A stretch of DNA of 64,000 nt, taken from a bacterium (lineage in GTDB: Bacteria > Actinomycetota > Acidimicrobiia > Spongiisociales > ZC4RG35). Positions 1 to 64,000 of the stretch are shown here, piece by piece. The stretch covers positions 62,001 to 126,000 of the forward strand of contig JAHEJW010000004.1 of NCBI GenBank assembly GCA_024638655.1. Reading direction: 5' to 3'. The translations under genes and the position numbers were made by a program. Positions within the stretch are counted from its first letter, which is position 1, and the number at the start of each line of letters is the position of its first letter. The notes beneath the pieces were generated by a model that had not been told where the DNA came from, searched no databases, and worked only from the letters and a program-made list of their open reading frames with translations.

Positions 1-523
1 GCCTCCGAATCCGCTCCGGGATCCAAGCGAAAGCCGCTCCGGCCCCCGCCGCCACCGCCGAAATCGCTGGTAGGACGATGAAGCCGGAAGCAACGCTGTA
101 TTCGAGGGTGAGGAGGCGAACCATCTGAGGGCCGAGCTTGGGGAAGGTGCCTCTCAGATCGGGAAACAGGTCCACGAGGAGTGCGAACAGGGCAACGACG
201 ACGCCGGCGATGGCACCAGCGATGGCAGCCTTGGCGATGTCCAGTGTCGAGAGAGGCTCGGTTTCTATCCCTTCGATCGCCACTCTCTTGGAGAAGGAAG
301 CTCCGGCAACGGCGGGAATGGCGAACAGGACCAGATAGCTCAGGCTCAGGATTGGATCGATGATCTCTTTGTCGTTGAACGTCTGGAACATCCCGATGGC
401 GGCCGTGTAGACCATGACTCCACCAGCCAGAACTCCCACTCGTAACACTCGACGCATCACTGCCCGGTCGACGGGGGAGCGCTCGCTGGCCGTCCGGGGA
501 GGGGAGGTGGTGACGGTGGTCAT
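1..523 (-). CDS. livM: Branched-chain amino acid-type ABC transporter permease LivM (partial, N-terminal part)
   Basis: This is the 5' 174 codons of a gene that leaves the window at its left edge. The ATG at 523 overlaps the TGA of the livH gene (ATGA), which fixes the start. The product opens with a short polar tail (MTTVTTSPPRTASERSP) and then has hydrophobic segments at about residues 28-45, 58-75, 92-115 and 140-170. The order livK-livH-livM makes it the second permease of a HAAT-family importer. The N-terminal extension before the usual LivM core is longer than in E. coli. The ATPase genes are not in view and probably lie beyond position 1. The family call rests on context plus hydrophobicity, because the diagnostic EAA-like loop is outside the window. 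Confidence 0.75.
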   Translation of the reverse strand, partial: MTTVTTSPPRTASERSPVDRAVMRRVLRVGVLAGGVMVYTAAIGMFQTFNDKEIIDPILSLSYLVLFAIPAVAGASFSKRVAIEGIETEPLSTLDIAKAAIAGAIAGVVVALFALLVDLFPDLRGTFPKLGPQMVRLLTLEYSVASGFIVLPAISAVAAGAGAAFAWIPERIRR

Positions 524-1644
524 ACCCGGTCTTCCGAGCCGAGGCGCTCACCGAAGAGGCCGCTGGGCCTGAAGATCAGAACCAAGACCAAGGCTATGAA
601 TGCAACTGCATCTTTCAGTTGGGACACTCCAGGGATCCCGAGACCGCCGAGAATGAGAAGGGGGCCCACTCCTTCGAACAGACCCAGCAAAACCCCTCCG
701 CCCATGGCCCCGGCGATGTTCCCGATGCCACCGAGCACGGCCGCTGTGAAAGCCTTGACCCCAGGAAGGAACCCGGCGAAGAAGTTGACGGACCTGAACA
801 GCAGGGACCACATCATTGCCGCCACACCGGCCATGGCACCGCCGACTGCGAAGACCAGCACGATCGTACGGTCGACATTGATACCCATGAGGCCGGCGAT
901 TTCCTTGTCCTCGGCCACGGCGCGCATCGCCCTACCCGACCTGGTTCGGGTTACGAAATACCAGAGCCCGATCATCGAGAGGATCGCGATGATGATGACG
1001 GTCAACTGCGTCGAGCGGACATCGATGCCGAAGATGTTGACGCTGCCTGCGATCACCTCCGGCGGCGGCGGATAAGTGTTGAACCCCACCCCGAACAGGC
1101 CGCCGAATGTGTACTGGAGGAAGAAAGACATTCCGATCGAGGTGATCAGAGGTATTAGACGTGGAGCGCCTCGAAGAGGTTTGTAGGCGATTCTCTCGAC
1201 GAGCACCGCCACGAGAGTGGAGGTGATCATCGCCACGATGAGGACCAGGAACATCGCCAGGAAGGGGTTGGAAGTCCACACTCCGTTCTCGAACAGCCAG
1301 TTGGCTGCGATGAAGCCAACCATCGTCCCGGACATGAAGACCTCGCCGTGGGCGAAATTGATGAATCCGAGGACTCCGTAGACCATGGAGTATCCCAGGG
1401 CAAGCAGGCCATACATCGCGCCCTGGGCGAGGCTGGAGACGATCAGGTCTCGCCAGCCCTGTGCAGTGAGCCCTTCACCGGCCACGAACTTCGAGATCGA
1501 CCCGAAGAGGCCGAAGACGATGACGATGATCGCGGCGATCCGAATCCCCCACAGGAAGAGGTCGATCCAGCTGATTCTGAGGGCTTTGCGCTCCCGCTCC
1601 TCTGGAGCCTCCGGCGGCGCCGGTCTCTCGTCTATGGCTGTCAT
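520..1644 (-). CDS. livH: Branched-chain amino acid-type ABC transporter permease LivH
   Basis: A 374-residue inner-membrane permease of the HAAT family. After a charged cytoplasmic tail of about 25 residues and an extra N-terminal membrane segment comes the LivH core. It contains the signature GYSMVYGVLGFINFAHGEVF and, further on, the conserved loop RAMRAVAEDKEIAGLMGINV, which contacts the ATPase subunit. It ends in LVLIFRPSGLFGE, a typical LivH/LivM ending. It is about 80 residues longer than E. coli LivH, all at the N terminus. It lies 105 bases downstream of livK, with a strong hairpin between them, and is translationally coupled to livM. The substrate cannot be read from the permease. 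Confidence 0.93.
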   Translation of the reverse strand: MTAIDERPAPPEAPEERERKALRISWIDLFLWGIRIAAIIVIVFGLFGSISKFVAGEGLTAQGWRDLIVSSLAQGAMYGLLALGYSMVYGVLGFINFAHGEVFMSGTMVGFIAANWLFENGVWTSNPFLAMFLVLIVAMITSTLVAVLVERIAYKPLRGAPRLIPLITSIGMSFFLQYTFGGLFGVGFNTYPPPPEVIAGSVNIFGIDVRSTQLTVIIIAILSMIGLWYFVTRTRSGRAMRAVAEDKEIAGLMGINVDRTIVLVFAVGGAMAGVAAMMWSLLFRSVNFFAGFLPGVKAFTAAVLGGIGNIAGAMGGGVLLGLFEGVGPLLILGGLGIPGVSQLKDAVAFIALVLVLIFRPSGLFGERLGSEDRV

Positions 1645-1682
1645 TGCTCCCTGTGACCCGGTGTGTGGGTGATCTTTATAGC

Positions 1683-1718
1683 AGCGAGGGCCCGGCAGTG
1701 GTCTGCCGGGCCCTCGCT
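1683..1718 (-). terminator. Intercistronic hairpin between livK and livH
   Basis: A perfect 16-bp inverted repeat (AGCGAGGGCCCGGCAG at 1683-1698, its complement at 1703-1718) with a 4-base loop. It lies 3' of livK and 5' of livH on the coding (minus) strand. No U-tract follows it in the direction of transcription, so it fits a partial terminator or an mRNA 3'-end stabiliser better than a full intrinsic terminator. Similar hairpins follow the other two livK genes in the window. Confidence 0.75.
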
Positions 1719-1749
1719 AGTTGCTCGTTTCTGCTTGTGAGCTATGCCT

Positions 1750-3117
1750 CTAGCCGACTTCTCCCTTGTAGGTGAAGACGACGGGGATTTGGCTCAGGTC
1801 AGTGACCGAGGAGTCCTCGTGGAGGTTGATTTGGATCTCCTGAGAACCACAGTCTCCGAACTCGTCACAGGTCAGATCACCGATCATCCCTGCGAATGCT
1901 GTCGCGTTGATACGGTCCCTCAGGGCCTGACGGTCGATGAACAAGCTCCCGTCTGACTGCACCATGGCGACGTCGGCGATGGCTTGGAGAAGCATCGTCG
2001 TGGCGTCGTACCCGTGCGCCCAGAAGGCGGACGACGGCGCCTCACCGAACTCGGACTCATAGGTCTCCAGGAACGCCGACGCGGCTACGCCGGTCAGCTC
2101 GTTCGCGTTCTCGCCGAAGTCGAGGCTCGGGCCGGAGAAGTACATCCCCTCCGTCTCGGGCAGACCCAGGAAGTCGGTGACGAACAGACCGTCCGCACCA
2201 ATCAAAGTCACGTCCCCGAGTCCCGAAACACCACCGATCTGCTGCACGATGAAGTCGCCTTCAGGCTGGAAGATCGGGAAGTAGATGCCTTCAGGCGAGC
2301 CCTGAGACACCTCGGACAGTACCGGCGTCATGTCGGTGTCGCCTTTGTTCACTCCCACGAAGGTGGTGATGGTCCCACCAAGCTCTTCGAAGGCATCCGA
2401 GAACGCCTTGGCCAGACCCTGTGTGTAAGGGTCGCCGTCATGGATAGCGGCCATCGATGTCAGGCCGAGATCGTTGAAGGCGAACTCCGCCACAGCCTGC
2501 CCCTGGAAGAGGTCGTTGTGCGCCGTGCGGTAGTAACCCTCGCGGTAGTTGTCACCGGCGGTGCCCTGCAGGTCTGATGTCAAGCTCGGCGAGGTGTTCG
2601 CCGGGGAGATCATGACCATGCCGGCGTCGCTGACGAGCGGCGAGGCCGCTTGGGCAGCTCCGGAGCACGAGGTGCCGATGACACCCACGACCTGCTCGTC
2701 GGAGACGATGGTCTGGGCTGCCGCCTGGCCACCTTCGGCGCTACACAGATCGTCCAGGCCGGTTCCCATGTCGACCTCGAAGCCTTCGATTGGCCCGTAG
2801 TCCTGGATGGCGAGCATCGTCGCTCGCTGGATGGGAACTCCCAGGAACGCCACCGGACCGCTGATGGCCTGAAGCGAACGGATCTGGATCGAGTCGCCGG
2901 GAGCAACGACAACCGCGCCCAGGGGTCCTGGCTCGGGGTCTTCCATGCCCTCGGTGGTGGTGGTCATCTCGGGTGCTTCGGTGGTGTCGGTGGGGGCTTC
3001 GGTGGTTCCCGGAGCCTCCGTGGTGTCCCCGCCTTCCTCCGCCGGGCTACATGCCGCCAGAATCAGCGCCAACACACCGAAAATCGCGAGAAGCCGCAAG
3101 CCTCTCTTGGATTTCAT
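1750..3117 (-). CDS. livK: Branched-chain amino acid-type ABC transporter substrate-binding lipoprotein
   Basis: A 455-residue periplasmic-binding-protein type I receptor anchored as a lipoprotein. The ATG at 3117 is preceded by GGAGGAAGG and starts a basic n-region, a hydrophobic stretch and the lipobox LILAAC (Cys at about residue 22). A Thr/Glu/Pro-rich linker (residues 25-60) separates the anchor from the binding domain. The binding domain has motifs of the Leu/Ile/Val-binding family, such as QIRSLQAISGPVAFLG, GVIGTSCSGAAQAASPLVSD and an internal GDTDMTPVLSEV segment. It is first in a minus-strand operon with livH and livM. The ligand may be an amino acid or another small carboxylate and is not defined by sequence. 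Confidence 0.93.
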   Translation of the reverse strand: MKSKRGLRLLAIFGVLALILAACSPAEEGGDTTEAPGTTEAPTDTTEAPEMTTTTEGMEDPEPGPLGAVVVAPGDSIQIRSLQAISGPVAFLGVPIQRATMLAIQDYGPIEGFEVDMGTGLDDLCSAEGGQAAAQTIVSDEQVVGVIGTSCSGAAQAASPLVSDAGMVMISPANTSPSLTSDLQGTAGDNYREGYYRTAHNDLFQGQAVAEFAFNDLGLTSMAAIHDGDPYTQGLAKAFSDAFEELGGTITTFVGVNKGDTDMTPVLSEVSQGSPEGIYFPIFQPEGDFIVQQIGGVSGLGDVTLIGADGLFVTDFLGLPETEGMYFSGPSLDFGENANELTGVAASAFLETYESEFGEAPSSAFWAHGYDATTMLLQAIADVAMVQSDGSLFIDRQALRDRINATAFAGMIGDLTCDEFGDCGSQEIQINLHEDSSVTDLSQIPVVFTYKGEVG

Positions 3118-3239
3118 GTTTCCTTCCTCCATTTGATTGCAGCGCGGGGGAAGCCCCACGCGTAACGCAGCACTTTATACGCAGGTTTGACCTTCTGTAT
3201 CAGAGACGGCCTCACAATTCCGGAGTTCGCGTACCGTTT

Positions 3240-4379
3240 GTGGCGATGACCGGAGATGTCAGAGTTGTTGAAGATGGCGCCGTCCTGCGGTCTCCGGAGC
3301 GCCCGCCCGGCGGCCCATCCTGGGTGTGGCTCGTCGTCGGGTTGGCGGTCGGCCTCGGTTTGGCGGTTGTCTTCTCTTTGGCCAGCTCCGGACAGCCGGA
3401 AGAAGTAGAGACCCCGGTCTCGTTTCTCGAGTTGGAACAGCCCGAGGATGGTGATCCGGAGACATCGGCCTCCGAGCCAGACACGCCAGAAGGCGTGGGG
3501 GAGGTGGTCGATGGGTTTCCCGACACACTGCTGGCTGTCACCCAGCTCCCCGGAGGGAATCTCGGTTTGTTGACCTGGCCGGTCTCGGGGCCGCCGATGA
3601 CGACACCGCTTCCGGGCTTCACCACCGCCGAAGTGGAGTTCGACCAGTCAGGGCGAATGGTGGCGACAGGCACCCCTGTGGCCGATTCGGAAGGCTTCCT
3701 CCTCTCTTTCGGTACACCGCCTCGCATGCAGCCCCTGGCCACAGGTGTCACGGGTTTTGTTTGGCATGAGTCCGATGCGGGAGCGATGGCTTACACCCAA
3801 GTGGTCGACGGCGAGTGGCGTTTGATGGTGGTCGACCGATTCCGGGACGCCCAGCTGGTGACTCGTGGCGTCGGGATCGACGGGGTTGTCGTCGCCTACG
3901 GCTCGTGGGGCTTCGCCATTCAGGGAGACCAGGAAGTGACATTGCTCGACGAGACCGGTGAGATCGGGAGTTTGCTCGATGGTCGCCTCCTAGACGCCGA
4001 TGCCGACGGCAGGGTCGTCATCTACCACCAGGGCCTCAGCATCTCGGACGCCGGAGGCTCGCCGCGCGAACTCGAAGGAGACATTGATCTCGTGGGCGAA
4101 CTGGAGGTGGCCCTCATCTCCCCCGACGGGGCGAAGCTCGCCGTCGTCGGCGGGGCAGGCCACATGATCATCCCCCTGGAAGGGGATGGCGAGGTGACCC
4201 ATGCCCCGGTTACCTCAGGTTTCCCTCAGATGGTCTGGTCGTCGGATTCGAGATATCTCGTCTCACCCTGGATCAGGGGTGTGCTGTTCATCGATACCGA
4301 GCGGAGCTTTCAGCCGATTGCCGAGCTGACCCGCCATACGGTTGTAGCTGTGACGACCGTCCCGCTGGGTCAGGGCTGA
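3240..4379 (+). CDS. Membrane-anchored protein of unknown function, possible beta-propeller ectodomain
   Basis: Not recognised as a named family. The GTG at 3240 (or the in-frame ATG at 3246) begins a 377-379 residue protein. It has a short cytoplasmic tail, one strong membrane segment (WVWLVVGLAVGLGLAVVF, about residues 25-45), an acidic Pro/Glu/Ser linker to about residue 95, and a beta-rich extracytoplasmic domain. That domain carries repeated short strand patterns ending in segments like LISPDGAKLAVVGG and VWSSDSRYLVSPW. These recall the SPDG/SxD turns of WD40 or TolB-like propeller blades, so a degenerate propeller is plausible but unproven. It is divergent from the livK operon, and its stop lies 17 bases before the AlaX gene. 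Confidence 0.7.
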   Translation: MAMTGDVRVVEDGAVLRSPERPPGGPSWVWLVVGLAVGLGLAVVFSLASSGQPEEVETPVSFLELEQPEDGDPETSASEPDTPEGVGEVVDGFPDTLLAVTQLPGGNLGLLTWPVSGPPMTTPLPGFTTAEVEFDQSGRMVATGTPVADSEGFLLSFGTPPRMQPLATGVTGFVWHESDAGAMAYTQVVDGEWRLMVVDRFRDAQLVTRGVGIDGVVVAYGSWGFAIQGDQEVTLLDETGEIGSLLDGRLLDADADGRVVIYHQGLSISDAGGSPRELEGDIDLVGELEVALISPDGAKLAVVGGAGHMIIPLEGDGEVTHAPVTSGFPQMVWSSDSRYLVSPWIRGVLFIDTERSFQPIAELTRHTVVAVTTVPLGQG

Positions 4380-4396
4380 CGTCTACTCTCGCGCCA

Positions 4397-5137
4397 ATGG
4401 CTGGCAATGGACCCGTGGAGGAGATCGCACCCAAGGACTCCTACCTGTCCCGGGCCGAGGGCTCCGTGGTCGAGGTGACCGACGGTGGAGTCGTGTTGGA
4501 CAGGACAGTCTTCTATGCCCGTGGTGGAGGTCAGCCTGGTGACGTAGGGACGATCGTTTGGGATGGCGGTTCGGTCGAAGTGATCGACACCATCCGCAGG
4601 AACGGAGCCCCCTTCCACGTTGTCGCCGATGACGCCATCCTGCCCGAGCCCGGCACACCGGTCGAGGGGACGATCGACTGGGAGCGTCGTTACACCACCA
4701 TGCGAACCCATACAGCCCTCCATGCCCTGTCAGGTGTCGTGTTTCGGGACTTCGGTGCCAAGGTGACCGGCGGCAACATGACTCCGGGAGAGGCGAGGAT
4801 GGACTTCGAACTCGACTCGATCTCGGTCGAGTTCGGCCAAGAGGTCGAGCGGAAGCTCAACGAAGAGTTGATCAAGGGCTATCCCACCGAGATCGTCCTG
4901 ATGGCACGTGAAGAGGCACTCGAGGATCCCGACCTGATACGAACCAAGGTCAACCTCATACCCGACTTCGTCAGGGAGATCAGGGTCGTGGATATCGTCG
5001 GTCTCGATCGTCAGGCCGACGGTGGCACCCACGTCGCTTCCACGCTCGAAGTCGGTCGAATCGAGGTCGTCAAGACCGAGTCGAAGGGCAAGTCCAACAA
5101 GCGCATGAGGATTCGGTTGGTCGGAGACAACGCGTAA
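4397..5137 (+). CDS. Alanyl-tRNA editing protein (AlaX type, free-standing deacylase)
   Basis: A 246-residue protein matching the editing half of AlaRS: an N-terminal beta-barrel with FYARGGGQPGDVGTI (residues 39-53), then the tRNA_SAD core with HTALH (105-109) and DGGTHV (208-213). AlaX proteins hydrolyse Ser-tRNA(Ala) or Gly-tRNA(Ala) with a zinc held by two His of HxxxH, a Cys and a His. Here the usual CGGTHV reads DGGTHV, so the Cys ligand is Asp. The surrounding motif (GLDRQADGGTHVAS) is otherwise intact, which suggests a subfamily variant rather than decay. It has about the length of medium AlaX (AlaX-M). Confidence 0.9.
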   Translation: MAGNGPVEEIAPKDSYLSRAEGSVVEVTDGGVVLDRTVFYARGGGQPGDVGTIVWDGGSVEVIDTIRRNGAPFHVVADDAILPEPGTPVEGTIDWERRYTTMRTHTALHALSGVVFRDFGAKVTGGNMTPGEARMDFELDSISVEFGQEVERKLNEELIKGYPTEIVLMAREEALEDPDLIRTKVNLIPDFVREIRVVDIVGLDRQADGGTHVASTLEVGRIEVVKTESKGKSNKRMRIRLVGDNA

Positions 5138-5245
5138 CACCTGAATCCGGTACTGGCCCGTTACGACCGGTCACCCGCTCACTCACCTAAACGCCTCCGC
5201 CAGTTACCGGGCTCAGCCCGACATCTGACAGATACTGGTTGAGCA

Positions 5246-6202
5246 ATGCTCGACTTTCTCCTCGGGTTGTTCATCGCCGGCCTGCTCGTGCGGGGATGGC
5301 TTCGGGGCTTCGTTCGTGAGTTTCTCGACCTGCTCGGGCTCATCGCAGGCCTCTGGGTGGCCATCCGGCTGAGCGCACCCTTCGGCGACTTTCTCACCAA
5401 GAGCTTCGGTGTGACGCCCGAAGTGGCCCGGATCGGTGCCGGGATAGGGCTCTTCCTCCTGTTTGGAGTGGCGATGAGCGTGGCCGCCCACTACTTGACC
5501 AAGGTGATGAACCTCCCCGGGCTCACCATGATCAACAGGGCCGGCGGTGCCGCTGTCGCTGGTGCATGGGGAGTGGCGATCGTGGTCGTGGCCGTCAACG
5601 TGGCTCGTGTCATGCCTCTGCCCGAATCCTGGGAGGCCCAGCTCGAGGAGTCGGCGGTCGTCGCCGCGCTCGCCGGACCTCAGGCAGTTCCGCAGGAGCT
5701 GTTCGACTCATTGGCGGGAGACAACGTGATGGGGGCGCTGGCAGCCATTCAGGATGTCTTTGGAGAGAGCCGGGCAGTCCCCGAGGGGGACGAGCAGCTC
5801 CAATTCCCGCCGTCCCCCGCCGATGAGATCCGCCAGGTTCGAAGCGAGGCGGAGACTGTGGTGGTGGAAGTGAACGAGTACCGCTCAGGCTTGGAGCTTC
5901 GAGCCGTTCAGAGCAGCGCCGCCATCACTGCCGCGGCCGAGGCTCGGGCCGAGGCGATGTATCTGGAAGGTGGCCTGGCGCGCACGCCGGACTGTGTCTC
6001 CCACCTGGCTGGGTTTGCAGCGAGGGTGGTCCAATGCGGCGAAGGCTTGGCCCTGGCCGGCTCAGCACTGGGTGGCCTCGACGGCATCCTCGAGTCGGAG
6101 ACGGGAGGGTCGGCGCTCAGCGACAGTGCCTACGACAGGGTGGGTGTGGCGGTGGTCGACGGCCCGACCGGGCGGCTCGTCGTGATCTTCATCGCACGGT
6201 GA
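5246..6202 (+). CDS. CvpA-family membrane protein fused to a CAP/SCP-like domain
   Basis: A 318-residue two-part protein. Residues 1-125 form a CvpA-like membrane region with four hydrophobic segments, beginning MLDFLLGLFIAGLLVRGW and RGFVREFLDLLGLIAGLWVA. After a linker, residues 205-318 (VNEYRSGLELRAVQSSAAIT through DRVGVAVVDGPTGRLVVIFI) follow the layout of CAP/SCP domains: a first helix with NxxR, an AxxRAxxM helix and a terminal VGVAV...VVIF strand pair. The His/Glu residues of canonical CAP active sites are not obvious, so this half may be non-catalytic. CvpA proteins are linked to secretion and envelope functions. The fusion is read directly from the sequence and the role is inferred. 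Confidence 0.75.
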   Translation: MLDFLLGLFIAGLLVRGWLRGFVREFLDLLGLIAGLWVAIRLSAPFGDFLTKSFGVTPEVARIGAGIGLFLLFGVAMSVAAHYLTKVMNLPGLTMINRAGGAAVAGAWGVAIVVVAVNVARVMPLPESWEAQLEESAVVAALAGPQAVPQELFDSLAGDNVMGALAAIQDVFGESRAVPEGDEQLQFPPSPADEIRQVRSEAETVVVEVNEYRSGLELRAVQSSAAITAAAEARAEAMYLEGGLARTPDCVSHLAGFAARVVQCGEGLALAGSALGGLDGILESETGGSALSDSAYDRVGVAVVDGPTGRLVVIFIAR

Positions 6203-6205
6203 GTC

Positions 6206-7093
6206 CTAGCTGGTCGCACTCCTGAGGGCTTGGCGAGCACTCGACCTGGTCAGAGCGACGAAGCCGACTCCGGCGAGGACGATCAAAGCGCCCAAGAATT
6301 GAAGCATCGATGGCCTCTCGTTCAAGATCAGAGCCCCCCAGATCAGGGTGAGTGCGGGCTGGAGCAGGATGATCGTCGCCGTCTCGGCCGCGGGAAGACG
6401 GGGAAGCACATATCCGATCAGCAGCCAACCAAGCACCTGGGAACTGATCGCAAGCATCAGCAGCCATCCGTGAGATGGCCATGAGGGTGTGTAGTCGATC
6501 CCGGAGCCGAGTCCTCCGATGATCGGCGCCACCAGCACCAGGCCGAGAGTGGCTTCGGTCAGCGGCCCCGAGGGCGGAGTGTGCGCTTCGTTTGCCTGTC
6601 TGTACCCGAGGATGAACGCCGAGTAGAAGATGGCCGCCAGCAGAGCCAGGCCGGTGCCGAGAACGGGGTTGGAGCCAAAAGCGTCGCTCTGGCCGATCCC
6701 GGAGACCAAAGCGACCCCGAACAGAATGACCGGGATCGCGCCCAGCACTTTGTTGTCTGGCCGCTCCTTGAGGAAGATCCAGGCGGCCAGGGATACGAAG
6801 ATGACTTGCGAGTTGGCGAGGAGGGTTGCCAGCCCAGCTCCGATCTGATCAATCGCGCTGTGCCAGGCCACGACGTCGAGAGCCAGTGCTATGCCCGCAG
6901 CGATTGCCATGAGGTGGCGATTGCGTGGTCTCATGTCTCGCCGTCGGAAGGCCCACCAGATGACGACGAGCAACGGAAGGGCGTAGGCCCCCCTGAAAAA
7001 CGTTGCGGTGACCGGATCGGCTTGGGACAGCGAGAAGAAGATGGCCGAGAAGGAGATGATCACGGCCCCGAGAAGGGCTGCGATGAGGGTCAC
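6206..7093 (-). CDS. EamA/DMT-family transporter
   Basis: A 295-residue polytopic protein with about ten hydrophobic segments in two EamA repeats. The first repeat has ADPVTATFFRGAYALPLLV and the second ends with LPAAETATIILLQPALTLIWGALILNERPS, a typical EamA closing motif (ATxxxLxPxxxxxxGxxxLxE). The GTG at 7093 is chosen because it begins the first membrane helix and lies 5 bases beyond the stop of the upstream acyltransferase gene. Members export or import small metabolites, and the substrate is unknown. It is convergent with the CvpA-CAP gene. Confidence 0.88.
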   Translation of the reverse strand: MTLIAALLGAVIISFSAIFFSLSQADPVTATFFRGAYALPLLVVIWWAFRRRDMRPRNRHLMAIAAGIALALDVVAWHSAIDQIGAGLATLLANSQVIFVSLAAWIFLKERPDNKVLGAIPVILFGVALVSGIGQSDAFGSNPVLGTGLALLAAIFYSAFILGYRQANEAHTPPSGPLTEATLGLVLVAPIIGGLGSGIDYTPSWPSHGWLLMLAISSQVLGWLLIGYVLPRLPAAETATIILLQPALTLIWGALILNERPSMLQFLGALIVLAGVGFVALTRSSARQALRSATS

Positions 7094-7098
7094 GGCGA

Positions 7099-8523
7099 CT
7101 AGCCGGTGGCCGCTGCCAGTTCGGTGAGCTCCTGGAACGACTCCTGCAGACGGTCGAGCAGGGCATCGGAGTCGGGCAGTGTGTCGTAGTCGGCCTGGAC
7201 ACCCCACTGGAGCATCCCGTTGTAGGAGAACAGGGCGACGCCGACTCCGTGTTGGGCCCATAGCGGCACCATCGGGTAGTTGGCCAGCATCTGAGACTCG
7301 AGCAGATACATGGGGAACTGAGGGCCCGGGATGTTGGTGACCGTCATGTTGAACGGCCGGATACGCGGCCCGACCACCCGGTTGGCCAGGGATAGAAGAG
7401 TGATGGGTGTGCCGGAGCTGAGCTCGACGATCGTTGCGGCGCCGAGAGCCTGGTTCGTCTCTTTGAGGTGGGTCGTCTCTGCCTTGATCCTCTCGTAGCG
7501 GTCGAGTGGGTCGGCTTCACCGATGGGTAGTTCCGCCAGCCACATGGCCACTTGATTCCCGAGTTGCCCTCTCTGACCGGCCCCTCTGGTCGAAACCGGA
7601 TTCATGACGCGGAACTCGGCTCCACTCGGGTCGTAGTGCCTGTCCTCGAGGAGAAACTTGCGTACCGCGCCGGCGGTGATTGCCAGGACGACGTCGTTGA
7701 CAGAACCGCCGAGAGAGTTCTTTATCCCCTTCACCTCGTCCAGTGGCATGTCGGTCCAATCGAACCGGCGATTGGGCCCGATATCGGGGTTGAGCGGTGT
7801 TCGGTCGGACGGGACCAGCCAGCCCGACCGAAGCGACGAGATCGCAGCTATCGATTTGTCGAAGGCACGCTCGGTGATCGTCTGCGCATCTCTGACCCGG
7901 TCGCCGAGATTGGTCAGCCCGTCGATCATCCTCCGGGTGAGCCGGGCGGTCTCGGCAACGGCGAGCTGGGTCGGCGTTGGCGCCGGGCGTGGATGCCACT
8001 CGGAGGCCTTCTCGATCGTAGAGTCGGGGACGACGTTCATGAGGATCGTCGTCAGGTCCACGCCGGACACCCCATCGATCATGCAGTGGTGGATCTTGGC
8101 GATGATGGCGAAGCGATCCCCTGATACACCTTCGACGACCCAAAGCTCCCACAGCGGCTTGTGGCGGTCCAGCTTGTTCGAAACGATGCGCCCGGCGAGA
8201 TCCTTCAGCTGCTGGTCACTTCCCGGTCTTGGCAGAGACGTATGACGCACGTGATAGTCGAAGGTGAACTCGGCATCGTCGACCCAAACCGGCCTCCGGT
8301 CATATGGGACCCATTCGAGACGTTGGCGATATCGGGGGATGTACTGGAGCTTGCCCCTTATGTGATCCCTGATCCGCTGGATATCGATCCCGCCATCGTC
8401 GGACTTCAGGGGGGAGGCATCGAAGAGGGCGACCCCTGCGACATGCATGTGGCTCGCCCGAGACTCGAGAGCCAAGAAGGAGGCGTCGAGGTAGCTGAGA
8501 GGTTCGTAGTGGAAGTCGGTCAT
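7099..8523 (-). CDS. Wax ester synthase / diacylglycerol acyltransferase (WS/DGAT) family
   Basis: A 474-residue acyl-CoA-dependent O-acyltransferase. The catalytic HHxxxDG motif is intact as HHCMIDG (residues 145-151). Other family landmarks are the opening PLSYLDASFLALE, PLWELWVVEG, the second-domain segment GGSVNDVVLAITAGAVRKFL and NMTVTNIPGPQFPMYL. The ATG at 8523 follows GGGAGAGGAG. WS/DGAT enzymes esterify diacylglycerol or fatty alcohols with acyl-CoA to make storage lipid, acting at the membrane or lipid-droplet surface. It is divergent from the pyrophosphatase gene and immediately upstream of the EamA permease. Confidence 0.95.
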   Translation of the reverse strand: MTDFHYEPLSYLDASFLALESRASHMHVAGVALFDASPLKSDDGGIDIQRIRDHIRGKLQYIPRYRQRLEWVPYDRRPVWVDDAEFTFDYHVRHTSLPRPGSDQQLKDLAGRIVSNKLDRHKPLWELWVVEGVSGDRFAIIAKIHHCMIDGVSGVDLTTILMNVVPDSTIEKASEWHPRPAPTPTQLAVAETARLTRRMIDGLTNLGDRVRDAQTITERAFDKSIAAISSLRSGWLVPSDRTPLNPDIGPNRRFDWTDMPLDEVKGIKNSLGGSVNDVVLAITAGAVRKFLLEDRHYDPSGAEFRVMNPVSTRGAGQRGQLGNQVAMWLAELPIGEADPLDRYERIKAETTHLKETNQALGAATIVELSSGTPITLLSLANRVVGPRIRPFNMTVTNIPGPQFPMYLLESQMLANYPMVPLWAQHGVGVALFSYNGMLQWGVQADYDTLPDSDALLDRLQESFQELTELAAATG

Positions 8524-8598
8524 CTCCTCTCCCAAGGCTAGAGGTCCGCCCACCGATTGCGAGATCGCAATTTCCCGACTGCCCCTACTCTTTGGCAG

Positions 8599-9078
8599 AT
8601 GCTGATCGACATGGTCGTCGAGATCCCCAAGGGAAGCCGAAACAAGTACGAGATGGACCACGAGACAGGCCACATCCACCTGGACCGGATGCTGTTCACG
8701 GCAACGCGGTACCCGGCCGACTACGGCTTCATACCCGAAACCCACGCAGACGACGACGATCCTTTAGACGCTCTCGCCCTCGTCACGGAGCCGACTTTCC
8801 CGGGATGTCGCATCTCGATCAAGCCGATTGGCCTGTTTGTGATGGAAGATCAGGGGAAGGACGACCACAAGGTCCTTGGTGTGCCGGTCGGCGATCCTGT
8901 TTGGCGGGATGCAGGCGGACTCGAAGACATCCCGGCTCATCTGCTGAGTGAGTTGGAGCACTTCTTCGCCATCTACAAGGACCTCGAGGACAAGAAGACC
9001 GCTGTCAAGGGATGGCGGGATGCCGGTGAGGCGGAGGCCACGATCGAACGTGCCCGAGAGGCCTTTGCGCGTCCTTGA
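8599..9078 (+). CDS. ppa: Inorganic pyrophosphatase (family I)
   Basis: A 159-residue soluble family I pyrophosphatase, near the usual 160-175. It has the N-terminal VEIPKGSRNKYEMD, RYPADYGFIPET and the metal-binding signature DDDPLDAL (Asp residues that hold Mg2+). KVLGVPVGDP and KDLEDKKTAVKGW complete the family pattern. The enzyme hydrolyses PPi to drive biosynthetic reactions. The start is placed at the ATG at 8599, giving MLIDMVVEIPKGS; an ATG at 8611 (MVVEIP) is an alternative, and the upstream in-frame sequence has no family similarity. Confidence 0.95.
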   Translation: MLIDMVVEIPKGSRNKYEMDHETGHIHLDRMLFTATRYPADYGFIPETHADDDDPLDALALVTEPTFPGCRISIKPIGLFVMEDQGKDDHKVLGVPVGDPVWRDAGGLEDIPAHLLSELEHFFAIYKDLEDKKTAVKGWRDAGEAEATIERAREAFARP

Positions 9079-9096
9079 TAAGGACCGTTCTGGCTC

Positions 9097-9528
9097 TTAC
9101 TGCCAGGCGCCGATGATTGTCGAGGCCAGCACGATTCCCACCAGGTGATAACCCGCAGTGACCCAGAACCAAGTCATCGGTTTGGGGCTCATAGGGTCGT
9201 AGACAGCGGTCACCAGAGTGATAGCCGCCCCGACGCCGACGCCCACCACGAGTCCCAGGACGAGTCCCTCCCCGAGGGTGTCGGTGCCAGTGGCCGCGGC
9301 GAGCATGCCCAAGACGATGGCCGTCACCAGGAAGGCGAAGAACGGCAGAACCATGTCTGCCGTGGACATCTGTGGGCCGTCATCGGGATCAGGGTCCCAT
9401 CCGATCGAGGCCATCCAGGTATTCCCAAGGACGGACCGGCTGTACCAGAGTGCTCCCAGGGCGTAGTAGACAACCGCCGCGATGATCACGGCGAGCCAGT
9501 TGAGGTCTCCCAGGACTTCGAAACTCAC
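9097..9528 (-). CDS. DUF1761 family membrane protein
   Basis: A 143-residue protein with four hydrophobic segments. It opens VSFEVLGDLNWLAVIIAAVV and continues YYALGALWYSRSVLGNTWM, the characteristic LNWLAV...LGALWYS...W pattern of DUF1761. The GTG at 9528 is preferred over an upstream ATG because it carries AAAGGAGC seven bases ahead and starts the conserved region. The function is unknown. It is convergent with the pyrophosphatase gene and tandem with the antiporter gene upstream. Confidence 0.85.
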   Translation of the reverse strand: MSFEVLGDLNWLAVIIAAVVYYALGALWYSRSVLGNTWMASIGWDPDPDDGPQMSTADMVLPFFAFLVTAIVLGMLAAATGTDTLGEGLVLGLVVGVGVGAAITLVTAVYDPMSPKPMTWFWVTAGYHLVGIVLASTIIGAWQ

Positions 9529-9597
9529 GACTGCTCCTTTCGAGTGGAAAGGAGTCGAAGCTACCAAGCTGGTCGGGACCGGTGCCGGATGGGTGCG

Positions 9598-10797
9598 TCA
9601 GCTGATCGTGTCGTCCGCGACCGGCGAAACGTCGTCGCTCCGCCGCACGAGCCGTGTCAGGACAAACGGTGGCGTCAGGGTCGTGAGGATCACCATGAGG
9701 ACGATGATGGCGATGTCTTCCGAGGTGACGACATCACTCAGCTGAGATGCCCCGAGAGCGGCGAATATGAGGCCTACTTCGCCACGAGGCACCATGCCCA
9801 CGCCTACGACAATTCGTTGCATCCCCCTCTCGGCACCTAGCCCTGCAACCAGCTTGCCCAGAACGGCGACAACAGTGATCAGCAAACCCGCGCCGATGAC
9901 CGTTGGTCGGAGAAGAACCGAAACGTCGACTCGCGCGCCCACGGCGAGAAAGAAGATGGGGACGAAGAAGTGCGAGATCGGACGGAGCTCGGACTGGATA
10001 CGCCCGATGTCGTGTCCTCGTCCGATTATCAAACCCGCAACGAAAGCTCCGACGATCGGGTCGAGTCCTGCGACGCGCTCGGCGGCGATTCCCAGCGTCA
10101 GCGCCAACACCAGCACGCCTATCACGAAGCTGCCGGCCATACGCAGCCGGTCCAGCAGTCGAAGGATGGCGGGCATGACGACCCGCCCGATGGACACGGT
10201 TGCCACCAGGAACACGATCACCCGGGCCACCAGCCAGAAGAAGTCGGATAGCGATGCCGAATCCCCAGCTAGTCCTGCGGCGACCACGGCGAGGATCACG
10301 AGACCGAGGATGTCGTCGATTACCGCTGCACCGATCACGGTCTTGGCCTCATCCGAGCCCATGCGCCCCAGGTCGCTGAAGACACGAGCCGTGATGCCGA
10401 CACTCGTGGCCGTCATCGCGGCTCCGATGAAGATCGCCGTCTCAGTGGTGCCGCCGCCGATCTGAAGGATTTGCACCGCAGCCACACCGAGGGCGAACGG
10501 GGTCGCGACGCCTATGAAAGCAACGAGAGTCGCCGAGCGTCCGAGACGTGCCATATCGGCGAGCTGAATCTCCAGGCCCACTTCGTACAGCAGGATGATC
10601 ACCCCGATCTCGGCCAGCACCTCGAGGAGATCCCCACCCTGAGTCGTCACCCAGCCGAGGCCGCCCACTCCGATGATCATGCCGGCGATGAGCTCACCAA
10701 TCACAGCCGGCTGCCTCACCCGGGTCATCAACTCGGCGCCGACCTTTGCCGCAACCAGAACGACTAACAGCTGTGTGAGTTGGTCGACGACGCTCAA
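9598..10797 (-). CDS. CPA2-family cation:proton antiporter (Kef-like, membrane domain only)
   Basis: A 399-residue protein with about 12 hydrophobic segments and no C-terminal RCK/TrkA-N domain. Family features include PAVIGELIAGMIIGVGGLG (helix 1-2), LLYEVGLEIQL, AAMTATSVGITARVFSDLG, VIGAAVIDDILGLVILAV with the paired acidic residues of CPA transporters, and MVPRGEVGLIFAALG. It exchanges K+ or Na+ for H+. It lies just upstream (in its own orientation) of a decayed kup fragment, so two potassium-related loci adjoin. Confidence 0.92.
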   Translation of the reverse strand: MSVVDQLTQLLVVLVAAKVGAELMTRVRQPAVIGELIAGMIIGVGGLGWVTTQGGDLLEVLAEIGVIILLYEVGLEIQLADMARLGRSATLVAFIGVATPFALGVAAVQILQIGGGTTETAIFIGAAMTATSVGITARVFSDLGRMGSDEAKTVIGAAVIDDILGLVILAVVAAGLAGDSASLSDFFWLVARVIVFLVATVSIGRVVMPAILRLLDRLRMAGSFVIGVLVLALTLGIAAERVAGLDPIVGAFVAGLIIGRGHDIGRIQSELRPISHFFVPIFFLAVGARVDVSVLLRPTVIGAGLLITVVAVLGKLVAGLGAERGMQRIVVGVGMVPRGEVGLIFAALGASQLSDVVTSEDIAIIVLMVILTTLTPPFVLTRLVRRSDDVSPVADDTIS

Positions 10798-10982
10798 ATC
10801 AGTCGTGGATTCAAGCGCGCGATTGACGGGGGTTCGAGCCCGACGAAGCGTTGAGCGTGTCAGGGCAAAACTGGGGCTCAGTTCATGGCCTGCACGATTG
10901 CCGATGTGTTAGAGGAGGAGCGACAATCATCGGCCGAATGTCTCGAGATGTGCAACGGTCGGTTCATCGAGGATCGGGTCGA

Positions 10983-11245
10983 AGGGACAGAGGCGGGTAT
11001 CTCGTGGTGATGTCGGTCGGGGCTTTGGGCGTTGTCTACGGCGACATAGACACCAGCCCCTCTATGCCCTCAGAGATTCGTTCCTCTCGGCCGCAGGACG
11101 CGCGGTGAATCGCGACTCCGTGCTTGGGATTTCTCTTTCTTGTGCTCTGGTCCGCTCATCCTCGTTGTGAGGCTGAACTACCTGTTGATGTCATGCGAGC
11201 CGACAACGACGGCGAGGGCGGTGTCCTCGCGTTGACCGCTCTGGG
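10983..11245 (+). pseudogene. kup: Decayed N-terminal fragment of a Kup (KUP/HAK) potassium transporter
   Basis: Conceptual translation recovers the Kup N terminus in pieces across changing frames. Frame of 11010: GYLVVMSVGALGVVYGDIDTSP (compare GALGVVYGDIGTSPLYAL). After a one-base loss at about 11060: LYALRDSFLSAAGRAVNRDS and VLG. Frame of 11127: FLFLVLWSA. Frame at about 11153: LILVVRLNYLLM. Back in the frame of 11127: VMRADNDGEGGVLALTAL, ending at 11243. At least three frame changes occur, and only about 85 of the expected 600-plus residues remain. The rest is missing where the convergent Tp34-like gene ends (11246). Nothing recognisable was found in 10798-10982. Confidence 0.88.
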
Positions 11246-11815
11246 TCACCCACCGCTAGGGATCTTGACGTCCTCGAACTTCACGAAGATGTCGTTCTCG
11301 TACCGCTTCCCGTTCTCCTTGTCATGCCGCGGGAATCTGGGGGCGTCGATCTCCACTTCGACGGCCAGCGAACTGTCGAGCGGCAGCTCGAAATTGGCTC
11401 CATAGTGGTATAGCCAGGGGTGCCACAGCATGGGTAGGCGACTATCTGCCCTCAGCGTGCCGCTGTCATCAAAGACCTTCACGCGCACGTCGAGCCCTGG
11501 GATGAAGCGGTTGTCGGCGGCATCGCGCGCCGAGACCTCGATGTGGGCGTTTTGTTGCTTTGGCTCCATCCATTCGAGCCCTGACTCACCCCACTCGTAC
11601 ATGCCCTCGGCACCTTCGATAGCCAGTGCCACGATCATGTCTCCAGCGTGAGCCTCGAGTCCGGTCTTCGCCACCTTTTCGGCCATGTGAGTGAGCGCAG
11701 TGCTGTATTTCTCGCCTTGCTCTTGAGCCATCCGGTGATGGTGCGGCTTGGCCTCATCGGTCTCCTTGGAAGGCGGTTTGATTGGTTCAGGTCGGACCTT
11801 GGCGGGCTGTGCCAT
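11246..11815 (-). CDS. Tp34/P19-like (PF10634-type) metal-binding protein without signal peptide
   Basis: A 189-residue protein whose second half follows the periplasmic Fe2+/Cu2+-binding Tp34/P19 pattern: EGMYEWGESGLEW, QNAHIEVSA, RFIPGLDVRVKVFDD, LPMLWHPWLYHYGANFELP, EIDAPRFPRHDKENGKRY and NDIFVKFEDVKI. The His residues at HIEV, YHYGAN and RHDKENG match places where the family binds metal. Unlike known members it has no signal peptide. The N terminus is a Pro/Lys/Glu-rich tail with HHH and then a helix (EKVAKTGLEAHAGDMIVALA). The ATG at 11815 is preceded by GAGGAGAAGAG. No FTR1-type permease is adjacent. Family assignment is by motif reading only. Confidence 0.6.
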   Translation of the reverse strand: MAQPAKVRPEPIKPPSKETDEAKPHHHRMAQEQGEKYSTALTHMAEKVAKTGLEAHAGDMIVALAIEGAEGMYEWGESGLEWMEPKQQNAHIEVSARDAADNRFIPGLDVRVKVFDDSGTLRADSRLPMLWHPWLYHYGANFELPLDSSLAVEVEIDAPRFPRHDKENGKRYENDIFVKFEDVKIPSGG

Positions 11816-12242
11816 CTCTTCTCCTCGTTTCTCGGGAGTTCGACTTGTACCCCTAGGGACTCCTCGGAAAACCCACGGCGCGAGAGGAGGCTCGATGGCT
11901 GTTCGGAATGAAGGTGGACCAGTCACTCAGAAACACCGCAGTCACGCTCCGTGGTCGCATAGCTAGGTTTCGGACCGAGGGGCCGAAACAGATTGTTCAC
12001 AGAGGGGGTTCCAAGTCTGAACCTCGGCACCGGGGTCGCAAGGTCCTTTGGTGGTCGATCTACGGAGTACTGGCCCTACGGATTCAGGCCGTAGTGCAAG
12101 TGTGACGTGGACCGGGGTCTCGACCTCCTGACCACAGAGTCTGGGCGGAATCGAAAGCCAGAAGATCAGGGTATCTCCCTATCGACTATTCAACACGATC
12201 CGTTCATGATTCGAGCTGTGGGGCTTTAGATAGGAGATGGCG
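11816..12242. other. Non-coding stretch without recognised content
   Basis: About 430 bases between the Tp34-like gene and the small membrane protein gene. Short open frames exist, the longest 65 codons from 11908, but none has a family motif, a convincing ribosome-binding site or a plausible protein composition. No tRNA, riboswitch or clear inverted repeat was seen. Given the adjacent kup wreckage, this may also be decayed sequence. Confidence 0.5.
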
Positions 12243-12626
12243 ATGTGGCATCCATCTACACGCATACGGATTGTGTTGGGCACCGTCGGTTTGCTCGTGG
12301 GGCTTGTCGGCTTGGCCCTGTGGAGTCTGGAATCTGAGTACGGGGGAAAAGGGGTCGGCGGTTCTGAGACATCCAACGGGGTCACTCGGGTGTTCGATAT
12401 CGACGAACAGTCTGTCGACTCGGAGGGACACCCGGTGACGACGATCGTCTTCGAAGGGACCGAAGCCGGAGCCAATGCCTACATCGAGCAGCGTTCGAGG
12501 GAGGGGCGCAACTACGTCGTCCCGAGTTTGACCATCGGCGTAGCCGCCTTGCTGCTGGTTGGGGCCGTCGTACCCGCATCGAAGTCGTCGAGACGGCAAC
12601 GTATCCCTAACAGGGCCTCATCGTGA
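12243..12626 (+). CDS. Small two-helix membrane protein of unknown function
   Basis: A 127-residue protein with an N-terminal membrane segment (IRIVLGTVGLLVGLVGLALW, about residues 8-27), an extracytoplasmic loop of about 60 polar residues and a second membrane segment (VPSLTIGVAALLLVGAVV), ending in a basic tail. AGGAG at 12232-12236 abuts the ATG at 12237 and is six bases from the ATG at 12243, so 12243 is the likely start. No family was recognised. Confidence 0.6.
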   Translation: MWHPSTRIRIVLGTVGLLVGLVGLALWSLESEYGGKGVGGSETSNGVTRVFDIDEQSVDSEGHPVTTIVFEGTEAGANAYIEQRSREGRNYVVPSLTIGVAALLLVGAVVPASKSSRRQRIPNRASS

Positions 12627-12726
12627 CGCTGCGGCTGCGCTCCAGAACTCCGTAGGGGGTGATAAGCGTCGCCCAGCGCACCCCTCTGCCTGCCGTTCCC
12701 CCGCCTCATTCGCTCTTCTCCGGTTG

Positions 12727-12799
12727 CGCCCTCGCCAGGATTCGAACCTGGGACACCCGGTTTAGGAAACCGGTGCTCTATCCCCTGAGCTACGAGGGC
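12727..12799 (-). tRNA. tRNA-Arg (anticodon CCU)
   Basis: On the minus strand the cloverleaf is complete: acceptor GCCCTCG paired with CGAGGGC, D-arm GCTC...GAGC, anticodon stem CCGGT/ACCGG around the loop TTCCTAA (anticodon CCT, reads AGG), variable loop, and T-arm CCAGG-TTCGAAT-CCTGG. It is 73 nucleotides with discriminator G, and CCA is not encoded. It stands alone between two protein genes. Confidence 0.97.
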
Positions 12800-12888
12800 C
12801 GGGTAGGGAAAATGCTAGGCGGTGGCTGTTCGTTCGCCGACTTGCCCTTGATGTCTTCCACTGCCGCACTTCCCATTGGCTGAGGCAC

Positions 12889-14964
12889 TCAACACGGCCC
12901 CTCCCTGATTCCGGCCAGCTCTCGTCGAGTGAGCGAATACGTGGGTGTTGGCTCGTACCGGGAGTGCCCGTTCCCCTCGTTCACGTGTCGATCCTCCACT
13001 TTCGGGTGATTCACGACTTGACCACCGATCGGGTCGCTGCCGCGCCACAGGTTCACCCAATTCGTGATACGACCCGTCACCGCGTCGACCAATTCAGGGA
13101 TTCCCGTTGCGGGAAACATGCGCGGGTAGAGAAGGCCCAACTGGGATCCGTAGCTGATGAGACCGAGGTCGCGCGGCGTCTCATGAAGAGCCACGGCCGC
13201 GATCAGGGATCCCTGTGAGTGTGCGCCGAGCAGCGAACCTTCTGGCAGGTGATCGAGTATCTCGCCAAGGTCTCGGACGGCTCGAGGTCCATATCCTGGA
13301 GGCGCCAATGGGTGGTACCAGCGTGGCCAGAACGACCCCAAGTCCCAGAGGATTCCGACCTGGCGACGTCGCCCGCGGCCGCCTTCATCGCTGATCCAGC
13401 CTTTTCGGATACTCCTGATCGCGAAGTATCCGGGGACGACGATGGCGATTGTGACTGCTACTTGCACCAAGAGGTCGGGGAACGTCCCTAAGGCTGCGGG
13501 GTCCAACCCTGCACTGAGCCGGTCGAGGAGTTCAGTGGCACCGGCCTTCCCGCTGTGACGCCAAATCGCCGCAACAACGTAGATGGCAGCACCAATGCCG
13601 AATAGCCCGGCCGCATAGAACAAGACCCTGGCCTCCAGCACCACCCGGCGAAGGAGCACCAATCGCCGCACCTTCCACGGAAGAGGCGACCGCGAAGGGG
13701 TCCCTTCTCGAGTCCCTCCGAATAGGGCGATACCTGCGGCGACAGCGACGAGCCATGCGATTAGTGCGAGCATCGCGACTGCCACCCACCCGACTCCCTC
13801 TCCGATCAGCTCCCCGGTTCCGAGTGCGTCGTCGATGAGGAGACCGATCGATGTGCCGAGGACCACGCCGGAGAATGTCGCCAGGACGAGCGCCCCAAGG
13901 CTCAGAGGTCCTGCTGTCAACGCACCGAAGGCGAAGACTGCAAGAACCACGGAGATCCCGAAGGTGAGAGTGTGCGAGATCTCTGGATGCCAGCTTGACG
14001 GATCGGTGGTCCAGATGGAGATGAGAGAGATGACGAGCAGGCCAACCGAGAAATGGGGCGCCAGAGCCCCGATCCACCATGCCACGCTCGTAGTTGGGGC
14101 CAAGGTGATCAGCGCGCCGAATAGGGCAGAAGCAGCCAACAAGACGACGAGTACCACGGCGATCGGGACCTGATCGGTCCAGGAGAGCACCCCCAGCGCC
14201 AAAACGGTCAGCCCCCCGGCGAGGTGGAGGCGACGAAGACGGTGCAACATCGGGTGAACACTCCAGAGGCGACGGTCGGTGACAAGTGCGCCACCTGGGT
14301 CCTCTCGGGGGTCACCGCCGGTCGGGGAGCGGTCCTGGCGCTCCTTGGCTTCGACCATGGTGGCCCCGTTGAGGTCGAACAGGAGCTTGACCGGGGAAAC
14401 ATGCCTCATCCTGGGGAAGTGAGTTCTGGTGGAAACCACCGCAACCAGCCAGACGAAGAGAATCGTGACCGCCAAGACCAAACCGGTCATGGCCGCCGCC
14501 GGACCAATTGACAACTGGATGTTCACGGGGCCGATGCTCAAGGTGTCGTTCTGACCAATCCAGCGCATCGGCAGCAGCACTCCCGCTGTCAATGATTGCG
14601 ACATGAACAGAGCGGTGAGAGCGAGACTCGCCGACCTGATCGACATCCGTCCGAGGCGTCGATGCCAGCTCTGGTGGTCTCCCGCGCCAGTTTGCGTGGT
14701 GGGGTTGGGCTGCCAGCCGGCCATCCAGCCTGCCACGTTGGCCAGGGCGTAAGGAGTCAGCAGAATCCACAGCGCAGTGATACGGCTTCCCGAGGTCAGA
14801 TTCGCCCAGTGGAAGGCCGAAGTCTCGAAACAAGGGTCGGTGGCCGGGGCGCGGTAGACGTTGGTGGCCGGGCCACTTCTCCCATAGGTCACCGGATCCG
14901 TGTACAAGATGTCGCGTGGGGGAGTTCCCGAGACTCCATGGACTCTCAGCTCTTGAACGACCAG
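12889..14964 (-). CDS. Large polytopic membrane protein with split alpha/beta-hydrolase motifs; unusual (CTG) start proposed
   Basis: A protein of about 691 residues. Its N terminus QELRVHGVSGTPP matches actinobacterial membrane proteins that begin with an oxyanion-hole-like HG motif. About ten hydrophobic segments follow (residues 75-470), and then a C-terminal soluble part with LLGAHSQGSLIAAVALHE, a GxSxG-type nucleophile elbow (GAHSQGS). In-frame coding similarity reaches upstream of the TTG at 14907, but no ATG, GTG or TTG exists before the in-frame TGA at 14983-14985. The CTG at 14964 is the best candidate, with GGAGG eight bases ahead. The reaction and substrate are unknown. It ends 90 bases from the tRNA-Arg gene and is divergent from the NYN gene. 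Confidence 0.75.
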   Translation of the reverse strand: MVVQELRVHGVSGTPPRDILYTDPVTYGRSGPATNVYRAPATDPCFETSAFHWANLTSGSRITALWILLTPYALANVAGWMAGWQPNPTTQTGAGDHQSWHRRLGRMSIRSASLALTALFMSQSLTAGVLLPMRWIGQNDTLSIGPVNIQLSIGPAAAMTGLVLAVTILFVWLVAVVSTRTHFPRMRHVSPVKLLFDLNGATMVEAKERQDRSPTGGDPREDPGGALVTDRRLWSVHPMLHRLRRLHLAGGLTVLALGVLSWTDQVPIAVVLVVLLAASALFGALITLAPTTSVAWWIGALAPHFSVGLLVISLISIWTTDPSSWHPEISHTLTFGISVVLAVFAFGALTAGPLSLGALVLATFSGVVLGTSIGLLIDDALGTGELIGEGVGWVAVAMLALIAWLVAVAAGIALFGGTREGTPSRSPLPWKVRRLVLLRRVVLEARVLFYAAGLFGIGAAIYVVAAIWRHSGKAGATELLDRLSAGLDPAALGTFPDLLVQVAVTIAIVVPGYFAIRSIRKGWISDEGGRGRRRQVGILWDLGSFWPRWYHPLAPPGYGPRAVRDLGEILDHLPEGSLLGAHSQGSLIAAVALHETPRDLGLISYGSQLGLLYPRMFPATGIPELVDAVTGRITNWVNLWRGSDPIGGQVVNHPKVEDRHVNEGNGHSRYEPTPTYSLTRRELAGIREGPC

Positions 14965-15048
14965 AAGAAGATCCTCCGCTGGTCAAGCTAGCAATCCAGG
15001 TGAGGACCACCAGCAGTCGGAGGTGTGACCCGCATTACATTCACCTAC

Positions 15049-16044
15049 ATGGAAGAAGAACGCATCGCATTGTTCGTCGACTACGAGAATCTGGCGATCG
15101 GTGCGCGGGAGGCGCTCGGGGGCATGGAATTCGACTTCGAGCCGATTGGCAACGCGCTGGCCGAGCGGGGCAGGGTTGTGTCGAGGAAGGCGTATGCGGA
15201 CTGGTCGATGTTCAGCGACGCGCGCCAAGCGATGACCAGGAGTCACGTCGAGCTCATAGAGATACCACAGCGAATGGGCGCTACCCGAAAGAACGCGGCC
15301 GACATCAAAATGGCAGTCGACGCCATAGAGCTGGCCTTCGAGCGGGATTATGTGACGACCTTCGTCATCTGCACTGGGGACTCAGACTTCACCCCACTGG
15401 TCCACAAGCTCCGCGAGCTCAACAAGAAGGTGATTGGGGTCGGCATCAAAGCGTCGACATCCAACATGCTGCCGCCGGCGTGCGATGAGTTTCTGTTCTA
15501 CGACAACCTCGAAGGTGTTGGCTCCAGCCCTGATGAGACGTCGAAGTCGGCGAACGGGGATGAGCCCGAAATGGCATCTCTGATCACTACGACGCTCGGG
15601 GGGCTGCTTCGTTCCGGGCAGTCCGAAGTGCTCGCGTCATCTCTCAAACGAGCGGTTCTGCGCAAGGACTCGACCTTTTCCGAGGCCGACTATGGATTCC
15701 GGGCCTTCGGTGAACTTCTGAGAAACCTCGAGTCCGATGGTGTGATCGAGCTCAACGAGGGTCCGAGCCGGGGTGATCCCGTTGTTCAGTTCGCTGCCGG
15801 TGGCAGCAGCGAGAAGCAGGCGTTTCAACTACTCCACGATGTCGTCGCCGACCTGTCGTCGAAGAACGGCGGCGTGCTCCTCTCCGGTCTCAAGAACCAG
15901 CTTCGGAAACGCCAGCCTGGTTTCAGCGAGAAGAAGTTCGGGTTCGGAGGTTTCCTCCAGTTCTGCAAGGCGGCCGCCACCCGGGGCCTGATCGAGCTCA
16001 CCTGGGATGACTCGGCGGGCGATTACAAGGTCTCGGCGAAGTGA
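15049..16044 (+). CDS. NYN-domain (LabA/DUF88-type) protein with two OST-HTH/LOTUS-like domains
   Basis: A 331-residue protein. Residues 1-145 form a PIN-like NYN nuclease domain with the acidic residues in place: ALFVDYENLAIG, KNAADIKMAVDAIEL and ICTGDSDFTPLVHKLRE. Two copies of a winged-helix OST-HTH-like module follow, at about 178-250 (LLRSGQSEVLASSLKRAVLR...YGFRAFGELLRNLE) and 265-330 (KNGGVLLSGLKNQLRKRQPG...FGFGGFLQFCKAA). NYN domains are predicted or shown to be metal-dependent RNases, and OST-HTH domains bind RNA. The start at the ATG at 15049 is chosen because it begins the conserved domain; a GTG at 15025 would add eight residues. There is no clear ribosome-binding site, so it may be leaderless. 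Confidence 0.85.
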   Translation: MEEERIALFVDYENLAIGAREALGGMEFDFEPIGNALAERGRVVSRKAYADWSMFSDARQAMTRSHVELIEIPQRMGATRKNAADIKMAVDAIELAFERDYVTTFVICTGDSDFTPLVHKLRELNKKVIGVGIKASTSNMLPPACDEFLFYDNLEGVGSSPDETSKSANGDEPEMASLITTTLGGLLRSGQSEVLASSLKRAVLRKDSTFSEADYGFRAFGELLRNLESDGVIELNEGPSRGDPVVQFAAGGSSEKQAFQLLHDVVADLSSKNGGVLLSGLKNQLRKRQPGFSEKKFGFGGFLQFCKAAATRGLIELTWDDSAGDYKVSAK

Positions 16045-16057
16045 CCACTCCCGATTG

Positions 16058-16924
16058 ATGCGGTTTCTCGGCCCCGAAGCGACCCGGAAGGCCCTACCGA
16101 TGGCCGACGCCATCGAGTCTCAGGAGGTCGCTTTCACCGAGGATTGGGAGGCGCCCCTTCGCTCCCTTCTGGGAGGCTCCCTTGTCATGCCGGGCCGCGT
16201 TGGTGATGTCATGGCCGTCAAGGTCGTCTCCACCGTCCCCGGCAACCCGGCTGGGATGGTGGTGGTGTTTGGCGGTGACGGCAGTCCACTGGGTTTGGTC
16301 GACGGTCCCACTCTGACCGCGATACGCACCGGCGCCGGGTGCGGTCTGGCGACCAGGATTCTGGCCGACTCCGGCGCCAGCACCCTGGCAATGCTCGGAT
16401 CAGGGGCCATGGCTTTCGATCAGGTCCAGGCGGTGCTGACTGTCAGGCCGATCGAGCGAGTCGTGGTGTGGTCGAGGTCCCTCGACAACGCCAGGCGGCT
16501 GGCCGAGCGGACGGGAGGGGAGGCGGCGGACAGCGCCGAAGAGGCAGTGTCGGCCGCCGACATCATCTGCTGTGCCACCCCCTCCACCGAACCGCTATTC
16601 GACCCCGACTCGGTGGGCGAAGGTGTTCACATCAACGCGGTAGGAGCGTTCAAACCTGAGATGGTCGAAGTTCCCGCCGCCGTCATGGAGCGGGCCTACG
16701 TTGTGGTCGATGACTACGAGGCCGCTGCTGCCGAGGCGGGTGACCTAATCCAGGCCGATCGGGAACCCAATGCGACGCTCTCCGAACTGCTGGCCGGATC
16801 TGCTCCCCAGGTCGGGGAAGATGTGACCGTCTTCAAGAGCGTCGGCATCGCCAGCCAGGACGTAGCTGCAGCCCACCGGGCGCTCCTCAACGCCGAAGAG
16901 CGCAGCATCGGAATCGTTCTCTAA
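16058..16924 (+). CDS. Ornithine cyclodeaminase / mu-crystallin family protein
   Basis: A 288-residue NAD(P)-binding enzyme. It has VGDVMAVKVVSTVPGNP (substrate side), GLVDGPTLTAIRTGAG, the Rossmann segment TLAMLGSGAMAFDQVQAVL, ADIICCATPSTEPLF and VHINAVGAFKPEMVEVP, all family landmarks. Members include ornithine cyclodeaminase, alanine dehydrogenase of the AlaDH/OCD type and ketimine reductases, and the exact substrate cannot be told from the sequence. It begins 13 bases after the NYN gene, probably co-transcribed. The length is slightly short of the usual 310-330 residues. Confidence 0.9.
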   Translation: MRFLGPEATRKALPMADAIESQEVAFTEDWEAPLRSLLGGSLVMPGRVGDVMAVKVVSTVPGNPAGMVVVFGGDGSPLGLVDGPTLTAIRTGAGCGLATRILADSGASTLAMLGSGAMAFDQVQAVLTVRPIERVVVWSRSLDNARRLAERTGGEAADSAEEAVSAADIICCATPSTEPLFDPDSVGEGVHINAVGAFKPEMVEVPAAVMERAYVVVDDYEAAAAEAGDLIQADREPNATLSELLAGSAPQVGEDVTVFKSVGIASQDVAAAHRALLNAEERSIGIVL

Positions 16925-16974
16925 CGCCGAGGCCCAAGCCGACTGCTGCGGCTAGCCGCCCATATTGAGGGAAC

Positions 16975-17187
16975 TCAGCGACGAGCCCCTCGCACCTCCA
17001 ATCCCTCCAGGAGGCGCTGGGAGCTGGCGGCGATGTCGGCGACCGCCGACTCGAAAACGTCCATGTTGTGTGCTGCTGGTTTGCTGAAGCCGGAGATCTT
17101 GCGCACGAATTGTCTCGCCGCAGCCTCGATCTCGTCCGGTGGAGCCGGCTCGGCTCCTTCTCTGAGTCTCTTGATGGAACGACACAT
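16975..17187 (-). CDS. DUF2277 family small protein
   Basis: A 70-residue protein starting MCRSIKRLREG and containing AARQFVRKISGFSKPAAHN and FESAVADIAASSQRLLEGL. This is the DUF2277 pattern (MCRNI...AA.QYVRKISG...P...N...F..AV). Function unknown, probably cytosolic. It lies just upstream (in its orientation) of a membrane protein gene. Confidence 0.88.
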   Translation of the reverse strand: MCRSIKRLREGAEPAPPDEIEAAARQFVRKISGFSKPAAHNMDVFESAVADIAASSQRLLEGLEVRGARR

Positions 17188-17196
17188 GGTGCGAAG

Positions 17197-18045
17197 TTAC
17201 AGCGTGGGCATGCGTGTCCGCTTCAACTCCTCGGAAACGAGGACCAGAGCAAACGCCATTACGACTGGAATCAAACCGGTGGCCTCACCACCGGTGAGGA
17301 GAGCAGCCACGAAAACCAGCACCACGGTGAGGACTCGGGTGGCGTGAAGCCGCTCGGTGCTCATACGTTTCCGGTCGGTGTGGTCCACCGTTGAAAGCAC
17401 CGGCAGAGGATCACGGACCACTATCACCAAGACCAAGAGCCCGATGAATAGCACGATCAGAGGCTCGACACCGGCGAGATTGTCGGGTAGGGCGTTCGTG
17501 ATCGTTGCCACGGCGGTGGCCCCTACTGCGGCCCCTGCAGAGGCCAATACCGGGGCCAGTCTGGGCTTCTCCGACATCCGGGCATCCACGTAGATCGCAA
17601 CTGCGATACCCGCTCCCGCCACCCATCCGGCAGCGGTGAACGAGACAATGGTTGCCGCCAGCGCCATCACTGCGAGGTCGGTGTTGAGAAGGTCGAGGCC
17701 GACAGGATTGAGAACGATTCGCCCCGCCAGCAGGAGACCGCCGAGGGCAAGCACATTCATCGACTCGAACCCGAGCAGAACCCAGATTCCAGCAGCGATC
17801 CCAGCCACCAGGGCAGTCATATGCCGGTCCGGATCGAGCTCTCGGACGAGCGCCCAAGCGATGAAGGTGTGGGCCGGGGCCAGCCAGGCGTCGGGGGCAT
17901 CCCCCGCCAGCCAGAGAGCACCACCGACTACTGCGGCGATGGCTGTCACGCCGATGATCAGACGGTTGGACGTCAGCGACAGGTCGAGCGGTCGGCCGAG
18001 GTGAGTCCTGAACATCGCCCGCGATTGTTGTCGCATCGGTCTCAT
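17197..18045 (-). CDS. Polytopic membrane protein of unknown function
   Basis: A 282-residue hydrophobic protein with about eight membrane segments, for example LIIGVTAIAAVVGGALWLAG, LGGLLLAGRIVLNPVGLDLL, VEPLIVLFIGLLVLVIVV and VLTVVLVFVAALLTGG. No transporter or enzyme signature was recognised. ATGs at 18045, 18036 and 18015 are all possible starts and none has a strong Shine-Dalgarno; the first is given. It is divergent from the ClC gene, with about 40 bases between them. Confidence 0.6.
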   Translation of the reverse strand: MRPMRQQSRAMFRTHLGRPLDLSLTSNRLIIGVTAIAAVVGGALWLAGDAPDAWLAPAHTFIAWALVRELDPDRHMTALVAGIAAGIWVLLGFESMNVLALGGLLLAGRIVLNPVGLDLLNTDLAVMALAATIVSFTAAGWVAGAGIAVAIYVDARMSEKPRLAPVLASAGAAVGATAVATITNALPDNLAGVEPLIVLFIGLLVLVIVVRDPLPVLSTVDHTDRKRMSTERLHATRVLTVVLVFVAALLTGGEATGLIPVVMAFALVLVSEELKRTRMPTL

Positions 18046-18085
18046 TAGTACGAAATTCCCTCCGGCGATTCCTACTCTCCGTGCC

Positions 18086-20209
18086 GTGGTGAATCCTCTG
18101 CACAGGATCCGGTCCGTTCCGGGTGTCGGCGTTCTCGCCGAGAGACGTATGGGTGGTTTTCTGGCCCTCTCCGCAGTGGTCGGCGTCGGGGTCGGCTTGG
18201 GTGCCGCAGCCCTGGTATTCGGGCTCGAAGCCATCGAGACACTGCTCGACCCGCTGCTCGGTGGGCTGGATCAGATCGAGGATGGGCTCTTCAAGCCGAG
18301 CCGGCTGTGGATATTTGTGACGGTGCCACTTGGTCTGCTGGCAGCATGGTGGGTTGCCAGGAGATTTGCTCCTGAAGTATCTGGAGACGGCGTCCCCGAG
18401 GCAACCGCCGCACTCGTGGTACACGGAGGCCGCATCAGAGGGCGGGTGGGCCCCCTCAAAGTCCTCGCAACTGCGTTGACCGCGGGGTCCGGTGGATCCG
18501 CAGGGCGGGAAGGCCCCATCGTGCAGATCGGGGCCTCGGTCGGCTCCTGGATCTCGCGAAGATTCAATCTCGGTGAAGACGAGGTCAGGTCGCTCGTGGC
18601 TGCCGGCGCGGGAGCAGGTATCGGTGCGTCATTCAACGCTCCAATCGCCGGAATGCTCTTCGCCCTCGAGGTGATCCTCTCGTCGTTCTCGGCCCGTCAC
18701 ATGTCCTCTGTCGTGGTGGCTTCGGTGGCAGCGGCCATCACTACTCAGACGATTGTCGGCGAGGAACTCGCCCTTTCCGCGGGCAGCTACAGCATGGAGT
18801 CATTTGCCGAATTGATCCCCTACGCCGCGATGGCCATCGTGATCGTGGCCGTCGGTTTCCTCTTCCTACAGCTCCTCGACGCTTTGGAGCGGTTCGCCCA
18901 CGAGCGTGAGCAGAGGCTCTCCTGGCTCCGCCCGGTCACCGCGGGTCTGATCGTGGCGGGGTTGATCTTTGTCGAGCCGCGGCTCTTCGGGACGGGCCAG
19001 GACGTCACCAACGGCCTGCTCCTCCAGGAGCAGATCACCGAGTTGACCGGCGGTGGTGGTCAGGTCTGGTGGGTTCTGGTGATTCTGGCACTGGGCAAGG
19101 CCGTTGCCACCAGCTTCACCATCTCTTCCGGAGCCTCGGGAGGAGCTTTCATGCCCTCTCTGTTCATGGGGGCGGCGATTGGTACCGGCTTTGCCCGACT
19201 CTTCGAACCGATCTGGTGGGGTGACAGCCCGCTTGCCCCTGGGGCGTTTGCCGTGGTCGGTATGGCGGCGATGTTCGCCGTCGTCGGGAGGGCGCCGCTG
19301 ACAGCGATCCTGATCGTGTTCGAGGTGACGGGGGCACGTGACTACGAGCTGATCCTGCCCCTGATGCTTGCTGCGACGCTGGGCACGTTCCTGGCCGAGC
19401 GATTCCATCCCGAGTCGGTGTACACACAAGCCCTCAAGCGCAAGGGCATCACCGTACGGCGTGCCGGCGAACTGGATCTCCTCGAAGCCGTAGACGTGGG
19501 CACCGTGATGACCAGAGATCCGGCAACCGTCGGCCCCGCAGACTTGCTGGTCGGCGTGGACAGGGACCTCCAGGCGCGCCGCTCCCATGGAGTACCCGTG
19601 GTTCAGGAAGGAAACCTCGTCGGGATAGTCACCGTTTCCGACATGACCCGGTCAGGCACGCCGCTTGAAGCCACGACCGTGTCCGAAGTGATGACACCCA
19701 GACCGGTCACGGTGACTCCGAGCACACCGGTGTCCACCGCCTTGGAGAGAATGTCAGCGCTCGGTGTGGGACGTCTTCCGGTGGTCGACGACGTCTCGCC
19801 GGCGACCCTCGTTGGGATGTTCGGCCGAGAAGAGGCCGTGAAGGCCTACCACGAAGGTCTGACGGCCAGAACCGACCGGCAACTCCATAGGTCTCGGCTC
19901 GCCCAGCGGACCGATCCCGGAGCCGGCTACTACGACTTCAGGATCCCCCCGGGTTCGATGGCAGACGGCAGGCAGGTGCGAGAGGTCACCTGGCCAGAAG
20001 GCTCGACTCTGGTTTCCATCCGACGAAACCGGAGAGTCCTTGTCCCCAATGGGGATACGCGTCTCCTCGCCGACGACGTCGTCACTGCGTTTGGGACCGA
20101 GAGCTCGAAACGTCGCATGATCGAACGGCTCAACGCCGGTGCAGACGAGCCAACGGCGGAGATCGCCCTCGAGGATCTGCGCGTTCTCGACGAGGACTCT
20201 CCCGGCTGA
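18086..20209 (+). CDS. ClC-family chloride channel/exchanger with CBS pair and TrkA-C-like domain
   Basis: A 707-residue protein. The membrane part (residues 20-440) has the ClC selectivity motifs VSGDGVPEA, GSGGSAGREGPIVQ (with the gating Glu of GREGP) and SGASGGAFMPSLFMGA. A pair of CBS domains (about 470-590: VGTVMTRDPATVGPADLL and VSEVMTPRPVTVTPSTPV) follows, then a TrkA-C-like tail (about 620-700: MADGRQVREVTWPEGSTLVS...LADDVVTAFGT). The retained gating Glu is compatible with Cl-/H+ exchange. The CBS and TrkA-C parts probably bind nucleotides or cyclic ligands. Start GTG at 18086, with a second GTG directly after. Confidence 0.95.
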   Translation: MVNPLHRIRSVPGVGVLAERRMGGFLALSAVVGVGVGLGAAALVFGLEAIETLLDPLLGGLDQIEDGLFKPSRLWIFVTVPLGLLAAWWVARRFAPEVSGDGVPEATAALVVHGGRIRGRVGPLKVLATALTAGSGGSAGREGPIVQIGASVGSWISRRFNLGEDEVRSLVAAGAGAGIGASFNAPIAGMLFALEVILSSFSARHMSSVVVASVAAAITTQTIVGEELALSAGSYSMESFAELIPYAAMAIVIVAVGFLFLQLLDALERFAHEREQRLSWLRPVTAGLIVAGLIFVEPRLFGTGQDVTNGLLLQEQITELTGGGGQVWWVLVILALGKAVATSFTISSGASGGAFMPSLFMGAAIGTGFARLFEPIWWGDSPLAPGAFAVVGMAAMFAVVGRAPLTAILIVFEVTGARDYELILPLMLAATLGTFLAERFHPESVYTQALKRKGITVRRAGELDLLEAVDVGTVMTRDPATVGPADLLVGVDRDLQARRSHGVPVVQEGNLVGIVTVSDMTRSGTPLEATTVSEVMTPRPVTVTPSTPVSTALERMSALGVGRLPVVDDVSPATLVGMFGREEAVKAYHEGLTARTDRQLHRSRLAQRTDPGAGYYDFRIPPGSMADGRQVREVTWPEGSTLVSIRRNRRVLVPNGDTRLLADDVVTAFGTESSKRRMIERLNAGADEPTAEIALEDLRVLDEDSPG

Positions 20210-20294
20210 CTTGAACAGGTCTCATCACAGCCGGTTTGGGTACCTCTGCTGATATCTAGACTCCCTACAAAGCGATCAAGAGAGGTCGGCCCGA

Positions 20295-21245
20295 ATGCTC
20301 CCAGGCATCATCGTCGCAGTAGTCATCCTTGGCTTTGTCGCGTGGTATCTCGCACGCAGCCGGAAGAAGCAGGCCGAACGGCTGGAAAGCGCCGCGCGCA
20401 CCGCTCCAGGATCCGGTCTGGCCACGAGCAAGGAACTGTTCGACGACACAACAGCCCACCGCGCCCCGTTGGCCTCGTTTCACGTCGAGGGTGAACAGGC
20501 AAAGGTCACGTTCGACGTGCCTCTTCCCGAGGAGGACGACGAGGTGCTCAACGATCTGCTTCTCGCCGAGGCCGTCGAAGTGGTACGCGAGCGTCGCCAG
20601 ACATTGCCCATCGATGATGTCAACGAGATCGTTGTCTATGCAGGCGAAGGCGAGCCCCAGCTCGTGGGGAGAACCAAACTGCCGGCGAAGGGCCAGCTCC
20701 CGCCGCCCGAAGTCAGATCCGGTCTGAGCCTCTCTCATGTCGCCCACGACCCGTTCGCCGCTCCCTTCGAGGAGAGGTCCGACCACTCGGTCGTATACGG
20801 CACCAAAGCCGACGTTCCACCCGATGAGCTCCCACCGCTGAGAGAAGAGATCCGCATACCCAAGGGCTTGGAGCGAGGTCTGCGGGCCACCGGCGTCGAT
20901 CCGGACCAGATGACCGGCCCGGACTTCGTACTGTCCCTGTTGAAGATGTTCGGCTACGGGGTCACCGAGCAAGCTCAAGCGAACTCTTACATTGCCGTCA
21001 AGGGCGGACAGTCGTTCTACGTGCTCACCGACGCATATGAGAAAGGCGGGTATCCCGAGTTGGACGAGTCGATCATCCGACGTTTCGTGGTCGATTTCCA
21101 GTCCTCCGGTGCCGACCGGGGGATATTGATCAGTGACAAGTACAGCCCCTACATGATCCACGAGATCGAAGGCCATCAGCCCAAGGTGAGATTCATCACC
21201 CGGGAAAGGGTCCAATCCTTCGTCGACTCGATGGCTCTTGGCTGA
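20295..21245 (+). CDS. Membrane-anchored protein with degenerate Mrr/PD-(D/E)XK-like C-terminal domain
   Basis: A 316-residue protein. One N-terminal membrane segment (LPGIIVAVVILGFVAWYLA) is followed by a charged, mostly alpha/beta central region. A C-terminal domain (about residues 205-316) reads TGPDFVLSLLKMFGYGVTE, then YIAVKGGQSFYVLTDA, IRRFVVDFQSSGADRGILIS and VRFITRERVQSFVDSM. The order (helix, GYxV, strand with lost acid/Lys residues, helix, strand GILIS, terminal strand) resembles Mrr_cat nuclease folds without the D-ExK catalytic set. The fold assignment is my reading and is tentative. Role unknown. Confidence 0.6.
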   Translation: MLPGIIVAVVILGFVAWYLARSRKKQAERLESAARTAPGSGLATSKELFDDTTAHRAPLASFHVEGEQAKVTFDVPLPEEDDEVLNDLLLAEAVEVVRERRQTLPIDDVNEIVVYAGEGEPQLVGRTKLPAKGQLPPPEVRSGLSLSHVAHDPFAAPFEERSDHSVVYGTKADVPPDELPPLREEIRIPKGLERGLRATGVDPDQMTGPDFVLSLLKMFGYGVTEQAQANSYIAVKGGQSFYVLTDAYEKGGYPELDESIIRRFVVDFQSSGADRGILISDKYSPYMIHEIEGHQPKVRFITRERVQSFVDSMALG

Positions 21246-21323
21246 CCCCCATCCGCCTGTCAGGTCGAGATATCGCATCTGCCCCTCGGTAGGGCTTAAC
21301 ATGCCAGGACAAGGAGGGACTGT

Positions 21324-21518
21324 TTGTTCGGTCTAAGAGGACAAGAGCTACTCATAATCCTGCTGATCGTCCTGCTCATTTTCGGGGCCAGGAAGCTGCC
21401 GGAACTGGCCAGATCTCTGGGTGCTTCCGCCAAGGAATTCCGCAAGGGAATCGAGGCCGGGGCGGTCGAGGATGAGGACGACACCAGGACGGATTCGTCC
21501 GAATCCTCCAATTCCTGA
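21324..21518 (+). CDS. tatA: Sec-independent protein translocase TatA
   Basis: A 64-residue single-span protein: a short N-terminal tail with hydrophobic segment (LLIILLIVLLIF), the hinge FGARKLPELARSLG, an amphipathic helix (ASAKEFRKGIEAG) and an acidic tail. This is the TatA/E architecture that forms the pore for folded, twin-arginine-signal proteins. The start is a TTG with AAGGAGG six bases upstream. Mycobacteria carry a tat gene in the sigE-rseA-htrA-tatB cluster; here tatA sits just ahead of the ECF sigma gene. Confidence 0.93.
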   Translation: MFGLRGQELLIILLIVLLIFGARKLPELARSLGASAKEFRKGIEAGAVEDEDDTRTDSSESSNS

Positions 21519-21533
21519 TCTTCCCATGATCAC

Positions 21534-21560
21534 GGGAACCACTCGCTTCGGCGCGTCGTT
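21534..21560 (+). promoter_or_regulatory. Candidate ECF-sigma (SigE/SigH-type) promoter upstream of the ECF sigma gene
   Basis: GGGAACC at 21534-21540 and CGTT at 21557-21560 are separated by 16 bases. This matches the actinobacterial group of ECF promoters (GGGAAC-N15/17-CGTT in mycobacterial SigE/SigH and Streptomyces SigR systems). It ends 18 bases before the sigma ATG at 21579, so the gene is probably autoregulated. Confidence 0.7.
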
Positions 21561-21578
21561 GTCTGGCTAGGTCTCCAG

Positions 21579-22079
21579 ATGGAGTCCGTCCCGCTCACCT
21601 GGGAAGAGGTTGCCCGTGTCTACGGACGGAAGATCTACAACTTCGCCTACCGCCTCACCGGTAACTCCGCCGACGCCCACGATCTCGTCCAAGAAGTCCT
21701 CCTCCGGGTTCGGAAGGGTCTGGCCAACTATCAGCCCGGGAGCTTCGAAGGTTGGTTGTGGCGGATCACCCGCAACGCCTTCCTCGACGAGGTCAGGAAG
21801 CAAAAGAGGCGGCCGACGGCACCGATTCCCGACGAGATCGATCGATGGGACGCAGCCACAACGGAGTCGGCCGATCTCGAGTTCGACCGGATCTCGCTCG
21901 GCGACGACATCCAGAAGGCACTCCTCGAGCTACCCATCGAATTCCGCGAGGCCGTTGTTCTGTGTGATGTCGTCGGCCTGTCATATGAGGAGATCGCCAG
22001 TGCGGTCGCCGTGCCGGTGGGGACTGTCAGATCGCGCATCCACAGGGGGAGGAAGCAATTGAGGGAGTTGCTCGAGTGA
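21579..22079 (+). CDS. ECF RNA polymerase sigma factor (SigE-like)
   Basis: A 166-residue sigma-70 factor with only regions 2 and 4. Region 2 holds YNFAYRLTGNSADAHDLVQE, SFEGWLWRITRNAFLDEVRK and a basic tail. Region 4 holds LPIEFREAVVLCDVVGLSYE followed by the helix-turn-helix VPVGTVRSRIHRGRKQLREL. It directs transcription of an envelope- or oxidative-stress regulon. Its stop overlaps the GTG of the anti-sigma gene (GTGA), so the two are coupled. A matching ECF promoter precedes it. Confidence 0.95.
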   Translation: MESVPLTWEEVARVYGRKIYNFAYRLTGNSADAHDLVQEVLLRVRKGLANYQPGSFEGWLWRITRNAFLDEVRKQKRRPTAPIPDEIDRWDAATTESADLEFDRISLGDDIQKALLELPIEFREAVVLCDVVGLSYEEIASAVAVPVGTVRSRIHRGRKQLRELLE

Positions 22080-22495
22080 CCCACCCGTCCGAATCGATCA
22101 GCGCATATCTGGACGGGGAGCTGACTGCGGGCGAGCGTGGCGAGCTGGGACAGCACATTTCCACCTGCGGCCGATGCGCGGCAGATCTGGAGGATTTGCA
22201 GCGAGTACGGGCCGCGGTGAGGGCATTGCCGGTACTCGAGATGCCCGATGACGTTTACGGCCAGCTGCGTGAGGACGATCGAGTTGTGCCGCTCCACCGC
22301 AATCGTGGCGTCTGGGTGGGCGCAGCCGCGGCCGTGGTAGCACTCGTGATCGCGGTCGCCGCCCTGGTGACTCCACCGGCATCATCGGTGACGATCGACC
22401 AGCTGAGCAGCCGGTTTGGCGCCCGCGTGTCCCTCGATCCCGCTTTCGGCCCGGCGAAGGTGATCGTCCCCGACTTTGCGGAGCTGCACGAGTGA
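22076..22495 (+). CDS. Zinc-containing anti-sigma factor (ZAS, RseA-like), membrane-bound
   Basis: A 139-residue protein. The cytosolic N-terminal anti-sigma domain has the ZAS motif HISTCGRC (HxxxCxxC). One membrane segment (VWVGAAAAVVALVIAVAALV, about residues 80-99) leads to a short extracytoplasmic tail. ZAS proteins sequester a partner ECF sigma and release it on oxidation or proteolysis. The GTG at 22076 overlaps the sigma stop, and its own stop overlaps the next GTG, so three genes are translationally coupled. Confidence 0.93.
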   Translation: MTHPSESISAYLDGELTAGERGELGQHISTCGRCAADLEDLQRVRAAVRALPVLEMPDDVYGQLREDDRVVPLHRNRGVWVGAAAAVVALVIAVAALVTPPASSVTIDQLSSRFGARVSLDPAFGPAKVIVPDFAELHE

Positions 22496-23415
22496 GACGA
22501 CTCTCGACTCTGGTGCTGGCAGTGATCGTGTTGCCCGCCACGTCGGCGGGAGCGACAGAGCTTGACGATCTGCTCGAGCAAAGCCGGGAGTCCGCCTACA
22601 GCGCCGAGCAGGCGATCAGCTGTTCCACTCCGGATGGCGTCCAGGATGCCGTCGTTCGGATCGCACAGAGCGGGGGTGAGATCACCGTCGGCTCTGCCGT
22701 GGGTGATGACGTGGAAGTCAAAAGCGGCGACGGCGGTTGGGTTCTGTCCCGTCACGGTGGGGTCGTCTCATCGACGTCTGTGGTGGGGAAGGAGGCCGAA
22801 GTCGACCCGCTCTACATCGTTGAAGACCTTGGCGAGCTCAGCGCCCTCGGTCGGGATGCGACCGCATTTCGGCTGGTCCGTGGTGGAGTGATTCGGGCGG
22901 AGCTCGTTCTCGATGACGACACCGGTGCAATGCTCGCCACTACTACCTTCACCGAGGATGGCGAGACCTATTGCCAACGGCGTTTCATCTCATTCGACCC
23001 GACGGATCCTGGCTTGACCGCGACAGAGACGATTGATGTCGATGAGCTCCAATTGGCATCTGTCGGCAACGGCAGCCTTCCGGATGAGATCGTCGGTTTC
23101 CAGCGTCTCGACCTCTATGAGGATCCTCTCGGTTTCCGCTTCGCCTACTACTCCGACGGGTTCTTCTCTTTCGCGGTCTTCGAGACTCCCACCACCGTGA
23201 GCCTCGATGAAGGAGGCTTGGTGGAAATGGGTGGGTTCCAATACGGGCGCTCCTTTTCCCCCGGCCAAGCCACCTATGCGTGGGAAGCCAGGGCCGGCGG
23301 CATGGCCCTCGTCGGCGACTTGCCCCCCGACCTCCACGATGAGGTGCTGGCCGCTCTACCCAAACCTGAGGCACCAAACTTCTTCCGACGTATCTGGCGC
23401 ACCCTCTTCGGATAA
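22492..23415 (+). CDS. Secreted RseB/MucB-like regulator of the anti-sigma factor
   Basis: A 307-residue exported protein with signal peptide (MRRLSTLVLAVIVLPATSAGA). The N-terminal domain has the LolA-like layout of MucB/RseB (VEVKSGDGGWVLSRHGGVVS, RDATAFRLVRGGVIRAELVL, DDTGAMLATTTF, a cross-strand RRFISF). The smaller C-terminal domain (DEIVGFQRLDLYEDPLGFRF, FSFAVFETP, YAWEARAGGMALVGDLPPD) fits the second RseB domain. In proteobacteria RseB protects RseA from proteolysis, and the coupled position after the anti-sigma gene supports the same role. Sequence identity to proteobacterial RseB is low, so this rests on architecture and context. Confidence 0.7.
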   Translation: MRRLSTLVLAVIVLPATSAGATELDDLLEQSRESAYSAEQAISCSTPDGVQDAVVRIAQSGGEITVGSAVGDDVEVKSGDGGWVLSRHGGVVSSTSVVGKEAEVDPLYIVEDLGELSALGRDATAFRLVRGGVIRAELVLDDDTGAMLATTTFTEDGETYCQRRFISFDPTDPGLTATETIDVDELQLASVGNGSLPDEIVGFQRLDLYEDPLGFRFAYYSDGFFSFAVFETPTTVSLDEGGLVEMGGFQYGRSFSPGQATYAWEARAGGMALVGDLPPDLHDEVLAALPKPEAPNFFRRIWRTLFG

Positions 23416-23442
23416 GCCCCCCACTCCAAAGGCCGGTGGCAC

Positions 23443-23901
23443 TCAGTTCCCCGCGAGTGCTTTCTCGTACGCAGGGAACGGGCGGGCCACCTTCAGCTGG
23501 TTTGAGGCGACAACGTCGGAAATGACCCCTGACTCGTCGAGGAAGTAGGTAGTCCGCTCTGCGTATCCGAAATCCTCGTTGAACGTGTCATAGCGCCGGG
23601 CTACGCCACCGTGCGGCCAGAAATCGGAGAGGATGTCGAACTCGAATCCGTTGTCGGCCGCCCACCGGGCGTTGGAGGCCGTTGTGTCACACGTGATGAC
23701 GACCACCCGGGAGCCTGCATTGTCGAAGACGTGGGAATTGTCCCTGATCTCGCAGAGCTCACCTTCGCATGTGCTGGTGAAAGCAAACGGGATGAAGACC
23801 ACGGCAGCTTTCCCGCCGAGGAGATCGTCGAGTGTCACCGTCTCGCGACGCTGGTTCCGAAGTTCGAAATCCGGTGCCTTCTCGCCGACCTGAAGGGTCA
23901 T
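23443..23901 (-). CDS. Peroxiredoxin (AhpC/TSA family, AhpE/PrxQ-like)
   Basis: A 152-residue thiol peroxidase. The peroxidatic site is PFAFTSTCEGELCEIRDN with Cys45 and a second Cys50, the CxxxxC spacing of PrxQ/BCP enzymes in an AhpE-like sequence context. WPHGGVARRYDTFNEDFGYA and RTTYFLDESGVI follow as expected. It reduces peroxides using thioredoxin or mycoredoxin. The ATG at 23901 is preceded by GGGGAG. It lies downstream of the DUF2342 and htrA genes on the same strand and convergent with the ECF sigma operon, consistent with an oxidative or envelope-stress neighbourhood. Confidence 0.92.
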   Translation of the reverse strand: MTLQVGEKAPDFELRNQRRETVTLDDLLGGKAAVVFIPFAFTSTCEGELCEIRDNSHVFDNAGSRVVVITCDTTASNARWAADNGFEFDILSDFWPHGGVARRYDTFNEDFGYAERTTYFLDESGVISDVVASNQLKVARPFPAYEKALAGN

Positions 23902-23938
23902 CTCCCCGGCTGCCTCCGAGATGAAGAGGCGCGCTGTC

Positions 23939-25012
23939 TCACGGCGACCACCCGTCGAGGAGAACCCTCGCCGCCCAGGCGGTGGGGTCGCGGAGCTCGG
24001 ATGCGGTGGGCATACGGGAGGGGTCGGCCCAGAGGCTCTGCAGGGCGTCGTCTCCGTAGCGGCGCTCGACCTCTTCGTTGAACTCAACACCGAGGATGGT
24101 CATCTCGACCGGCACGGGCCCGACGCCGATCGGCGGTTGAACACCGCTGTCACGACGGGACGCATCTCTTTCGGACGTTATGCGGTCGAAGTTGGGGGCG
24201 ATCTCGGCGATGGCGCGCCGGGCGAGCAGCCGGGCGCATCCGGTGACCGCTCCGAGGAATGCCTCGAGCTCGGCTTTTGGCGCCTCTGCCTCCTCACCGC
24301 CGATGAGGCTGTCGATGCCGCCCGCCTCTTCGATGGCCCTTTCAATGCTGGAAGGATCGGTTCCCGCCGTCATCAGCCCGCTCAACTTGGTCGGATCGAT
24401 CTGGGCAGCCTCTGCATATGCTCCCACCAGATCTCCCAGGTGATCGTGGAGCCACGGCAGCTGGGATAGGGCTCGAAACGCCACCTCGTTGGCAACCACC
24501 CAGAGATGCACTTCGCGACGATCGACCCCGCTCACCTGGAGTGCCTCGATGTTGGGGACGATCAACGAGATCTCGCCCGGATGATCCGGTGGCAAGCCCG
24601 AGTCGAACCCGGCGACCACCCAGGTGGCGAGCGACCCGACGAGGGAGCCGGCCTGGAGCCCGACTATCGCCGGCGCCATCTGGGCGAATAGGGGAGCCGC
24701 CGGCCCATCGCCACCGACCGACGCTCCAAAGGGTTCGACCAGCGTGCCGTACGACTCGAGGTTCTTTTCGGCCCAGCCGCGTCTATCGAGGGGCAACACG
24801 TCGGGTGCAGCCTGGATGCGGAAGGGGGCGACTCCCTCGAGTCGGTATTCGGCGAGTCGGGCCAGCTCCCGGAACTCGTCGGCCGCCCAAGGCTCGATCG
24901 GCTCACGGTCCCCTGACAGGTGCCTGGCTACCTCCAGGCCGAGTTTCCAATTGATCGGTCCCGGCTGGTTGAAAAGCTCGAAAAGCTGTGAGAACAGGTC
25001 GTCGTCACTCAT
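23939..25012 (-). CDS. DUF2342 (zincin-like, F420-associated) protein with degenerate HExxH motif
   Basis: A 357-residue protein recognisable as the actinobacterial DUF2342 family by WKLGLEVARHL, GRELARLAEYR-like helices, LVEPFGASVGG and the block LWVVANEVAFRALSQLPWL. In the family this block normally reads LHEvaHr...vPWL, with HExxH binding zinc. Here it is NEVAF (24476-24490): both His ligands are gone (Asn and Phe) while the Glu and the following PWL are kept. It is probably a non-catalytic homologue. Its ATG overlaps the htrA stop (ATGA), so it is coupled to the protease gene. Confidence 0.85.
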   Translation of the reverse strand: MSDDDLFSQLFELFNQPGPINWKLGLEVARHLSGDREPIEPWAADEFRELARLAEYRLEGVAPFRIQAAPDVLPLDRRGWAEKNLESYGTLVEPFGASVGGDGPAAPLFAQMAPAIVGLQAGSLVGSLATWVVAGFDSGLPPDHPGEISLIVPNIEALQVSGVDRREVHLWVVANEVAFRALSQLPWLHDHLGDLVGAYAEAAQIDPTKLSGLMTAGTDPSSIERAIEEAGGIDSLIGGEEAEAPKAELEAFLGAVTGCARLLARRAIAEIAPNFDRITSERDASRRDSGVQPPIGVGPVPVEMTILGVEFNEEVERRYGDDALQSLWADPSRMPTASELRDPTAWAARVLLDGWSP

Positions 25013-26184
25013 GGGTTCAACTCCTCGAGCTCGATGTCGACAACCAACTGGTCATTGGATCGGAGGATACGAGCCTGGACTACGTCTCCGGCGCGCAGCC
25101 CGCGGAGCGTGGAGAGCAACTCATCGATGGTGTTGACGGGATTGCCCGCCAGCTCTGTGATGACATCGTTGACCTGGCCACCTGCGAGGTCATATGAAGA
25201 GCCTGGCTCGACGTTGCCTATGCCGACACCTACCGGGAACTCGGCTCCATTCTGTTCGGCCCATACCGTGTCACCGCTGATTCCAAGGCGAGCATGACGC
25301 ACACGCCCATCTCGGATCAGGTCATTTGCTACGCCAATGGCGAGGTCCACCGGGATGGCGAACCCGAGGCCCTCCGCTCCGACGTCCGAGACTGCAATGG
25401 CTGTGGTGATGCCGATGAGTCGGCCCCTGGCGTCGACCAATGCGCCGCCACTAGAGCCTGGTGCGATCGGGGCGTCAGTCTGTACCAGCCCGTAGAGAGT
25501 TTGACCCGGGGTGACGGTCAAGGAACGATCCAGGGCGCTGATGATCCCGGATGTCACTGTTGGTCCCCCCTCCAAACCCAACGGGTTTCCCACCGCAACC
25601 GCAGGCTCGCCGATCGACAAGAACTGCGACGACCCGACTTCGATAGGTGTCAGATCGGCTCGATCGACCCGGAGGACTGCGACGTCGGTCACGGGATCGG
25701 CCCCGATCAGCTCGGCGGGAAATCGAGAACCGTCGGAGAAGATGACGAACAGGTCACCGGCGCCACCTGCTACATGGTCGTTGGTGATGATGTAGCCGTC
25801 TTCTCCGTAGATCACCCCGCTGCCGCTTCCTGCGCTCAGAAACGTGCTGGCCTCGATGAACACGGTCGACGGGATCACCCTCTCCGCAACACCCGTCGCG
25901 GTGATCGTGTCGCCGAATGTTGGTGGCGGTCCCGTGGGAGGCGGCACCGTCAAGACCGGCGGGGGCGGCAGGGTTGGCGGTGTCGGCTCTTCGAAGACAC
26001 CGGTGAAGCCAAGGACGGCGAAAGTGACTCCGGTCCCGAGGAGGACACCGCCCAGGATTCCCATCACAAGGGTCCATGGGTCGGTCCTCCGCTCGACTGT
26101 GGTCTGGACGACCGGGCCGGGACTGGGGCGGCGGGCCGGCTGTGGATCCTCCCTGAAGGGGGGACGTGGCCCGAAATCTGTCAT
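25009..26184 (-). CDS. HtrA/DegP-type trypsin-like serine protease with PDZ domain
   Basis: A 391-residue membrane-anchored protease. A Pro-rich cytosolic tail, one membrane segment (LVMGILGGVLLGTGVTFAVL, about 39-58) and a Pro-rich linker precede the protease domain, which has an intact triad: His137 in TNDHV, Asp167 in VTDVAVL and Ser245 in PGSSGGAL. A C-terminal PDZ domain (about 295-385: GVGIGNVEPGSSYDLAGGQV, NDVITELAGNPVNTIDEL) recognises substrates. It degrades misfolded envelope proteins and is often in an ECF/SigE regulon. The downstream DUF2342 gene overlaps it. No clear ECF promoter was found ahead of it. Confidence 0.95.
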   Translation of the reverse strand: MTDFGPRPPFREDPQPARRPSPGPVVQTTVERRTDPWTLVMGILGGVLLGTGVTFAVLGFTGVFEEPTPPTLPPPPVLTVPPPTGPPPTFGDTITATGVAERVIPSTVFIEASTFLSAGSGSGVIYGEDGYIITNDHVAGGAGDLFVIFSDGSRFPAELIGADPVTDVAVLRVDRADLTPIEVGSSQFLSIGEPAVAVGNPLGLEGGPTVTSGIISALDRSLTVTPGQTLYGLVQTDAPIAPGSSGGALVDARGRLIGITTAIAVSDVGAEGLGFAIPVDLAIGVANDLIRDGRVRHARLGISGDTVWAEQNGAEFPVGVGIGNVEPGSSYDLAGGQVNDVITELAGNPVNTIDELLSTLRGLRAGDVVQARILRSNDQLVVDIELEELNP

Positions 26185-26198
26185 ATCCTGAGGATTCT

Positions 26199-26633
26199 AT
26201 GGACAGGACCAGCCAAACGATCAGAGTCAGGGTGGGCTCCGAGCCGATCGATCCGGGTCTCCTATTCAGCGAGGTGGGCCGACCCGACTCTGGAGCGACT
26301 GTGGTTTTCACTGGAACTGTCCGGGATCATTCGTCGGGCAAGGCCGAGGTCTCCCATCTCGAGTACGAGGTCTACGCCGAGATGGTGGTACCGAAGATCG
26401 AGGCGATAGTCGAAGAGGCGGTCGCGAAGTGGCCCGTGTTGAGCGCTGTCGTGGAGCATCGGGAGGGGACTGTCCCGCTGGGTGAAGTCTCGGTCGCTGT
26501 CGCCATCTCATGTGCCCATCGCTCGGACGCGTTCGAGGCGGCCCGTTTCGTAATCGACGAGCTGAAACAGCGAGCGCCGATCTGGAAGAAGGAGCACTGG
26601 CCCGGTGGTGCCGAGTGGAGCCGGGGAAGCTGA
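26199..26633 (+). CDS. moaE: Molybdopterin synthase catalytic subunit MoaE
   Basis: A 144-residue protein with the MoaE motifs ATVVFTGTVRDHSSGKAEV, LEYEVYAEMVVPKIE, VEHREGTVPLGEVSVAVA, HRSDAFEAARFVIDELKQ and the C-terminal APIWKKE, whose Lys residues act in catalysis. MoaE transfers sulphur from MoaD thiocarboxylate to precursor Z to make molybdopterin. The ATG at 26199 is chosen; the start is 15 bases from the divergent htrA ATG. No other moa or moe gene is in the window. Confidence 0.93.
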   Translation: MDRTSQTIRVRVGSEPIDPGLLFSEVGRPDSGATVVFTGTVRDHSSGKAEVSHLEYEVYAEMVVPKIEAIVEEAVAKWPVLSAVVEHREGTVPLGEVSVAVAISCAHRSDAFEAARFVIDELKQRAPIWKKEHWPGGAEWSRGS

Positions 26634-26717
26634 GCTGAATCGCCAGCTTTTCCGATCGACAACTACACGGCGAGGTCTGATTATCTAGGCTCCTCAGTCC
26701 TGTGAGGAGGTCCCAAG

Positions 26718-28592
26718 ATGACGACGCTCGTTGATCGACGCGAAGCGCCCGAGGCCGGCGTTGGGTATCGGACGGTTGCGGCCATGGTCCGCGAGTGGGC
26801 GGAGCAGAAGCCGGACGGGGTCGCCATGCGCGAGAAAGAGTTCGGCATATGGCAGGAGATCAGCTGGGCCCAGTTGTGGGACCAGATCCTCAACGCGGCA
26901 CACGGTTTGCTCGCGCTTGGTGTTTCCAGGGGGGATCGTGTCTCGATCCACTCCGAGGACCGCCCGGAATGGGTGATTCTCGACTTCGCCACCGTCGCCA
27001 TCAGAGGGATAACTGTGGGTCTCTACCCGACGAACCCGGCACCGGAGGTCGAGTACATCCTCGGTGACGCGGGATCGATCGTTCACCTCGCCGAGGATCA
27101 GGAACAAGCCGACAAAGTAATCGAGGTCCTCGACCGCCTCCCTTCCCTGAAGAGGATCATTCATGTTGAGCCGAGGGGTTTTCGCGAGTACCGGGAAGAC
27201 GACAGCTTCTTCTACTGGGACGACTTCATCGAGCTGGGGAGGAGTCATCGGCAGGAGAACCCCGGTGAGGTCGAGCAGATCATGGCCGAAGCCGAGGGTG
27301 ACGACGTCCTCACCTTGATCTACACATCGGGCACCACCGGTCCGCCGAAGGGCGCTATGTGCACCAACGCAAATGTGACCTACTGCTTGGAGACGGTGGT
27401 CAACCACCCCGATAGAACCGGCACGGACCCCATATCCGACGACGACATCCTTCTCACGTATTTGCCACTTTGTCATGTGGCCGAGCGCATCTTCTCGGCG
27501 TGGACGATGGCTTCGAACGGTCCTTCGCTGAATTTTGCCGAGTCGATCGAGACTGTCCAACAGAACCTGAGAGAGATTCAGCCAACGATCTTCTTCTCGG
27601 TGCCCCGGATCTGGGAGAAGATCCACGCCACCGTCCTCATAAAGCTGAACGATGCGACCTTGCTGAAGAAGCTGGTTGCCAAGCCATCCATGGCCGCGGC
27701 TCGCTACATAGGTCGTAAACGTGTGGAGCGAGGCGGTGACTTCACTCCCATCGCGAAGATCGTGTACTGGGTCTTCAACGCGTTGTTCTTCAGGGGTCTG
27801 AAGGAGCGGATCGGGCTCCGTCGCTGCCGCTACGCCGCCTCCGGAGCCGCCCCTATCGCACCGGAGGTACTCGAGTTCTTCATGGGCCTTGGGGTGCCTG
27901 TCTACGAGCTCTATGGCATGACCGAAAACACGGCTGTGGCTACCACCAACTTCCCAGGTCGGGCCAAGGTGGGGACCGTCGGTGAGCCCTATGACCGCTC
28001 CACATTGCGGATCGACGAGGAGACAGGAGAGATCCAGACACAGCATCCCGGCGTCTTCAAGGGTTATTGGAACAAGCCGGAGAAGACTGCGGAGACCTTC
28101 ACCGAGGACGGGTGGCTGAAGACCGGCGATGTCGGTCAGTGGGTCGACGGCACACACGTCAAGATCGTCGACAGGATCAAGGACATAATCATCACATCCG
28201 GAGGAAAGAACATCTCGCCGTCGGAGATCGAGAACTCCTTGAAGACCTCTCCCTACATCAAAGAAGCGATGGTCATCGGTGACGGGAGGAAATTCGTGTC
28301 CGCATTGCTGGCGATCGAGTTCGACACCGTTGGGGATTGGGCGACACGCCGGGGAATCCCCTACACCACATATCGAGACCTCTCCGAGAAGCCCGAGGTC
28401 ATCGAGCTGATGCAATCCATCGTCGACGAGACCAATTCGAAGTTCGCAAGGGTCGAGAGCATCAAGACGTTTCGGATGATTCCCAAAGAGCTCGACCACG
28501 AGGACGGGGAGCTGACGGCGACTCAGAAGCTGAAGCGGGCGTCGATGGCGGAGATGTTCGGCGACCTGATCGACGGCATGTACGGGTCGTGA
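26718..28592 (+). CDS. Long-chain-type acyl-CoA synthetase (AMP-forming, FadD-like)
   Basis: A 624-residue ANL-superfamily ligase. It has the P-loop-like A3 motif LIYTSGTTGPPKGAM, the aromatic A5 motif YGMTENTAV, A7/A8 as WLKTGDVGQWVDGTHVKIVD and DIIITSGGKNISPSEIEN, and a C-terminal TATQKLKR with the catalytic Lys. It activates a carboxylic acid to an acyl-CoA through an acyl-AMP. It closely follows the bacterial long-chain family with the membrane-associated insert around residues 300-370. GAGGAGG precedes the ATG. Its stop overlaps the next livH GTG (GTGA), so ligase and importer are made together. Confidence 0.95.
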   Translation: MTTLVDRREAPEAGVGYRTVAAMVREWAEQKPDGVAMREKEFGIWQEISWAQLWDQILNAAHGLLALGVSRGDRVSIHSEDRPEWVILDFATVAIRGITVGLYPTNPAPEVEYILGDAGSIVHLAEDQEQADKVIEVLDRLPSLKRIIHVEPRGFREYREDDSFFYWDDFIELGRSHRQENPGEVEQIMAEAEGDDVLTLIYTSGTTGPPKGAMCTNANVTYCLETVVNHPDRTGTDPISDDDILLTYLPLCHVAERIFSAWTMASNGPSLNFAESIETVQQNLREIQPTIFFSVPRIWEKIHATVLIKLNDATLLKKLVAKPSMAAARYIGRKRVERGGDFTPIAKIVYWVFNALFFRGLKERIGLRRCRYAASGAAPIAPEVLEFFMGLGVPVYELYGMTENTAVATTNFPGRAKVGTVGEPYDRSTLRIDEETGEIQTQHPGVFKGYWNKPEKTAETFTEDGWLKTGDVGQWVDGTHVKIVDRIKDIIITSGGKNISPSEIENSLKTSPYIKEAMVIGDGRKFVSALLAIEFDTVGDWATRRGIPYTTYRDLSEKPEVIELMQSIVDETNSKFARVESIKTFRMIPKELDHEDGELTATQKLKRASMAEMFGDLIDGMYGS

Positions 28593-29569
28593 TCGACACT
28601 CTGCCTGTCCTGGCGCAAACCGACCTGTCGAGTCTCGACACCTTTCTTCAAATGCTCGTCGGCGGTCTCGCCCTCGGGACCATCTACGCGCTGCTGGCGA
28701 TGGGCTTCGTTCTGATATTCAAAGCCACTCAAGTGATCAACTTCGCTCATGGAGCCCTGGTCGCCATTGGAGCCTTCTTCGTCGCAATCGTCGTCTTGGA
28801 TTTCGAAATCCCAGGCAGATGGATGCCCGGTGCGCCCGAATGGTTGACATGGAGCCTCGCCGCAGCCCTTGGCGTGGTGGCCGGCGGATTGATAGGGCTA
28901 CTGCTGGAGCGTCTGTTCATACGGCCAATGGTCGGGGAACCCCTCTTCCAAATCGCCATCCTGACCGTTGGCCTGGACATCGTCCTGAGAACGATCGTTG
29001 ACGACATCGCCGGGCTCGACGGTCGGCCCCTCGCCGATCCATGGGGAATAGCAACCGCGAGATTTGGCAACGTCACCATCCCGCACACTCAACTGGTGCA
29101 GTTCGGTGTGGTGCTGTTTCTGATGATCGTCGTGGCGCTCTTCTTCAGGAGCAGAACCGGCATAGCCATGCGTGCCACCGCCTGGGACCAGGAAGCCGCT
29201 CGTGCTCAAGGCATAAAGGTCGGACGGATATTCGGGATTTCGTGGTTTCTCGGAGCTCTCCTGGCCGGAGTTGCGGGGGTGTTTGCTTCGATCTTTCCCA
29301 GGGCGGCCGGAGTGAGTAGTGCCACGGCGTTTGTCGCATTCGGAGCCTTCCCGGCCATCATCCTCGGTGGTCTCGACTCCGTGGTCGGAGCAGTCGTGGG
29401 AGGTTTGATCATTGGTCTGGCCGAATCGGCCGCGAGCATCTATCTCGTCCAATTCAGCAGTGTCTTGGGCTCCGGCTTCTCGGCGATCATCGGCTACGTC
29501 ATCATGTTGCTTGTCCTTCTGATCCGTCCGTATGGCCTGTTCGGCACTGAGGAGATCCGGCGGGTATGA
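28589..29569 (+). CDS. livH: Branched-chain amino acid-type ABC transporter permease LivH (second set)
   Basis: A 326-residue permease with the LivH signature GTIYALLAMGFVLIFKATQVINFAHG (residues about 30-55), the ATPase-contact loop RTGIAMRATAWDQEAARAQG and the C-terminal VLLIRPYGLFGTEE. About eight hydrophobic segments. The GTG at 28589 overlaps the TGA of the acyl-CoA synthetase gene. Coupling to a ligase suggests that this HAAT importer handles a carboxylic acid rather than, or as well as, amino acids. Confidence 0.94.
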   Translation: MIDTLPVLAQTDLSSLDTFLQMLVGGLALGTIYALLAMGFVLIFKATQVINFAHGALVAIGAFFVAIVVLDFEIPGRWMPGAPEWLTWSLAAALGVVAGGLIGLLLERLFIRPMVGEPLFQIAILTVGLDIVLRTIVDDIAGLDGRPLADPWGIATARFGNVTIPHTQLVQFGVVLFLMIVVALFFRSRTGIAMRATAWDQEAARAQGIKVGRIFGISWFLGALLAGVAGVFASIFPRAAGVSSATAFVAFGAFPAIILGGLDSVVGAVVGGLIIGLAESAASIYLVQFSSVLGSGFSAIIGYVIMLLVLLIRPYGLFGTEEIRRV

Positions 29570-29606
29570 AGCGAGTTCTCCAGCAACGCGACTCGGCGGG
29601 CGCCTG

Positions 29607-30842
29607 ATGCGCGGCCGGCCTCTCCTCCACACGTCCTACGTATCCGATCAGGCAATCTTCAACTCAGGAACAAAGAAGGTCCTGGTGGGCCTCTTCTTGT
29701 TGATCCTGGCTCTTATGCCGCTCGGGGTGATTCCGGGGCTGAAGTGGGCGGCAACGAACTCGTGGATGCGGGTGTTTGGTGAGGTGGCCGTCCTCCTGAT
29801 TGCGGCTCTCGGACTGAATATCCTCACCGGTCTGGCCGGCCAGGTCTCACTCGGCCATGCGTTCTTCATGGGCATTGGGGCCTATACCGCCGCGATCTTG
29901 GGTGGTCCGGAAGGGCCGCTCTGGGGGCTTGGTCTTCCCATCTGGGTCTGGCTTCCAGCCGCCGGGGCCGTTGCTGCACTGGTCGGTGTGGTCATCGCAC
30001 CCACGTCTTTGCGGGTGCGTGGGCTCTACCTAGCCATTGTCACCCTCGGGCTCGTGTTCATCGGTGAGCACCTCTTCCGCAATTTCGATTTCATCACCGG
30101 TGGGTCACAGTCAGGTCGCACATTCCCGCCTCTCGAGCTCAAGTTGTGGAAAGAGGAGGCGCCGATCGTGAGTTTTCAAACCGACGGTTCTTGGTTTGGT
30201 ATAGAGCTCTCCAGTCAGGCGAAGATGTTCTATCTGTTGGTCGCATTCGCCATCGTGGCGTCGCTTCTCGCCAAGAACATCCAGCGAAGCAGGGCAGGCC
30301 GAGCCTTTCAGTCGATCCGCGACCGAGACATCGCCGCCGAGATCACCGGAGTGGATGAATTCCGATACAAGACCCTCGCTTTCGCCATCTCCTCGGGTTA
30401 CGCAGGGGTAGCCGGGGCACTGTTCGCCGCGTTCGTGTCGAGAACGATCCCCGAGGCCTTCGGCTTGCCATTGTCGGTGGAGGTGATAGCGATTGTGTTG
30501 ATCGGCGGGGCCGGAATCGTCAGCGGGATGGTCCTTGGGTCTTTGTTCGTGATCGTTTTGCCATTGATCGTCCAGAATCTGACGGAGTGGCTATCCGATC
30601 TGGCTCGCTCAGGCGAGGGAATTGTGCAGTCGATCGCCGACTTCTTCGTGGCTACCGGCACTTTCGACTTCGGACTGATCAGTTCCCTACCGGGGTCGAG
30701 TCCGGGTTTGAACGTGTTTCAGTTCAACCAGGTCCTATATGGTTTGCTGATCGTAGGTTTCATAATCTTCGAGCCCCTCGGTCTATACGGGATATGGGTT
30801 CGGATTCGCAACTATTGGAAGGGTTGGCCGTTCACATATTGA
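29607..30842 (+). CDS. livM: Branched-chain amino acid-type ABC transporter permease LivM (second set)
   Basis: A 411-residue permease. It has the LivM core AALGLNILTGLAGQVSLGHAFFMGIGAYTAA, LRVRGLYLAIVTLGLVFIGEH, the coupling loop RAFQSIRDRDIAAEITGVDEFRYKTLAFAISSGYAGVAGAL and VLIGGAGIVSGMVLGSL. It has a larger extracytoplasmic insertion (about residues 150-195, TGGSQSGRTFPPLELKLWKE) and a C-terminal extension beyond E. coli LivM. The ATG at 29607 is chosen; it falls 37 bases after the livH stop. Confidence 0.93.
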   Translation: MRGRPLLHTSYVSDQAIFNSGTKKVLVGLFLLILALMPLGVIPGLKWAATNSWMRVFGEVAVLLIAALGLNILTGLAGQVSLGHAFFMGIGAYTAAILGGPEGPLWGLGLPIWVWLPAAGAVAALVGVVIAPTSLRVRGLYLAIVTLGLVFIGEHLFRNFDFITGGSQSGRTFPPLELKLWKEEAPIVSFQTDGSWFGIELSSQAKMFYLLVAFAIVASLLAKNIQRSRAGRAFQSIRDRDIAAEITGVDEFRYKTLAFAISSGYAGVAGALFAAFVSRTIPEAFGLPLSVEVIAIVLIGGAGIVSGMVLGSLFVIVLPLIVQNLTEWLSDLARSGEGIVQSIADFFVATGTFDFGLISSLPGSSPGLNVFQFNQVLYGLLIVGFIIFEPLGLYGIWVRIRNYWKGWPFTY

Positions 30843-30852
30843 GCGGTCGGCG

Positions 30853-30873
30853 CGGGCAGCCTTCGGCTGCCCG
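30853..30873 (+). terminator. Intercistronic hairpin between livM and livK (second set)
   Basis: CGGGCAGCC at 30853-30861 and its complement at 30865-30873 form a 9-bp stem around a 3-base loop, between the livM stop and the livK ribosome-binding site. No U-tract follows. Possibly an RNA-processing or stability element that separates livK from the upstream message. Confidence 0.5.
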
Positions 30874-30898
30874 ATGAACGAATAGGAGGAACAGGAAG

Positions 30899-32281
30899 AT
30901 GAGGACCAAGTCGAGGTGGCTTGCGATTCTCCTGGTGCTGGGCATGGTCATCGCGGCTTGCGGCGGTGGCGAGGCTGAGAGCACGACAACCACTGCAGGA
31001 GATGGAGCGACCACCACCGAAGTTGAAATGACAACGACCACGGAGGGTGACACCGATACCACGACGGGCGACGGTGAGCTTGCCACCGATATCGGCGTCG
31101 ATGTCGAGAACAAGGTGATCAAGGTCGGATATCTCTCCGACTTGAGCGGCGTGTTTGCTGCCCTTGTGGGCGCAATCAACGCAGGTGCCGAGTTCTATTG
31201 GGCTGGTGTGAACCAGGCGGGCGGCATCGATGGGTGGACCGTCGAAATGGTCGTGCGCGACACCGGGTATGACACCGAGGCCCACACCCAGTTCTACGAA
31301 GAGCTGGCCCAAGAGACAGTGATGATCGGTCAGAGCACCGGATCGCCACACACCGTGGGCATCCTGTCGAATCTCGCTGAGGACGGCGTGCTCGCAGTTC
31401 CGTTGACCTGGTACTCAGGTTGGACCGACGAGACACTCAACGCCAATCTGCTGCACCATGGGATGCCCTACTGCGTCGAGGCACACAACATCCTCGGCTA
31501 CATCATGGAGAACAACGATGTGTCCACGTTGGCCATCGCGTCGATCCCGGGTGACTATGGCCTCGATGCTGCCGCCGGAGCGGCGCAGGCAGCCGAAGCG
31601 CTCGGATACGACGTTGTCTATGACGGCACCGGAGCAATCGTGCCCGGCGCCGAAGGCCCGGAGAACCCGGACGAGATCGCCAACGCGATCATTGCCGCGG
31701 CGCCAGACGTGGTGCATATCACCGGTCGTTCACAGGACACCGAAGCCATCTACAGCGCAGTGGTGGGAGCGGGAGTCGAGGCTATTTGGACGGGAGCCTT
31801 CCCGACCTACAGCCCACGTTTCATCGCCCCTGGCTCGCCCATCGCCGAGCAGGCTGCTCGGGACTTCGTCCTCAGCTTCTACGCCACGCCCTGGGCGGTC
31901 GGTAATGAAGGCATCACCGCTTTCAGCCAGCAGATCCAGGATGCGGGGCTTCCTGCCTCTGAGTTCTACACAGAGGGAGCGCTGGAGGCCACCATCGTCC
32001 ATCGGGTGCTCGAAGCTGCGATCGCCAGCGGTGACCTCACTCAGGCTGGCGTTCTGGCTGCCGGCAAGTCCCTGTCGAACGTCGACCTCGGAGGTCTTGG
32101 CCCTAACGAGACCTACACCGGCTCGATGAACGAGCAGTTGCAGCGGGTCTCCAACATCGTGGCCCCGGATCCGGAGGATCTCGCTTCTGGTGGGACCGGC
32201 TTCGCATTGCTCGAGGCTGAATACACCCATCCGGTTGTGGCCGACTACGACTTCACCGGAGCTTGCTACAGCCTTGGCTGA
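30899..32281 (+). CDS. livK: ABC transporter substrate-binding lipoprotein of the HAAT family (second set)
   Basis: A 460-residue type I binding protein. The signal peptide ends in the lipobox VIAAC (Cys at about residue 20), then a Thr/Glu-rich linker to about residue 60. The binding domain starts IKVGYLSDLSGVFAALVGA and includes VMIGQSTGSPHTVGILSNLA and PDVVHITGRSQDTEAIYSAVVGAG. It differs clearly from the other two LivK proteins in the window, so ligand specificity is likely different. An AGGAGG lies about ten bases upstream of the ATG. It is flanked by hairpins on both sides, which may allow it to be made in excess of the membrane subunits. Confidence 0.92.
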   Translation: MRTKSRWLAILLVLGMVIAACGGGEAESTTTTAGDGATTTEVEMTTTTEGDTDTTTGDGELATDIGVDVENKVIKVGYLSDLSGVFAALVGAINAGAEFYWAGVNQAGGIDGWTVEMVVRDTGYDTEAHTQFYEELAQETVMIGQSTGSPHTVGILSNLAEDGVLAVPLTWYSGWTDETLNANLLHHGMPYCVEAHNILGYIMENNDVSTLAIASIPGDYGLDAAAGAAQAAEALGYDVVYDGTGAIVPGAEGPENPDEIANAIIAAAPDVVHITGRSQDTEAIYSAVVGAGVEAIWTGAFPTYSPRFIAPGSPIAEQAARDFVLSFYATPWAVGNEGITAFSQQIQDAGLPASEFYTEGALEATIVHRVLEAAIASGDLTQAGVLAAGKSLSNVDLGGLGPNETYTGSMNEQLQRVSNIVAPDPEDLASGGTGFALLEAEYTHPVVADYDFTGACYSLG

Positions 32282-32300
32282 TAGCTGATACGAAAAGGCT

Positions 32301-32329
32301 TGGGGATGACAGCGTGGCTGTCATCCCCA
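32301..32329 (+). terminator. Hairpin 3' of livK (second set)
   Basis: TGGGGATGACAG at 32301-32312 pairs perfectly with 32318-32329 around a 5-base loop (12-bp stem). It lies 20 bases after the livK stop and ahead of livF. No run of U follows, so a partial terminator or 3'-stabilising structure is more likely than complete termination. Confidence 0.7.
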
Positions 32330-32364
32330 GGTTCTGACCCAGGAGCTACCACTGTGATCGTCAG

Positions 32365-33156
32365 ATGCTTTCCGTAGAGAATCTCGAAGTCGTGTACAAC
32401 GACGTCGTCCTGGTCCTGCGCGGCATCTCGCTCGAGGTTCCCGATGGGAAGATCGTCGCGCTTCTCGGCGGGAATGGGGCAGGAAAGACCACGACATTGC
32501 GCGCGATTACTGGTCTCCTGGACGTGCACGAGGGCGACGTGACCAAGGGCGAGATCTATCTCGACGGGAAGAGGATCACTCATGACGACCCATCCGAGAG
32601 AGTGAGGATGGGGATCAGCCAGGTGATGGAAGGCAGAAGAGTCTTCGCGGAGCTCACGGTCGAAGAGAACCTTCGTGCCGGCGCTTATACCAACCGCAAC
32701 GGGGGCAAGGTGAAGAAGGCCCATGATCGGGTCATGACACTGTTCCCGCGGCTCAAGGAAAGACGCAACGCCACCGCTGGATATCTGTCTGGCGGTGAAC
32801 AGCAGATGCTGGCTATCGGCCGAGCCCTGATGCAGGAGCCGCGTATCCTCATCCTCGATGAGCCGTCCCTCGGCCTGGCTCCGCTCCTCGTGCAAGAGGT
32901 TCGCGACATCATTGTCGAGATCAATGCGCAGGGAACGGCCGTTCTCCTCATCGAGCAGAATGCCAACATGGCTTTGTCCATCGCTCACCATGGCTACATC
33001 ATGGAGACCGGGAAGATGGTGATGGACGGCGACCCAAAGAGGCTGTTGAAGGACGAGGACGTCAAGGAGTTCTACCTGGGCCTGCACGCCGGGGGGGAGA
33101 AGAAGTCATTCCGTGACGTCAAGCACTACAAACGTAGGAAGAGGTGGCTGTCGTGA
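32365..33156 (+). CDS. livF: HAAT-family ABC transporter ATPase LivF (second set)
   Basis: A 263-residue ATPase with Walker A GGNGAGKTTT, ABC signature YLSGGEQQMLAIGRAL, Walker B RILILDEPSLGLAP and the H-loop region. SLGLAPLLVQEVRDII and LLIEQNANMALSIAHHGYIM are typical of LivF rather than LivG. It has a basic C-terminal tail (KKSFRDVKHYKRRKRW) beyond the usual length of about 235. Its stop overlaps the GTG of livG. Confidence 0.95.
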   Translation: MLSVENLEVVYNDVVLVLRGISLEVPDGKIVALLGGNGAGKTTTLRAITGLLDVHEGDVTKGEIYLDGKRITHDDPSERVRMGISQVMEGRRVFAELTVEENLRAGAYTNRNGGKVKKAHDRVMTLFPRLKERRNATAGYLSGGEQQMLAIGRALMQEPRILILDEPSLGLAPLLVQEVRDIIVEINAQGTAVLLIEQNANMALSIAHHGYIMETGKMVMDGDPKRLLKDEDVKEFYLGLHAGGEKKSFRDVKHYKRRKRWLS

Positions 33157-33980
33157 GCGGACAGCTCCTCAAGAGGCGCGCTGAACGATCGGGTCCGTCC
33201 GACTACGAGCATCTGCTTGCAGTGAAAGACATTCACCTCTCTTTCCGCGGTGTCCGAGCGATTGATGGTGTTTCTTTCCACGTTGATGATGGCGAGCTGT
33301 TCGCCATCATCGGCCCCAACGGCGCGGGCAAGACCTCTCTCTTCAACTCGATCAATCAGGTATACAGACCCGAGGAAGGCGACATCTTGTGGAAGGGTGA
33401 GTCGATCATGGGCCTGAAGCCGAATCGCACTGCCGAGCTCGGCATAGCTCGTACCTTCCAGAACATCGCCTTGTACCCACATATGACGGTTCTAGAGAAC
33501 ATTTTGACTGGCCGGCATGTGAGGATGACCCAAGGTTGGTTGGCAGGTGCCATGTGGTGGGGCAAAGCCAAGAAAGAGGAGATCGCCAACCGGGAGATCG
33601 TCGAGGAGATAATCGATTTCCTCGAGATCGAGCAATGGCGCAAATACCCGGTGGGGTTACTCCCTTACGGCATTCAGAAGAGGGTCGAGCTGGGAAGAGC
33701 GCTGGCGATGGATCCCGAACTGCTTCTCCTCGACGAGCCGGTCGCAGGGATGAACCTCGAAGAGACCGAGGACATGGCCCGCTTCATCCTCGACGTCAGA
33801 GATGAGCTGGACATCGCCATCGTCCTGGTCGAGCACGACATGGGCCTGGTCATGGACATCGCCGATCGGGTCCTGGTGGTCGACTTCGGGAAACCAATAG
33901 CAACCGGCAAGCCGGCCGAGGTCCAGCAAAACCCGAACGTCATCAAGGCCTATCTGGGCGAAGAGCTCGAGACTGCCTAG
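33153..33980 (+). CDS. livG: HAAT-family ABC transporter ATPase LivG (second set)
   Basis: A 275-residue ATPase with Walker A GPNGAGKTSL, LivG-type insert (NRTAELGIARTFQNIALYPHMTVLENIL), signature LLPYGIQKRVELGRAL, Walker B LLLLDEPVAGMN and the LivG-specific VLVEHDMGLVMDIADRVLVVDFGKPIATG. The signature reads PYGIQ in place of the canonical LSGGQ, as is common in LivG (LSYGQ). GTG at 33153 (GTGA overlap with livF) is preferred to a GTG at 33144. The stop overlaps the next GTG by one base. Confidence 0.95.
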   Translation: MSGQLLKRRAERSGPSDYEHLLAVKDIHLSFRGVRAIDGVSFHVDDGELFAIIGPNGAGKTSLFNSINQVYRPEEGDILWKGESIMGLKPNRTAELGIARTFQNIALYPHMTVLENILTGRHVRMTQGWLAGAMWWGKAKKEEIANREIVEEIIDFLEIEQWRKYPVGLLPYGIQKRVELGRALAMDPELLLLDEPVAGMNLEETEDMARFILDVRDELDIAIVLVEHDMGLVMDIADRVLVVDFGKPIATGKPAEVQQNPNVIKAYLGEELETA

Positions 33981-34888
33981 TGCCGGACCGTCTGCCGGCT
34001 CCTGTATTACCCGACTGGCTGGCGGATCAGCTCCCTTTCGATCGCTACATGATCGATGTCGGTGACGGGCTGCGCAGTCATGTCATGGAGCAGGGCGAGG
34101 GACATCCTGTGCTGCTCTTTCACGGCAATCCGACCTGGGGGTATCTATACAGAAAGGTCGCTGCTGAATTGGAGGGCGAGCCCCTCAGGCTGATCATGCC
34201 AGACCTGATCGGCTTCGGTTTCTCCGACCGGGCATCGGATCGCGCCGACTACACCCTGGCGAACCACGTCCGATGGATGGGCAAGCTGGTTGGATCGCTC
34301 GGCCTAGACCGTGCGACTTTCGTGATCCAGGACTGGGGTGGCCCGATTGGTCTGCACGTCGCCCACCAGCACCCCCGGCTCATGACCGGCCTGGTGGTGA
34401 TGAACACCACGATCGGCCCACCCCGGCCCGGCTTCAAACCAACTCTCTTCCACCGAGTTTTCTCGAGTCGTGTGGGGGAGTGGGCCGCCAGGTGGTTGAG
34501 CCTTCCCCACGGCGCGATGCACTATTTCCAAGGCGACCGTCGGTCGATAGGGCGCCTCGTTCGCAGGTCCTATACCTTCCCGCTCAAAGGCCGAGGTGGT
34601 CATCATGCAGTCATCGAGGCGGTGCGGATGGTGCCCCACGACATGAACCACCCCTCGATTCCATTTCTCACGGAGGCGGGAGCCGCTGCTTCGGGCTTCG
34701 ACGGCCCCACATCGATCGTATGGGGCGACAAGGACCCGGTTCTGGGCAAGCTGCGTCGCCGCGTGACGCGGCAGCTCCCCAATGCCGAAGTCACGGTCAC
34801 CGAGGCAGGTCACTTCCTCCAAGAGGAAGTTCCGGCAGAGATCGCCGCGGCAATCAGGTCGGTGACCAGATCCAGCCGCAAGGGTTGA
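33980..34888 (+). CDS. Haloalkane dehalogenase-like alpha/beta hydrolase
   Basis: A 302-residue alpha/beta hydrolase of the dehalogenase group: HGNPTWGYLYRK (Asn50 and the oxyanion HG), PDLIGFGFSD, nucleophile Asp118 followed by Trp119 in QDWGGPIG, acid in WGDKDP (about Asp252) and His278 in AGHFLQEE. The Asp nucleophile with halide-stabilising Asn and Trp, and the acid after the seventh strand, fit subfamily HLD-I. It would release halide from a haloalkane, but related hydrolases of this layout have other substrates. GTG start overlaps the livG stop (TAGTG), so it is the last gene of the ligase-importer operon. Confidence 0.85.
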   Translation: MPDRLPAPVLPDWLADQLPFDRYMIDVGDGLRSHVMEQGEGHPVLLFHGNPTWGYLYRKVAAELEGEPLRLIMPDLIGFGFSDRASDRADYTLANHVRWMGKLVGSLGLDRATFVIQDWGGPIGLHVAHQHPRLMTGLVVMNTTIGPPRPGFKPTLFHRVFSSRVGEWAARWLSLPHGAMHYFQGDRRSIGRLVRRSYTFPLKGRGGHHAVIEAVRMVPHDMNHPSIPFLTEAGAAASGFDGPTSIVWGDKDPVLGKLRRRVTRQLPNAEVTVTEAGHFLQEEVPAEIAAAIRSVTRSSRKG

Positions 34889-35458
34889 CTAGCGGTCGCC
34901 CAGCAGCTTCCAGGCTCCGGGCAGCAACAGACCCGCCGCAGCCGCCTTGATGAGGTCACCAAGGAGGAAGGGCACCACACCCTTTTCGACCGCCTCGAGA
35001 AGAGGCCAACCCGTGGCAGCCATCAGTCCGACGACACCAAGGACGTAGATGACGATTGATCCAACGATGAAGGCGGTGAACATCGTGGCGAAACTCCGAT
35101 CCTGGCGCTTCTCGGCGAGACGGCCGACGAGGGCGGCGGCAAGGATGAAGCCAAACAGGTAACCCCCGGTGGCTCCGGTGAGTACCTCCACGCCGCCGGA
35201 TGCGTCGGTGAAGACCGGTGCGCCCAGGGCACCGACAGCCAGGTAGGCGAACTGACCGGCCGCACCCAGCTTCCATCCCAGGGCGGCACCTGTGAGGAGC
35301 ACTGCGAACGTCTGGCCGGTGATCGGCACCGGTGTGAAGGGGAGCGGGATCCGCACCTGGGCGGCCAGGGCAGTGATGGCGGCGGCCGCCACGACCAGCA
35401 ACGACGACATGACCGCCGAGCGTGGAAGAAGTCTTTGTGTGATAACCGCTGACGTCAT
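34889..35458 (-). CDS. bioY: Biotin transporter BioY (ECF S component)
   Basis: A 189-residue membrane protein with six hydrophobic segments and BioY motifs: ITALAAQVRIPLPFTPVPITGQTFAVLL, GQFAYLAVGALGAPVFTDASGG, GGYLFGFILAAALVG and FLLGDLIKAAAAGLLLPGAW. BioY binds biotin and works with EcfA/EcfT or alone. No ATPase subunit is adjacent. Starts at 35458 or 35410 (MSSLLVV) are possible. It is convergent with the dehalogenase-like gene with no gap. No known biotin operator was recognised upstream. Confidence 0.94.
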   Translation of the reverse strand: MTSAVITQRLLPRSAVMSSLLVVAAAAITALAAQVRIPLPFTPVPITGQTFAVLLTGAALGWKLGAAGQFAYLAVGALGAPVFTDASGGVEVLTGATGGYLFGFILAAALVGRLAEKRQDRSFATMFTAFIVGSIVIYVLGVVGLMAATGWPLLEAVEKGVVPFLLGDLIKAAAAGLLLPGAWKLLGDR

Positions 35459-35553
35459 GGTTTATCTCCTCGAAACAGCGCTTTGCCAACAATAGGTCTG
35501 AGACTCATAGAGCCAGGTCATCGTTACCGTCTCAAAGCCGGGAGCCATCTGAG

Positions 35554-36570
35554 ATGCCGTCCACAGAAGCCACAGGAAGCTCGAAATGGCCCGTCTATCT
35601 GATCGGGGCTCTCTTTGCGCTCGGGGTCCTGGGGACTGCTCTGTGGAATGTCGAGCTCCCATATCTCGCATACTCGCCGGGTCAAGTCTCAGACGCTGCA
35701 GATGCGATTGTGGTTCGGGACGTAGAGGTTTTCCCGCCCGAGGGTGAGCTGTTGATGCTCACGGTCATAGCTCCCGAGGTGAATGTCTTCGAGGCCCTGA
35801 TAGCCGGCTTCGACCCTACGATCGACCTGGTTCGAAGAGAGGCCGTGCGAAGGGTCGGTGAGACCGACGAGGAGTACCGGAACCGCGTCCTACAGCAGAT
35901 GGACGATTCGAACTTCAGATCTGTGGCGGTGGCCCTCGGCTACCTCGGAATCGAGCTGATGCCGACCGAAGTGGTGATCAACGAGTTCGTCGAGGGTGTG
36001 CCGGCACAGTCGGTCCTCGAATTGGGGGACACCATCAAGGCGGTCAACGGGCTCCCGGTGACGTCGGCGACAGAGATCCGGCCGCTGATCGAAGGTCTCG
36101 AGCCGGGAGACACCATCGAGGTGACGGTCGTTCGGAATGGGACCGACTCGACTGTCGTCGTCGAGTTGGCGGAGAGAGAGGACGAAGTTGGAGCCGTGAT
36201 GATCGGGGTGACACTTGGCGAGCTGACAGGCCCTCCGTTTCCACTCGAGGTCAGTGCCGGTGACGTCGGCGGCCCTTCGGCGGGATTGATGCACACTCTG
36301 GCGATCATCGACATACTCACCGAAGGTGAGCTGACCAAAGGGAACGTGGTTGCCGGCACTGGGACGATCAGAATGGACGGCACCGTCGGCAACATTGGGG
36401 GAGTCAGACAGAAAGTCGTGGCAGCCGAGGCTGCCGGTGCGGACTACATGCTGGTGCCGGAAGGCAACTATCAGACGGCTCTGACCGCCAAATACGACGC
36501 GATCCAGATCGTCCCCGTGGCGACTCTCGCCGATGCCATTGGGTTTCTGGAGGGCCTGGACGAAGCCTGA
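35554..36570 (+). CDS. PDZ domain and Lon-type (S16) protease domain membrane protein (YlbL-like)
   Basis: A 338-residue protein. An N-terminal membrane segment (WPVYLIGALFALGVLGTALW) anchors an extracytoplasmic region that opens LPYLAYSPGQVSDAADAI. A PDZ domain (about 130-210: VINEFVEGVPAQSVLELGDT, IKAVNGLPVTSATEI) precedes a Lon C-terminal proteolytic domain with Ser in GDVGGPSAGLMH and Lys in GGVRQKVVAAEAAGA. The Ser-Lys dyad is intact. In many actinobacteria this gene neighbours UPF0182 and DUF2342 genes (Rv3193c-Rv3195 in M. tuberculosis), and a UPF0182 gene lies 2.5 kb downstream here. Confidence 0.93.
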   Translation: MPSTEATGSSKWPVYLIGALFALGVLGTALWNVELPYLAYSPGQVSDAADAIVVRDVEVFPPEGELLMLTVIAPEVNVFEALIAGFDPTIDLVRREAVRRVGETDEEYRNRVLQQMDDSNFRSVAVALGYLGIELMPTEVVINEFVEGVPAQSVLELGDTIKAVNGLPVTSATEIRPLIEGLEPGDTIEVTVVRNGTDSTVVVELAEREDEVGAVMIGVTLGELTGPPFPLEVSAGDVGGPSAGLMHTLAIIDILTEGELTKGNVVAGTGTIRMDGTVGNIGGVRQKVVAAEAAGADYMLVPEGNYQTALTAKYDAIQIVPVATLADAIGFLEGLDEA

Positions 36571-36643
36571 GCGGGGCTTTTCAGACCCGTTCTGACCGGC
36601 AAAGGTCCGGCTGGAGTGGTTCGGCCAGTATCTTCTAAGGCGA

Positions 36644-38392
36644 ATGGCTTCCGAGATAACTCCTGGCGACATCCGCCGCGCCGAATTCCGAACCACCCTG
36701 AGGGGCTTCGATCGTGAACAGGTCGTGAGCTTTCTCGGCTCGATCGCCGAGCAGGTGGAGCGGCTCCAGGCGAAGGTGGAGACGCTGGCGGCGCAAGCGA
36801 CGGAGACCGCGAGTCGCGACCTGGAGGAAGAGTTCGACAAGATTGGACACGAGGTCAGTTCGATCCTTCAAACGGCCAGGGAAGCCGCCGATTCGATGAG
36901 AGAGCGGGCGGCTCTCGATGCCGCCCGTTGGCGGAGTGAGGCCATGGAGGAAGCCGAGGCCAACCGTAAGGAGGCTGCCTCAGACGCCGAGGCTCTTCGT
37001 CGCGATGCATGGGCCGCCGGCTCGGAACTGCTCAGGCAGTCCGCAGCGGAAGCCAAGAGCATGCGCGAAGAGGCAGAGCGCGACGTCCTCACGATTCAGG
37101 GCGAAGCGGAGCGCGAGTCTCATCGTCTCACGTCAGGTGCGAGGCGAGAGGCCGAGGACACTCTCAGAAACGCCCGGATGGAAGCCGAGAAGATGACCAC
37201 CGACGCTGCCAAGCGGCGTGACGAGATCATCGATTCAGCCAACAGGCAGGCGGCGGCGGCTCAGGAGCGCACTCGCGCTTTGGAGCAGAGGCGAGACGAG
37301 TTGATGGACGAGCTGGAGAATGTCCGCACAACCCTGAGCCGCCTCGAAGGCAGTCTCGACGAGAAACGGGAGAGCCTGGAGCTCTCCAAAGCGGACAGCA
37401 CCACCGTTCGAGTCGTCCCGTCTGCAAAGCAGCCAATCGACCCGGACCAATGGGAACCGGGCGAAACTGTGCGCGTTGTCCGGTCCGAGGACGAGCCTCC
37501 CGAGCACGTCTTGGACATAGATCTTCCCGACCAGGACATCGAGCCCGGGATGAGCATCGAACCCATTCCCGTGACCCGACCAAGCGTCGAGGTGGTGCGG
37601 CCACAAGAGAGTCACCGGCCCCAACGAGCCGGGACCGCCGACCAGGCCGAGCCTGTAGTGGAGCCCGAAGGAGCTGAGGAGCCTGGGCCGATCCAAGAGC
37701 ATTCGCCGACCCTCGAAGAAGAGCCAAGCCAACCGGCCGACTCGACAGCAGGAGATGACGACGACGTACATGCTCTGTTCGAGTCGCTCCGCGTTGCTGG
37801 AGATGTCGCCGAGGTCAGACCGAACGACTTGGCGACTGCTGCAGTCGAGGACACCCAGCCTGAGCCCCTGGCGGCCGAGAAGTCTGACGAGCCGGCCGAA
37901 GACCTGTCCCGCGATTGGATCGAGGTCCGCGGAGCCCGTCTTCTTCCGATAACGAATCGCGCCTTACGGGGGGCGAAGAAGTCGCTGACCGAGCTTCAGA
38001 ACATCGCCCTTGACGGTTTGCGGACCGATGACGACTGGCGGCCGGACGAAGCCGTCATCCGCGAGACGCTTCAGGCGGAATTGATTGCCGTGTGGGCGGA
38101 GAGTTTCGCGGCAGGTCATGCGGTCGCCGAGGAGATGACCGGTTCGAAGATCAAGCGCCCGCCAAATCCGGCAGCCGATTCGGTGCCACTGCTTGCCCAG
38201 GCCCTGGCTTCAGCCGTCTCCTCGGCCCTCGATGAATCCGACGAAGGCCCCAGGGCAAGGCAGTCGGCCGTGTCACGCGTGTTCCGGGTCTGGAGGACGG
38301 ACGAGGCCGAGCGCAGAATCCGAGAGTTGGCGATCCGTTCTTACCAGCTCGGTGTGGAGCGATCTGTAGAGGTGCACACACCTGTGGCTTGA
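36644..38392 (+). CDS. DivIVA-domain coiled-coil protein with long acidic C-terminal region
   Basis: A 582-residue protein. Residues 1-60 form a DivIVA N-terminal domain (ITPGDIRRAEFRTTLRGFDREQVVSFLGSI) that in the family binds curved membrane. A long heptad-rich coiled coil (about 60-245, with many Glu/Ala/Arg repeats such as EAERDVLTIQGEAERESHRL) follows, then a disordered Pro/Glu-rich segment (260-400) and a helical C-terminal domain (about 420-580). It is much longer than Bacillus DivIVA (about 165 residues). DivIVA proteins organise polar growth and division; in actinobacteria Wag31 guides cell-wall synthesis. Another Wag31 may exist elsewhere in the genome. Confidence 0.88.
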   Translation: MASEITPGDIRRAEFRTTLRGFDREQVVSFLGSIAEQVERLQAKVETLAAQATETASRDLEEEFDKIGHEVSSILQTAREAADSMRERAALDAARWRSEAMEEAEANRKEAASDAEALRRDAWAAGSELLRQSAAEAKSMREEAERDVLTIQGEAERESHRLTSGARREAEDTLRNARMEAEKMTTDAAKRRDEIIDSANRQAAAAQERTRALEQRRDELMDELENVRTTLSRLEGSLDEKRESLELSKADSTTVRVVPSAKQPIDPDQWEPGETVRVVRSEDEPPEHVLDIDLPDQDIEPGMSIEPIPVTRPSVEVVRPQESHRPQRAGTADQAEPVVEPEGAEEPGPIQEHSPTLEEEPSQPADSTAGDDDDVHALFESLRVAGDVAEVRPNDLATAAVEDTQPEPLAAEKSDEPAEDLSRDWIEVRGARLLPITNRALRGAKKSLTELQNIALDGLRTDDDWRPDEAVIRETLQAELIAVWAESFAAGHAVAEEMTGSKIKRPPNPAADSVPLLAQALASAVSSALDESDEGPRARQSAVSRVFRVWRTDEAERRIRELAIRSYQLGVERSVEVHTPVA

Positions 38393-38494
38393 CCTCAACT
38401 CGGGCGCCGATCTGCATTTGGGCATTTCGGCACTAGAAGGAATTTCGTAGACAGTTGAGAATCAGGGAGCGCATAGAGCCGAGGAGGTCGAGTC

Positions 38495-38950
38495 ATGGAC
38501 CGGATACTCCTGGCAACCGACGGCTCTGCATCGGCGTTCAGCGCCGCTGAGCTGAGCGGGCAACTGTCGCGAGGTTTCCGTGCGCCCGTCGACATCATCC
38601 ACGTCGTGAGAGAGCACGACCTCTCGTCTCCGGGTCTCTACGACTACATAACCGACTACACGGACCTGGAGGAGTACTACGGGATACGCCGCGCAGCAAT
38701 GGAGTCGGCGGGCTCGCGGATCGTGACGGAGACCGCCCGTATCGTCGAGAACGCCGGCGGAGCGGTGGACCACGAGGAAGTCGCCGTTGGAGATCCCGCG
38801 AGCGAGATCGTCGAGATGGCGATATTGCTGAAGTCGGAATGCATCGTCATGGGTCGGCGCGGTCTCGGTGAGATCGGAGGGATTGTGTTGGGCAGCGTCT
38901 CCCACAAGGTCGCCCAACTCTGTGAGAAGACACTGATAACCACGATCTGA
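38495..38950 (+). CDS. Universal stress protein (UspA family)
   Basis: A 151-residue single-domain Usp: MDRILLATDGSASAFSAAEL, a central helix pair, DHEEVAVGDPASEIVEMA and the ATP-binding-type ending IVMGRRGLGEIGGIVLGSVSHKV (compare GxRG...GSVS/T). Usp proteins bind ATP and act in stress physiology. GAGGAGG precedes the ATG. Alone in its transcription unit as far as can be seen. Confidence 0.94.
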   Translation: MDRILLATDGSASAFSAAELSGQLSRGFRAPVDIIHVVREHDLSSPGLYDYITDYTDLEEYYGIRRAAMESAGSRIVTETARIVENAGGAVDHEEVAVGDPASEIVEMAILLKSECIVMGRRGLGEIGGIVLGSVSHKVAQLCEKTLITTI

Positions 38951-39031
38951 CCCGGGCATCGGCCCCGACCACCCGCGCTCTCGTCGTTTGCCCGTCTCCA
39001 CAAGAACCCGCCACCCTTAGACTCCGGCGGG

Positions 39032-41935
39032 ATGTTCACCAGGGTTCCTTCTGACTATGGCGGCTCCGATCGCCGGAGGACACTGAGAGTTGTCCTACTC
39101 ATAGGTGTAGCCGGGTATCTCCTGCTGACTGCGGCCGGGACGATATGGACCGACTTCCTGTGGTTCGACTCCATCTCTTACAGAGACGTGTGGCTGCGTA
39201 ACTGGGGGATGTCTCTGTTGCTCGGGGGGATCGGTATCGCGGTCTCTTTCGCCGTTCTTTGGCTGAGCCTGCGTCTGGTCGACTACTTCTCTCCGCGGTG
39301 GGCGCCCTTCGACCTGACAGAAGAGGAGGAGCTGATCGAGCGATTCCGCGAGTGGATCGAGCCGCGAGTTCGCCAGATCAGGCTCCTTGTGACCGCCGGT
39401 CTTGCCGTGATTCTCGGGCTCACCGTGGCCACCTGGCGCGATGAAGTCTTTCTATTCCTCAACTCTCAGGACTTCGGGGACACCGAGCCGATCTTCGGAG
39501 CCGACCTGGGTTTCTACATGTTCGAGCTGCCTCTCTTCGAGACTGCGGTGGACTGGATCTTCAACCTGATGGTGCTGGCGACGGTTGTCGTCGCCATCGC
39601 TCAGTACTTGAACGGCGGGATTCGCTTCGACGGCCGTCGATTGTCGACGACAAGAGGAGCGAAGATCCACCTCTCGGTGATGTTCGCGCTGATCGCCCTC
39701 ATCCGGGCGGTCTCGTATCGGCTCGACATGTACGAGCTGTTGCTGTCCAACAACGCCGAAGGCTTCTTCGGGCCGGGGTTCACCGACATCAACGCACGTC
39801 TACCTGCGCTGCGTCTGCTCTTGATCATCGCTTTGATCGCCGCGGTCCTGTTCGTCCTCAACATCTTCAGACAGGGATGGACTCTCGCATTGGTATCGGT
39901 CGGGTCCTGGGTGGTGGTCGCCATCGCTGCCGGAGCGATCTATCCGGCGATAATCGAGAGGGTGCAGGTCGATCCCAATCGTCTTGGCAAGGAACGGCCC
40001 TATCTCATCAGCAACCTGGAAATGACCCGGGACGCATACCAACTAGACGGTGTCGAAGTGGTTCCATTCCCGGCAGCGACCGATCTGACCGCCAACGATG
40101 TCGAGGCCAACCGGCTGACGATCGACAATCTGAGGATTTGGAACACGTCCGTACTACCCAGGACATACCAGAATTTCCAGGAGTTGGAGCCCTACTACGC
40201 CCTCGACAAAGTGGATACCGATCGTTATCTGACCGATGGGGTGCCCCGCCAGGTCATGATCGCAGTCCGTGAGCTAGAAGAGCTCAATCTGCCACGCGAC
40301 GATTGGCAGAACACCCACCTGTTCTACACACACGGGTACGGGGCAGTGGTCAACGAGGCCGATGTCGTTCAACCCGACGGCCAGCCGAACTTCCTCCTCA
40401 AAGACGTGCCGCCGGTGGCGTCGGTCCCGGGTCTGGAGCTGCTGGAGCCCCGTGTCTACTTCGGGGAGACCTACCAGAGAGGTAGGCCGGTGATCGTCAA
40501 AACCGGCTCAGAGCCTCAGGAGATCGACATTCCCTTGGAGCAGGGGACCCAGTTCAACGAATACCAGGGCGAAGCGGGTGTCGAGATCGACAACTTCTTC
40601 AAGAGAGCTGCATTCGCTTTCCGCTACCGCGACCTCAACCTCCTCATCTCCAGTCAGATCAGGTCCGATAGCAGGGTGCTCGTGGAGAGAAACGTCCGGG
40701 CGATCGTTGACGAGGTAGCGCCTTTCCTCGAAGCGGATGCCGACCCCTATCCGGTCATAGTGGATGGAAGGATTCTGTGGGTTCTCGACATGTACACGAC
40801 GTCGAGGAAATACCCCTACTCACAGCCGCTCGACTTCGATGCCCTCGACCGTTTGAAAGTCAGCTCCGAGCTCACTCCCGGAATCAACTACTTGCGCAAC
40901 TCGGTCAAGGCCGTAATCGACGCCCAGAACGGGGACGTCAGCCTCTACCTGTTCGATCCGTCGGATCCGCTGGCCAGGGCGTGGTCTGAGACGTACCCGA
41001 ATCTGTTCGAGGCTGCCGAAGCCATGCCCGAGGGCATCGAACAACACCTCCGCTACCCACAGGACCTCTTCAGGGTGCAGAGCTCCATCTATCTCGAGTA
41101 TCACGTGACTGATGAAGCACAGCTGTTCTCGGGCAACGATGCCTGGTCGCTTCCCGGAGACCCTTCGACCATCGACCGCAGTGACGACGAACGTCTCAAG
41201 GGTGATCTGAGACCTGGTCTCGACCCGACACCGCTCGCCCAGATGCTCCCCTACTACCTGCTCACCGAGCTTCCCGGCGAAGAGGATCTTTCATATCTGC
41301 TACTTCAGCCGTTCACACCCCGTGACCGACGCAACATGGTCGGTTTCCTGGTCGCCGACTCCACCCCCGGCCGATATGGGCGTCTCATCGAGCTGCGAAT
41401 GCCCCAGGGCCGGCTGGTCGATGGGAGCGAGCAGGCGGGCCAGCGGATCGAGCAGGATGCTGAAATCAGCCAGCAGCTCTCGCTGTGGCGTGGCGAAGGC
41501 TCCAACGTGATCAAAGGCGACATGCTCGTGGTGCCGGTGGAGGAATCGGTCCTCTACTTCCAGCCGATCTTCCTCGAGGAGGAAGGTGGGGCCTTCCCTG
41601 AGTTCCGACGTATAGCCGTGGTCTACTCGGACCGGGTGGAGTGGGCGGATTCGATCGATGGCGCCCTGGAGCTCGTGTTCGGCGAGAGCTCCGAAGACGG
41701 CGGAGAAGGTCAAGACGGCGGCGAAACCCCGCCCTCCGGTGACCAAACCGTCGAGGAACTCGTTGCCGAGGCCAACACCGCCTTCGCCAATGCCAACTCG
41801 GCCCTGCGCAGAGGCGATCTCGCCGAGTACCAGCGCTGGGTGGAGGAGGCGGAGAGGATTCTCGCCGAGATCTCATCGTTGCTGGACCCGGCGGATGCGG
41901 GGACAGATGCCAGAGCCCCCATCAGGTTGAGCTGA
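39032..41935 (+). CDS. UPF0182 family large membrane protein
   Basis: A 967-residue protein of the UPF0182/COG1615 family, near its usual length. Seven N-terminal hydrophobic segments (residues 20-310) include GTIWTDFLWFDSISYRDVW and DLGFYMFELPLFETAVDWIF. A large extracytoplasmic domain follows, with family motifs RPYLISNLEMTRDAYQLDGV, IRIWNTSVLPRTYQNFQ-like, HLFYTHGYGAVVN and NNFFKRAAFAFRYRDLNLL-like segments. The C terminus ends in an acidic Gly/Glu-rich linker and a final helix (TAFANANSALRRGDLAEYQRW). Molecular function unknown. Confidence 0.95.
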   Translation: MFTRVPSDYGGSDRRRTLRVVLLIGVAGYLLLTAAGTIWTDFLWFDSISYRDVWLRNWGMSLLLGGIGIAVSFAVLWLSLRLVDYFSPRWAPFDLTEEEELIERFREWIEPRVRQIRLLVTAGLAVILGLTVATWRDEVFLFLNSQDFGDTEPIFGADLGFYMFELPLFETAVDWIFNLMVLATVVVAIAQYLNGGIRFDGRRLSTTRGAKIHLSVMFALIALIRAVSYRLDMYELLLSNNAEGFFGPGFTDINARLPALRLLLIIALIAAVLFVLNIFRQGWTLALVSVGSWVVVAIAAGAIYPAIIERVQVDPNRLGKERPYLISNLEMTRDAYQLDGVEVVPFPAATDLTANDVEANRLTIDNLRIWNTSVLPRTYQNFQELEPYYALDKVDTDRYLTDGVPRQVMIAVRELEELNLPRDDWQNTHLFYTHGYGAVVNEADVVQPDGQPNFLLKDVPPVASVPGLELLEPRVYFGETYQRGRPVIVKTGSEPQEIDIPLEQGTQFNEYQGEAGVEIDNFFKRAAFAFRYRDLNLLISSQIRSDSRVLVERNVRAIVDEVAPFLEADADPYPVIVDGRILWVLDMYTTSRKYPYSQPLDFDALDRLKVSSELTPGINYLRNSVKAVIDAQNGDVSLYLFDPSDPLARAWSETYPNLFEAAEAMPEGIEQHLRYPQDLFRVQSSIYLEYHVTDEAQLFSGNDAWSLPGDPSTIDRSDDERLKGDLRPGLDPTPLAQMLPYYLLTELPGEEDLSYLLLQPFTPRDRRNMVGFLVADSTPGRYGRLIELRMPQGRLVDGSEQAGQRIEQDAEISQQLSLWRGEGSNVIKGDMLVVPVEESVLYFQPIFLEEEGGAFPEFRRIAVVYSDRVEWADSIDGALELVFGESSEDGGEGQDGGETPPSGDQTVEELVAEANTAFANANSALRRGDLAEYQRWVEEAERILAEISSLLDPADAGTDARAPIRLS

Positions 41936-41940
41936 CCTTC

Positions 41941-41956
41941 ACCCAGCACGCTGGGT
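41941..41956 (+). terminator. Short hairpin after the UPF0182 gene
   Basis: ACCCAG and CTGGGT pair around a CACG loop a few bases after the stop. The stem is only 6 bp and no U-tract follows, so this is at most a weak terminator or spacer structure before the IF-1-like gene. Confidence 0.3.
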
Positions 41957-41995
41957 TGGCCTAGTCTGGAAAAGTCGTTCGAGAGAAGCAGGATA

Positions 41996-42223
41996 TTGGC
42001 AAAGGACACTGACGAATACGTACGGATGCGAGGCACGGTGCTCAAGATGCTCCCGGACTCGACCTTCGAGGTGGAGTTGGAGAGTGGGTTTCAGCTCCTC
42101 GCCAAGCCCTCGGGCCGCATGCGGCGCGGCCGGGGCATACGTGTGCTGCCCGGAGACACGGTCGACGTCGAGGTATCGACCTACGACCCCACCCGTGGCC
42201 GCATCGTCTGGCGCTACCGCTAG
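41996..42223 (+). CDS. Translation initiation factor IF-1 paralogue
   Basis: A 75-residue OB-fold protein colinear with IF-1: MAKDTDEYVRMRGTVLKMLP, STFEVELESGFQLLAKPSGRM, RVLPGDTVDVEVSTYDPTRG and IVWRYR. It differs from canonical IF-1 where the usual HISGKMRKNYIRI reads KPSGRMRRGRGIRV, an extra residue and more Arg. The start is a TTG with AGGA just upstream. The position after UPF0182, away from the ribosomal-protein cluster where infA usually lies, suggests a second, divergent copy. It would bind the 30S A site if functional. Confidence 0.88.
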   Translation: MAKDTDEYVRMRGTVLKMLPDSTFEVELESGFQLLAKPSGRMRRGRGIRVLPGDTVDVEVSTYDPTRGRIVWRYR

Positions 42224-42281
42224 ACGTTTCGTGGATCCACAGGGTCACCTCGGTGTTGGGACGCGTCAATAGGTCGACTTC

Positions 42282-42644
42282 TTGAGAATCGCACGCATCA
42301 TTCTCCGGGTGACCGACATGGAGCGGTCTCTCGCCTTCTGGTCACAGGAGGTTGGCCTCGAAGTGGAGTTCGCCGGTGGTGAGTTCGCCTTTCTCGACGG
42401 TGGAGGAGTCCAACTCGCTTTGAACCGGGTTGGACAGCTTCCCCGAGACGAGACCATGACCGAGATCGTTTTCGAGGTGGACGACGTGGCCACGGCCTAC
42501 AGCGCTCTCGTGGATCGCGGTGTGGACTTCGAGGTCGAGTTACGCCCGGTGACGTCCGACGGTGAACGGGAGCTGCTGGCAGCGCACTTCTACGACCCGG
42601 ACGGCCACGTCGCAAGTATCACCGGTTGGGTGGAGCAGGCCTGA
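42282..42644 (+). CDS. VOC (glyoxalase/bleomycin-resistance) family protein
   Basis: A 120-residue single-domain protein with paired beta-alpha-beta-beta-beta modules: RIILRVTDMERSLAFWSQEVGLEVEF and, in the second half, TEIVFEVDDVATAYSALVDRGVDFEVE ending AAHFYDPDGHVASITGW. The DPDGH ending is typical of VOC members. Metal ligands (Glu/His) are partly present; the reaction is unknown. The TTG at 42282 is the apparent start. Its 3' end overlaps the convergent SLC12-type gene by 26 bases. Confidence 0.88.
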   Translation: MRIARIILRVTDMERSLAFWSQEVGLEVEFAGGEFAFLDGGGVQLALNRVGQLPRDETMTEIVFEVDDVATAYSALVDRGVDFEVELRPVTSDGERELLAAHFYDPDGHVASITGWVEQA

Positions 42645-44916
42645 ACGAGCCTCGGGGTGTTGTCTCGTTTCCTTCCCGCCTGCCATGCTCCTCGAGCGGA
42701 TCACCGAGAAGCTGCCCCCTGAACGCACCCGCGTTGCGTACGAGGAGCACGGTTGGCAGACCCTCGAGCATCGCGTTGATCCGATGCGCGTAGGCCTCCT
42801 CTTCACCAGATGCATTGCTTCGGAGACCCAAAAAGACGACATCGGCTTCTCGCGAATGCTCCCAGATGGTCTCTTTGACACTGACGCCGTCTGGCTTGAG
42901 GATGACGTTTGTTTGTGCGTCGATTCGGGCAGCCGTGGTCAGCTGCTCCAATAGGGTCTCGTTCTTTTCAAAGATCATCTCAGTAGTGGCGACCGAGTTG
43001 ATGATGATCTCCGAATCTCGCCACTGCGCGTTTTGAGCGAGCAGGTGTGCGAGGAGGACGAGGAGGTCGCCGTTTTGTTCCAGTCCACCCCACCAGACGT
43101 GGATCTGCCCCTTCCTCCTGGTCCACGTGGGTGGCTCGACTCTGCCGATGATCGCGGACTTCCCCAACAGGGCCAGTCGCTCGATCACGCGCAGCACCGA
43201 TGCCTGCCTGTCGGGTTTCTCACTCCAACCGAACATCACCGTGTTTGACTCGATTCCGGCTATGCCATTCGACTGAGCGACAGACACTGCTCCGGTTTCG
43301 AAGGCATCGACAATGTCGACCTCAGGGAATCCGGCAATGCCCATGCCCTCCAGCTCGCGGGCCAGCTCATCCACCTCGTGGGTCCTGAATTCAGCCAGAT
43401 CGCTGATGTCGCCTGCCACCAGTTTGGTCACTGTCAGAATTCCCCTGTCCTGCACCAGCCAAGAGGCGAAACGGACCAGCTCGGGCCTTCGATTGACGTC
43501 CCCGGCGAACAGGAGGATGTTTGGACGCCAGTTGCGGGGATCGCTGGGAAGGCGGCGCAGCTGGATAACCGTTGATCGCACGAGCGCCATCAGTGCGCCA
43601 CGCCTGAGATCGCCCCACGGTGCGTTCATCGCTCGGCGGCGCATGAAGACATAGAGCCCCGCCTCCAGCACCAGGGCGATCACCAAAGCCGCGGCGTTGA
43701 TCAGAAACATGACGTAGAAACAGGCCAGCGCTCCGGCGATCGAGACCCACCACGGAACCTCGAATGTGGGCCGGTACGACGGGTCACCGCCCAACACCTC
43801 CAAGCCGGCGACGAGGTTCACTGTCCCGTAGGTGGTGAGGAAGAACATGGTCAGCAAGGGGGCTATGGCGTCTAGGTCGCCGAGGGCCACCGCGACGAGG
43901 GCTAGCGCGGTGCTCACCAGCAGAGGCATTCCGGGGCCCTTGATCCATTTGGTCTCGGTGTTCAGGCCCGAGGGGAGGATTCGGTCGTCGACCATCGCCT
44001 CGAGCGTGCGTGGAGCCGCAAGCATGCTGCCTGCAGCCGAGGCGAATATCGCACCCCATAGACCCCACAGCACAAGGAAGGAGAGCGGCCCGGCCAGATC
44101 GAACCAAATCAGATTGTTTCCCAGTAACTCCTCTGTCGTGGCGCCAGCGGCAAGGACGATGGGAACCGTCAGGTACACCACGAAGCCAACCAGAACGGCC
44201 GCAATGGTTCCCACCGGGATGGCCCTGTCGGGCTTCTCCAAATCCCCTGACAGGCTTATGCCGGCCATGATCCCTGTCACAGCAGGGAAGAACACTGCGA
44301 ACACCGTCCAGAAGTCGGCCCCAGCCCCGCCCGATGAAAGGTCCTGCAAGGGAGCCGAGGTGTTGGTGACGGCCCCAACTGTCAGAGCGACGATGGAGGC
44401 CAGGATGCCCGCCATGATGGGCAGCTGGAGTCGTAGAGCGACGCCAGCGCCCCTGGCTGCAAGAAGCGCTACAACAAGCACAGTTACCGCGGCCAGAGGT
44501 CGTTCGGGGGCTTCGGGCCAGACCACCGTGATGCTTTCAGCAAGACCGAAGGCATAGAGAGTGACCGAGAAGACCATCGCCAGGAACAACGGCAATCCGA
44601 CGGCGGCCCCGACTTCGACACCGAGACTGCGTGAGATGATGTAGTAGGCGCCTCCCTTGCCGACTCGCATGTTGGTGACCACGGCCGATACCGAGAGGGC
44701 GGATATGAGTGTCACCAGATTGGCGATCACAACGATTCCCAGTGCCGGCAACAAGCCCACACTCCCGACCACCCAGCCGATGCGGAGGTACATGATTACT
44801 CCGAGAATCGTCAGAATCGAGGGCGTGAACACCCCAATGAAGGGACCGAGCTTGCGGTTGCCGTTTCCCACGAGGGCTCCGGATATGACACCTTTGATCC
44901 GGGTTACGATCGTCAA
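42619..44916 (-). CDS. Bacterial SLC12-type (cation-chloride cotransporter-like) APC transporter
   Basis: A 765-residue protein. The N-terminal part (residues 20-455) has about 12 hydrophobic segments and SLC12/APC motifs: KLGPFIGVFTPSILTILGVIMYLRIGWVVG, GGAYYIISRSLGVEVG, GDLEKPDRAIPVGTIAAVL and GTVNLVAGLEVLGGDPSYRPTF. The cytosolic C-terminal domain (about 470-750) resembles the SLC12 C-terminal region (NWRPNILLFAGDVNRRPELV, VVFLGLRSNASGEEEAYAHR). Animal relatives move Na+/K+ with Cl-; the bacterial substrate is not established. The TTG at 44916 carries GGGAGG five bases upstream and is preferred. Confidence 0.9.
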   Translation of the reverse strand: MTIVTRIKGVISGALVGNGNRKLGPFIGVFTPSILTILGVIMYLRIGWVVGSVGLLPALGIVVIANLVTLISALSVSAVVTNMRVGKGGAYYIISRSLGVEVGAAVGLPLFLAMVFSVTLYAFGLAESITVVWPEAPERPLAAVTVLVVALLAARGAGVALRLQLPIMAGILASIVALTVGAVTNTSAPLQDLSSGGAGADFWTVFAVFFPAVTGIMAGISLSGDLEKPDRAIPVGTIAAVLVGFVVYLTVPIVLAAGATTEELLGNNLIWFDLAGPLSFLVLWGLWGAIFASAAGSMLAAPRTLEAMVDDRILPSGLNTETKWIKGPGMPLLVSTALALVAVALGDLDAIAPLLTMFFLTTYGTVNLVAGLEVLGGDPSYRPTFEVPWWVSIAGALACFYVMFLINAAALVIALVLEAGLYVFMRRRAMNAPWGDLRRGALMALVRSTVIQLRRLPSDPRNWRPNILLFAGDVNRRPELVRFASWLVQDRGILTVTKLVAGDISDLAEFRTHEVDELARELEGMGIAGFPEVDIVDAFETGAVSVAQSNGIAGIESNTVMFGWSEKPDRQASVLRVIERLALLGKSAIIGRVEPPTWTRRKGQIHVWWGGLEQNGDLLVLLAHLLAQNAQWRDSEIIINSVATTEMIFEKNETLLEQLTTAARIDAQTNVILKPDGVSVKETIWEHSREADVVFLGLRSNASGEEEAYAHRINAMLEGLPTVLLVRNAGAFRGQLLGDPLEEHGRREGNETTPRGSFRPAPPNR

Positions 44917-44995
44917 AGCGCCTCCCAACCTTCTCCCTGCGGGTATCGATCAGACACGCTAGAGAATGCCGATGAAAGGGAAGAGGGTCGACGCC

Positions 44996-46228
44996 TCAGG
45001 TTGCGGGCTCCAACTGCGCTTTGGCAACTCTGACGGCGGCGAAGAAGATCAAGATCGCTGTCAGAGTGCCGAAATTGGCCAGCCAGTGATATCCGGCCGC
45101 CTCTTTGACCATCCCTGACGAGAACGCCGCTACCGCTCCGAGCAAGCTCATCGTCACGTCGGCCAGGCCTTGGGCGCCCACTCTCTCCGATATAGGGAGA
45201 CTCTCGGTCAACAGGGCTGATCCGGCGATCAGGGCGAAGCTCCACCCGAGCCCGAGGAGAAACAGACCGAGGAAGATCAGCCCCGGCACATATCCGGCCG
45301 TGACCGAGGCAAACGTCCCCAGACCAAGTGTGGCCGCCCCGATCCACAAGGCCTTCATCCGACCGACGCGATCGGCCCAGCGCCCGATCAGCGGAGCAAA
45401 GCCAAACATGCCAAGCACGTGAACGGAGATGACCAGAGTCGACAGCTCGGCATGTCCGTGGTCCCTCATGTGAAGCGGAGTCATGGTCATCACCGCAACC
45501 ATCGCCATCTGGCTCAGCGCCATGGCGCCGATGGCGAGACGGGCTCTTGGGCTGGCCCAGACCGCTATCGAGGATCGGCGCGCCTCGCGCAGGGGCCGGG
45601 CTCGCTCCGCCTCGGGGTCCAGGCCTCCGGCGACCTCGAGGGGATCGGGACGGAGGAAGAAGCCAACGACGGAGGCGGCAAAGGCGAACCCGATGAAACC
45701 GAGGGCCATCGGGCTCACCCAGTCGGCCATGCCGAGATCGAGTCCGCGCCGGTTCACCCAGACCGACATTGGTGCACCGATCACGGCTCCGAGGGTCCCG
45801 ACCCAGACCACCATTGCGATGGAGGAGGCTCGCTTCTCCTCGCTTGCCAGATCGGCTGCGGTGAAGCGATTCTGCAGGTTCGAGGCATTGCCCACACCAA
45901 AGATGGCCATGGCCAGAACGAAGAGCCAAAACAACTCGGTCTGGCCTCCGAGCAACCCGAGTGCTGCCCCACCGAGCCCGATGAGGTAGCCAAGGCGAAG
46001 ACCGCTTCGTCTCCCTCGTCGCTTCGAGCGAAGCGCAAGTGGGGTGGCGGCGATCGCAGTCCCCATGGTCGCGGCAGCCGCTGGGATTCCCGCCAACGTG
46101 TCCCCGCCGGTCATTTCGGAGGCGAGCAGCCCGGCGATGGCCACTACTGCGACGAATGCCGCATAGCCGAAGGCGTTGGTCGCCATCAGGACGCCGACGA
46201 CTCGTCTCTGGATTATCTGCGATTCCAC
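44996..46228 (-). CDS. Major facilitator superfamily transporter
   Basis: A 410-residue protein with about 12 hydrophobic segments in two halves, MFS loop motifs RSKRRGRRSGLRLGYLIGLGG (loop 2-3) and GRWADRVGRMKALWIGAATL (loop 8-9, GxxxDRxGR). Likely a drug or metabolite exporter by general resemblance, with the substrate unknown. It lies 75 bases downstream of the livM gene of the third liv set on the same strand, so it could be part of that transcript. Confidence 0.9.
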   Translation of the reverse strand: MESQIIQRRVVGVLMATNAFGYAAFVAVVAIAGLLASEMTGGDTLAGIPAAAATMGTAIAATPLALRSKRRGRRSGLRLGYLIGLGGAALGLLGGQTELFWLFVLAMAIFGVGNASNLQNRFTAADLASEEKRASSIAMVVWVGTLGAVIGAPMSVWVNRRGLDLGMADWVSPMALGFIGFAFAASVVGFFLRPDPLEVAGGLDPEAERARPLREARRSSIAVWASPRARLAIGAMALSQMAMVAVMTMTPLHMRDHGHAELSTLVISVHVLGMFGFAPLIGRWADRVGRMKALWIGAATLGLGTFASVTAGYVPGLIFLGLFLLGLGWSFALIAGSALLTESLPISERVGAQGLADVTMSLLGAVAAFSSGMVKEAAGYHWLANFGTLTAILIFFAAVRVAKAQLEPAT

Positions 46229-46303
46229 GGCGCAACTCTACGGCCGCGCCTTGTTCTTGGCGGGAAGTGCTGCCCCAGTAGCCCCACCTCCAGTCGGCTG
46301 GAC

Positions 46304-47317
46304 TCAGTCCCAGTCGAGAGAAGCTGGGAGCCTCCCGGCTTCTCGAAGAGAACCAACGATCCCCATGGGGAAGAAGAGGAGCACGACGACCAGGATCAGC
46401 CCAGTGATGACGAGATTGAGCTCGCTCCCGCCAAATTGGCTGATAGAGACCTCGTTGAGCCCGACGATGAGGAAGGCCCCGATGACGGGGCCGGCCACCG
46501 ACCCCCTCCCTCCGATGATTGCCATCAGCACCATCTGAGCTGCCACTGCAATCGTGAAGAAGATCAGGGGTCGTAGGTAGCTGAGGTTGTAGCCCCAGAT
46601 GGCGCCAACCACGCCGGGGAAGAATGCGCTGAGTGCGAAGGCGGTGATCTTGAGACGGCGGGTGTCGATACCGGCAACTTCGGCCTTGACTTCGTCTTGG
46701 GCAATGGCACGCAGGGCCAAGCCGAGCTTGGAGTGGGCAATCCGGTAGCCGAGCCAGATCGACCCGACGGCGGCGACCAGCATCGCGTAGTAGAAGGGCA
46801 CCTTTACGAAGCTGAGGGGCAGGGGAATCAGCGGAAGGCTCATCCCATTGACCCCGCCAACGAACTCCCAATTGTCGAACCAGAGTGTTGTGACCAGAAG
46901 CAGAGCGATTGTAGAGATGATGAATGCGGGCCCCCTCGTGCGCAGTGTTATGAACCCCGCGAGCACTCCCAGCAACAGTGCGACGAACCCTGCGAGCACC
47001 GATCCAATGAAGGGTGATATCCCGAAGTGAGTGAATAGGAGCGCCGCGGTGTAGCCACCGATCCCGAAGAAGACGTTGTGGCCCAGTGATATGTAGCCGG
47101 TGTACCCGCCCAGGATGTTCCAACTGGTGGTCAAGGTGACCCACATGAGAAGGGCGATGCCGACCTGGAGCACATAGTTGTAAGCGTCTACGAACCGGGC
47201 GAAGGGGACGAGCGCGATCATCACGAGGACGAGCATCGGGAGCCACCAGCCCTCCCGGGACGGCTTGGTGCTCAGAAGCTCGGTCTTGTCCTTCGGAATG
47301 ACCGTGGAATCCGCCAT
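46304..47317 (-). CDS. livM: Branched-chain amino acid-type ABC transporter permease LivM (third set)
   Basis: A 337-residue permease with TTSWNILGGYTGYISLGHNVFFGIGGYTAAL, LRTRGPAFIISTIALLL, the coupling loop LGLALRAIAQDEVKAEVAGIDTRRLKITAFALSAFFPG and MAIIGGRGSVAGPVIGAF. The ATG at 47317 overlaps the livH stop by one base (TGATG). Canonical LivM length, unlike the longer version in the second set. Confidence 0.95.
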   Translation of the reverse strand: MADSTVIPKDKTELLSTKPSREGWWLPMLVLVMIALVPFARFVDAYNYVLQVGIALLMWVTLTTSWNILGGYTGYISLGHNVFFGIGGYTAALLFTHFGISPFIGSVLAGFVALLLGVLAGFITLRTRGPAFIISTIALLLVTTLWFDNWEFVGGVNGMSLPLIPLPLSFVKVPFYYAMLVAAVGSIWLGYRIAHSKLGLALRAIAQDEVKAEVAGIDTRRLKITAFALSAFFPGVVGAIWGYNLSYLRPLIFFTIAVAAQMVLMAIIGGRGSVAGPVIGAFLIVGLNEVSISQFGGSELNLVITGLILVVVLLFFPMGIVGSLREAGRLPASLDWD

Positions 47318-48189
47318 CAGACCCTCAGCTCCTTGCCGAACAGGCCCTGCGGTCGAATCAGAAGCATGAGGAACAAGACGAGGAAGAAGGTCATTGGAGC
47401 CCAGACCGGGCCGAAGATGTCGCTCACGAAAGAGCTGAGTACCGCCAATAACAGGGCCCCGACAATCGCACCCTTGAGGCTTCCCAGCCCGCCAAGGACG
47501 ATCAACGCCAGCAGAATCGCGATCCATTGCCAATGCCGGGAGGGGAAGAAGGGGAACAGAAAGCTGAGCAACGTCCCGGATGCGCCGGCTAGAGCCATAC
47601 CAATGCCAAATGAGATGGTGGAGACTCGGCGTACATTGACGCCGACGATCTGAGCCGCGCTGCGATTCTGCATCGTGGCCCTCACGCCGGACCCATTCCT
47701 CGAGAAGCGGAGGAATGCCCACAGCCCGACCAGCAACACGACACTGAGCAGAGAGGCAAACAACTGTGCTTTGGGGATGAAGAGGTCTCCGATGAGGAAT
47801 GCCTCAGTGGCATAGGAGGGATTGGCGGTGCGGAAGATGCCGGTGAAGGCGAAGCCCATCAGGCCTTCTAGAACGAAGGCGAGCCCGAAGGTCAGAAGGA
47901 CTGTCATCTCCACGTACCGGGGTGAAGATTCGATTCGTGGGAACAGCGTCGCGTATACCAACACACCGAGCAGGAACATCGCCGGGATGATCACCAACAA
48001 GGAGATGAAAGGGTCGATGTCGAAAAGGTCGTGGGCAAAGAAGGCCGCATAGGCGGCGAGGAGGATGAAGGCTCCGTGCGCCAGGTTGACCACTCGCATC
48101 ACGCCGAACATCAGGGTCAGGCCCGACGCCATCAGCGCGAACACACCTCCGAGGAGCAGGCCGAGGATGGCCACTTGCAGCTCAGCCAT
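47317..48189 (-). CDS. livH: Branched-chain amino acid-type ABC transporter permease LivH (third set)
   Basis: A 290-residue permease of standard length: VFALMASGLTLMFGVMRVVNLAHGAFILLAAY (LivH signature), the loop NGSGVRATMQNRSAAQIVGVNVRRVSTISFGIGMALAGASG, GGLGSLKGAIVGALL and the end MLLIRPQGLFGKE. Its ATG lies eight bases inside the 3' end of livF, so translation is coupled. Confidence 0.95.
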   Translation of the reverse strand: MAELQVAILGLLLGGVFALMASGLTLMFGVMRVVNLAHGAFILLAAYAAFFAHDLFDIDPFISLLVIIPAMFLLGVLVYATLFPRIESSPRYVEMTVLLTFGLAFVLEGLMGFAFTGIFRTANPSYATEAFLIGDLFIPKAQLFASLLSVVLLVGLWAFLRFSRNGSGVRATMQNRSAAQIVGVNVRRVSTISFGIGMALAGASGTLLSFLFPFFPSRHWQWIAILLALIVLGGLGSLKGAIVGALLLAVLSSFVSDIFGPVWAPMTFFLVLFLMLLIRPQGLFGKELRV

Positions 48190-48922
48190 CGGCCCCTCCT
48201 GTCGCCAGCTTGCCCATGTAGAGATCCCTGATTCGTGGATCGTTGGCGATCTGGTTCGATCGACCGGTGAATCGAGTGGTGCCCAGATCCATCACGAGAG
48301 CTTCCTCGGTCACCTCCAGGCCTCGTCTCACGTTCTGCTCGACGAGCACCGTGGTTATGCCCATCTCGTCTCGCAACGTCCGGATTATCCCGAAGATCAT
48401 GTCGGTGATCTGTGGAGCCAGGCCGAGACTTGGCTCATCGATCATCATCAGCCTGGGTCGGATCATCAACGCCCTAGCCATAGCCAGCATCTGTTGCTCT
48501 CCACCCGACATCGTCTGGGCGAGTTGACCGGATCGCTCACCCAGCTGCGGGAACAGCTCCAGGACCTCTTTGAGGCGCTTGTTGACCGTCTGACGATCCC
48601 TCTCCAGGAAGGCGCCCATGCGAAGGTTCTCTTTCACGGTCATCTCAGGAAACAGTGTTCGGTCCTGAGGCACGAAGCACACGCCGAGGGAGAGGATGCG
48701 GTCCGGCCGCATCCGGTCGATCGGGTTCTGCTCGAATACGATCTCACCCTCCCTGGTAGGGACCAGCCCGGCGATCGTCTTGAGCAGTGTCGACTTTCCT
48801 GCTCCATTGGGGCCGATGATGCAGTAGGACCCACCCTCTTCGATGTTCATGCTCACACCGTTGAGGATGTCAGGGCCCGTTCCGTAGCCGGAGCGAAGAT
48901 CTCGTACCTCGAGAAGGGCCAT
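48182..48922 (-). CDS. livF: HAAT-family ABC transporter ATPase LivF (third set)
   Basis: A 246-residue ATPase: Walker A GPNGAGKSTL, Q-loop region GVCFVPQDRTLFPEMTVKEN, signature TMSGGEQQMLAMARAL, Walker B RLMMIDEPSLGLAP and VLVEQNVRRGLEVTEEALVM. This is LivF-type. It overlaps the livG stop (TGATG) upstream and the livH start downstream. Confidence 0.95.
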   Translation of the reverse strand: MALLEVRDLRSGYGTGPDILNGVSMNIEEGGSYCIIGPNGAGKSTLLKTIAGLVPTREGEIVFEQNPIDRMRPDRILSLGVCFVPQDRTLFPEMTVKENLRMGAFLERDRQTVNKRLKEVLELFPQLGERSGQLAQTMSGGEQQMLAMARALMIRPRLMMIDEPSLGLAPQITDMIFGIIRTLRDEMGITTVLVEQNVRRGLEVTEEALVMDLGTTRFTGRSNQIANDPRIRDLYMGKLATGGADG

Positions 48923-49656
48923 CAGGCTTCCCCTAGATACGCAGCCAGGACGCGTTCGTCTTGTTGAACCTCAGCTGGGGTGCCCTCGAGAAGAACCTTC
49001 CCGTGCGCCATGACGATCACCCACGAGGAGAGACGCATGACCACTTCCATGTTGTGCTCGACGATCAAGAAGGAAACGCCGCTGCCGTTCAGCGTTTCGA
49101 TTCGATCCATGATCTTCTCTATCAGAACGGGATTGACCCCGCCCGCCGGCTCGTCGAGTAGCACCAGCCTTGGGTCGGCCATCATGACCGACATCAGTTC
49201 GAGAAGCTTCCTCTGGCCGTAGGACAGGCGCTTGGCGGGCTCCAATGCCAGCTTGTCGATGCCGGCGAATGCCAGCAGATCCATTGCACGATCACGTTCA
49301 TCCCGCCGGACTTTGGGCCCGAGCAGTGAGCGCGTGTCCGCTTTGATGGTCGGTACGAGCATGTTCTCGAGGACTGTCAGGTCACCTAGCTCGCGGGTGA
49401 TCTGAAAAGTGCGCCCAAGACCCTGTCTCGTTGCGACGTGTGGCATCGCTCCGGTGATCTCTTCACCGTCGAAGATCACAACTCCTGCGTCCGGCTCCAC
49501 GACACCGGAGATGATGTCGAACGCGGTTGTCTTTCCGGCTCCGTTGGGGCCGATAAGCGCCGTGACACTCCCTTGCTGCACCCCAAATGAGGCACCATCG
49601 ACGGCTCGCAATCCGCCGTAACTCTTGGTGAGATCCTCGACCTTAAGAAGCGACAT
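48922..49656 (-). CDS. livG: HAAT-family ABC transporter ATPase LivG (third set)
   Basis: A 244-residue ATPase with Walker A GPNGAGKTTA, LivG insert ATRQGLGRTFQITRELGDLTVLENML, signature LSYGQRKLLELMSVM, Walker B RLVLLDEPAGGVNP and LIVEHNMEVVMRLSSWVIVMAHGKVLLEG. The ATG at 49656 begins the domain; a start at 49683 would add nine residues. First gene after the hairpin that follows livK. Confidence 0.95.
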   Translation of the reverse strand: MSLLKVEDLTKSYGGLRAVDGASFGVQQGSVTALIGPNGAGKTTAFDIISGVVEPDAGVVIFDGEEITGAMPHVATRQGLGRTFQITRELGDLTVLENMLVPTIKADTRSLLGPKVRRDERDRAMDLLAFAGIDKLALEPAKRLSYGQRKLLELMSVMMADPRLVLLDEPAGGVNPVLIEKIMDRIETLNGSGVSFLIVEHNMEVVMRLSSWVIVMAHGKVLLEGTPAEVQQDERVLAAYLGEA

Positions 49657-49716
49657 TCGATCGACCAGCCGTTCGCGTTTCAACCAAAGCTAGGCAACCT
49701 CACGCTTTGGCGCGCA

Positions 49717-49749
49717 AAAGGGGTGGGAGCCAAACACTCCCACCCCTTT
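49717..49749 (-). terminator. Hairpin 3' of livK (third set), intrinsic-terminator-like
   Basis: AAAGGGGTGGGAG at 49717-49729 pairs perfectly with 49737-49749 around a 7-base loop (13-bp stem). On the coding strand it is followed by a short T run (TTTT including the stem end) and lies eight bases after the livK stop and about 60 before livG. Likely a partial terminator that lowers livGFHM expression relative to livK. Confidence 0.8.
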
Positions 49750-49757
49750 CTGGCCGT

Positions 49758-51149
49758 CTACTGCCACTCGGGCTTGGGAAAGACGAAGTCGACGGTGCCC
49801 GGGAACTCGCCGACGGGGAACACGAACTCGAGGGTCCCTTCCTGCCACTGGACCACCAGGTAGTCACGACCGATTGGGAGACCACGGTCGTCCCAGCTGA
49901 AGTCACCCATGATCGTCTTGACCGGATCGGCTTCGGTCCGGCCTCGGAGCCACTCGATCATGGCGGCGTTGTCAGTGGTCTCGGCGCCGATCACGGCCTG
50001 CTCCATTCCCTGGCAGACGGCGAAGGGGATCGCCTCGTCCTCATCGGGTGCAGCGCCGTTGGCCTCGGTATACCCGTCGATGAAATCCTGGTTGGTGTAG
50101 GTGTCACCGGCCAGCTGTCCTTCGAAGTTGGCCGTCGGCGCCCACACGGAGTGGATGAAGATGCCGTTCTCGCCTCCTTCTAGCGCCTCTGCAAACTCGG
50201 TCTGGGCCCCCTGTGAGGCGTAGATCGCCTTCGGGTTGTAGTCCACGGTTTGGAGGGCCCGAACCAGGGAGATCACCTCGTCGGGAGAGGCTGAGGCAAT
50301 CGCCAGCAACTCCGCACCGCTCGAGCGGATCGAGTTGGCCAGGGTGAGCCAGTCGGTATATCCGATTGGCCAAACCTCGTCGAAGACCAAGTCGATACCG
50401 GCGTCGGCTAGGAAGCCGGGTGCGAGGTCGACGACCTTGTCGGAGTCAGGAATTGTGACCTCACCTCCAACGAAGCCGTTGGCAATCGCCTGAGCGAAGA
50501 AGTCGTCGGCGTTCACAACCGCGGCAGTGGTTGGCGGGTCGTCGACGATGCCCTCGCCTCCGTAGTAATCCAGGAGGTTGACGACGGACTCGCCTGTGAA
50601 TTCGGCCGGCTTCTGCTGGAAGTAGAACATGTTGTCGAAGCCGCGCTCCCAGAGGCGCAACGCTCCACCCGACGGTACCGGATAGACCATCCCGTTCTGC
50701 TGGGCGACCGCCGATGCCGGGAAGGTGAGGAGGCTCGAGAAGGTACCGAAGAGAATGTCGACGTTCTCGACGTTGATGAACCGCTCGGTCTGGCTGACGA
50801 CGACCTCCGGATCACTCCGATTGTCTTCGACGATCAACTCCACCGGTCGGCCCAGCAGCCCACCTCGAGCGTTGATCTCGTCGACACAGAATTCGTAGCC
50901 TGCGGCGTGCTTCGAGCCGGCGATGGAGAACTCGCCCGTCAGTGGCAAGGATGCTCCGACGACGATGGGCTCCCCGTCTCCGCCGTCACCGCCTGTCGTT
51001 GTGGTGTCACCGGCGTCTGTCGTTGGAGACTCGCCGCTGGTGGTCGTGGCACCCCCGTCGGCAGTGGTCGTAGTGGCTGTTTCTCCGCATGCCGCCAGTA
51101 CCAGGGCCAATACGGCCAGGATGGCGATGCTCGCTTTGCGCGAACTCAT
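49758..51149 (-). CDS. livK: ABC transporter substrate-binding lipoprotein of the HAAT family (third set)
   Basis: A 463-residue binding protein. The ATG at 51149 follows AGGAGGAGC. Signal peptide and lipobox LVLAAC (Cys at about 22), Thr/Gly/Asp-rich linker to about residue 62, then the type I binding fold: VVGASLPLTGEFSIAGSKHAAGYEFCVDEINARGGLLGRPVELIVEDNRSD is the most classical LivK start of the three. LLTFPASAVAQQNGMVYPVPSGGA and QTVDYNPKAIYASQGAQ follow. Genes downstream encode the complete importer; the divergent neighbour is a dehydrogenase operon, which may share regulation through the intergenic region. Confidence 0.94.
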   Translation of the reverse strand: MSSRKASIAILAVLALVLAACGETATTTTADGGATTTSGESPTTDAGDTTTTGGDGGDGEPIVVGASLPLTGEFSIAGSKHAAGYEFCVDEINARGGLLGRPVELIVEDNRSDPEVVVSQTERFINVENVDILFGTFSSLLTFPASAVAQQNGMVYPVPSGGALRLWERGFDNMFYFQQKPAEFTGESVVNLLDYYGGEGIVDDPPTTAAVVNADDFFAQAIANGFVGGEVTIPDSDKVVDLAPGFLADAGIDLVFDEVWPIGYTDWLTLANSIRSSGAELLAIASASPDEVISLVRALQTVDYNPKAIYASQGAQTEFAEALEGGENGIFIHSVWAPTANFEGQLAGDTYTNQDFIDGYTEANGAAPDEDEAIPFAVCQGMEQAVIGAETTDNAAMIEWLRGRTEADPVKTIMGDFSWDDRGLPIGRDYLVVQWQEGTLEFVFPVGEFPGTVDFVFPKPEWQ

Positions 51150-51329
51150 AGGGCTCCTCCTATTGGGCCTCATTCGAGAGGACAGGGGCTCGACAAGGCT
51201 GTGAGCCTATACGAACCGCAATCGATTGTATGGGTGGATACGTCGACCCGTCAACAGGTCTCGGGCCGGGCGATAGCACTCAGATCAACCTTGGATAGAG
51301 TCAGCGCGGGATGGAGGGATGGTGACGCT

Positions 51330-52211
51330 TTGAACGTGGGTTTCGTCGGTCTGGGAGATATGGGACAGGTGATCGTCCCGCGTCTGTTGGAAGCTGGTCA
51401 TGCAGTCACGGGATGGAATCGCACTGAGCCCAAGGCACGGCCGTTGGTCGAACAAGGGATGGCGTGGGCGGAGTCGCCACGTGAGTTGGCGGCGAGGTCC
51501 GAAGCGGTGTTCTCAATCGTCACCGATGCTGATGCCGTCCAAGCGGTGGCGCTGGGTGAGCAGGGGGTCATCGCAGGATTGTCGCCCGACGGTGTCTATC
51601 TGGACATGAGCACCATCGATCCAGAGGTCAGCCGCCAGGTTGCCCGAGAGTTCGCCGCGAGGGGTCTGACAATGCTCGACGCCCCCCTGTCGGGCAGCCC
51701 GATAACGGTAAGGCAGGGGACTGCGTCGACGATGGTCGGAGGCGATCGGGCCGCTTTTGACCGTGTCGAGCCGCTCCTCCGTGACATCGGCTCCAAGGTC
51801 AGTTACATAGGCGAGAGCGGTTTGGCGGTCCAGATGAAGGTAGCGATCAATCTGAGTCTCATCGTCCAGATGGTCGCCTTCTGCGAATCGGTCGCCCTCG
51901 CCGAGAAAGGGGGAGTCGACCGTGAGGTCGCGGTCGATTCGATGTTGAAGAGTGTCGTCGCCTCGCCTGTGATGGGTTATCGAGGTCCATTCATCCTCGA
52001 GCACAACATGCCCGACAAGCCGTTGGCCGATGTCACCCTCCAGCAAAAGGACATGATCCTGGCACTCGAGGTCGCACGGCGTCAGGGCTCCCCGGCCCCC
52101 TTGGCGGCCGTGGCCAATGAGCTACTCAACGCATGCCGCGGGAGAGGCATCGATCACCGCGACTTCGTGACCGTGTTCGACGTCTACCACCTTCTGAGCG
52201 GGATGTCGTGA
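51330..52211 (+). CDS. 3-hydroxyisobutyrate dehydrogenase-like NAD(P)-dependent beta-hydroxyacid dehydrogenase
   Basis: A 293-residue enzyme. It has the Rossmann GxGxMG motif (VGFVGLGDMGQVIVPRLLEAGH), NRTEPKARPLVEQG, the substrate motif DAPLSGSPITVRQGTASTMVGG and the catalytic Lys in VQMKVAINLSL. The family oxidises 3-hydroxyacids (3-hydroxyisobutyrate, tartronate semialdehyde, 6-phosphogluconate-like). The TTG at 51330 is the apparent start; sequence before it lacks similarity. Its stop overlaps the cupin ATG (TGATG). Divergent from livK of the third set. Confidence 0.92.
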   Translation: MNVGFVGLGDMGQVIVPRLLEAGHAVTGWNRTEPKARPLVEQGMAWAESPRELAARSEAVFSIVTDADAVQAVALGEQGVIAGLSPDGVYLDMSTIDPEVSRQVAREFAARGLTMLDAPLSGSPITVRQGTASTMVGGDRAAFDRVEPLLRDIGSKVSYIGESGLAVQMKVAINLSLIVQMVAFCESVALAEKGGVDREVAVDSMLKSVVASPVMGYRGPFILEHNMPDKPLADVTLQQKDMILALEVARRQGSPAPLAAVANELLNACRGRGIDHRDFVTVFDVYHLLSGMS

Positions 52212-52609
52212 TGCGGCCATTCCGCACCAACCTCGAATCCGTGCCACTCGTAGCGGGCCTACGCCCAGAGGAGGGCTGGGTCGAGATGCAGGTCCAGTTT
52301 CTCGTAGATCGGGAGAGTGCCGGTTCGGACCGCTTCCTGCTCGGACGCACAGTGCTCCCACCAGGGGCACGGCACGAGCGGCATCGTCACTCGAACGCCG
52401 ACGAGTTCTTCATCGTGCTTGAAGGCGAGGGTGAGATCTACACGGATCTCGGTCGGGAGCAATGCGGAATGGGTGACGTGGTTTTCACACCGCGGGGGCA
52501 CTGGCATGGTTTCGACAACACTGGCAACCGTGATGTCGTCCTCATCTGGGGCTGGTCGGGAGCCGGGTCTCTGGAAGCTGCGGGCTACGAGATCGAGCAA
52601 GACGCATGA
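52211..52609 (+). CDS. Cupin-domain protein
   Basis: A 132-residue single-domain cupin: motif 1 ERHRHSNADEFFIVLEGEG (the HxH...E of the metal site) and motif 2 GDVVFTPRGHWHGFDNTG (with His), on a beta-barrel. Metal ligands look intact. Cupins of this size are often dioxygenases, isomerases or sugar/acid-binding proteins; its partner genes suggest an organic-acid pathway. Overlaps both the upstream dehydrogenase (TGATG) and the downstream hydratase-like gene (ATGA). Confidence 0.9.
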   Translation: MRPFRTNLESVPLVAGLRPEEGWVEMQVQFLVDRESAGSDRFLLGRTVLPPGARHERHRHSNADEFFIVLEGEGEIYTDLGREQCGMGDVVFTPRGHWHGFDNTGNRDVVLIWGWSGAGSLEAAGYEIEQDA

Positions 52610-53295
52610 CGCCCCCGGATTGGAGGAAACCCGAGTTGCGCGACGGCATGCGACGCATGCTCCAGCTCCGTGCCGCGAGGTTGGATGCAGGCGAGAGACC
52701 AATCGGCTGGAAGCTTGGATTCGGGGCCCCCATCTCCTTGCAGAAGTTTGGGCTTTCTGGCCCCCTGGTCGGCTTCCTCACCGACGCAGGTCTCCATAGG
52801 CCGGGCGCCGTCGTTTCGGTCGAGGGATGGTCTCATCCAGTAGCCGAGCCGGAGTTGGCGGTTCACCTGGGCGAAGACGTGCCACCCGGATCTGTGGACA
52901 TTGGTCGCGCGATTGCTGGAATCACCACGGCCATTGAGCTCGCCGATGTCCACCCACCACCCCAAGACATCGAAGATGTGCTGGGCGCGAACATCTATCA
53001 CCGTGCCGTGATCACAGACATCCGTGACGCCAAAGACGTTGATATGGAGGGGCTGACAGGGCGGATCATCTCCGGTGGGGAGCCTGTTACAGACGTCGGC
53101 GACCTCGAAGGGTTGACCGGTGGGCTGCACAGAATCATCGCCCACTGCGCTGATCTGCTGGGCGCCGCGGGTGAAAGGCTGAGGGCAGGCGACTTCGTGA
53201 TTGCCGGGTCGGTCATTCCACCGGTTCGCCTGCAGCCCGGAATCGAATTCGAGTTCGAGGTCGACGGTCTGGCCGCCGTCTCGGTTCTCGTTTGA
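52606..53295 (+). CDS. 2-keto-4-pentenoate hydratase-like (FAH superfamily) protein
   Basis: A 229-residue protein of the MhpD/DmpE-type hydratase-decarboxylase group: ARLDAGERPIGWKLGFGAPI, VAEPELAVHLGEDVP (metal-ligand E-x-E-like segment), ELADVHPPPQDIEDVLGANIYHR, LLGAAGERLRAGDFVIAGSVIPPVRLQPG. These enzymes hydrate 2-hydroxypenta-2,4-dienoate or decarboxylate 4-oxalocrotonate in meta-cleavage pathways. No ring-cleavage dioxygenase of known type is adjacent, though the cupin might serve. Role inferred from family. Confidence 0.85.
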   Translation: MTPPDWRKPELRDGMRRMLQLRAARLDAGERPIGWKLGFGAPISLQKFGLSGPLVGFLTDAGLHRPGAVVSVEGWSHPVAEPELAVHLGEDVPPGSVDIGRAIAGITTAIELADVHPPPQDIEDVLGANIYHRAVITDIRDAKDVDMEGLTGRIISGGEPVTDVGDLEGLTGGLHRIIAHCADLLGAAGERLRAGDFVIAGSVIPPVRLQPGIEFEFEVDGLAAVSVLV

Positions 53296-53327
53296 GCTAG
53301 CTTCCGGCGACGGCCCCCGGAGCCAAA

Positions 53328-54308
53328 GTGACAGACCAATCGCCGACCTCATCGACTCCTGACCGACTGACGTTGCTCGCAGCAGCCGTGGTGATCGTGC
53401 TCGGGGGTGGGAACGCGATCGGCATCCGCTTCCTGGTGCGCGAGTTGGATCCCTTCTGGAGCGCCGCCCTCAGGTTTGGCGCAGCAGCCGCCCTGTTTCT
53501 CGCCTACGTTGCCATTCGCCGGCTGGCGATTCCCAGGGGGCGGGCTCTGATGGGTGTGGTCCTGTACGGGATCCTGGCGTTCGGAGGAGCCTTTGCCCTT
53601 GGTTTCTGGGGCCTCGTGCGTGTGGAGGCAGGTCTAGCGATGGTCATTCTCTCGGTCGTGCCCCTGGTCACGCTATTCCTCGCGGCGGCCCACGGTCTTG
53701 AGAGTCTATCTTGGAGGGGTGTGGCCGGGGCCCTCGCAGCCGTGGCGGGCTTCCTGGTCATATTCCTGGTCGATGATCGACCCGGCGGCCCCGTCTCGAC
53801 AGCAGGTGTTTTGGCAGTGCTGGCCGCCGCCGTTGCGATCTCTGAGGCCGGCGTAATCGTCAAGAGGTTCCCCAAAGTGAATCCGGCTGTCGAGAACGGT
53901 CTCGCCATGGCCGTGGGTACAGCGGTTCTGATCGTCCTCTCATTGCTGGCCGGGGAGGAGTGGAAGGCTCCTTCCCAGACCGAGACCATCGCCGCTCTCG
54001 GCTACCTGGTCCTGGCCGGTTCCATCGTTGTCTTCGGGCTGTTCATCTACATCCTCACCAGGTGGTCGGCGTCGGCAGCGTCGTATCAGTTCGTCCTGAC
54101 CCCTTTCATCACTCTGCCGGCGGCGGCCTGGCTGCTCGACGAACGCCTCAGTGTGCCGATGCTTCTTGGAGCCGTGGTCGTCGTAGCAGGCGTCTACATC
54201 GGCGCCCTCCACCCGAAGGCTGACCGCGCCGACTCGGCTGCGGCCCAGTGTGGGCCGGATGTCCTCCTGCGACTGGAGGAAGAAGGCCTCGTCGAGTCTG
54301 CCGGCTGA
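53328..54308 (+). CDS. EamA/DMT-family transporter
   Basis: A 326-residue protein with ten hydrophobic segments in two EamA repeats (VVIVLGGGNAIGIRFLVREL, DPFWSAALRFGAAAALFL; second repeat ending SASAASYQFVLTPFITLPAAAWLLDERLS). A non-hydrophobic tail of about 35 residues follows. It starts 32 bases after the hydratase-like gene and may be the uptake or efflux partner of that operon. Substrate unknown. Confidence 0.9.
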   Translation: MTDQSPTSSTPDRLTLLAAAVVIVLGGGNAIGIRFLVRELDPFWSAALRFGAAAALFLAYVAIRRLAIPRGRALMGVVLYGILAFGGAFALGFWGLVRVEAGLAMVILSVVPLVTLFLAAAHGLESLSWRGVAGALAAVAGFLVIFLVDDRPGGPVSTAGVLAVLAAAVAISEAGVIVKRFPKVNPAVENGLAMAVGTAVLIVLSLLAGEEWKAPSQTETIAALGYLVLAGSIVVFGLFIYILTRWSASAASYQFVLTPFITLPAAAWLLDERLSVPMLLGAVVVVAGVYIGALHPKADRADSAAAQCGPDVLLRLEEEGLVESAG

Positions 54309-54395
54309 TCAGACGGAGGGTTATCGCCCTTTGATGACCCGTGGGGGGCCAGGGAGACTGGTAGCTTCGTAGAACGATCCAGGGAGGAGGATTCG

Positions 54396-54785
54396 ATGGG
54401 ATCGTTGGAAACACTGCGTACGGTGATGAAGGTGCAGGCGATCGTATTCTTCGCCTACGGAGCGTCGTTCGTGCTCGTGCCTGACTTCGCTCTGGGAACT
54501 CTCTTCGGCTACGACGTCGAATCGTTCTGGCCGCGGGCGGTAGGAGTCCCGTTTCTCGGGCTGACCTGGCTGGAGTGGAATGCTGCGGACCGGCTGGAAG
54601 AGCGACTGGATCTCGTATGGCCGTTCGCCTTGATACCAGCCCTCTTCATGGTGGTCTTCCTCTGGGAGCGGACCGCTGGTACCTATCCGGGCACCGAGTC
54701 CTTCTGGTGGGTGAACCTGGTAGTCACCTTGGTGTTCTTCGTGGCAATCATCGCGACTCGACCGAAGACGTCGCCGGAGTCCTGA
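54396..54785 (+). CDS. Small four-helix membrane protein of unknown function
   Basis: A 129-residue protein with four hydrophobic segments (IVFFAYGASFVLVPDFALG, VGVPFLGLTWLEWNAADRL, LVWPFALIPALFMVVFLW, FWWVNLVVTLVFFVAII). AGGAGG lies seven bases before the ATG. No family assigned with confidence. Convergent with the RsbP-like gene. Confidence 0.75.
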   Translation: MGSLETLRTVMKVQAIVFFAYGASFVLVPDFALGTLFGYDVESFWPRAVGVPFLGLTWLEWNAADRLEERLDLVWPFALIPALFMVVFLWERTAGTYPGTESFWWVNLVVTLVFFVAIIATRPKTSPES

Positions 54786-54822
54786 TACGGCTAGTTCGTT
54801 GACATCGGGCGAATGAGTCTGC

Positions 54823-55971
54823 TCACTCCGGGCTTTGTTCGTTTTTCAAAACGACGATCGCGATGTCATCACGCAACGTGCCGTCCTGGAACTCCATGGC
54901 AGCGTCAGCCAAGGCGGTGGCGATTTCGTGTGGGCTCATTCTGTTCGATTCGGCGATCACGGCGTCGAGGCGAGCGTCCCCAAAGAACTCGTCGTCCCGA
55001 CGTGAGTCTGTCACGCCGTCTGTGAACACGACGAGCGAGGCACCGGGTGGCAGGACTAGGTCCACCTCCTGAACCCGGATCTCGTCGAAGGCGCCGAGCA
55101 GCACTCCGAAGCCCCCGACCGGGGTAACCGTTCCATCGGGATGCAGTAGGCGAGGTAGGGGATGGCCCGCCGAGCAGACTGTCACCGGAAGCTCCCTTGG
55201 CTGCGTCAGATCGAGCTTCATCATGAGGACCGTGGCAGTCCGATCGGTGCGATCCAGCATGAGAGCCGTGTTCACGTCTGTAGCCAAATCATTCAGACGG
55301 GGTGTTTCCATGGCTGCGCCGCGGATGGTGTAACGGACTAGAGCTGTCAGCGCCGCGGCCTCCGCTCCTTTCCCACAAACATCTCCGACTACCACCATCC
55401 ATTCGTCCTGACTCAGTTGGAACAAGTCGTAGAAGTCGCCACCAACCTCGTCACCTGCGCCAGCCGGTTTGTAGGTGGCGCCCACGGTTATCCGTTGGAT
55501 CTGAGGAAGGACGGGAGGGATGAGACTGCGTTGGAGAGTCTCCGCAAGACCCTTGGCCTTCTTCTCGGACTGCTCGGCGAGTTTTCTGGCATTCAACAGC
55601 TCCCGCTCATACGACCGGCGATCGACGGCCTTGAACACGGCCACATCGATCAGGTACTCGGAATCTCGTGAGCGTTTTGCGGCATTGAGGAGCACAGGGA
55701 GCTCTATCTCTCCGTTGCGGAACTCCATTGCGATCTCCTCGACTGTTCCCTGCATATCGAGGAGGGGAGCGATGTGGGTTTCCCAATAGATGCGATCGCC
55801 GGCTCTCAGTAGGTTGTGGAAACGCACGTCAAGATCCGAGCCGCCTCCAATCCAGTCGACGATGGTCTCGTTTGCCGCAAGGATCTCGCCGCCACGGGTG
55901 ATCGTGAGCAGGCCACAGGGTGCTTGGTCGTATAGATCGCTCGGGCCGCCCGGCGCTTCGTGCCCGGTCAC
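54823..55971 (-). CDS. rsbP: RsbP-like PAS domain-PP2C (SpoIIE type) serine phosphatase
   Basis: A 382-residue protein. Residues 8-125 form a PAS domain (YDQAPCGLLTITRGGEILAAN, WETHIAPLLDMQGTVEEIAM), then a coiled-coil linker (about 130-160) and a SpoIIE/PP2C domain with metal motifs GDEVGGDFYD, VVGDVCGKGAEAAALTAL, SAGHPLP, VVFTDGVTDSR and LRDDIAIVVL. RsbP dephosphorylates the anti-anti-sigma RsbV in the Bacillus energy-stress branch and needs RsbQ. Its ATG overlaps the rsbQ-like stop by four bases. No rsbV, rsbW or sigma-B gene is in the window. Confidence 0.9.
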   Translation of the reverse strand: MTGHEAPGGPSDLYDQAPCGLLTITRGGEILAANETIVDWIGGGSDLDVRFHNLLRAGDRIYWETHIAPLLDMQGTVEEIAMEFRNGEIELPVLLNAAKRSRDSEYLIDVAVFKAVDRRSYERELLNARKLAEQSEKKAKGLAETLQRSLIPPVLPQIQRITVGATYKPAGAGDEVGGDFYDLFQLSQDEWMVVVGDVCGKGAEAAALTALVRYTIRGAAMETPRLNDLATDVNTALMLDRTDRTATVLMMKLDLTQPRELPVTVCSAGHPLPRLLHPDGTVTPVGGFGVLLGAFDEIRVQEVDLVLPPGASLVVFTDGVTDSRRDDEFFGDARLDAVIAESNRMSPHEIATALADAAMEFQDGTLRDDIAIVVLKNEQSPE

Positions 55972-56783
55972 AGGAAATGCTTGATGGCTTCTATCGTTTC
56001 CTCAGGTGCGCTGAGATTGGGGCAGTGACCGACGGCGGCCAACTTCACAAACGTGCTGTCTTGGATCCTCGCTGCGACGTACTCGCCGACTTCTTCGGGC
56101 GCAATGACGTCATCGGAGCATTGAAGAACCAAGGTGGGAACTTCGAGATTCTCCAGATCGGCTCGGTTGTCCGACGTGAAAGTGACGGTGGCAAAATGGG
56201 CGGCGATCTCGGGATCGGTGGCACAGAAGCTATTGGTGAGCTCCTCTCCCAACTCCGGACGATCAGCGTTGCCCATGATCAGTGGAGCCATTTGGCCTGA
56301 CCAGCCGAGGAAGTTGCTTTCCAGCGAGACGAGTAGTTCATCGATTTCTTCCCGGCTGAAACCCCCTCGGTAGTCGTGGTCGTCGATATACCGAGGTGAT
56401 GGGCCCACGAGGACGAGCTTGCTGAATCTCGACGGTTCGCGATGAGCCGCGATGACCCCCATCATCGCTGCGACTGAATGTCCGACGAAGATCACGTCCT
56501 CGAGAGACAACTCATCGCAGATCTCGAGGATGTCGGTGGCATAGCCGTCGAGGGCCCCGTACTTCTCGAAGTCGTATGCACCGAGGTCCGACTTGCCGGC
56601 CCCCACGTGGTCGAAGAGCACGATCTGGTACTCGTCCTCGAAGGCCGAGGTGACGTAGCGCCACATGTTCTGGTCACAGCCGAAGCCGTGAGCGAACATC
56701 ATCGGAGGGCCGTCGGGATTCCCGACGGCCCTGACATTGTTCCGCAGAAGGGTGCCCGATCGTGTCAAGGGCTGCTGAAGCAT
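55968..56783 (-). CDS. rsbQ: RsbQ-like alpha/beta hydrolase, activator of RsbP
   Basis: A 271-residue alpha/beta hydrolase very similar in layout to B. subtilis RsbQ: AHGFGCDQNMWRYV, IVLFDHVGAGKSDLGAYDF, LDGYATDILEICDEL, nucleophile Ser103 in FVGHSVAAMMG, VGPSPRYI, SFCATDPEIA, LQCSDDVIAPEEVGEYV and His253 in VGHCPNLS. RsbQ supplies or processes a small hydrophobic cofactor needed by the RsbP PAS domain. The ATG at 56783 is preferred to a TTG at 56801. Gene order and overlap with rsbP match the Bacillus pair. Confidence 0.92.
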   Translation of the reverse strand: MLQQPLTRSGTLLRNNVRAVGNPDGPPMMFAHGFGCDQNMWRYVTSAFEDEYQIVLFDHVGAGKSDLGAYDFEKYGALDGYATDILEICDELSLEDVIFVGHSVAAMMGVIAAHREPSRFSKLVLVGPSPRYIDDHDYRGGFSREEIDELLVSLESNFLGWSGQMAPLIMGNADRPELGEELTNSFCATDPEIAAHFATVTFTSDNRADLENLEVPTLVLQCSDDVIAPEEVGEYVAARIQDSTFVKLAAVGHCPNLSAPEETIEAIKHFL

Positions 56784-56825
56784 ACAGAAGGGGCATGTCA
56801 ACGGCCCTGGCGTGAGTCACACCTA

Positions 56826-56855
56826 TTGGGCATTAGCCGATGTGGCCTCTAAAAT
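56826..56855 (+). promoter_or_regulatory. Candidate promoter for the initiator tRNA gene
   Basis: TTGGGC (56826-56831) and TAAAAT (56850-56855) with an 18-base spacer resemble a sigma-70 -35/-10 pair. Transcription would begin about 10 bases before the tRNA 5' end. Confidence 0.45.
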
Positions 56856-56871
56856 GATGTCTCAACCCCGA

Positions 56872-56945
<74 letters not shown>

Positions 56946-56951
56946 CGAACG

Positions 56952-56980
56952 AATAGGTCCGGCCTTGGGTCGGACCTATT
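56952..56980 (+). terminator. Intrinsic-terminator-like hairpin after tRNA-fMet
   Basis: AATAGGTCCG (56952-56961) pairs with 56971-56980 around a 9-base loop, and pairing extends outward to AACGA with one bulged base. It begins seven bases after the tRNA 3' end. Confidence 0.75.
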
Positions 56981-57019
56981 TCGTTGTTGGCTTGGGTCGA
57001 GCGACCATCGGGCCCCTTA

Positions 57020-57052
57020 AGTCGCGCGTTCAATTCCCACCGCCGCCACCAA
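57020..57052 (+). pseudogene. 3' remnant of a tRNA gene (T-arm, acceptor and CCA)
   Basis: GTCGCGCGTTCAATTCCCAC followed by CGCCGCC, A and CCA reads as the T-arm (loop TTCAATT), 3' acceptor strand, discriminator and encoded CCA of a tRNA. No complementary 5' acceptor strand, D-arm or anticodon arm is found upstream (56981-57019), and the T-stem is imperfect. It could be a decayed tandem tRNA or an attachment-site copy left by an integrated element. Confidence 0.5.
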
Positions 57053-57053
57053 C

Positions 57054-57082
57054 GAAAGCCCAGTTCATTGACCTGGGCTTTC
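57054..57082 (+). terminator. Hairpin after the tRNA remnant
   Basis: GAAAGCCCAG (57054-57063) pairs with 57073-57082 around a 9-base loop, directly after the encoded CCA. It is the kind of terminator that ends a tRNA operon, and supports the idea that a functional tRNA once preceded it. Confidence 0.7.
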
Positions 57083-57184
57083 TGCCCTTCAGTCTGGCAA
57101 CCAGCAGTTTTGCCTGGCCTCCACGAGTCGTCTTGGGCACAACGCGAACCTCATCGCGTCCGGTAGTTTCAGATACGCAGCAGA

Positions 57185-58084
57185 ATGAGACAGGCAGTGA
57201 CTCGGGAACTAGGTCCGCTCGTCGCTCTCGGCAACACGTCGAATGTGTTCGGTTGGGGTGACGATGCCGTGGTGAAGGTCCTCCTACCCGGAATCCCTGA
57301 CAACTGGGCGGTTCGAGAAGCTGAATCTACGGATCTTGTGCACTCAGCGGGCTTGCCTGCTCCTACTGTTCTCGACTTGGTGACTGTTGACGGTCGGCCC
57401 GGGATCGTTTTCGAGCGCATAGAGGGCGCTTCGATCTGGGAAGAGATGGTGGCGGACCCGAATCAGATTCCAAGCCTCAGCCTGGTCCTTGCCGAAGTGC
57501 AAGCTGAGGTCAATGAGGCGCGTGCTCCCAAGGGGTTGCCCGCCCTCGAGGATCGTCTTTGCGAAAACATCCAACAAGCTGTTGGGCTGACGTCTTCTCA
57601 GCGGAGCGACGCACTCGAGGAGCTCGACGGGCTCCCCGACGGCGATTCGATCTGCCATTTCGATGTGCACCCGAACAACGTGCTCCTGGGATCTGACAAG
57701 CCGGTGATCATCGACTGGTTCGACTCAGCGATCGGCGATCCCAATGCGGACATCGCGAGATCGTTGATCCTCATGCGCCCGAATGCGGTGAAGACCCATC
57801 TGAGATGTACCGACCAGTCAATAATTGCTCGGGTACACGACGAGTACATCGATTGTGTCGGGCGGACTCGAGGTGTCGACTGGGACCATGTCGCAATGTG
57901 GGGGTCAACTGTTCTGGCAAGTCGCCTCGCCGAGCCGATGCCCGACAGCGTGTTGGCCGGCACACTCCAGAAGTGGCGCGATCTCCGTTCGGGTGGACGC
58001 CCGTCTACCGTCATCGACTCTGAGGTGGGCCCTAATCCCCCACCCGGGTTAGGCGGAGACGAGTTCCCTCAGGGGTCCGAATAG
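57185..58084 (+). CDS. APH-fold (aminoglycoside phosphotransferase family) kinase, probably metabolic
   Basis: A 299-residue kinase-like protein: an N-lobe with Gly-rich turn and Lys (GNTSNVFGWGDDAVVKVLLP), the catalytic loop CHFDVHPNNVLL (HxDxxxxN with Asp and Asn) and the metal-binding Asp in VIIDWFDSAIGDP. The family phosphorylates antibiotics, choline, homoserine or sugars; the surrounding polyol locus makes a small-molecule or sugar kinase more likely than drug resistance. Its 3' end overlaps the convergent IMPase-like gene by 36 bases. First gene after the tRNA remnant. Confidence 0.85.
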   Translation: MRQAVTRELGPLVALGNTSNVFGWGDDAVVKVLLPGIPDNWAVREAESTDLVHSAGLPAPTVLDLVTVDGRPGIVFERIEGASIWEEMVADPNQIPSLSLVLAEVQAEVNEARAPKGLPALEDRLCENIQQAVGLTSSQRSDALEELDGLPDGDSICHFDVHPNNVLLGSDKPVIIDWFDSAIGDPNADIARSLILMRPNAVKTHLRCTDQSIIARVHDEYIDCVGRTRGVDWDHVAMWGSTVLASRLAEPMPDSVLAGTLQKWRDLRSGGRPSTVIDSEVGPNPPPGLGGDEFPQGSE

Positions 58085-58852
58085 AGGAGGTGGAGCGGCG
58101 AGCACCCACCCGTCGCCTGCCGATTCCAGTTCCACGACAGCACCGCCTTCCTCGGCGAGGAGTGCACCTGCTGCGACATCCCACGGCTTCGTTTCGCTCT
58201 GCCAGTAGGCGTCGACCCGACCACAGGCCACCCAGGCGAGGTGGAGCGCGGCGGACCCGAAGCATCGGATGTCCCGAGCAGCGGGAAGAAGACGTTTGAC
58301 TACTTCAGCCTCCTGCCTTCGGCGCTCCGCCGAATACGAGAAGCCAGTCGCGATCAGGCTGTTGCTGAGGTCGCTCGCAGTACTGACGTGAACTGGACGC
58401 CCATCGAGATATGCGCCGTTGCCGCGATACGCGGTGAAGATCTCTGAGCGAATGACGTCGGCTACTGCCGCGGCGACGACTCGATCTCTTCGGACCGCGG
58501 CGATCGAGACAGCGACCACCGGCAGGTTGTAGAGGAAATTGATAGTTCCGTCGATCGGGTCTATCACCCACTCGATGTCGGAGGTTCCCTCGACAGTGAG
58601 ACCTTCTTCGCCCCGAAGTGATGCGGTCGGAGTAGCTAGGCGCAGCTCGGCCCTGATGAGATCTTCAGTTTCCAGGTCGGCAGAGGTCACCGCATCGGTG
58701 GGTGTGGCCTTGGTCCGCACCTGATGGGCGGTTCCCAGCTTGCCGCGAACAGAAGCGGCTGCTCGCCTGGCGACCTCGGCTGCGATCTGACCCAGTGCAC
58801 TGTCTTCGAGACTGTCTCGGCTCGGCGCGCTAGTGGTGCCGTCGTCAGGCAC
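58049..58852 (-). CDS. Inositol monophosphatase family protein
   Basis: A 267-residue Mg2+-dependent phosphatase with all IMPase motifs: LRGEEG (Glu ligand), DPIDGTINFLYNLP (Asp-Pro-Ile-Asp-Gly-Thr) and KPWDVAAGALLAEEGG (catalytic Asp). It dephosphorylates inositol phosphates, histidinol phosphate, PAP or sugar phosphates; the position after a DeoR regulator and MDR-type dehydrogenase suggests a sugar or polyol phosphate. ATG at 58852 overlaps the regulator gene by eight bases. Confidence 0.93.
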   Translation of the reverse strand: MPDDGTTSAPSRDSLEDSALGQIAAEVARRAAASVRGKLGTAHQVRTKATPTDAVTSADLETEDLIRAELRLATPTASLRGEEGLTVEGTSDIEWVIDPIDGTINFLYNLPVVAVSIAAVRRDRVVAAAVADVIRSEIFTAYRGNGAYLDGRPVHVSTASDLSNSLIATGFSYSAERRRQEAEVVKRLLPAARDIRCFGSAALHLAWVACGRVDAYWQSETKPWDVAAGALLAEEGGAVVELESAGDGWVLAAPPPLFGPLRELVSA

Positions 58853-59654
58853 GGATCACTAGAGGGCATATAGCGCGAAGGGCATCGAAGTCGGCGTCGT
58901 CGGTCTCGCTCCCCGTGATGATCGTGTCGACGTCATCGATCCAAGCGAATCGGTGCAGCTGGTCGTTGCCGATCTTGGAGTGATCCATGAGCAGGACCGT
59001 GCGTCGAGCCGCCGAGAGTATGGCTTGCTTTATCGCAACCTCATCTCGATATGGAGTCGTGAATCCGTGCTCCGGAGATGCGCCGTCGGTGCTCATGATG
59101 GCGAGATCAACGACCATCGTCTTGACCGTTTCAACACCGCTGGAATCGACCAGCGCCATCGTGTTCTTCTTGAGTGCTCCCCCGATCATGATCACATCGA
59201 TGGCTTCGTTGGTTGCTAGGACCTGGACGACGGGGATGGAGTTGGTTACCACCGTGAGCTCTCTGTCGTCAGGCAGGAGACTGGCGAAGTGGGCAGATGT
59301 GCTTCCCGAGTCGATGATTATCGAGCCCCCAAGCGGCAGTTCTTCGAGAGCCCTCTTCGCAATTCGCTGCTTTTCCTCGGCATTGTGGCTGTCCCGAACA
59401 GTGAGTCTGGGCTCGTACCTCCAACGTTGCCATGGCACCGCCCCGCCATGGACACGACGTAACAACTGTTCGTCTTGTAGCTGGCCGAGGTCCCGGCGGA
59501 TGGTCTCGGTAGTGACCCCAAACCGCTCGGCGAGGCGGCCGACATCGACCCTGCCGTTGGCCATGGCTAGGTCGACAATCACTTCCTGTCGCTCGGGCGC
59601 GGAGAGTCCGCCATACGCCATTTGAGTGACTTGACCATCCGGGCTTTCACTCAT
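58845..59654 (-). CDS. DeoR/GlpR-family transcriptional regulator
   Basis: A 269-residue repressor. The N-terminal DeoR helix-turn-helix is RQEVIVDLAMANGRVDVGRLAERFGVTTETIRRDLGQLQDEQLLRRVHGGA. The C-terminal DeoR sensor domain (IAKRALEELPLGGSIIIDSGSTSAHFASLL, VVTNSIPVVQVLA, MIGGALKKNTMALVD, KQAILSAARRTVLLMDHSKIG) binds a phosphorylated sugar. It probably controls this polyol operon and the divergent ABC transporter. ATG at 59654 follows the mannitol-dehydrogenase-family gene by ten bases. Confidence 0.94.
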   Translation of the reverse strand: MSESPDGQVTQMAYGGLSAPERQEVIVDLAMANGRVDVGRLAERFGVTTETIRRDLGQLQDEQLLRRVHGGAVPWQRWRYEPRLTVRDSHNAEEKQRIAKRALEELPLGGSIIIDSGSTSAHFASLLPDDRELTVVTNSIPVVQVLATNEAIDVIMIGGALKKNTMALVDSSGVETVKTMVVDLAIMSTDGASPEHGFTTPYRDEVAIKQAILSAARRTVLLMDHSKIGNDQLHRFAWIDDVDTIITGSETDDADFDALRAICPLVIRA

Positions 59655-59664
59655 AGACACCGCC

Positions 59665-61134
59665 TCACAACGATGGGTCCGATCGGGCCCAGGCGGCAAC
59701 CGTAGCCAGGGATCCTCTGATTCGAATGGACTGAAGGGCGTCGGCGAAGTCGCTCCGGAATCCGGCGTGGGAAGCTAGATCCTTGGGAAAGACCTCGGCG
59801 AACTCGAGGAACGCAGCAGCCTCCTGGAGGCTGGAGCGGGCGTATGATTGAGCCTCCTTCATCCGAGGATCTGCCGCCAGGCGCATCTCGTTCCCACTGT
59901 CGTCGACACCGAGCAGGTACTGGCACCAGCCGGCGAGAGCCAAAGCGGCGAACCTCGTTGAGCCACCTGAAGAGATCTGCGCAGCGATCGTGGGGAGGAC
60001 GAATATCGGGAACTTCGATGATCCGTCGAGACATAGCCTTGCTACTTGGTCTCTAATCGCCGGATTCGAGAATCTCCCGATGAGAGTCCGCTTGTAGTCA
60101 GCCACGTCGACGCCGGAGACCCTGGGCAGTACCGGACTGGCTTCCTCGTCCAAGAACCGCTCGAGGAACAGAGCGAACTCCGGGTTCCCCATCACGGAGT
60201 CGACATGCTCGTATCCCGCCAGCGCACCGAGGTATGCGATCGTCGAATGGCCGGCATTGAGCAGGCGTAGCTTGAGCAATTCGTACGGCGTCACGTCGGC
60301 AGTGATGAGGGCACCGGCGTCCTCCCATCGAGGCCTGCCTTGTGAAAAGGAGTCTTCGATCACCCACTGGCGAAATGGCTCCGCTACGACCGGCCAACGA
60401 TCGATCAGGCCGTACTCGGTTTCCAGGTGAGTGCGGTCGCTGTTGTCCGTGGCCGGGGTGATCCGATCGACCATCGAGTTGGGGAACGCAACTTCGCTTC
60501 CGATCCACTCGGCCAGCTCGTTGGATCGCTGCTCGGCTACCAATTGAACGGCGCTTCGAGCGACTCTCCCATTGTTGAGGATGTTGTCGCAGCTCATCAC
60601 AGTGAAAGGGGGCAATCCGATGGTCCGACGCTGGCCTAACGCCGTGACGATGGAGTCGAACACCGGTGCAGGCGGATCGTCTCCGCTGAGCGGATATCCA
60701 CCTTCCGTTATCGTCAACGAAACGATTCGCGTCGACTCCGATGTCATCAGCTGGGTCAGGGGCCCGATGTCGGGGCATGCGTGGACGTAGCGCACGAGGC
60801 TGCCGATGACCCGCACATGCTCCTCCCGCAAGGATCTCGAGATGAGGCTGTAGAGCCCGTGCTGGGGAGTCAGCGCGTCTGACATGGCCGAATCGCCGGG
60901 CAGAACTCCAACACCACTGATCGACCAGTCTTCATAACCGTCGTCGCATAGGTCGTCGAGGTACTCGGCTTGGTGGGATCGATGAAAGCCACCGACGCCG
61001 ATGTGGACTATCCCAGGTGCCAGGGAGTCGCGATCGAACGACGGTACCCGAACCCGCGGGTCGAGTTGGTCGAGGTGCTCGGGGGACAACTCGATTGGCT
61101 CGCTCCTGTGTGTGGTCATCGTCTGCGTTCCCAT
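59665..61134 (-). CDS. Mannitol dehydrogenase family (polyol/uronate oxidoreductase)
   Basis: A 489-residue long-chain dehydrogenase of the mannitol 2-dehydrogenase/fructuronate reductase family, near its usual length of about 490. N-terminal NAD-binding segment IVHIGVGGFHRSHQAEYLDDL, then MSCDNILNNGRVARSAV, FPNSMVDRITPAT, VTPYELLKLRLLNAGHSTIAYLG (the catalytic KxxxxNxxH) and VRDQVARLCLDGSSKFPIFV-like. It oxidises mannitol, arabitol or a uronate to the keto sugar. ATG at 61134 or 61119. First gene of the minus-strand operon, divergent from the ABC transporter. Confidence 0.93.
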   Translation of the reverse strand: MGTQTMTTHRSEPIELSPEHLDQLDPRVRVPSFDRDSLAPGIVHIGVGGFHRSHQAEYLDDLCDDGYEDWSISGVGVLPGDSAMSDALTPQHGLYSLISRSLREEHVRVIGSLVRYVHACPDIGPLTQLMTSESTRIVSLTITEGGYPLSGDDPPAPVFDSIVTALGQRRTIGLPPFTVMSCDNILNNGRVARSAVQLVAEQRSNELAEWIGSEVAFPNSMVDRITPATDNSDRTHLETEYGLIDRWPVVAEPFRQWVIEDSFSQGRPRWEDAGALITADVTPYELLKLRLLNAGHSTIAYLGALAGYEHVDSVMGNPEFALFLERFLDEEASPVLPRVSGVDVADYKRTLIGRFSNPAIRDQVARLCLDGSSKFPIFVLPTIAAQISSGGSTRFAALALAGWCQYLLGVDDSGNEMRLAADPRMKEAQSYARSSLQEAAAFLEFAEVFPKDLASHAGFRSDFADALQSIRIRGSLATVAAWARSDPSL

Positions 61135-61159
61135 GTGTGTTCCGTGGTCGGAAAAGAGC

Positions 61160-61255
61160 CTATAGCAACATGAAGCCAACCACAAGGGACGAGAAGTATT
61201 GGGTTTATGTTGGAAATCAGTTGACGAACCCACACAATTGCAACTATGTTTAGCG
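61160..61255. promoter_or_regulatory. Divergent control region with repeated ATGTTG/CAACAT elements
   Basis: Between the divergent dehydrogenase and transporter genes, locally AT-rich compared with flanking DNA. CAACAT (about 61166), ATGTTG (about 61207) and a further TATGTT (about 61244) form inverted and direct repeats that could be DeoR-family operators. No -35/-10 pair is compelling. Confidence 0.35.
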
Positions 61256-61303
61256 GCCAACCGATCCAGTTCGGGTCGCATTTCGTTCACTGAGGAGGAA
61301 TTG

Positions 61304-62713
61304 ATGTTCGAAGGACAGGGAAGAAAGCCCGGCCAATGGCGGCTGATGGCTGTCTTGGCGATATTCGCTTTGATAGTCGCAGCATGTACCGGTGACGGTG
61401 GGTCGGATACGACTGACGCGGACGGTACTGACGCGACGAGCGGAAATGGTGGAGAAGGCGGCGAGATCAATGTGGCCATCGTGGGCAACCCGCAGATGGA
61501 AGATATCGCTGCGCTGACACCCGACCACTTCACTGCTGAGACCGGAGTCGCCGTGAATTACACGATTCTCGAGGAGCAGACGCTGCGCGAGATCGTGACC
61601 CGCGACGTCGGCGCCGGCGGTGGTGTGCAGTTCGATGTAGTCATGATCGGCATGTTCGAAGCGCCTCAGTTCGGCGCCAACGGGTGGCTCGTCGATCTGA
61701 ACCAATACGCAGATGGTGATGCTGACTATGCGAAGGACGACCTGATCCCCGCAGTCGTTGGTGGGCTGTCGACGGACGAAGGCCTCTGGGCGTCACCGTT
61801 CTACGCTGAGTCGTCCTTCTTGATGTATCGACAGGACGTCCTGGATGACGCCGGAATCACAATGCCCGGAGCCCCCACTTGGGATGAGGTTGCGGAGATT
61901 GCCCGGACGATTGACTCGGACGAGATGGCAGGTATCTGTCTGCGTGGCAAGCCGGGCTGGGGCGACTTGGGCGCTTCCTTCACAACGGTGCTGAACACTT
62001 TTGGCGGCACGTGGTGGCTGGCCAACGACGATGGTTCGATCGGCGCTGCACAGGTGGATCAGCCAGAGTTTGCAGAGGCGTTGAACTTCTATGTAGATCT
62101 GATCAGCGACGCCGGTCAGGACGACGCGGCAAACTCCAGCTTCAACGAGTGCTTGACTCAATACCAGGACGGCCAGGTGGCCATGTGGTACGACGCCACG
62201 GTTGCAGCCGGCATTCTCGAGTCCGACGACAGCCCGGTGAAGGGACTCAACGGATACGCGCTTGCGCCGACCAACGTCACCGATGCATCCGGTTGGCTGT
62301 GGTCCTGGGCTCTGGCCATTCCCCAGAATGCACCCGACGCGGACCTGGCGTGGGAGTATGTCAGCTGGGCAACCGGCCCCGACTACCTAGTGACCGCAGG
62401 TGAGAATCTCGACAGTGGATGGGCCGCGGTGCCGCCAGGGACACGAGAGTCGCTGTATGAGAACCCGAGCTACGAGGCTGCCGCGTCAGCGTTCGCTGAC
62501 AAGACCCTGGAGGCGATGCTGGCCGCCCCGATCGACAACCCGGGGACGACACCAAGGCCCGGACTGCCAGGTGTGCAGTACGTCGGAGTCCCGGAGTTCC
62601 AGGACATCGGTACCCGGTGCACCGAGCAATTCTCGGCAGCGATCGCCGGACAGATCAGTGTCGAAGATGCACTCGATTCTTGTCAGACAATCGCCTCAGA
62701 GGTAAGTAGCTAG
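61304..62713 (+). CDS. Carbohydrate ABC transporter substrate-binding lipoprotein
   Basis: A 469-residue type II binding protein of the sugar/polyol (MalE/SmoE-like) family. Signal peptide with lipobox LIVAAC (Cys at about 27), Thr/Asp/Gly linker, then NVAIVGNPQMEDIAAL, FDVVMIGMFEAPQFGANGWLVDL, GLWASPFYAESSFLMYRQDVL and TWDEVAEIARTI. PQFGANGWLVDL and SFLMYRKDVF-like patterns are common in mannitol/sorbitol-binding proteins. GAGGAGGA precedes the ATG. First gene of a plus-strand transporter operon beside a mannitol-dehydrogenase-family gene, so a polyol ligand is likely. Confidence 0.92.
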   Translation: MFEGQGRKPGQWRLMAVLAIFALIVAACTGDGGSDTTDADGTDATSGNGGEGGEINVAIVGNPQMEDIAALTPDHFTAETGVAVNYTILEEQTLREIVTRDVGAGGGVQFDVVMIGMFEAPQFGANGWLVDLNQYADGDADYAKDDLIPAVVGGLSTDEGLWASPFYAESSFLMYRQDVLDDAGITMPGAPTWDEVAEIARTIDSDEMAGICLRGKPGWGDLGASFTTVLNTFGGTWWLANDDGSIGAAQVDQPEFAEALNFYVDLISDAGQDDAANSSFNECLTQYQDGQVAMWYDATVAAGILESDDSPVKGLNGYALAPTNVTDASGWLWSWALAIPQNAPDADLAWEYVSWATGPDYLVTAGENLDSGWAAVPPGTRESLYENPSYEAAASAFADKTLEAMLAAPIDNPGTTPRPGLPGVQYVGVPEFQDIGTRCTEQFSAAIAGQISVEDALDSCQTIASEVSS

Positions 62714-62756
62714 GGTCCCCCACTAGAGCTGCTCATCACCTAGCAGGGGAGTCGTC

Positions 62757-63701
62757 GTGACCACCACCAGTCGCAAACCAAGCAACTCAGACGCCGAGCA
62801 GCGGTCGGCTGACGAGAGCAGGGACGCGCGCCGGAAGAAGTGGCTACGACGGCTCCCTCTGTTGCCGGCGCTCATCTTCACGATCGTCGTCACCCAGCTG
62901 CCATTCCTGTTCAGCCTGTGGTACAGCCTCACCGACTGGAAGATCGTTCCCCCGGAGCCACGGACGTTCACAGGGCTGAACAACTACATCGAGGGCTACA
63001 CGAACGAGTTCTTCCTCGATGCGGTCATCGTCAGCGTCATCATGACCGTGTCGGCAGTCCTCCTGTCGCTCCTACTCGGTCTCGCAGTGGCAATGCTGCT
63101 CGATCGTGAGTTTCGAGGGCGGGGGATTCTGAGGACTCTCATGATCACACCTTTCCTGATCATGCCTGTGGTGGCGGGCTTGGTTTGGAGCACTCAGATG
63201 TTCAACTCCACCTTCGGAGTGTTGAACTGGATAATCACTTCATTGGGATTCGATGCGATCCCGTTTGTGGAGCGGTTCCCCTTGGCCAGCATCGTGGTGG
63301 TCTTGGTCTGGCAATGGGCTCCATTCATGATGCTGATCATGCTTGCTGGGCTTCAAGGCCAGCCGCTCGACATACTCGAGGCGGCGCGCGTCGACGGAGC
63401 AACGCCCACGCAGATATTCAGGAATCTGACTCTTCCACTGCTGCGGCCATATATGGAGTTGGGGATTCTTCTCGGCTCTATCTACCTGATTCAGGTCTTT
63501 GACCACATTGAGGTGATCACCGGCGGCGGGCCCGGCTCGACGAATGTTCCGTTCTTCGTGTTCCAACGTTCGATTGGCGGTGGTTGGGACTTTGGGCAAG
63601 CTTCGGCCTATGCCGTAATCGTTGTGATTGCATCGATCATCATCGCCACCTTCGCCTTACGTCTGTTGTCCGGGCTCATCGAAAGCGAGGCCACCTCATG
63701 A
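62757..63701 (+). CDS. Carbohydrate ABC transporter permease (MalF/UgpA type)
   Basis: A 314-residue permease with six core hydrophobic segments after a charged tail: PALIFTIVVTQLPFLFSLWYSLTDW, FRGRGILRTLMITPFLIMPVVAGLVW and the EAA loop ILEAARVDGATPTQIFRNLTLPLLRPY, ending GGGPGSTNVPFFVFQRSI. GTG start at 62757 with AGGGGA upstream. Overlaps the next permease gene (ATGA). Confidence 0.94.
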   Translation: MTTTSRKPSNSDAEQRSADESRDARRKKWLRRLPLLPALIFTIVVTQLPFLFSLWYSLTDWKIVPPEPRTFTGLNNYIEGYTNEFFLDAVIVSVIMTVSAVLLSLLLGLAVAMLLDREFRGRGILRTLMITPFLIMPVVAGLVWSTQMFNSTFGVLNWIITSLGFDAIPFVERFPLASIVVVLVWQWAPFMMLIMLAGLQGQPLDILEAARVDGATPTQIFRNLTLPLLRPYMELGILLGSIYLIQVFDHIEVITGGGPGSTNVPFFVFQRSIGGGWDFGQASAYAVIVVIASIIIATFALRLLSGLIESEATS

Positions 63702-64000
63702 CCACCCGGCTCCAAGAACGCCGCCAGCAGCAACAGAAGGAGCACCTCGCGAACAAGAGCTTGGGAGTGAGCAGATGGTTCAGCATCAGCATGGCCGCGC
63801 TCGCCTGGGTTGTTGCTGCCCTGTTCTTCTTCCCCGTCTTCTGGATGGTCCTGAACGGATTCAAAGAAGAGATCGATGCGAATACGAGCCCAAAACTCTT
63901 CTTCGACCCCACACTCGACCGCTACTCAGAGGTGACGACTCAAACTCAGGGACTGCTCAGCTTCTCCGAGGCTTTCGCCAACTCTTTTCTCATCGTTCTC
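63698..64000 (+). CDS. Carbohydrate ABC transporter permease (MalG/UgpE type), partial
   Basis: The first 101 codons of a second permease, cut by the right edge. After a basic/Gln-rich tail (MTTRLQERRQQQQKEHLANK) comes the first membrane segment (SMAALAWVVAALFFFPVFWMVLNGFK) and LDRYSEVTTQ...FSEAFANSFLIVL, the usual MalG-type start. It would pair with the preceding permease; an ATPase gene may follow or be shared. Confidence 0.9.
   Translation, partial: MTTRLQERRQQQQKEHLANKSLGVSRWFSISMAALAWVVAALFFFPVFWMVLNGFKEEIDANTSPKLFFDPTLDRYSEVTTQTQGLLSFSEAFANSFLIVL

Follow-up and report, generated by a model that had tools for sequence, protein, structure and literature searches.

Substitution of the HExxH zinc motif in the DUF2342 (Zincin_2) family has already been published at the family level. 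In a survey of zincins, 43% of DUF2342 proteins carried HExxH, replacement of His by Arg was enriched across zincins, and the Glu often became Gln, Ala, or Leu (PMC3650047). According to the same survey, it is not known what inactive zincins do; it gives no phylogeny for the DUF2342 losses. Comparable cases occur in other peptidase families: FtsHi1-5, the inactive ADAMs, and alpha-MPP have lost zinc ligands and kept the fold, and partners are known for some of them (PMC11266112). DUF2342 is unmentioned in that review of pseudo-metallopeptidases.

Within DUF2342, transposon insertions in HVO_2770, an F420-type protein with conserved zinc residues, were found in hypochlorite-tolerant Haloferax (PMC6267482). 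MAB_3501/Rv3195, of the ylbL-linked Actinomycetes type (TIGR03624/PF10103), was captured by a beta-lactone probe (PMC12101465). The latter protein is probably of the R-E-x-x-H type, and its capture might mean that some proteins of the lineage retain a residual chemistry. The solved structure 3CMN (Caur0242 of Chloroflexus aurantiacus) has HEMTH together with a Glu at the likely third-ligand position. Literature searches for TIGR03624 and TIGR03883, and for 3CMN as a zincin, found nothing in the papers covered. Here, we analyze a DUF2342 gene within a 64,000-nucleotide stretch of DNA, referred to below as the window. An earlier note, made from the letters of this DNA, had described a change of HExxH to NEVAF in the encoded protein.

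Results and Discussion

The protein encoded by the window gene (Table 1) matches the PF10103 profile over its full 357 amino acids, with an E value of 1.4e-45 and 156.6 bits against a cut-off of 25. In profile searches, it scores 160.2 for NCBIfam TIGR03624, above the cut-off of 136.05, and 111.2 for TIGR03883 (DUF2342_F420), below the cut-off of 171.35. The codons AAC GAG GTG GCG TTT, read from 24490 to 24476 on the minus strand, encode Asn175-Glu-Val-Ala-Phe179, exactly at the coordinates and with the letters first reported. 3CMN is the only significant PDB sequence match, and phmmer aligns LWVVANEVAFRALSQLPWL of the window protein with LWITLHEMTHAFEFEAYPWV of 3CMN. The flanking LW and PW are conserved between the two proteins, and the alignment is unambiguous. 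It shows that both His residues are replaced, by Asn and Phe, and that the Glu and PW are retained, in agreement with the earlier reading of the site. The likely third zinc ligand, assigned by alignment, is the Glu of IEGYGN in 3CMN and of LLEGHGH in intact paralogues; this position is Thr257 in the window protein, a loss that adds to what had been noticed before. The window protein therefore has NEVAF and Thr257 where 3CMN has HEMTH and Glu.

Table 1. Coordinates of the features discussed, in window positions
Feature	Position	Strand	Evidence or remark
DUF2342/Zincin_2 pseudo-metallopeptidase gene, 357 aa (very likely assignment)	23939-25012	-	PF10103, TIGR03624, AF2 pLDDT 91.2, 3cmn fold match
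NEVAF, residues 175-179, in place of HExxH	24476-24490	-	3CMN and orthologue alignments
Glu176, catalytic-Glu equivalent, retained in 129/132 lineage proteins	24485-24487	-	census
Thr257 at inferred third-ligand position (Glu in 3CMN and intact relatives)	24242-24244	-	alignment
HtrA/DegP-type serine protease, Trypsin_2 + PDZ	25009-26184	-	stop overlaps pseudo-zincin start (ATGA)
Peroxiredoxin (AhpC-TSA), next same-strand gene	23443-23901	-	PF00578, E 2.7e-29
MoaE, divergent neighbor; start may lie downstream of longest-ORF start	26166-26633	+	PF02391, E 1.1e-35
ECF-type sigma factor, convergent operon	21579-22079	+	PF04542, PF08281
zf-HC2 anti-sigma factor, one membrane segment	22076-22495	+	PF13490, E 3.8e-8; hydropathy
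Exported protein, possibly RseB/MucB-like	22492-23415	+	synteny; L066 orthologue vs PF03888
YlbL-like protein	35554-36570	+	own-genome match, E 1.2e-41, 34% identity

A scan of the whole 357 amino acids found neither HExxH nor HxxEH elsewhere, and a relocated HExxH is ruled out. His occurs only at positions 31, 144, 169, 189, and 191. The protein thus lacks the HExxH motif of active clan MA zincins and, as judged from the alignment, has no Glu, Asp, or His as a third ligand. A metal might still be held by Glu176 together with His189 or His191 and support a changed metallo-activity, as the invariance of Glu176 and His191 in the core clade described below would allow. However, none of the three inferred ligands is retained, their replacements vary by clade, and 3CMN has Tyr at the position of His191, and we consider metal binding of this kind highly improbable. 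We infer that the protein is unable to hydrolyze peptides by the zinc mechanism.

The altered motif is shared by close relatives. A search of 60 relatives gave a match in 58, in some to a paralogue only; those relatives that bear names are metagenome-assembled Acidimicrobiia. NE(V/A)(A/S)F is common to 13 proteins from 12 genomes and seven genera, the window included, with identities to the window protein of 66-76%. Across these core-clade proteins, N175, E176, and F179 are invariant, and the third-ligand position is Thr or Gly. Because further genomes of seven genera share the motif at this position, NEVAF is not a local error, and local mutation and assembly or sequencing error are both ruled out. 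Pairwise dN/dS values within the core clade range from 0.066 to 0.21, with some dS values near saturation, and indicate purifying selection. An AlphaFold2 model built with 37 orthologues has a confident zincin-2 fold (pLDDT 91.2, pTM 0.90), for which Foldseek returns 3cmn as the sole significant PDB fold match (E 1.3e-8, probability 1.00, TM 0.64/0.76). The window protein thus combines ligand loss, purifying selection, and a retained fold, and is very likely a pseudo-peptidase. The alignment of close relatives, the dN/dS estimate, and the structure prediction, all suggested as checks in the earlier note, bear out its view of a maintained pseudo-protease rather than a decaying gene.

A second DUF2342 gene is present in the same genome, roughly 37 kb ahead of the window (G000:C71:24159-25124; L111:5097-6140). 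Its product is about 22% identical to the window protein, is of the TIGR03883 type (279.8 versus a cut-off of 171.35), and, unlike the window protein, retains HELTH and the Glu. A search for such an intact copy had also been proposed, and one exists. In relatives, this paralogue sits downstream of an ECF-type sigma factor gene, with a small ORF in between in L233. Redundancy with the intact paralogue could have relaxed the constraint on the window gene and left it to decay slowly. The many independent ligand losses described below would suit such a course, as would the several same-family genomes that have the distant paralogue only or no match, most of which are incomplete assemblies. The dN/dS of about 0.1 already disfavors decay, however, and the 357 amino acids contain no internal stops. 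Moreover, an orthologue of the window gene was found in most relatives searched, and positions occupied by Glu, Gly, Pro, Trp, or Arg are near-invariant. We therefore regard slow decay as very unlikely and retain the reading of a maintained pseudo-peptidase.

To place the window protein among its relatives, orthologues and paralogues were taken from the order, class, and phylum, and trees were built with the motif columns excluded. The protein falls in a 94-protein lineage (TIGR03624) that is separate from the paralogues with 99% SH-aLRT and divides into Actinomycetes and Acidimicrobiia branches. Outside the lineage are 3CMN and 23 paralogues, all with intact zinc sites (23/23 paralogues). R-E-x-x-H is found in 17/17 sampled proteins of the Actinomycetes branch, to which the ylbL-linked type belongs, and these proteins also lack a zinc ligand. 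The window protein differs from the ylbL-linked type in lacking both His residues and the inferred Glu (N..F..T), in its length (357 versus about 410-490 amino acids), and in being encoded in an htrA operon rather than divergently from ylbL.

An enlarged tree of 155 proteins, which includes other Acidimicrobiia orders, contains 132 distinct proteins of the lineage. HExxH is kept in 39 of the 132 and is accompanied by a Glu or Asp third ligand in 28, whereas Glu at the catalytic position is kept in 129. This tree requires a minimum of 21 changes at the first His, 12 at the second, 9 at the third-ligand position, and 2 at the catalytic Glu. Treated as a unit, HExxH needs 17 changes under parsimony; if regain is forbidden, the number of losses is 24. 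The zinc site was lost about twenty separate times in the actinobacterial TIGR03624 lineage, a figure that is an estimate because some tree branches are poorly supported. Loss of HExxH is the rule across the whole lineage and therefore not special to the window gene.

The Glu behaves differently from the metal ligands. It is retained in 97% of the 93 lineage proteins that lack at least one His, and E176 is within the top eight most conserved columns of these proteins. The lineage agrees with the zincins surveyed in PMC3650047 in its use of Arg but differs in its Glu, which is often replaced there and almost never here. FtsHi2 (NEAAM) and FtsHi4 (REAAV) retain the Glu as the window protein does (PMC11266112). 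None of the orthologues sampled from the window protein's own family has the third ligand. Its HEVAH and HETAH members have HExxH without the third ligand, as does an HEAMH protein that neighbors them in the tree. In this family, the histidines probably went after the Glu ligand, since the third ligand is absent throughout the sample and a few members still have HExxH.

We also considered whether an Arg that replaces His supplies the charge of the lost zinc. Raw counts pair it with a third-ligand Glu or Asp (31/34 versus 11/37), but such compensation is unsupported by independent pairs and amounts to a hint only. Among the most degraded active sites are those of L212 and L213, which have MERIT and an Ala at the third-ligand position; L212 still adjoins htrA and moaE.

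The near-invariance of the Glu could mean that the old site was repurposed for other chemistry, for example that of a non-zinc hydrolase or transferase acting through the conserved Glu and Arg. R349 and R286 are strongly conserved. In addition, the sole clade in which the catalytic Glu has become Asn (L102, L103, L104, and L108, with RNGVH or RNGIH) has Gln in place of the usually conserved Arg286. This co-change would fit a contact between Glu176 and Arg286, but it is a single event limited to one clade. The beta-lactone capture of MAB_3501/Rv3195 (PMC12101465) points in the same direction but may be unspecific, and no Ser, Cys, or Tyr is found among the polar positions conserved in more than 80% of the lineage. 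New chemistry at the site is thus quite unlikely. Rather, about twenty losses of zinc ligands with the Glu retained suggest that the window protein probably has a binding or regulatory function and is not a zinc protease. It is likely that the Glu has been kept for a nonhydrolytic role. The conserved job would be to hold a protein or peptide in the groove of the former active site, where Glu176 would contribute to binding or to structure. This job probably predates ligand loss and would already be present in members with intact sites.

The gene neighborhood offers some guidance as to where such binding might be used. The stop codon of htrA and the start codon of the DUF2342 gene overlap by 4 nt (ATGA, 25009-25012), which confirms the coupling claimed earlier. 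In the window's own order, htrA lies directly upstream in 60/73 loci and is lacking there in 13/73, a divergent moaE is upstream in 55/56, and a peroxiredoxin gene follows the DUF2342 gene in 42/71. In other Acidimicrobiia orders, htrA is directly upstream in 3/40 loci and is mostly further off or absent. The neighbor in Actinomycetes is a divergent ylbL (PDZ + Lon_C), detected in 13/16, and several Acidimicrobiia without htrA at the locus carry ylbL beside moaE. Taken across groups, these neighbors indicate that the shared feature is a PDZ-domain membrane protease and not HtrA itself. The window also encodes, at a distance, a YlbL-like homologue of the PDZ protease that adjoins the orthologue in Actinomycetes. 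We take the ylbL-linked Actinomycetes loci to correspond to the Rv3194c/Rv3195 arrangement, going by the YlbL and ABC1-kinase neighbors rather than by a named record. In the window and in many relatives, the htrA-DUF2342-peroxiredoxin unit converges on an operon of ECF sigma factor, zf-HC2 anti-sigma factor, and exported-protein genes.

The earlier note had suggested that the protein is a scaffold or regulator of HtrA. In this scenario, it would directly scaffold, inhibit, or activate the adjacent HtrA, and loss of peptidase activity would have followed from the partnership. The gene overlap and the frequent adjacency are in its favor. In addition, HExxH loss tracks htrA adjacency in the own order (49/60 htrA-adjacent proteins versus 4/13 others; Fisher p 6e-4), although these are raw counts that reduce to 3-5 phylogenetically independent contrasts and are then not significant. 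Intact HEVTH members also adjoin htrA, and HExxH is lost without htrA in YETAH and NEVTH proteins and in all sampled Actinomycetes, where YlbL is the neighbor. By hydropathy, HtrA has a single N-terminal membrane segment (approximately residues 39-58), preceded by a 38-residue cytosolic tail and followed by the protease and PDZ domains. The same analysis found no signal peptide or export signal in the pseudo-zincin, whose most hydrophobic stretch (residues 115-134, KD 1.6) falls in a helix within the zincin-2 domain. The HtrA protease domain is therefore predicted to lie outside the membrane, which probably separates it from the pseudo-zincin and makes direct action on that domain unlikely. 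Adjacency remains as support for the suggestion, and overall we consider a direct partnership with HtrA unlikely.

On balance, we favor a conserved cytosolic pseudo-metallopeptidase with a groove-binding job and, as a weaker component, a link to envelope proteostasis beside the PDZ proteases HtrA and/or YlbL and the sigma/anti-sigma genes. The link with PDZ proteases is a best guess from gene context, and a functional tie to one of them is put forward tentatively. Any contact would have to involve a tail that lies in the cytosol, or a substrate common to both proteins; the exported protease domain of HtrA would be out of reach. A bolder and rather doubtful extension is that the entire lineage, the mycobacterial ylbL-linked type included, consists of pseudo-enzymes in which Glu-dependent groove binding serves YlbL/HtrA and zinc proteolysis was never essential. 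If true, this would explain about twenty ligand losses with the Glu almost never lost.

If the favored explanation is right, the labels "putative hydrolase" and "zincin-like metallopeptidase" mislead for most proteins of the TIGR03624 lineage. The lineage also offers a natural experiment, in that about twenty replicate losses of the metal site with the Glu retained separate the need for binding from the need for metal. What a "catalytic" residue does in a pseudo-enzyme thereby becomes directly testable. The window places one such maintained pseudo-peptidase amid htrA, sigma factor, and peroxiredoxin stress genes.

Several smaller observations concern the surrounding genes. The sigma, anti-sigma, and possibly RseB-like genes at 21579-23415 have overlapping ends and resemble an envelope-stress module; the L066 orthologue of the exported protein has a weak PF03888 match (E 0.0039, below the cut-off). 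A DivIVA-like ORF with a long coiled coil (36644-38392) follows the YlbL-like gene in the window. At two loci from which htrA is absent, the neighboring ORF encodes 351 amino acids without a Pfam match (L095) or a 178-amino-acid MoaE (L067). One relative has two complete fadD-moaE-htrA-DUF2342-(sigma operon) loci, L063 and L083 (G012:C19 and G012:C23), and both encode NE(V/A)AF.
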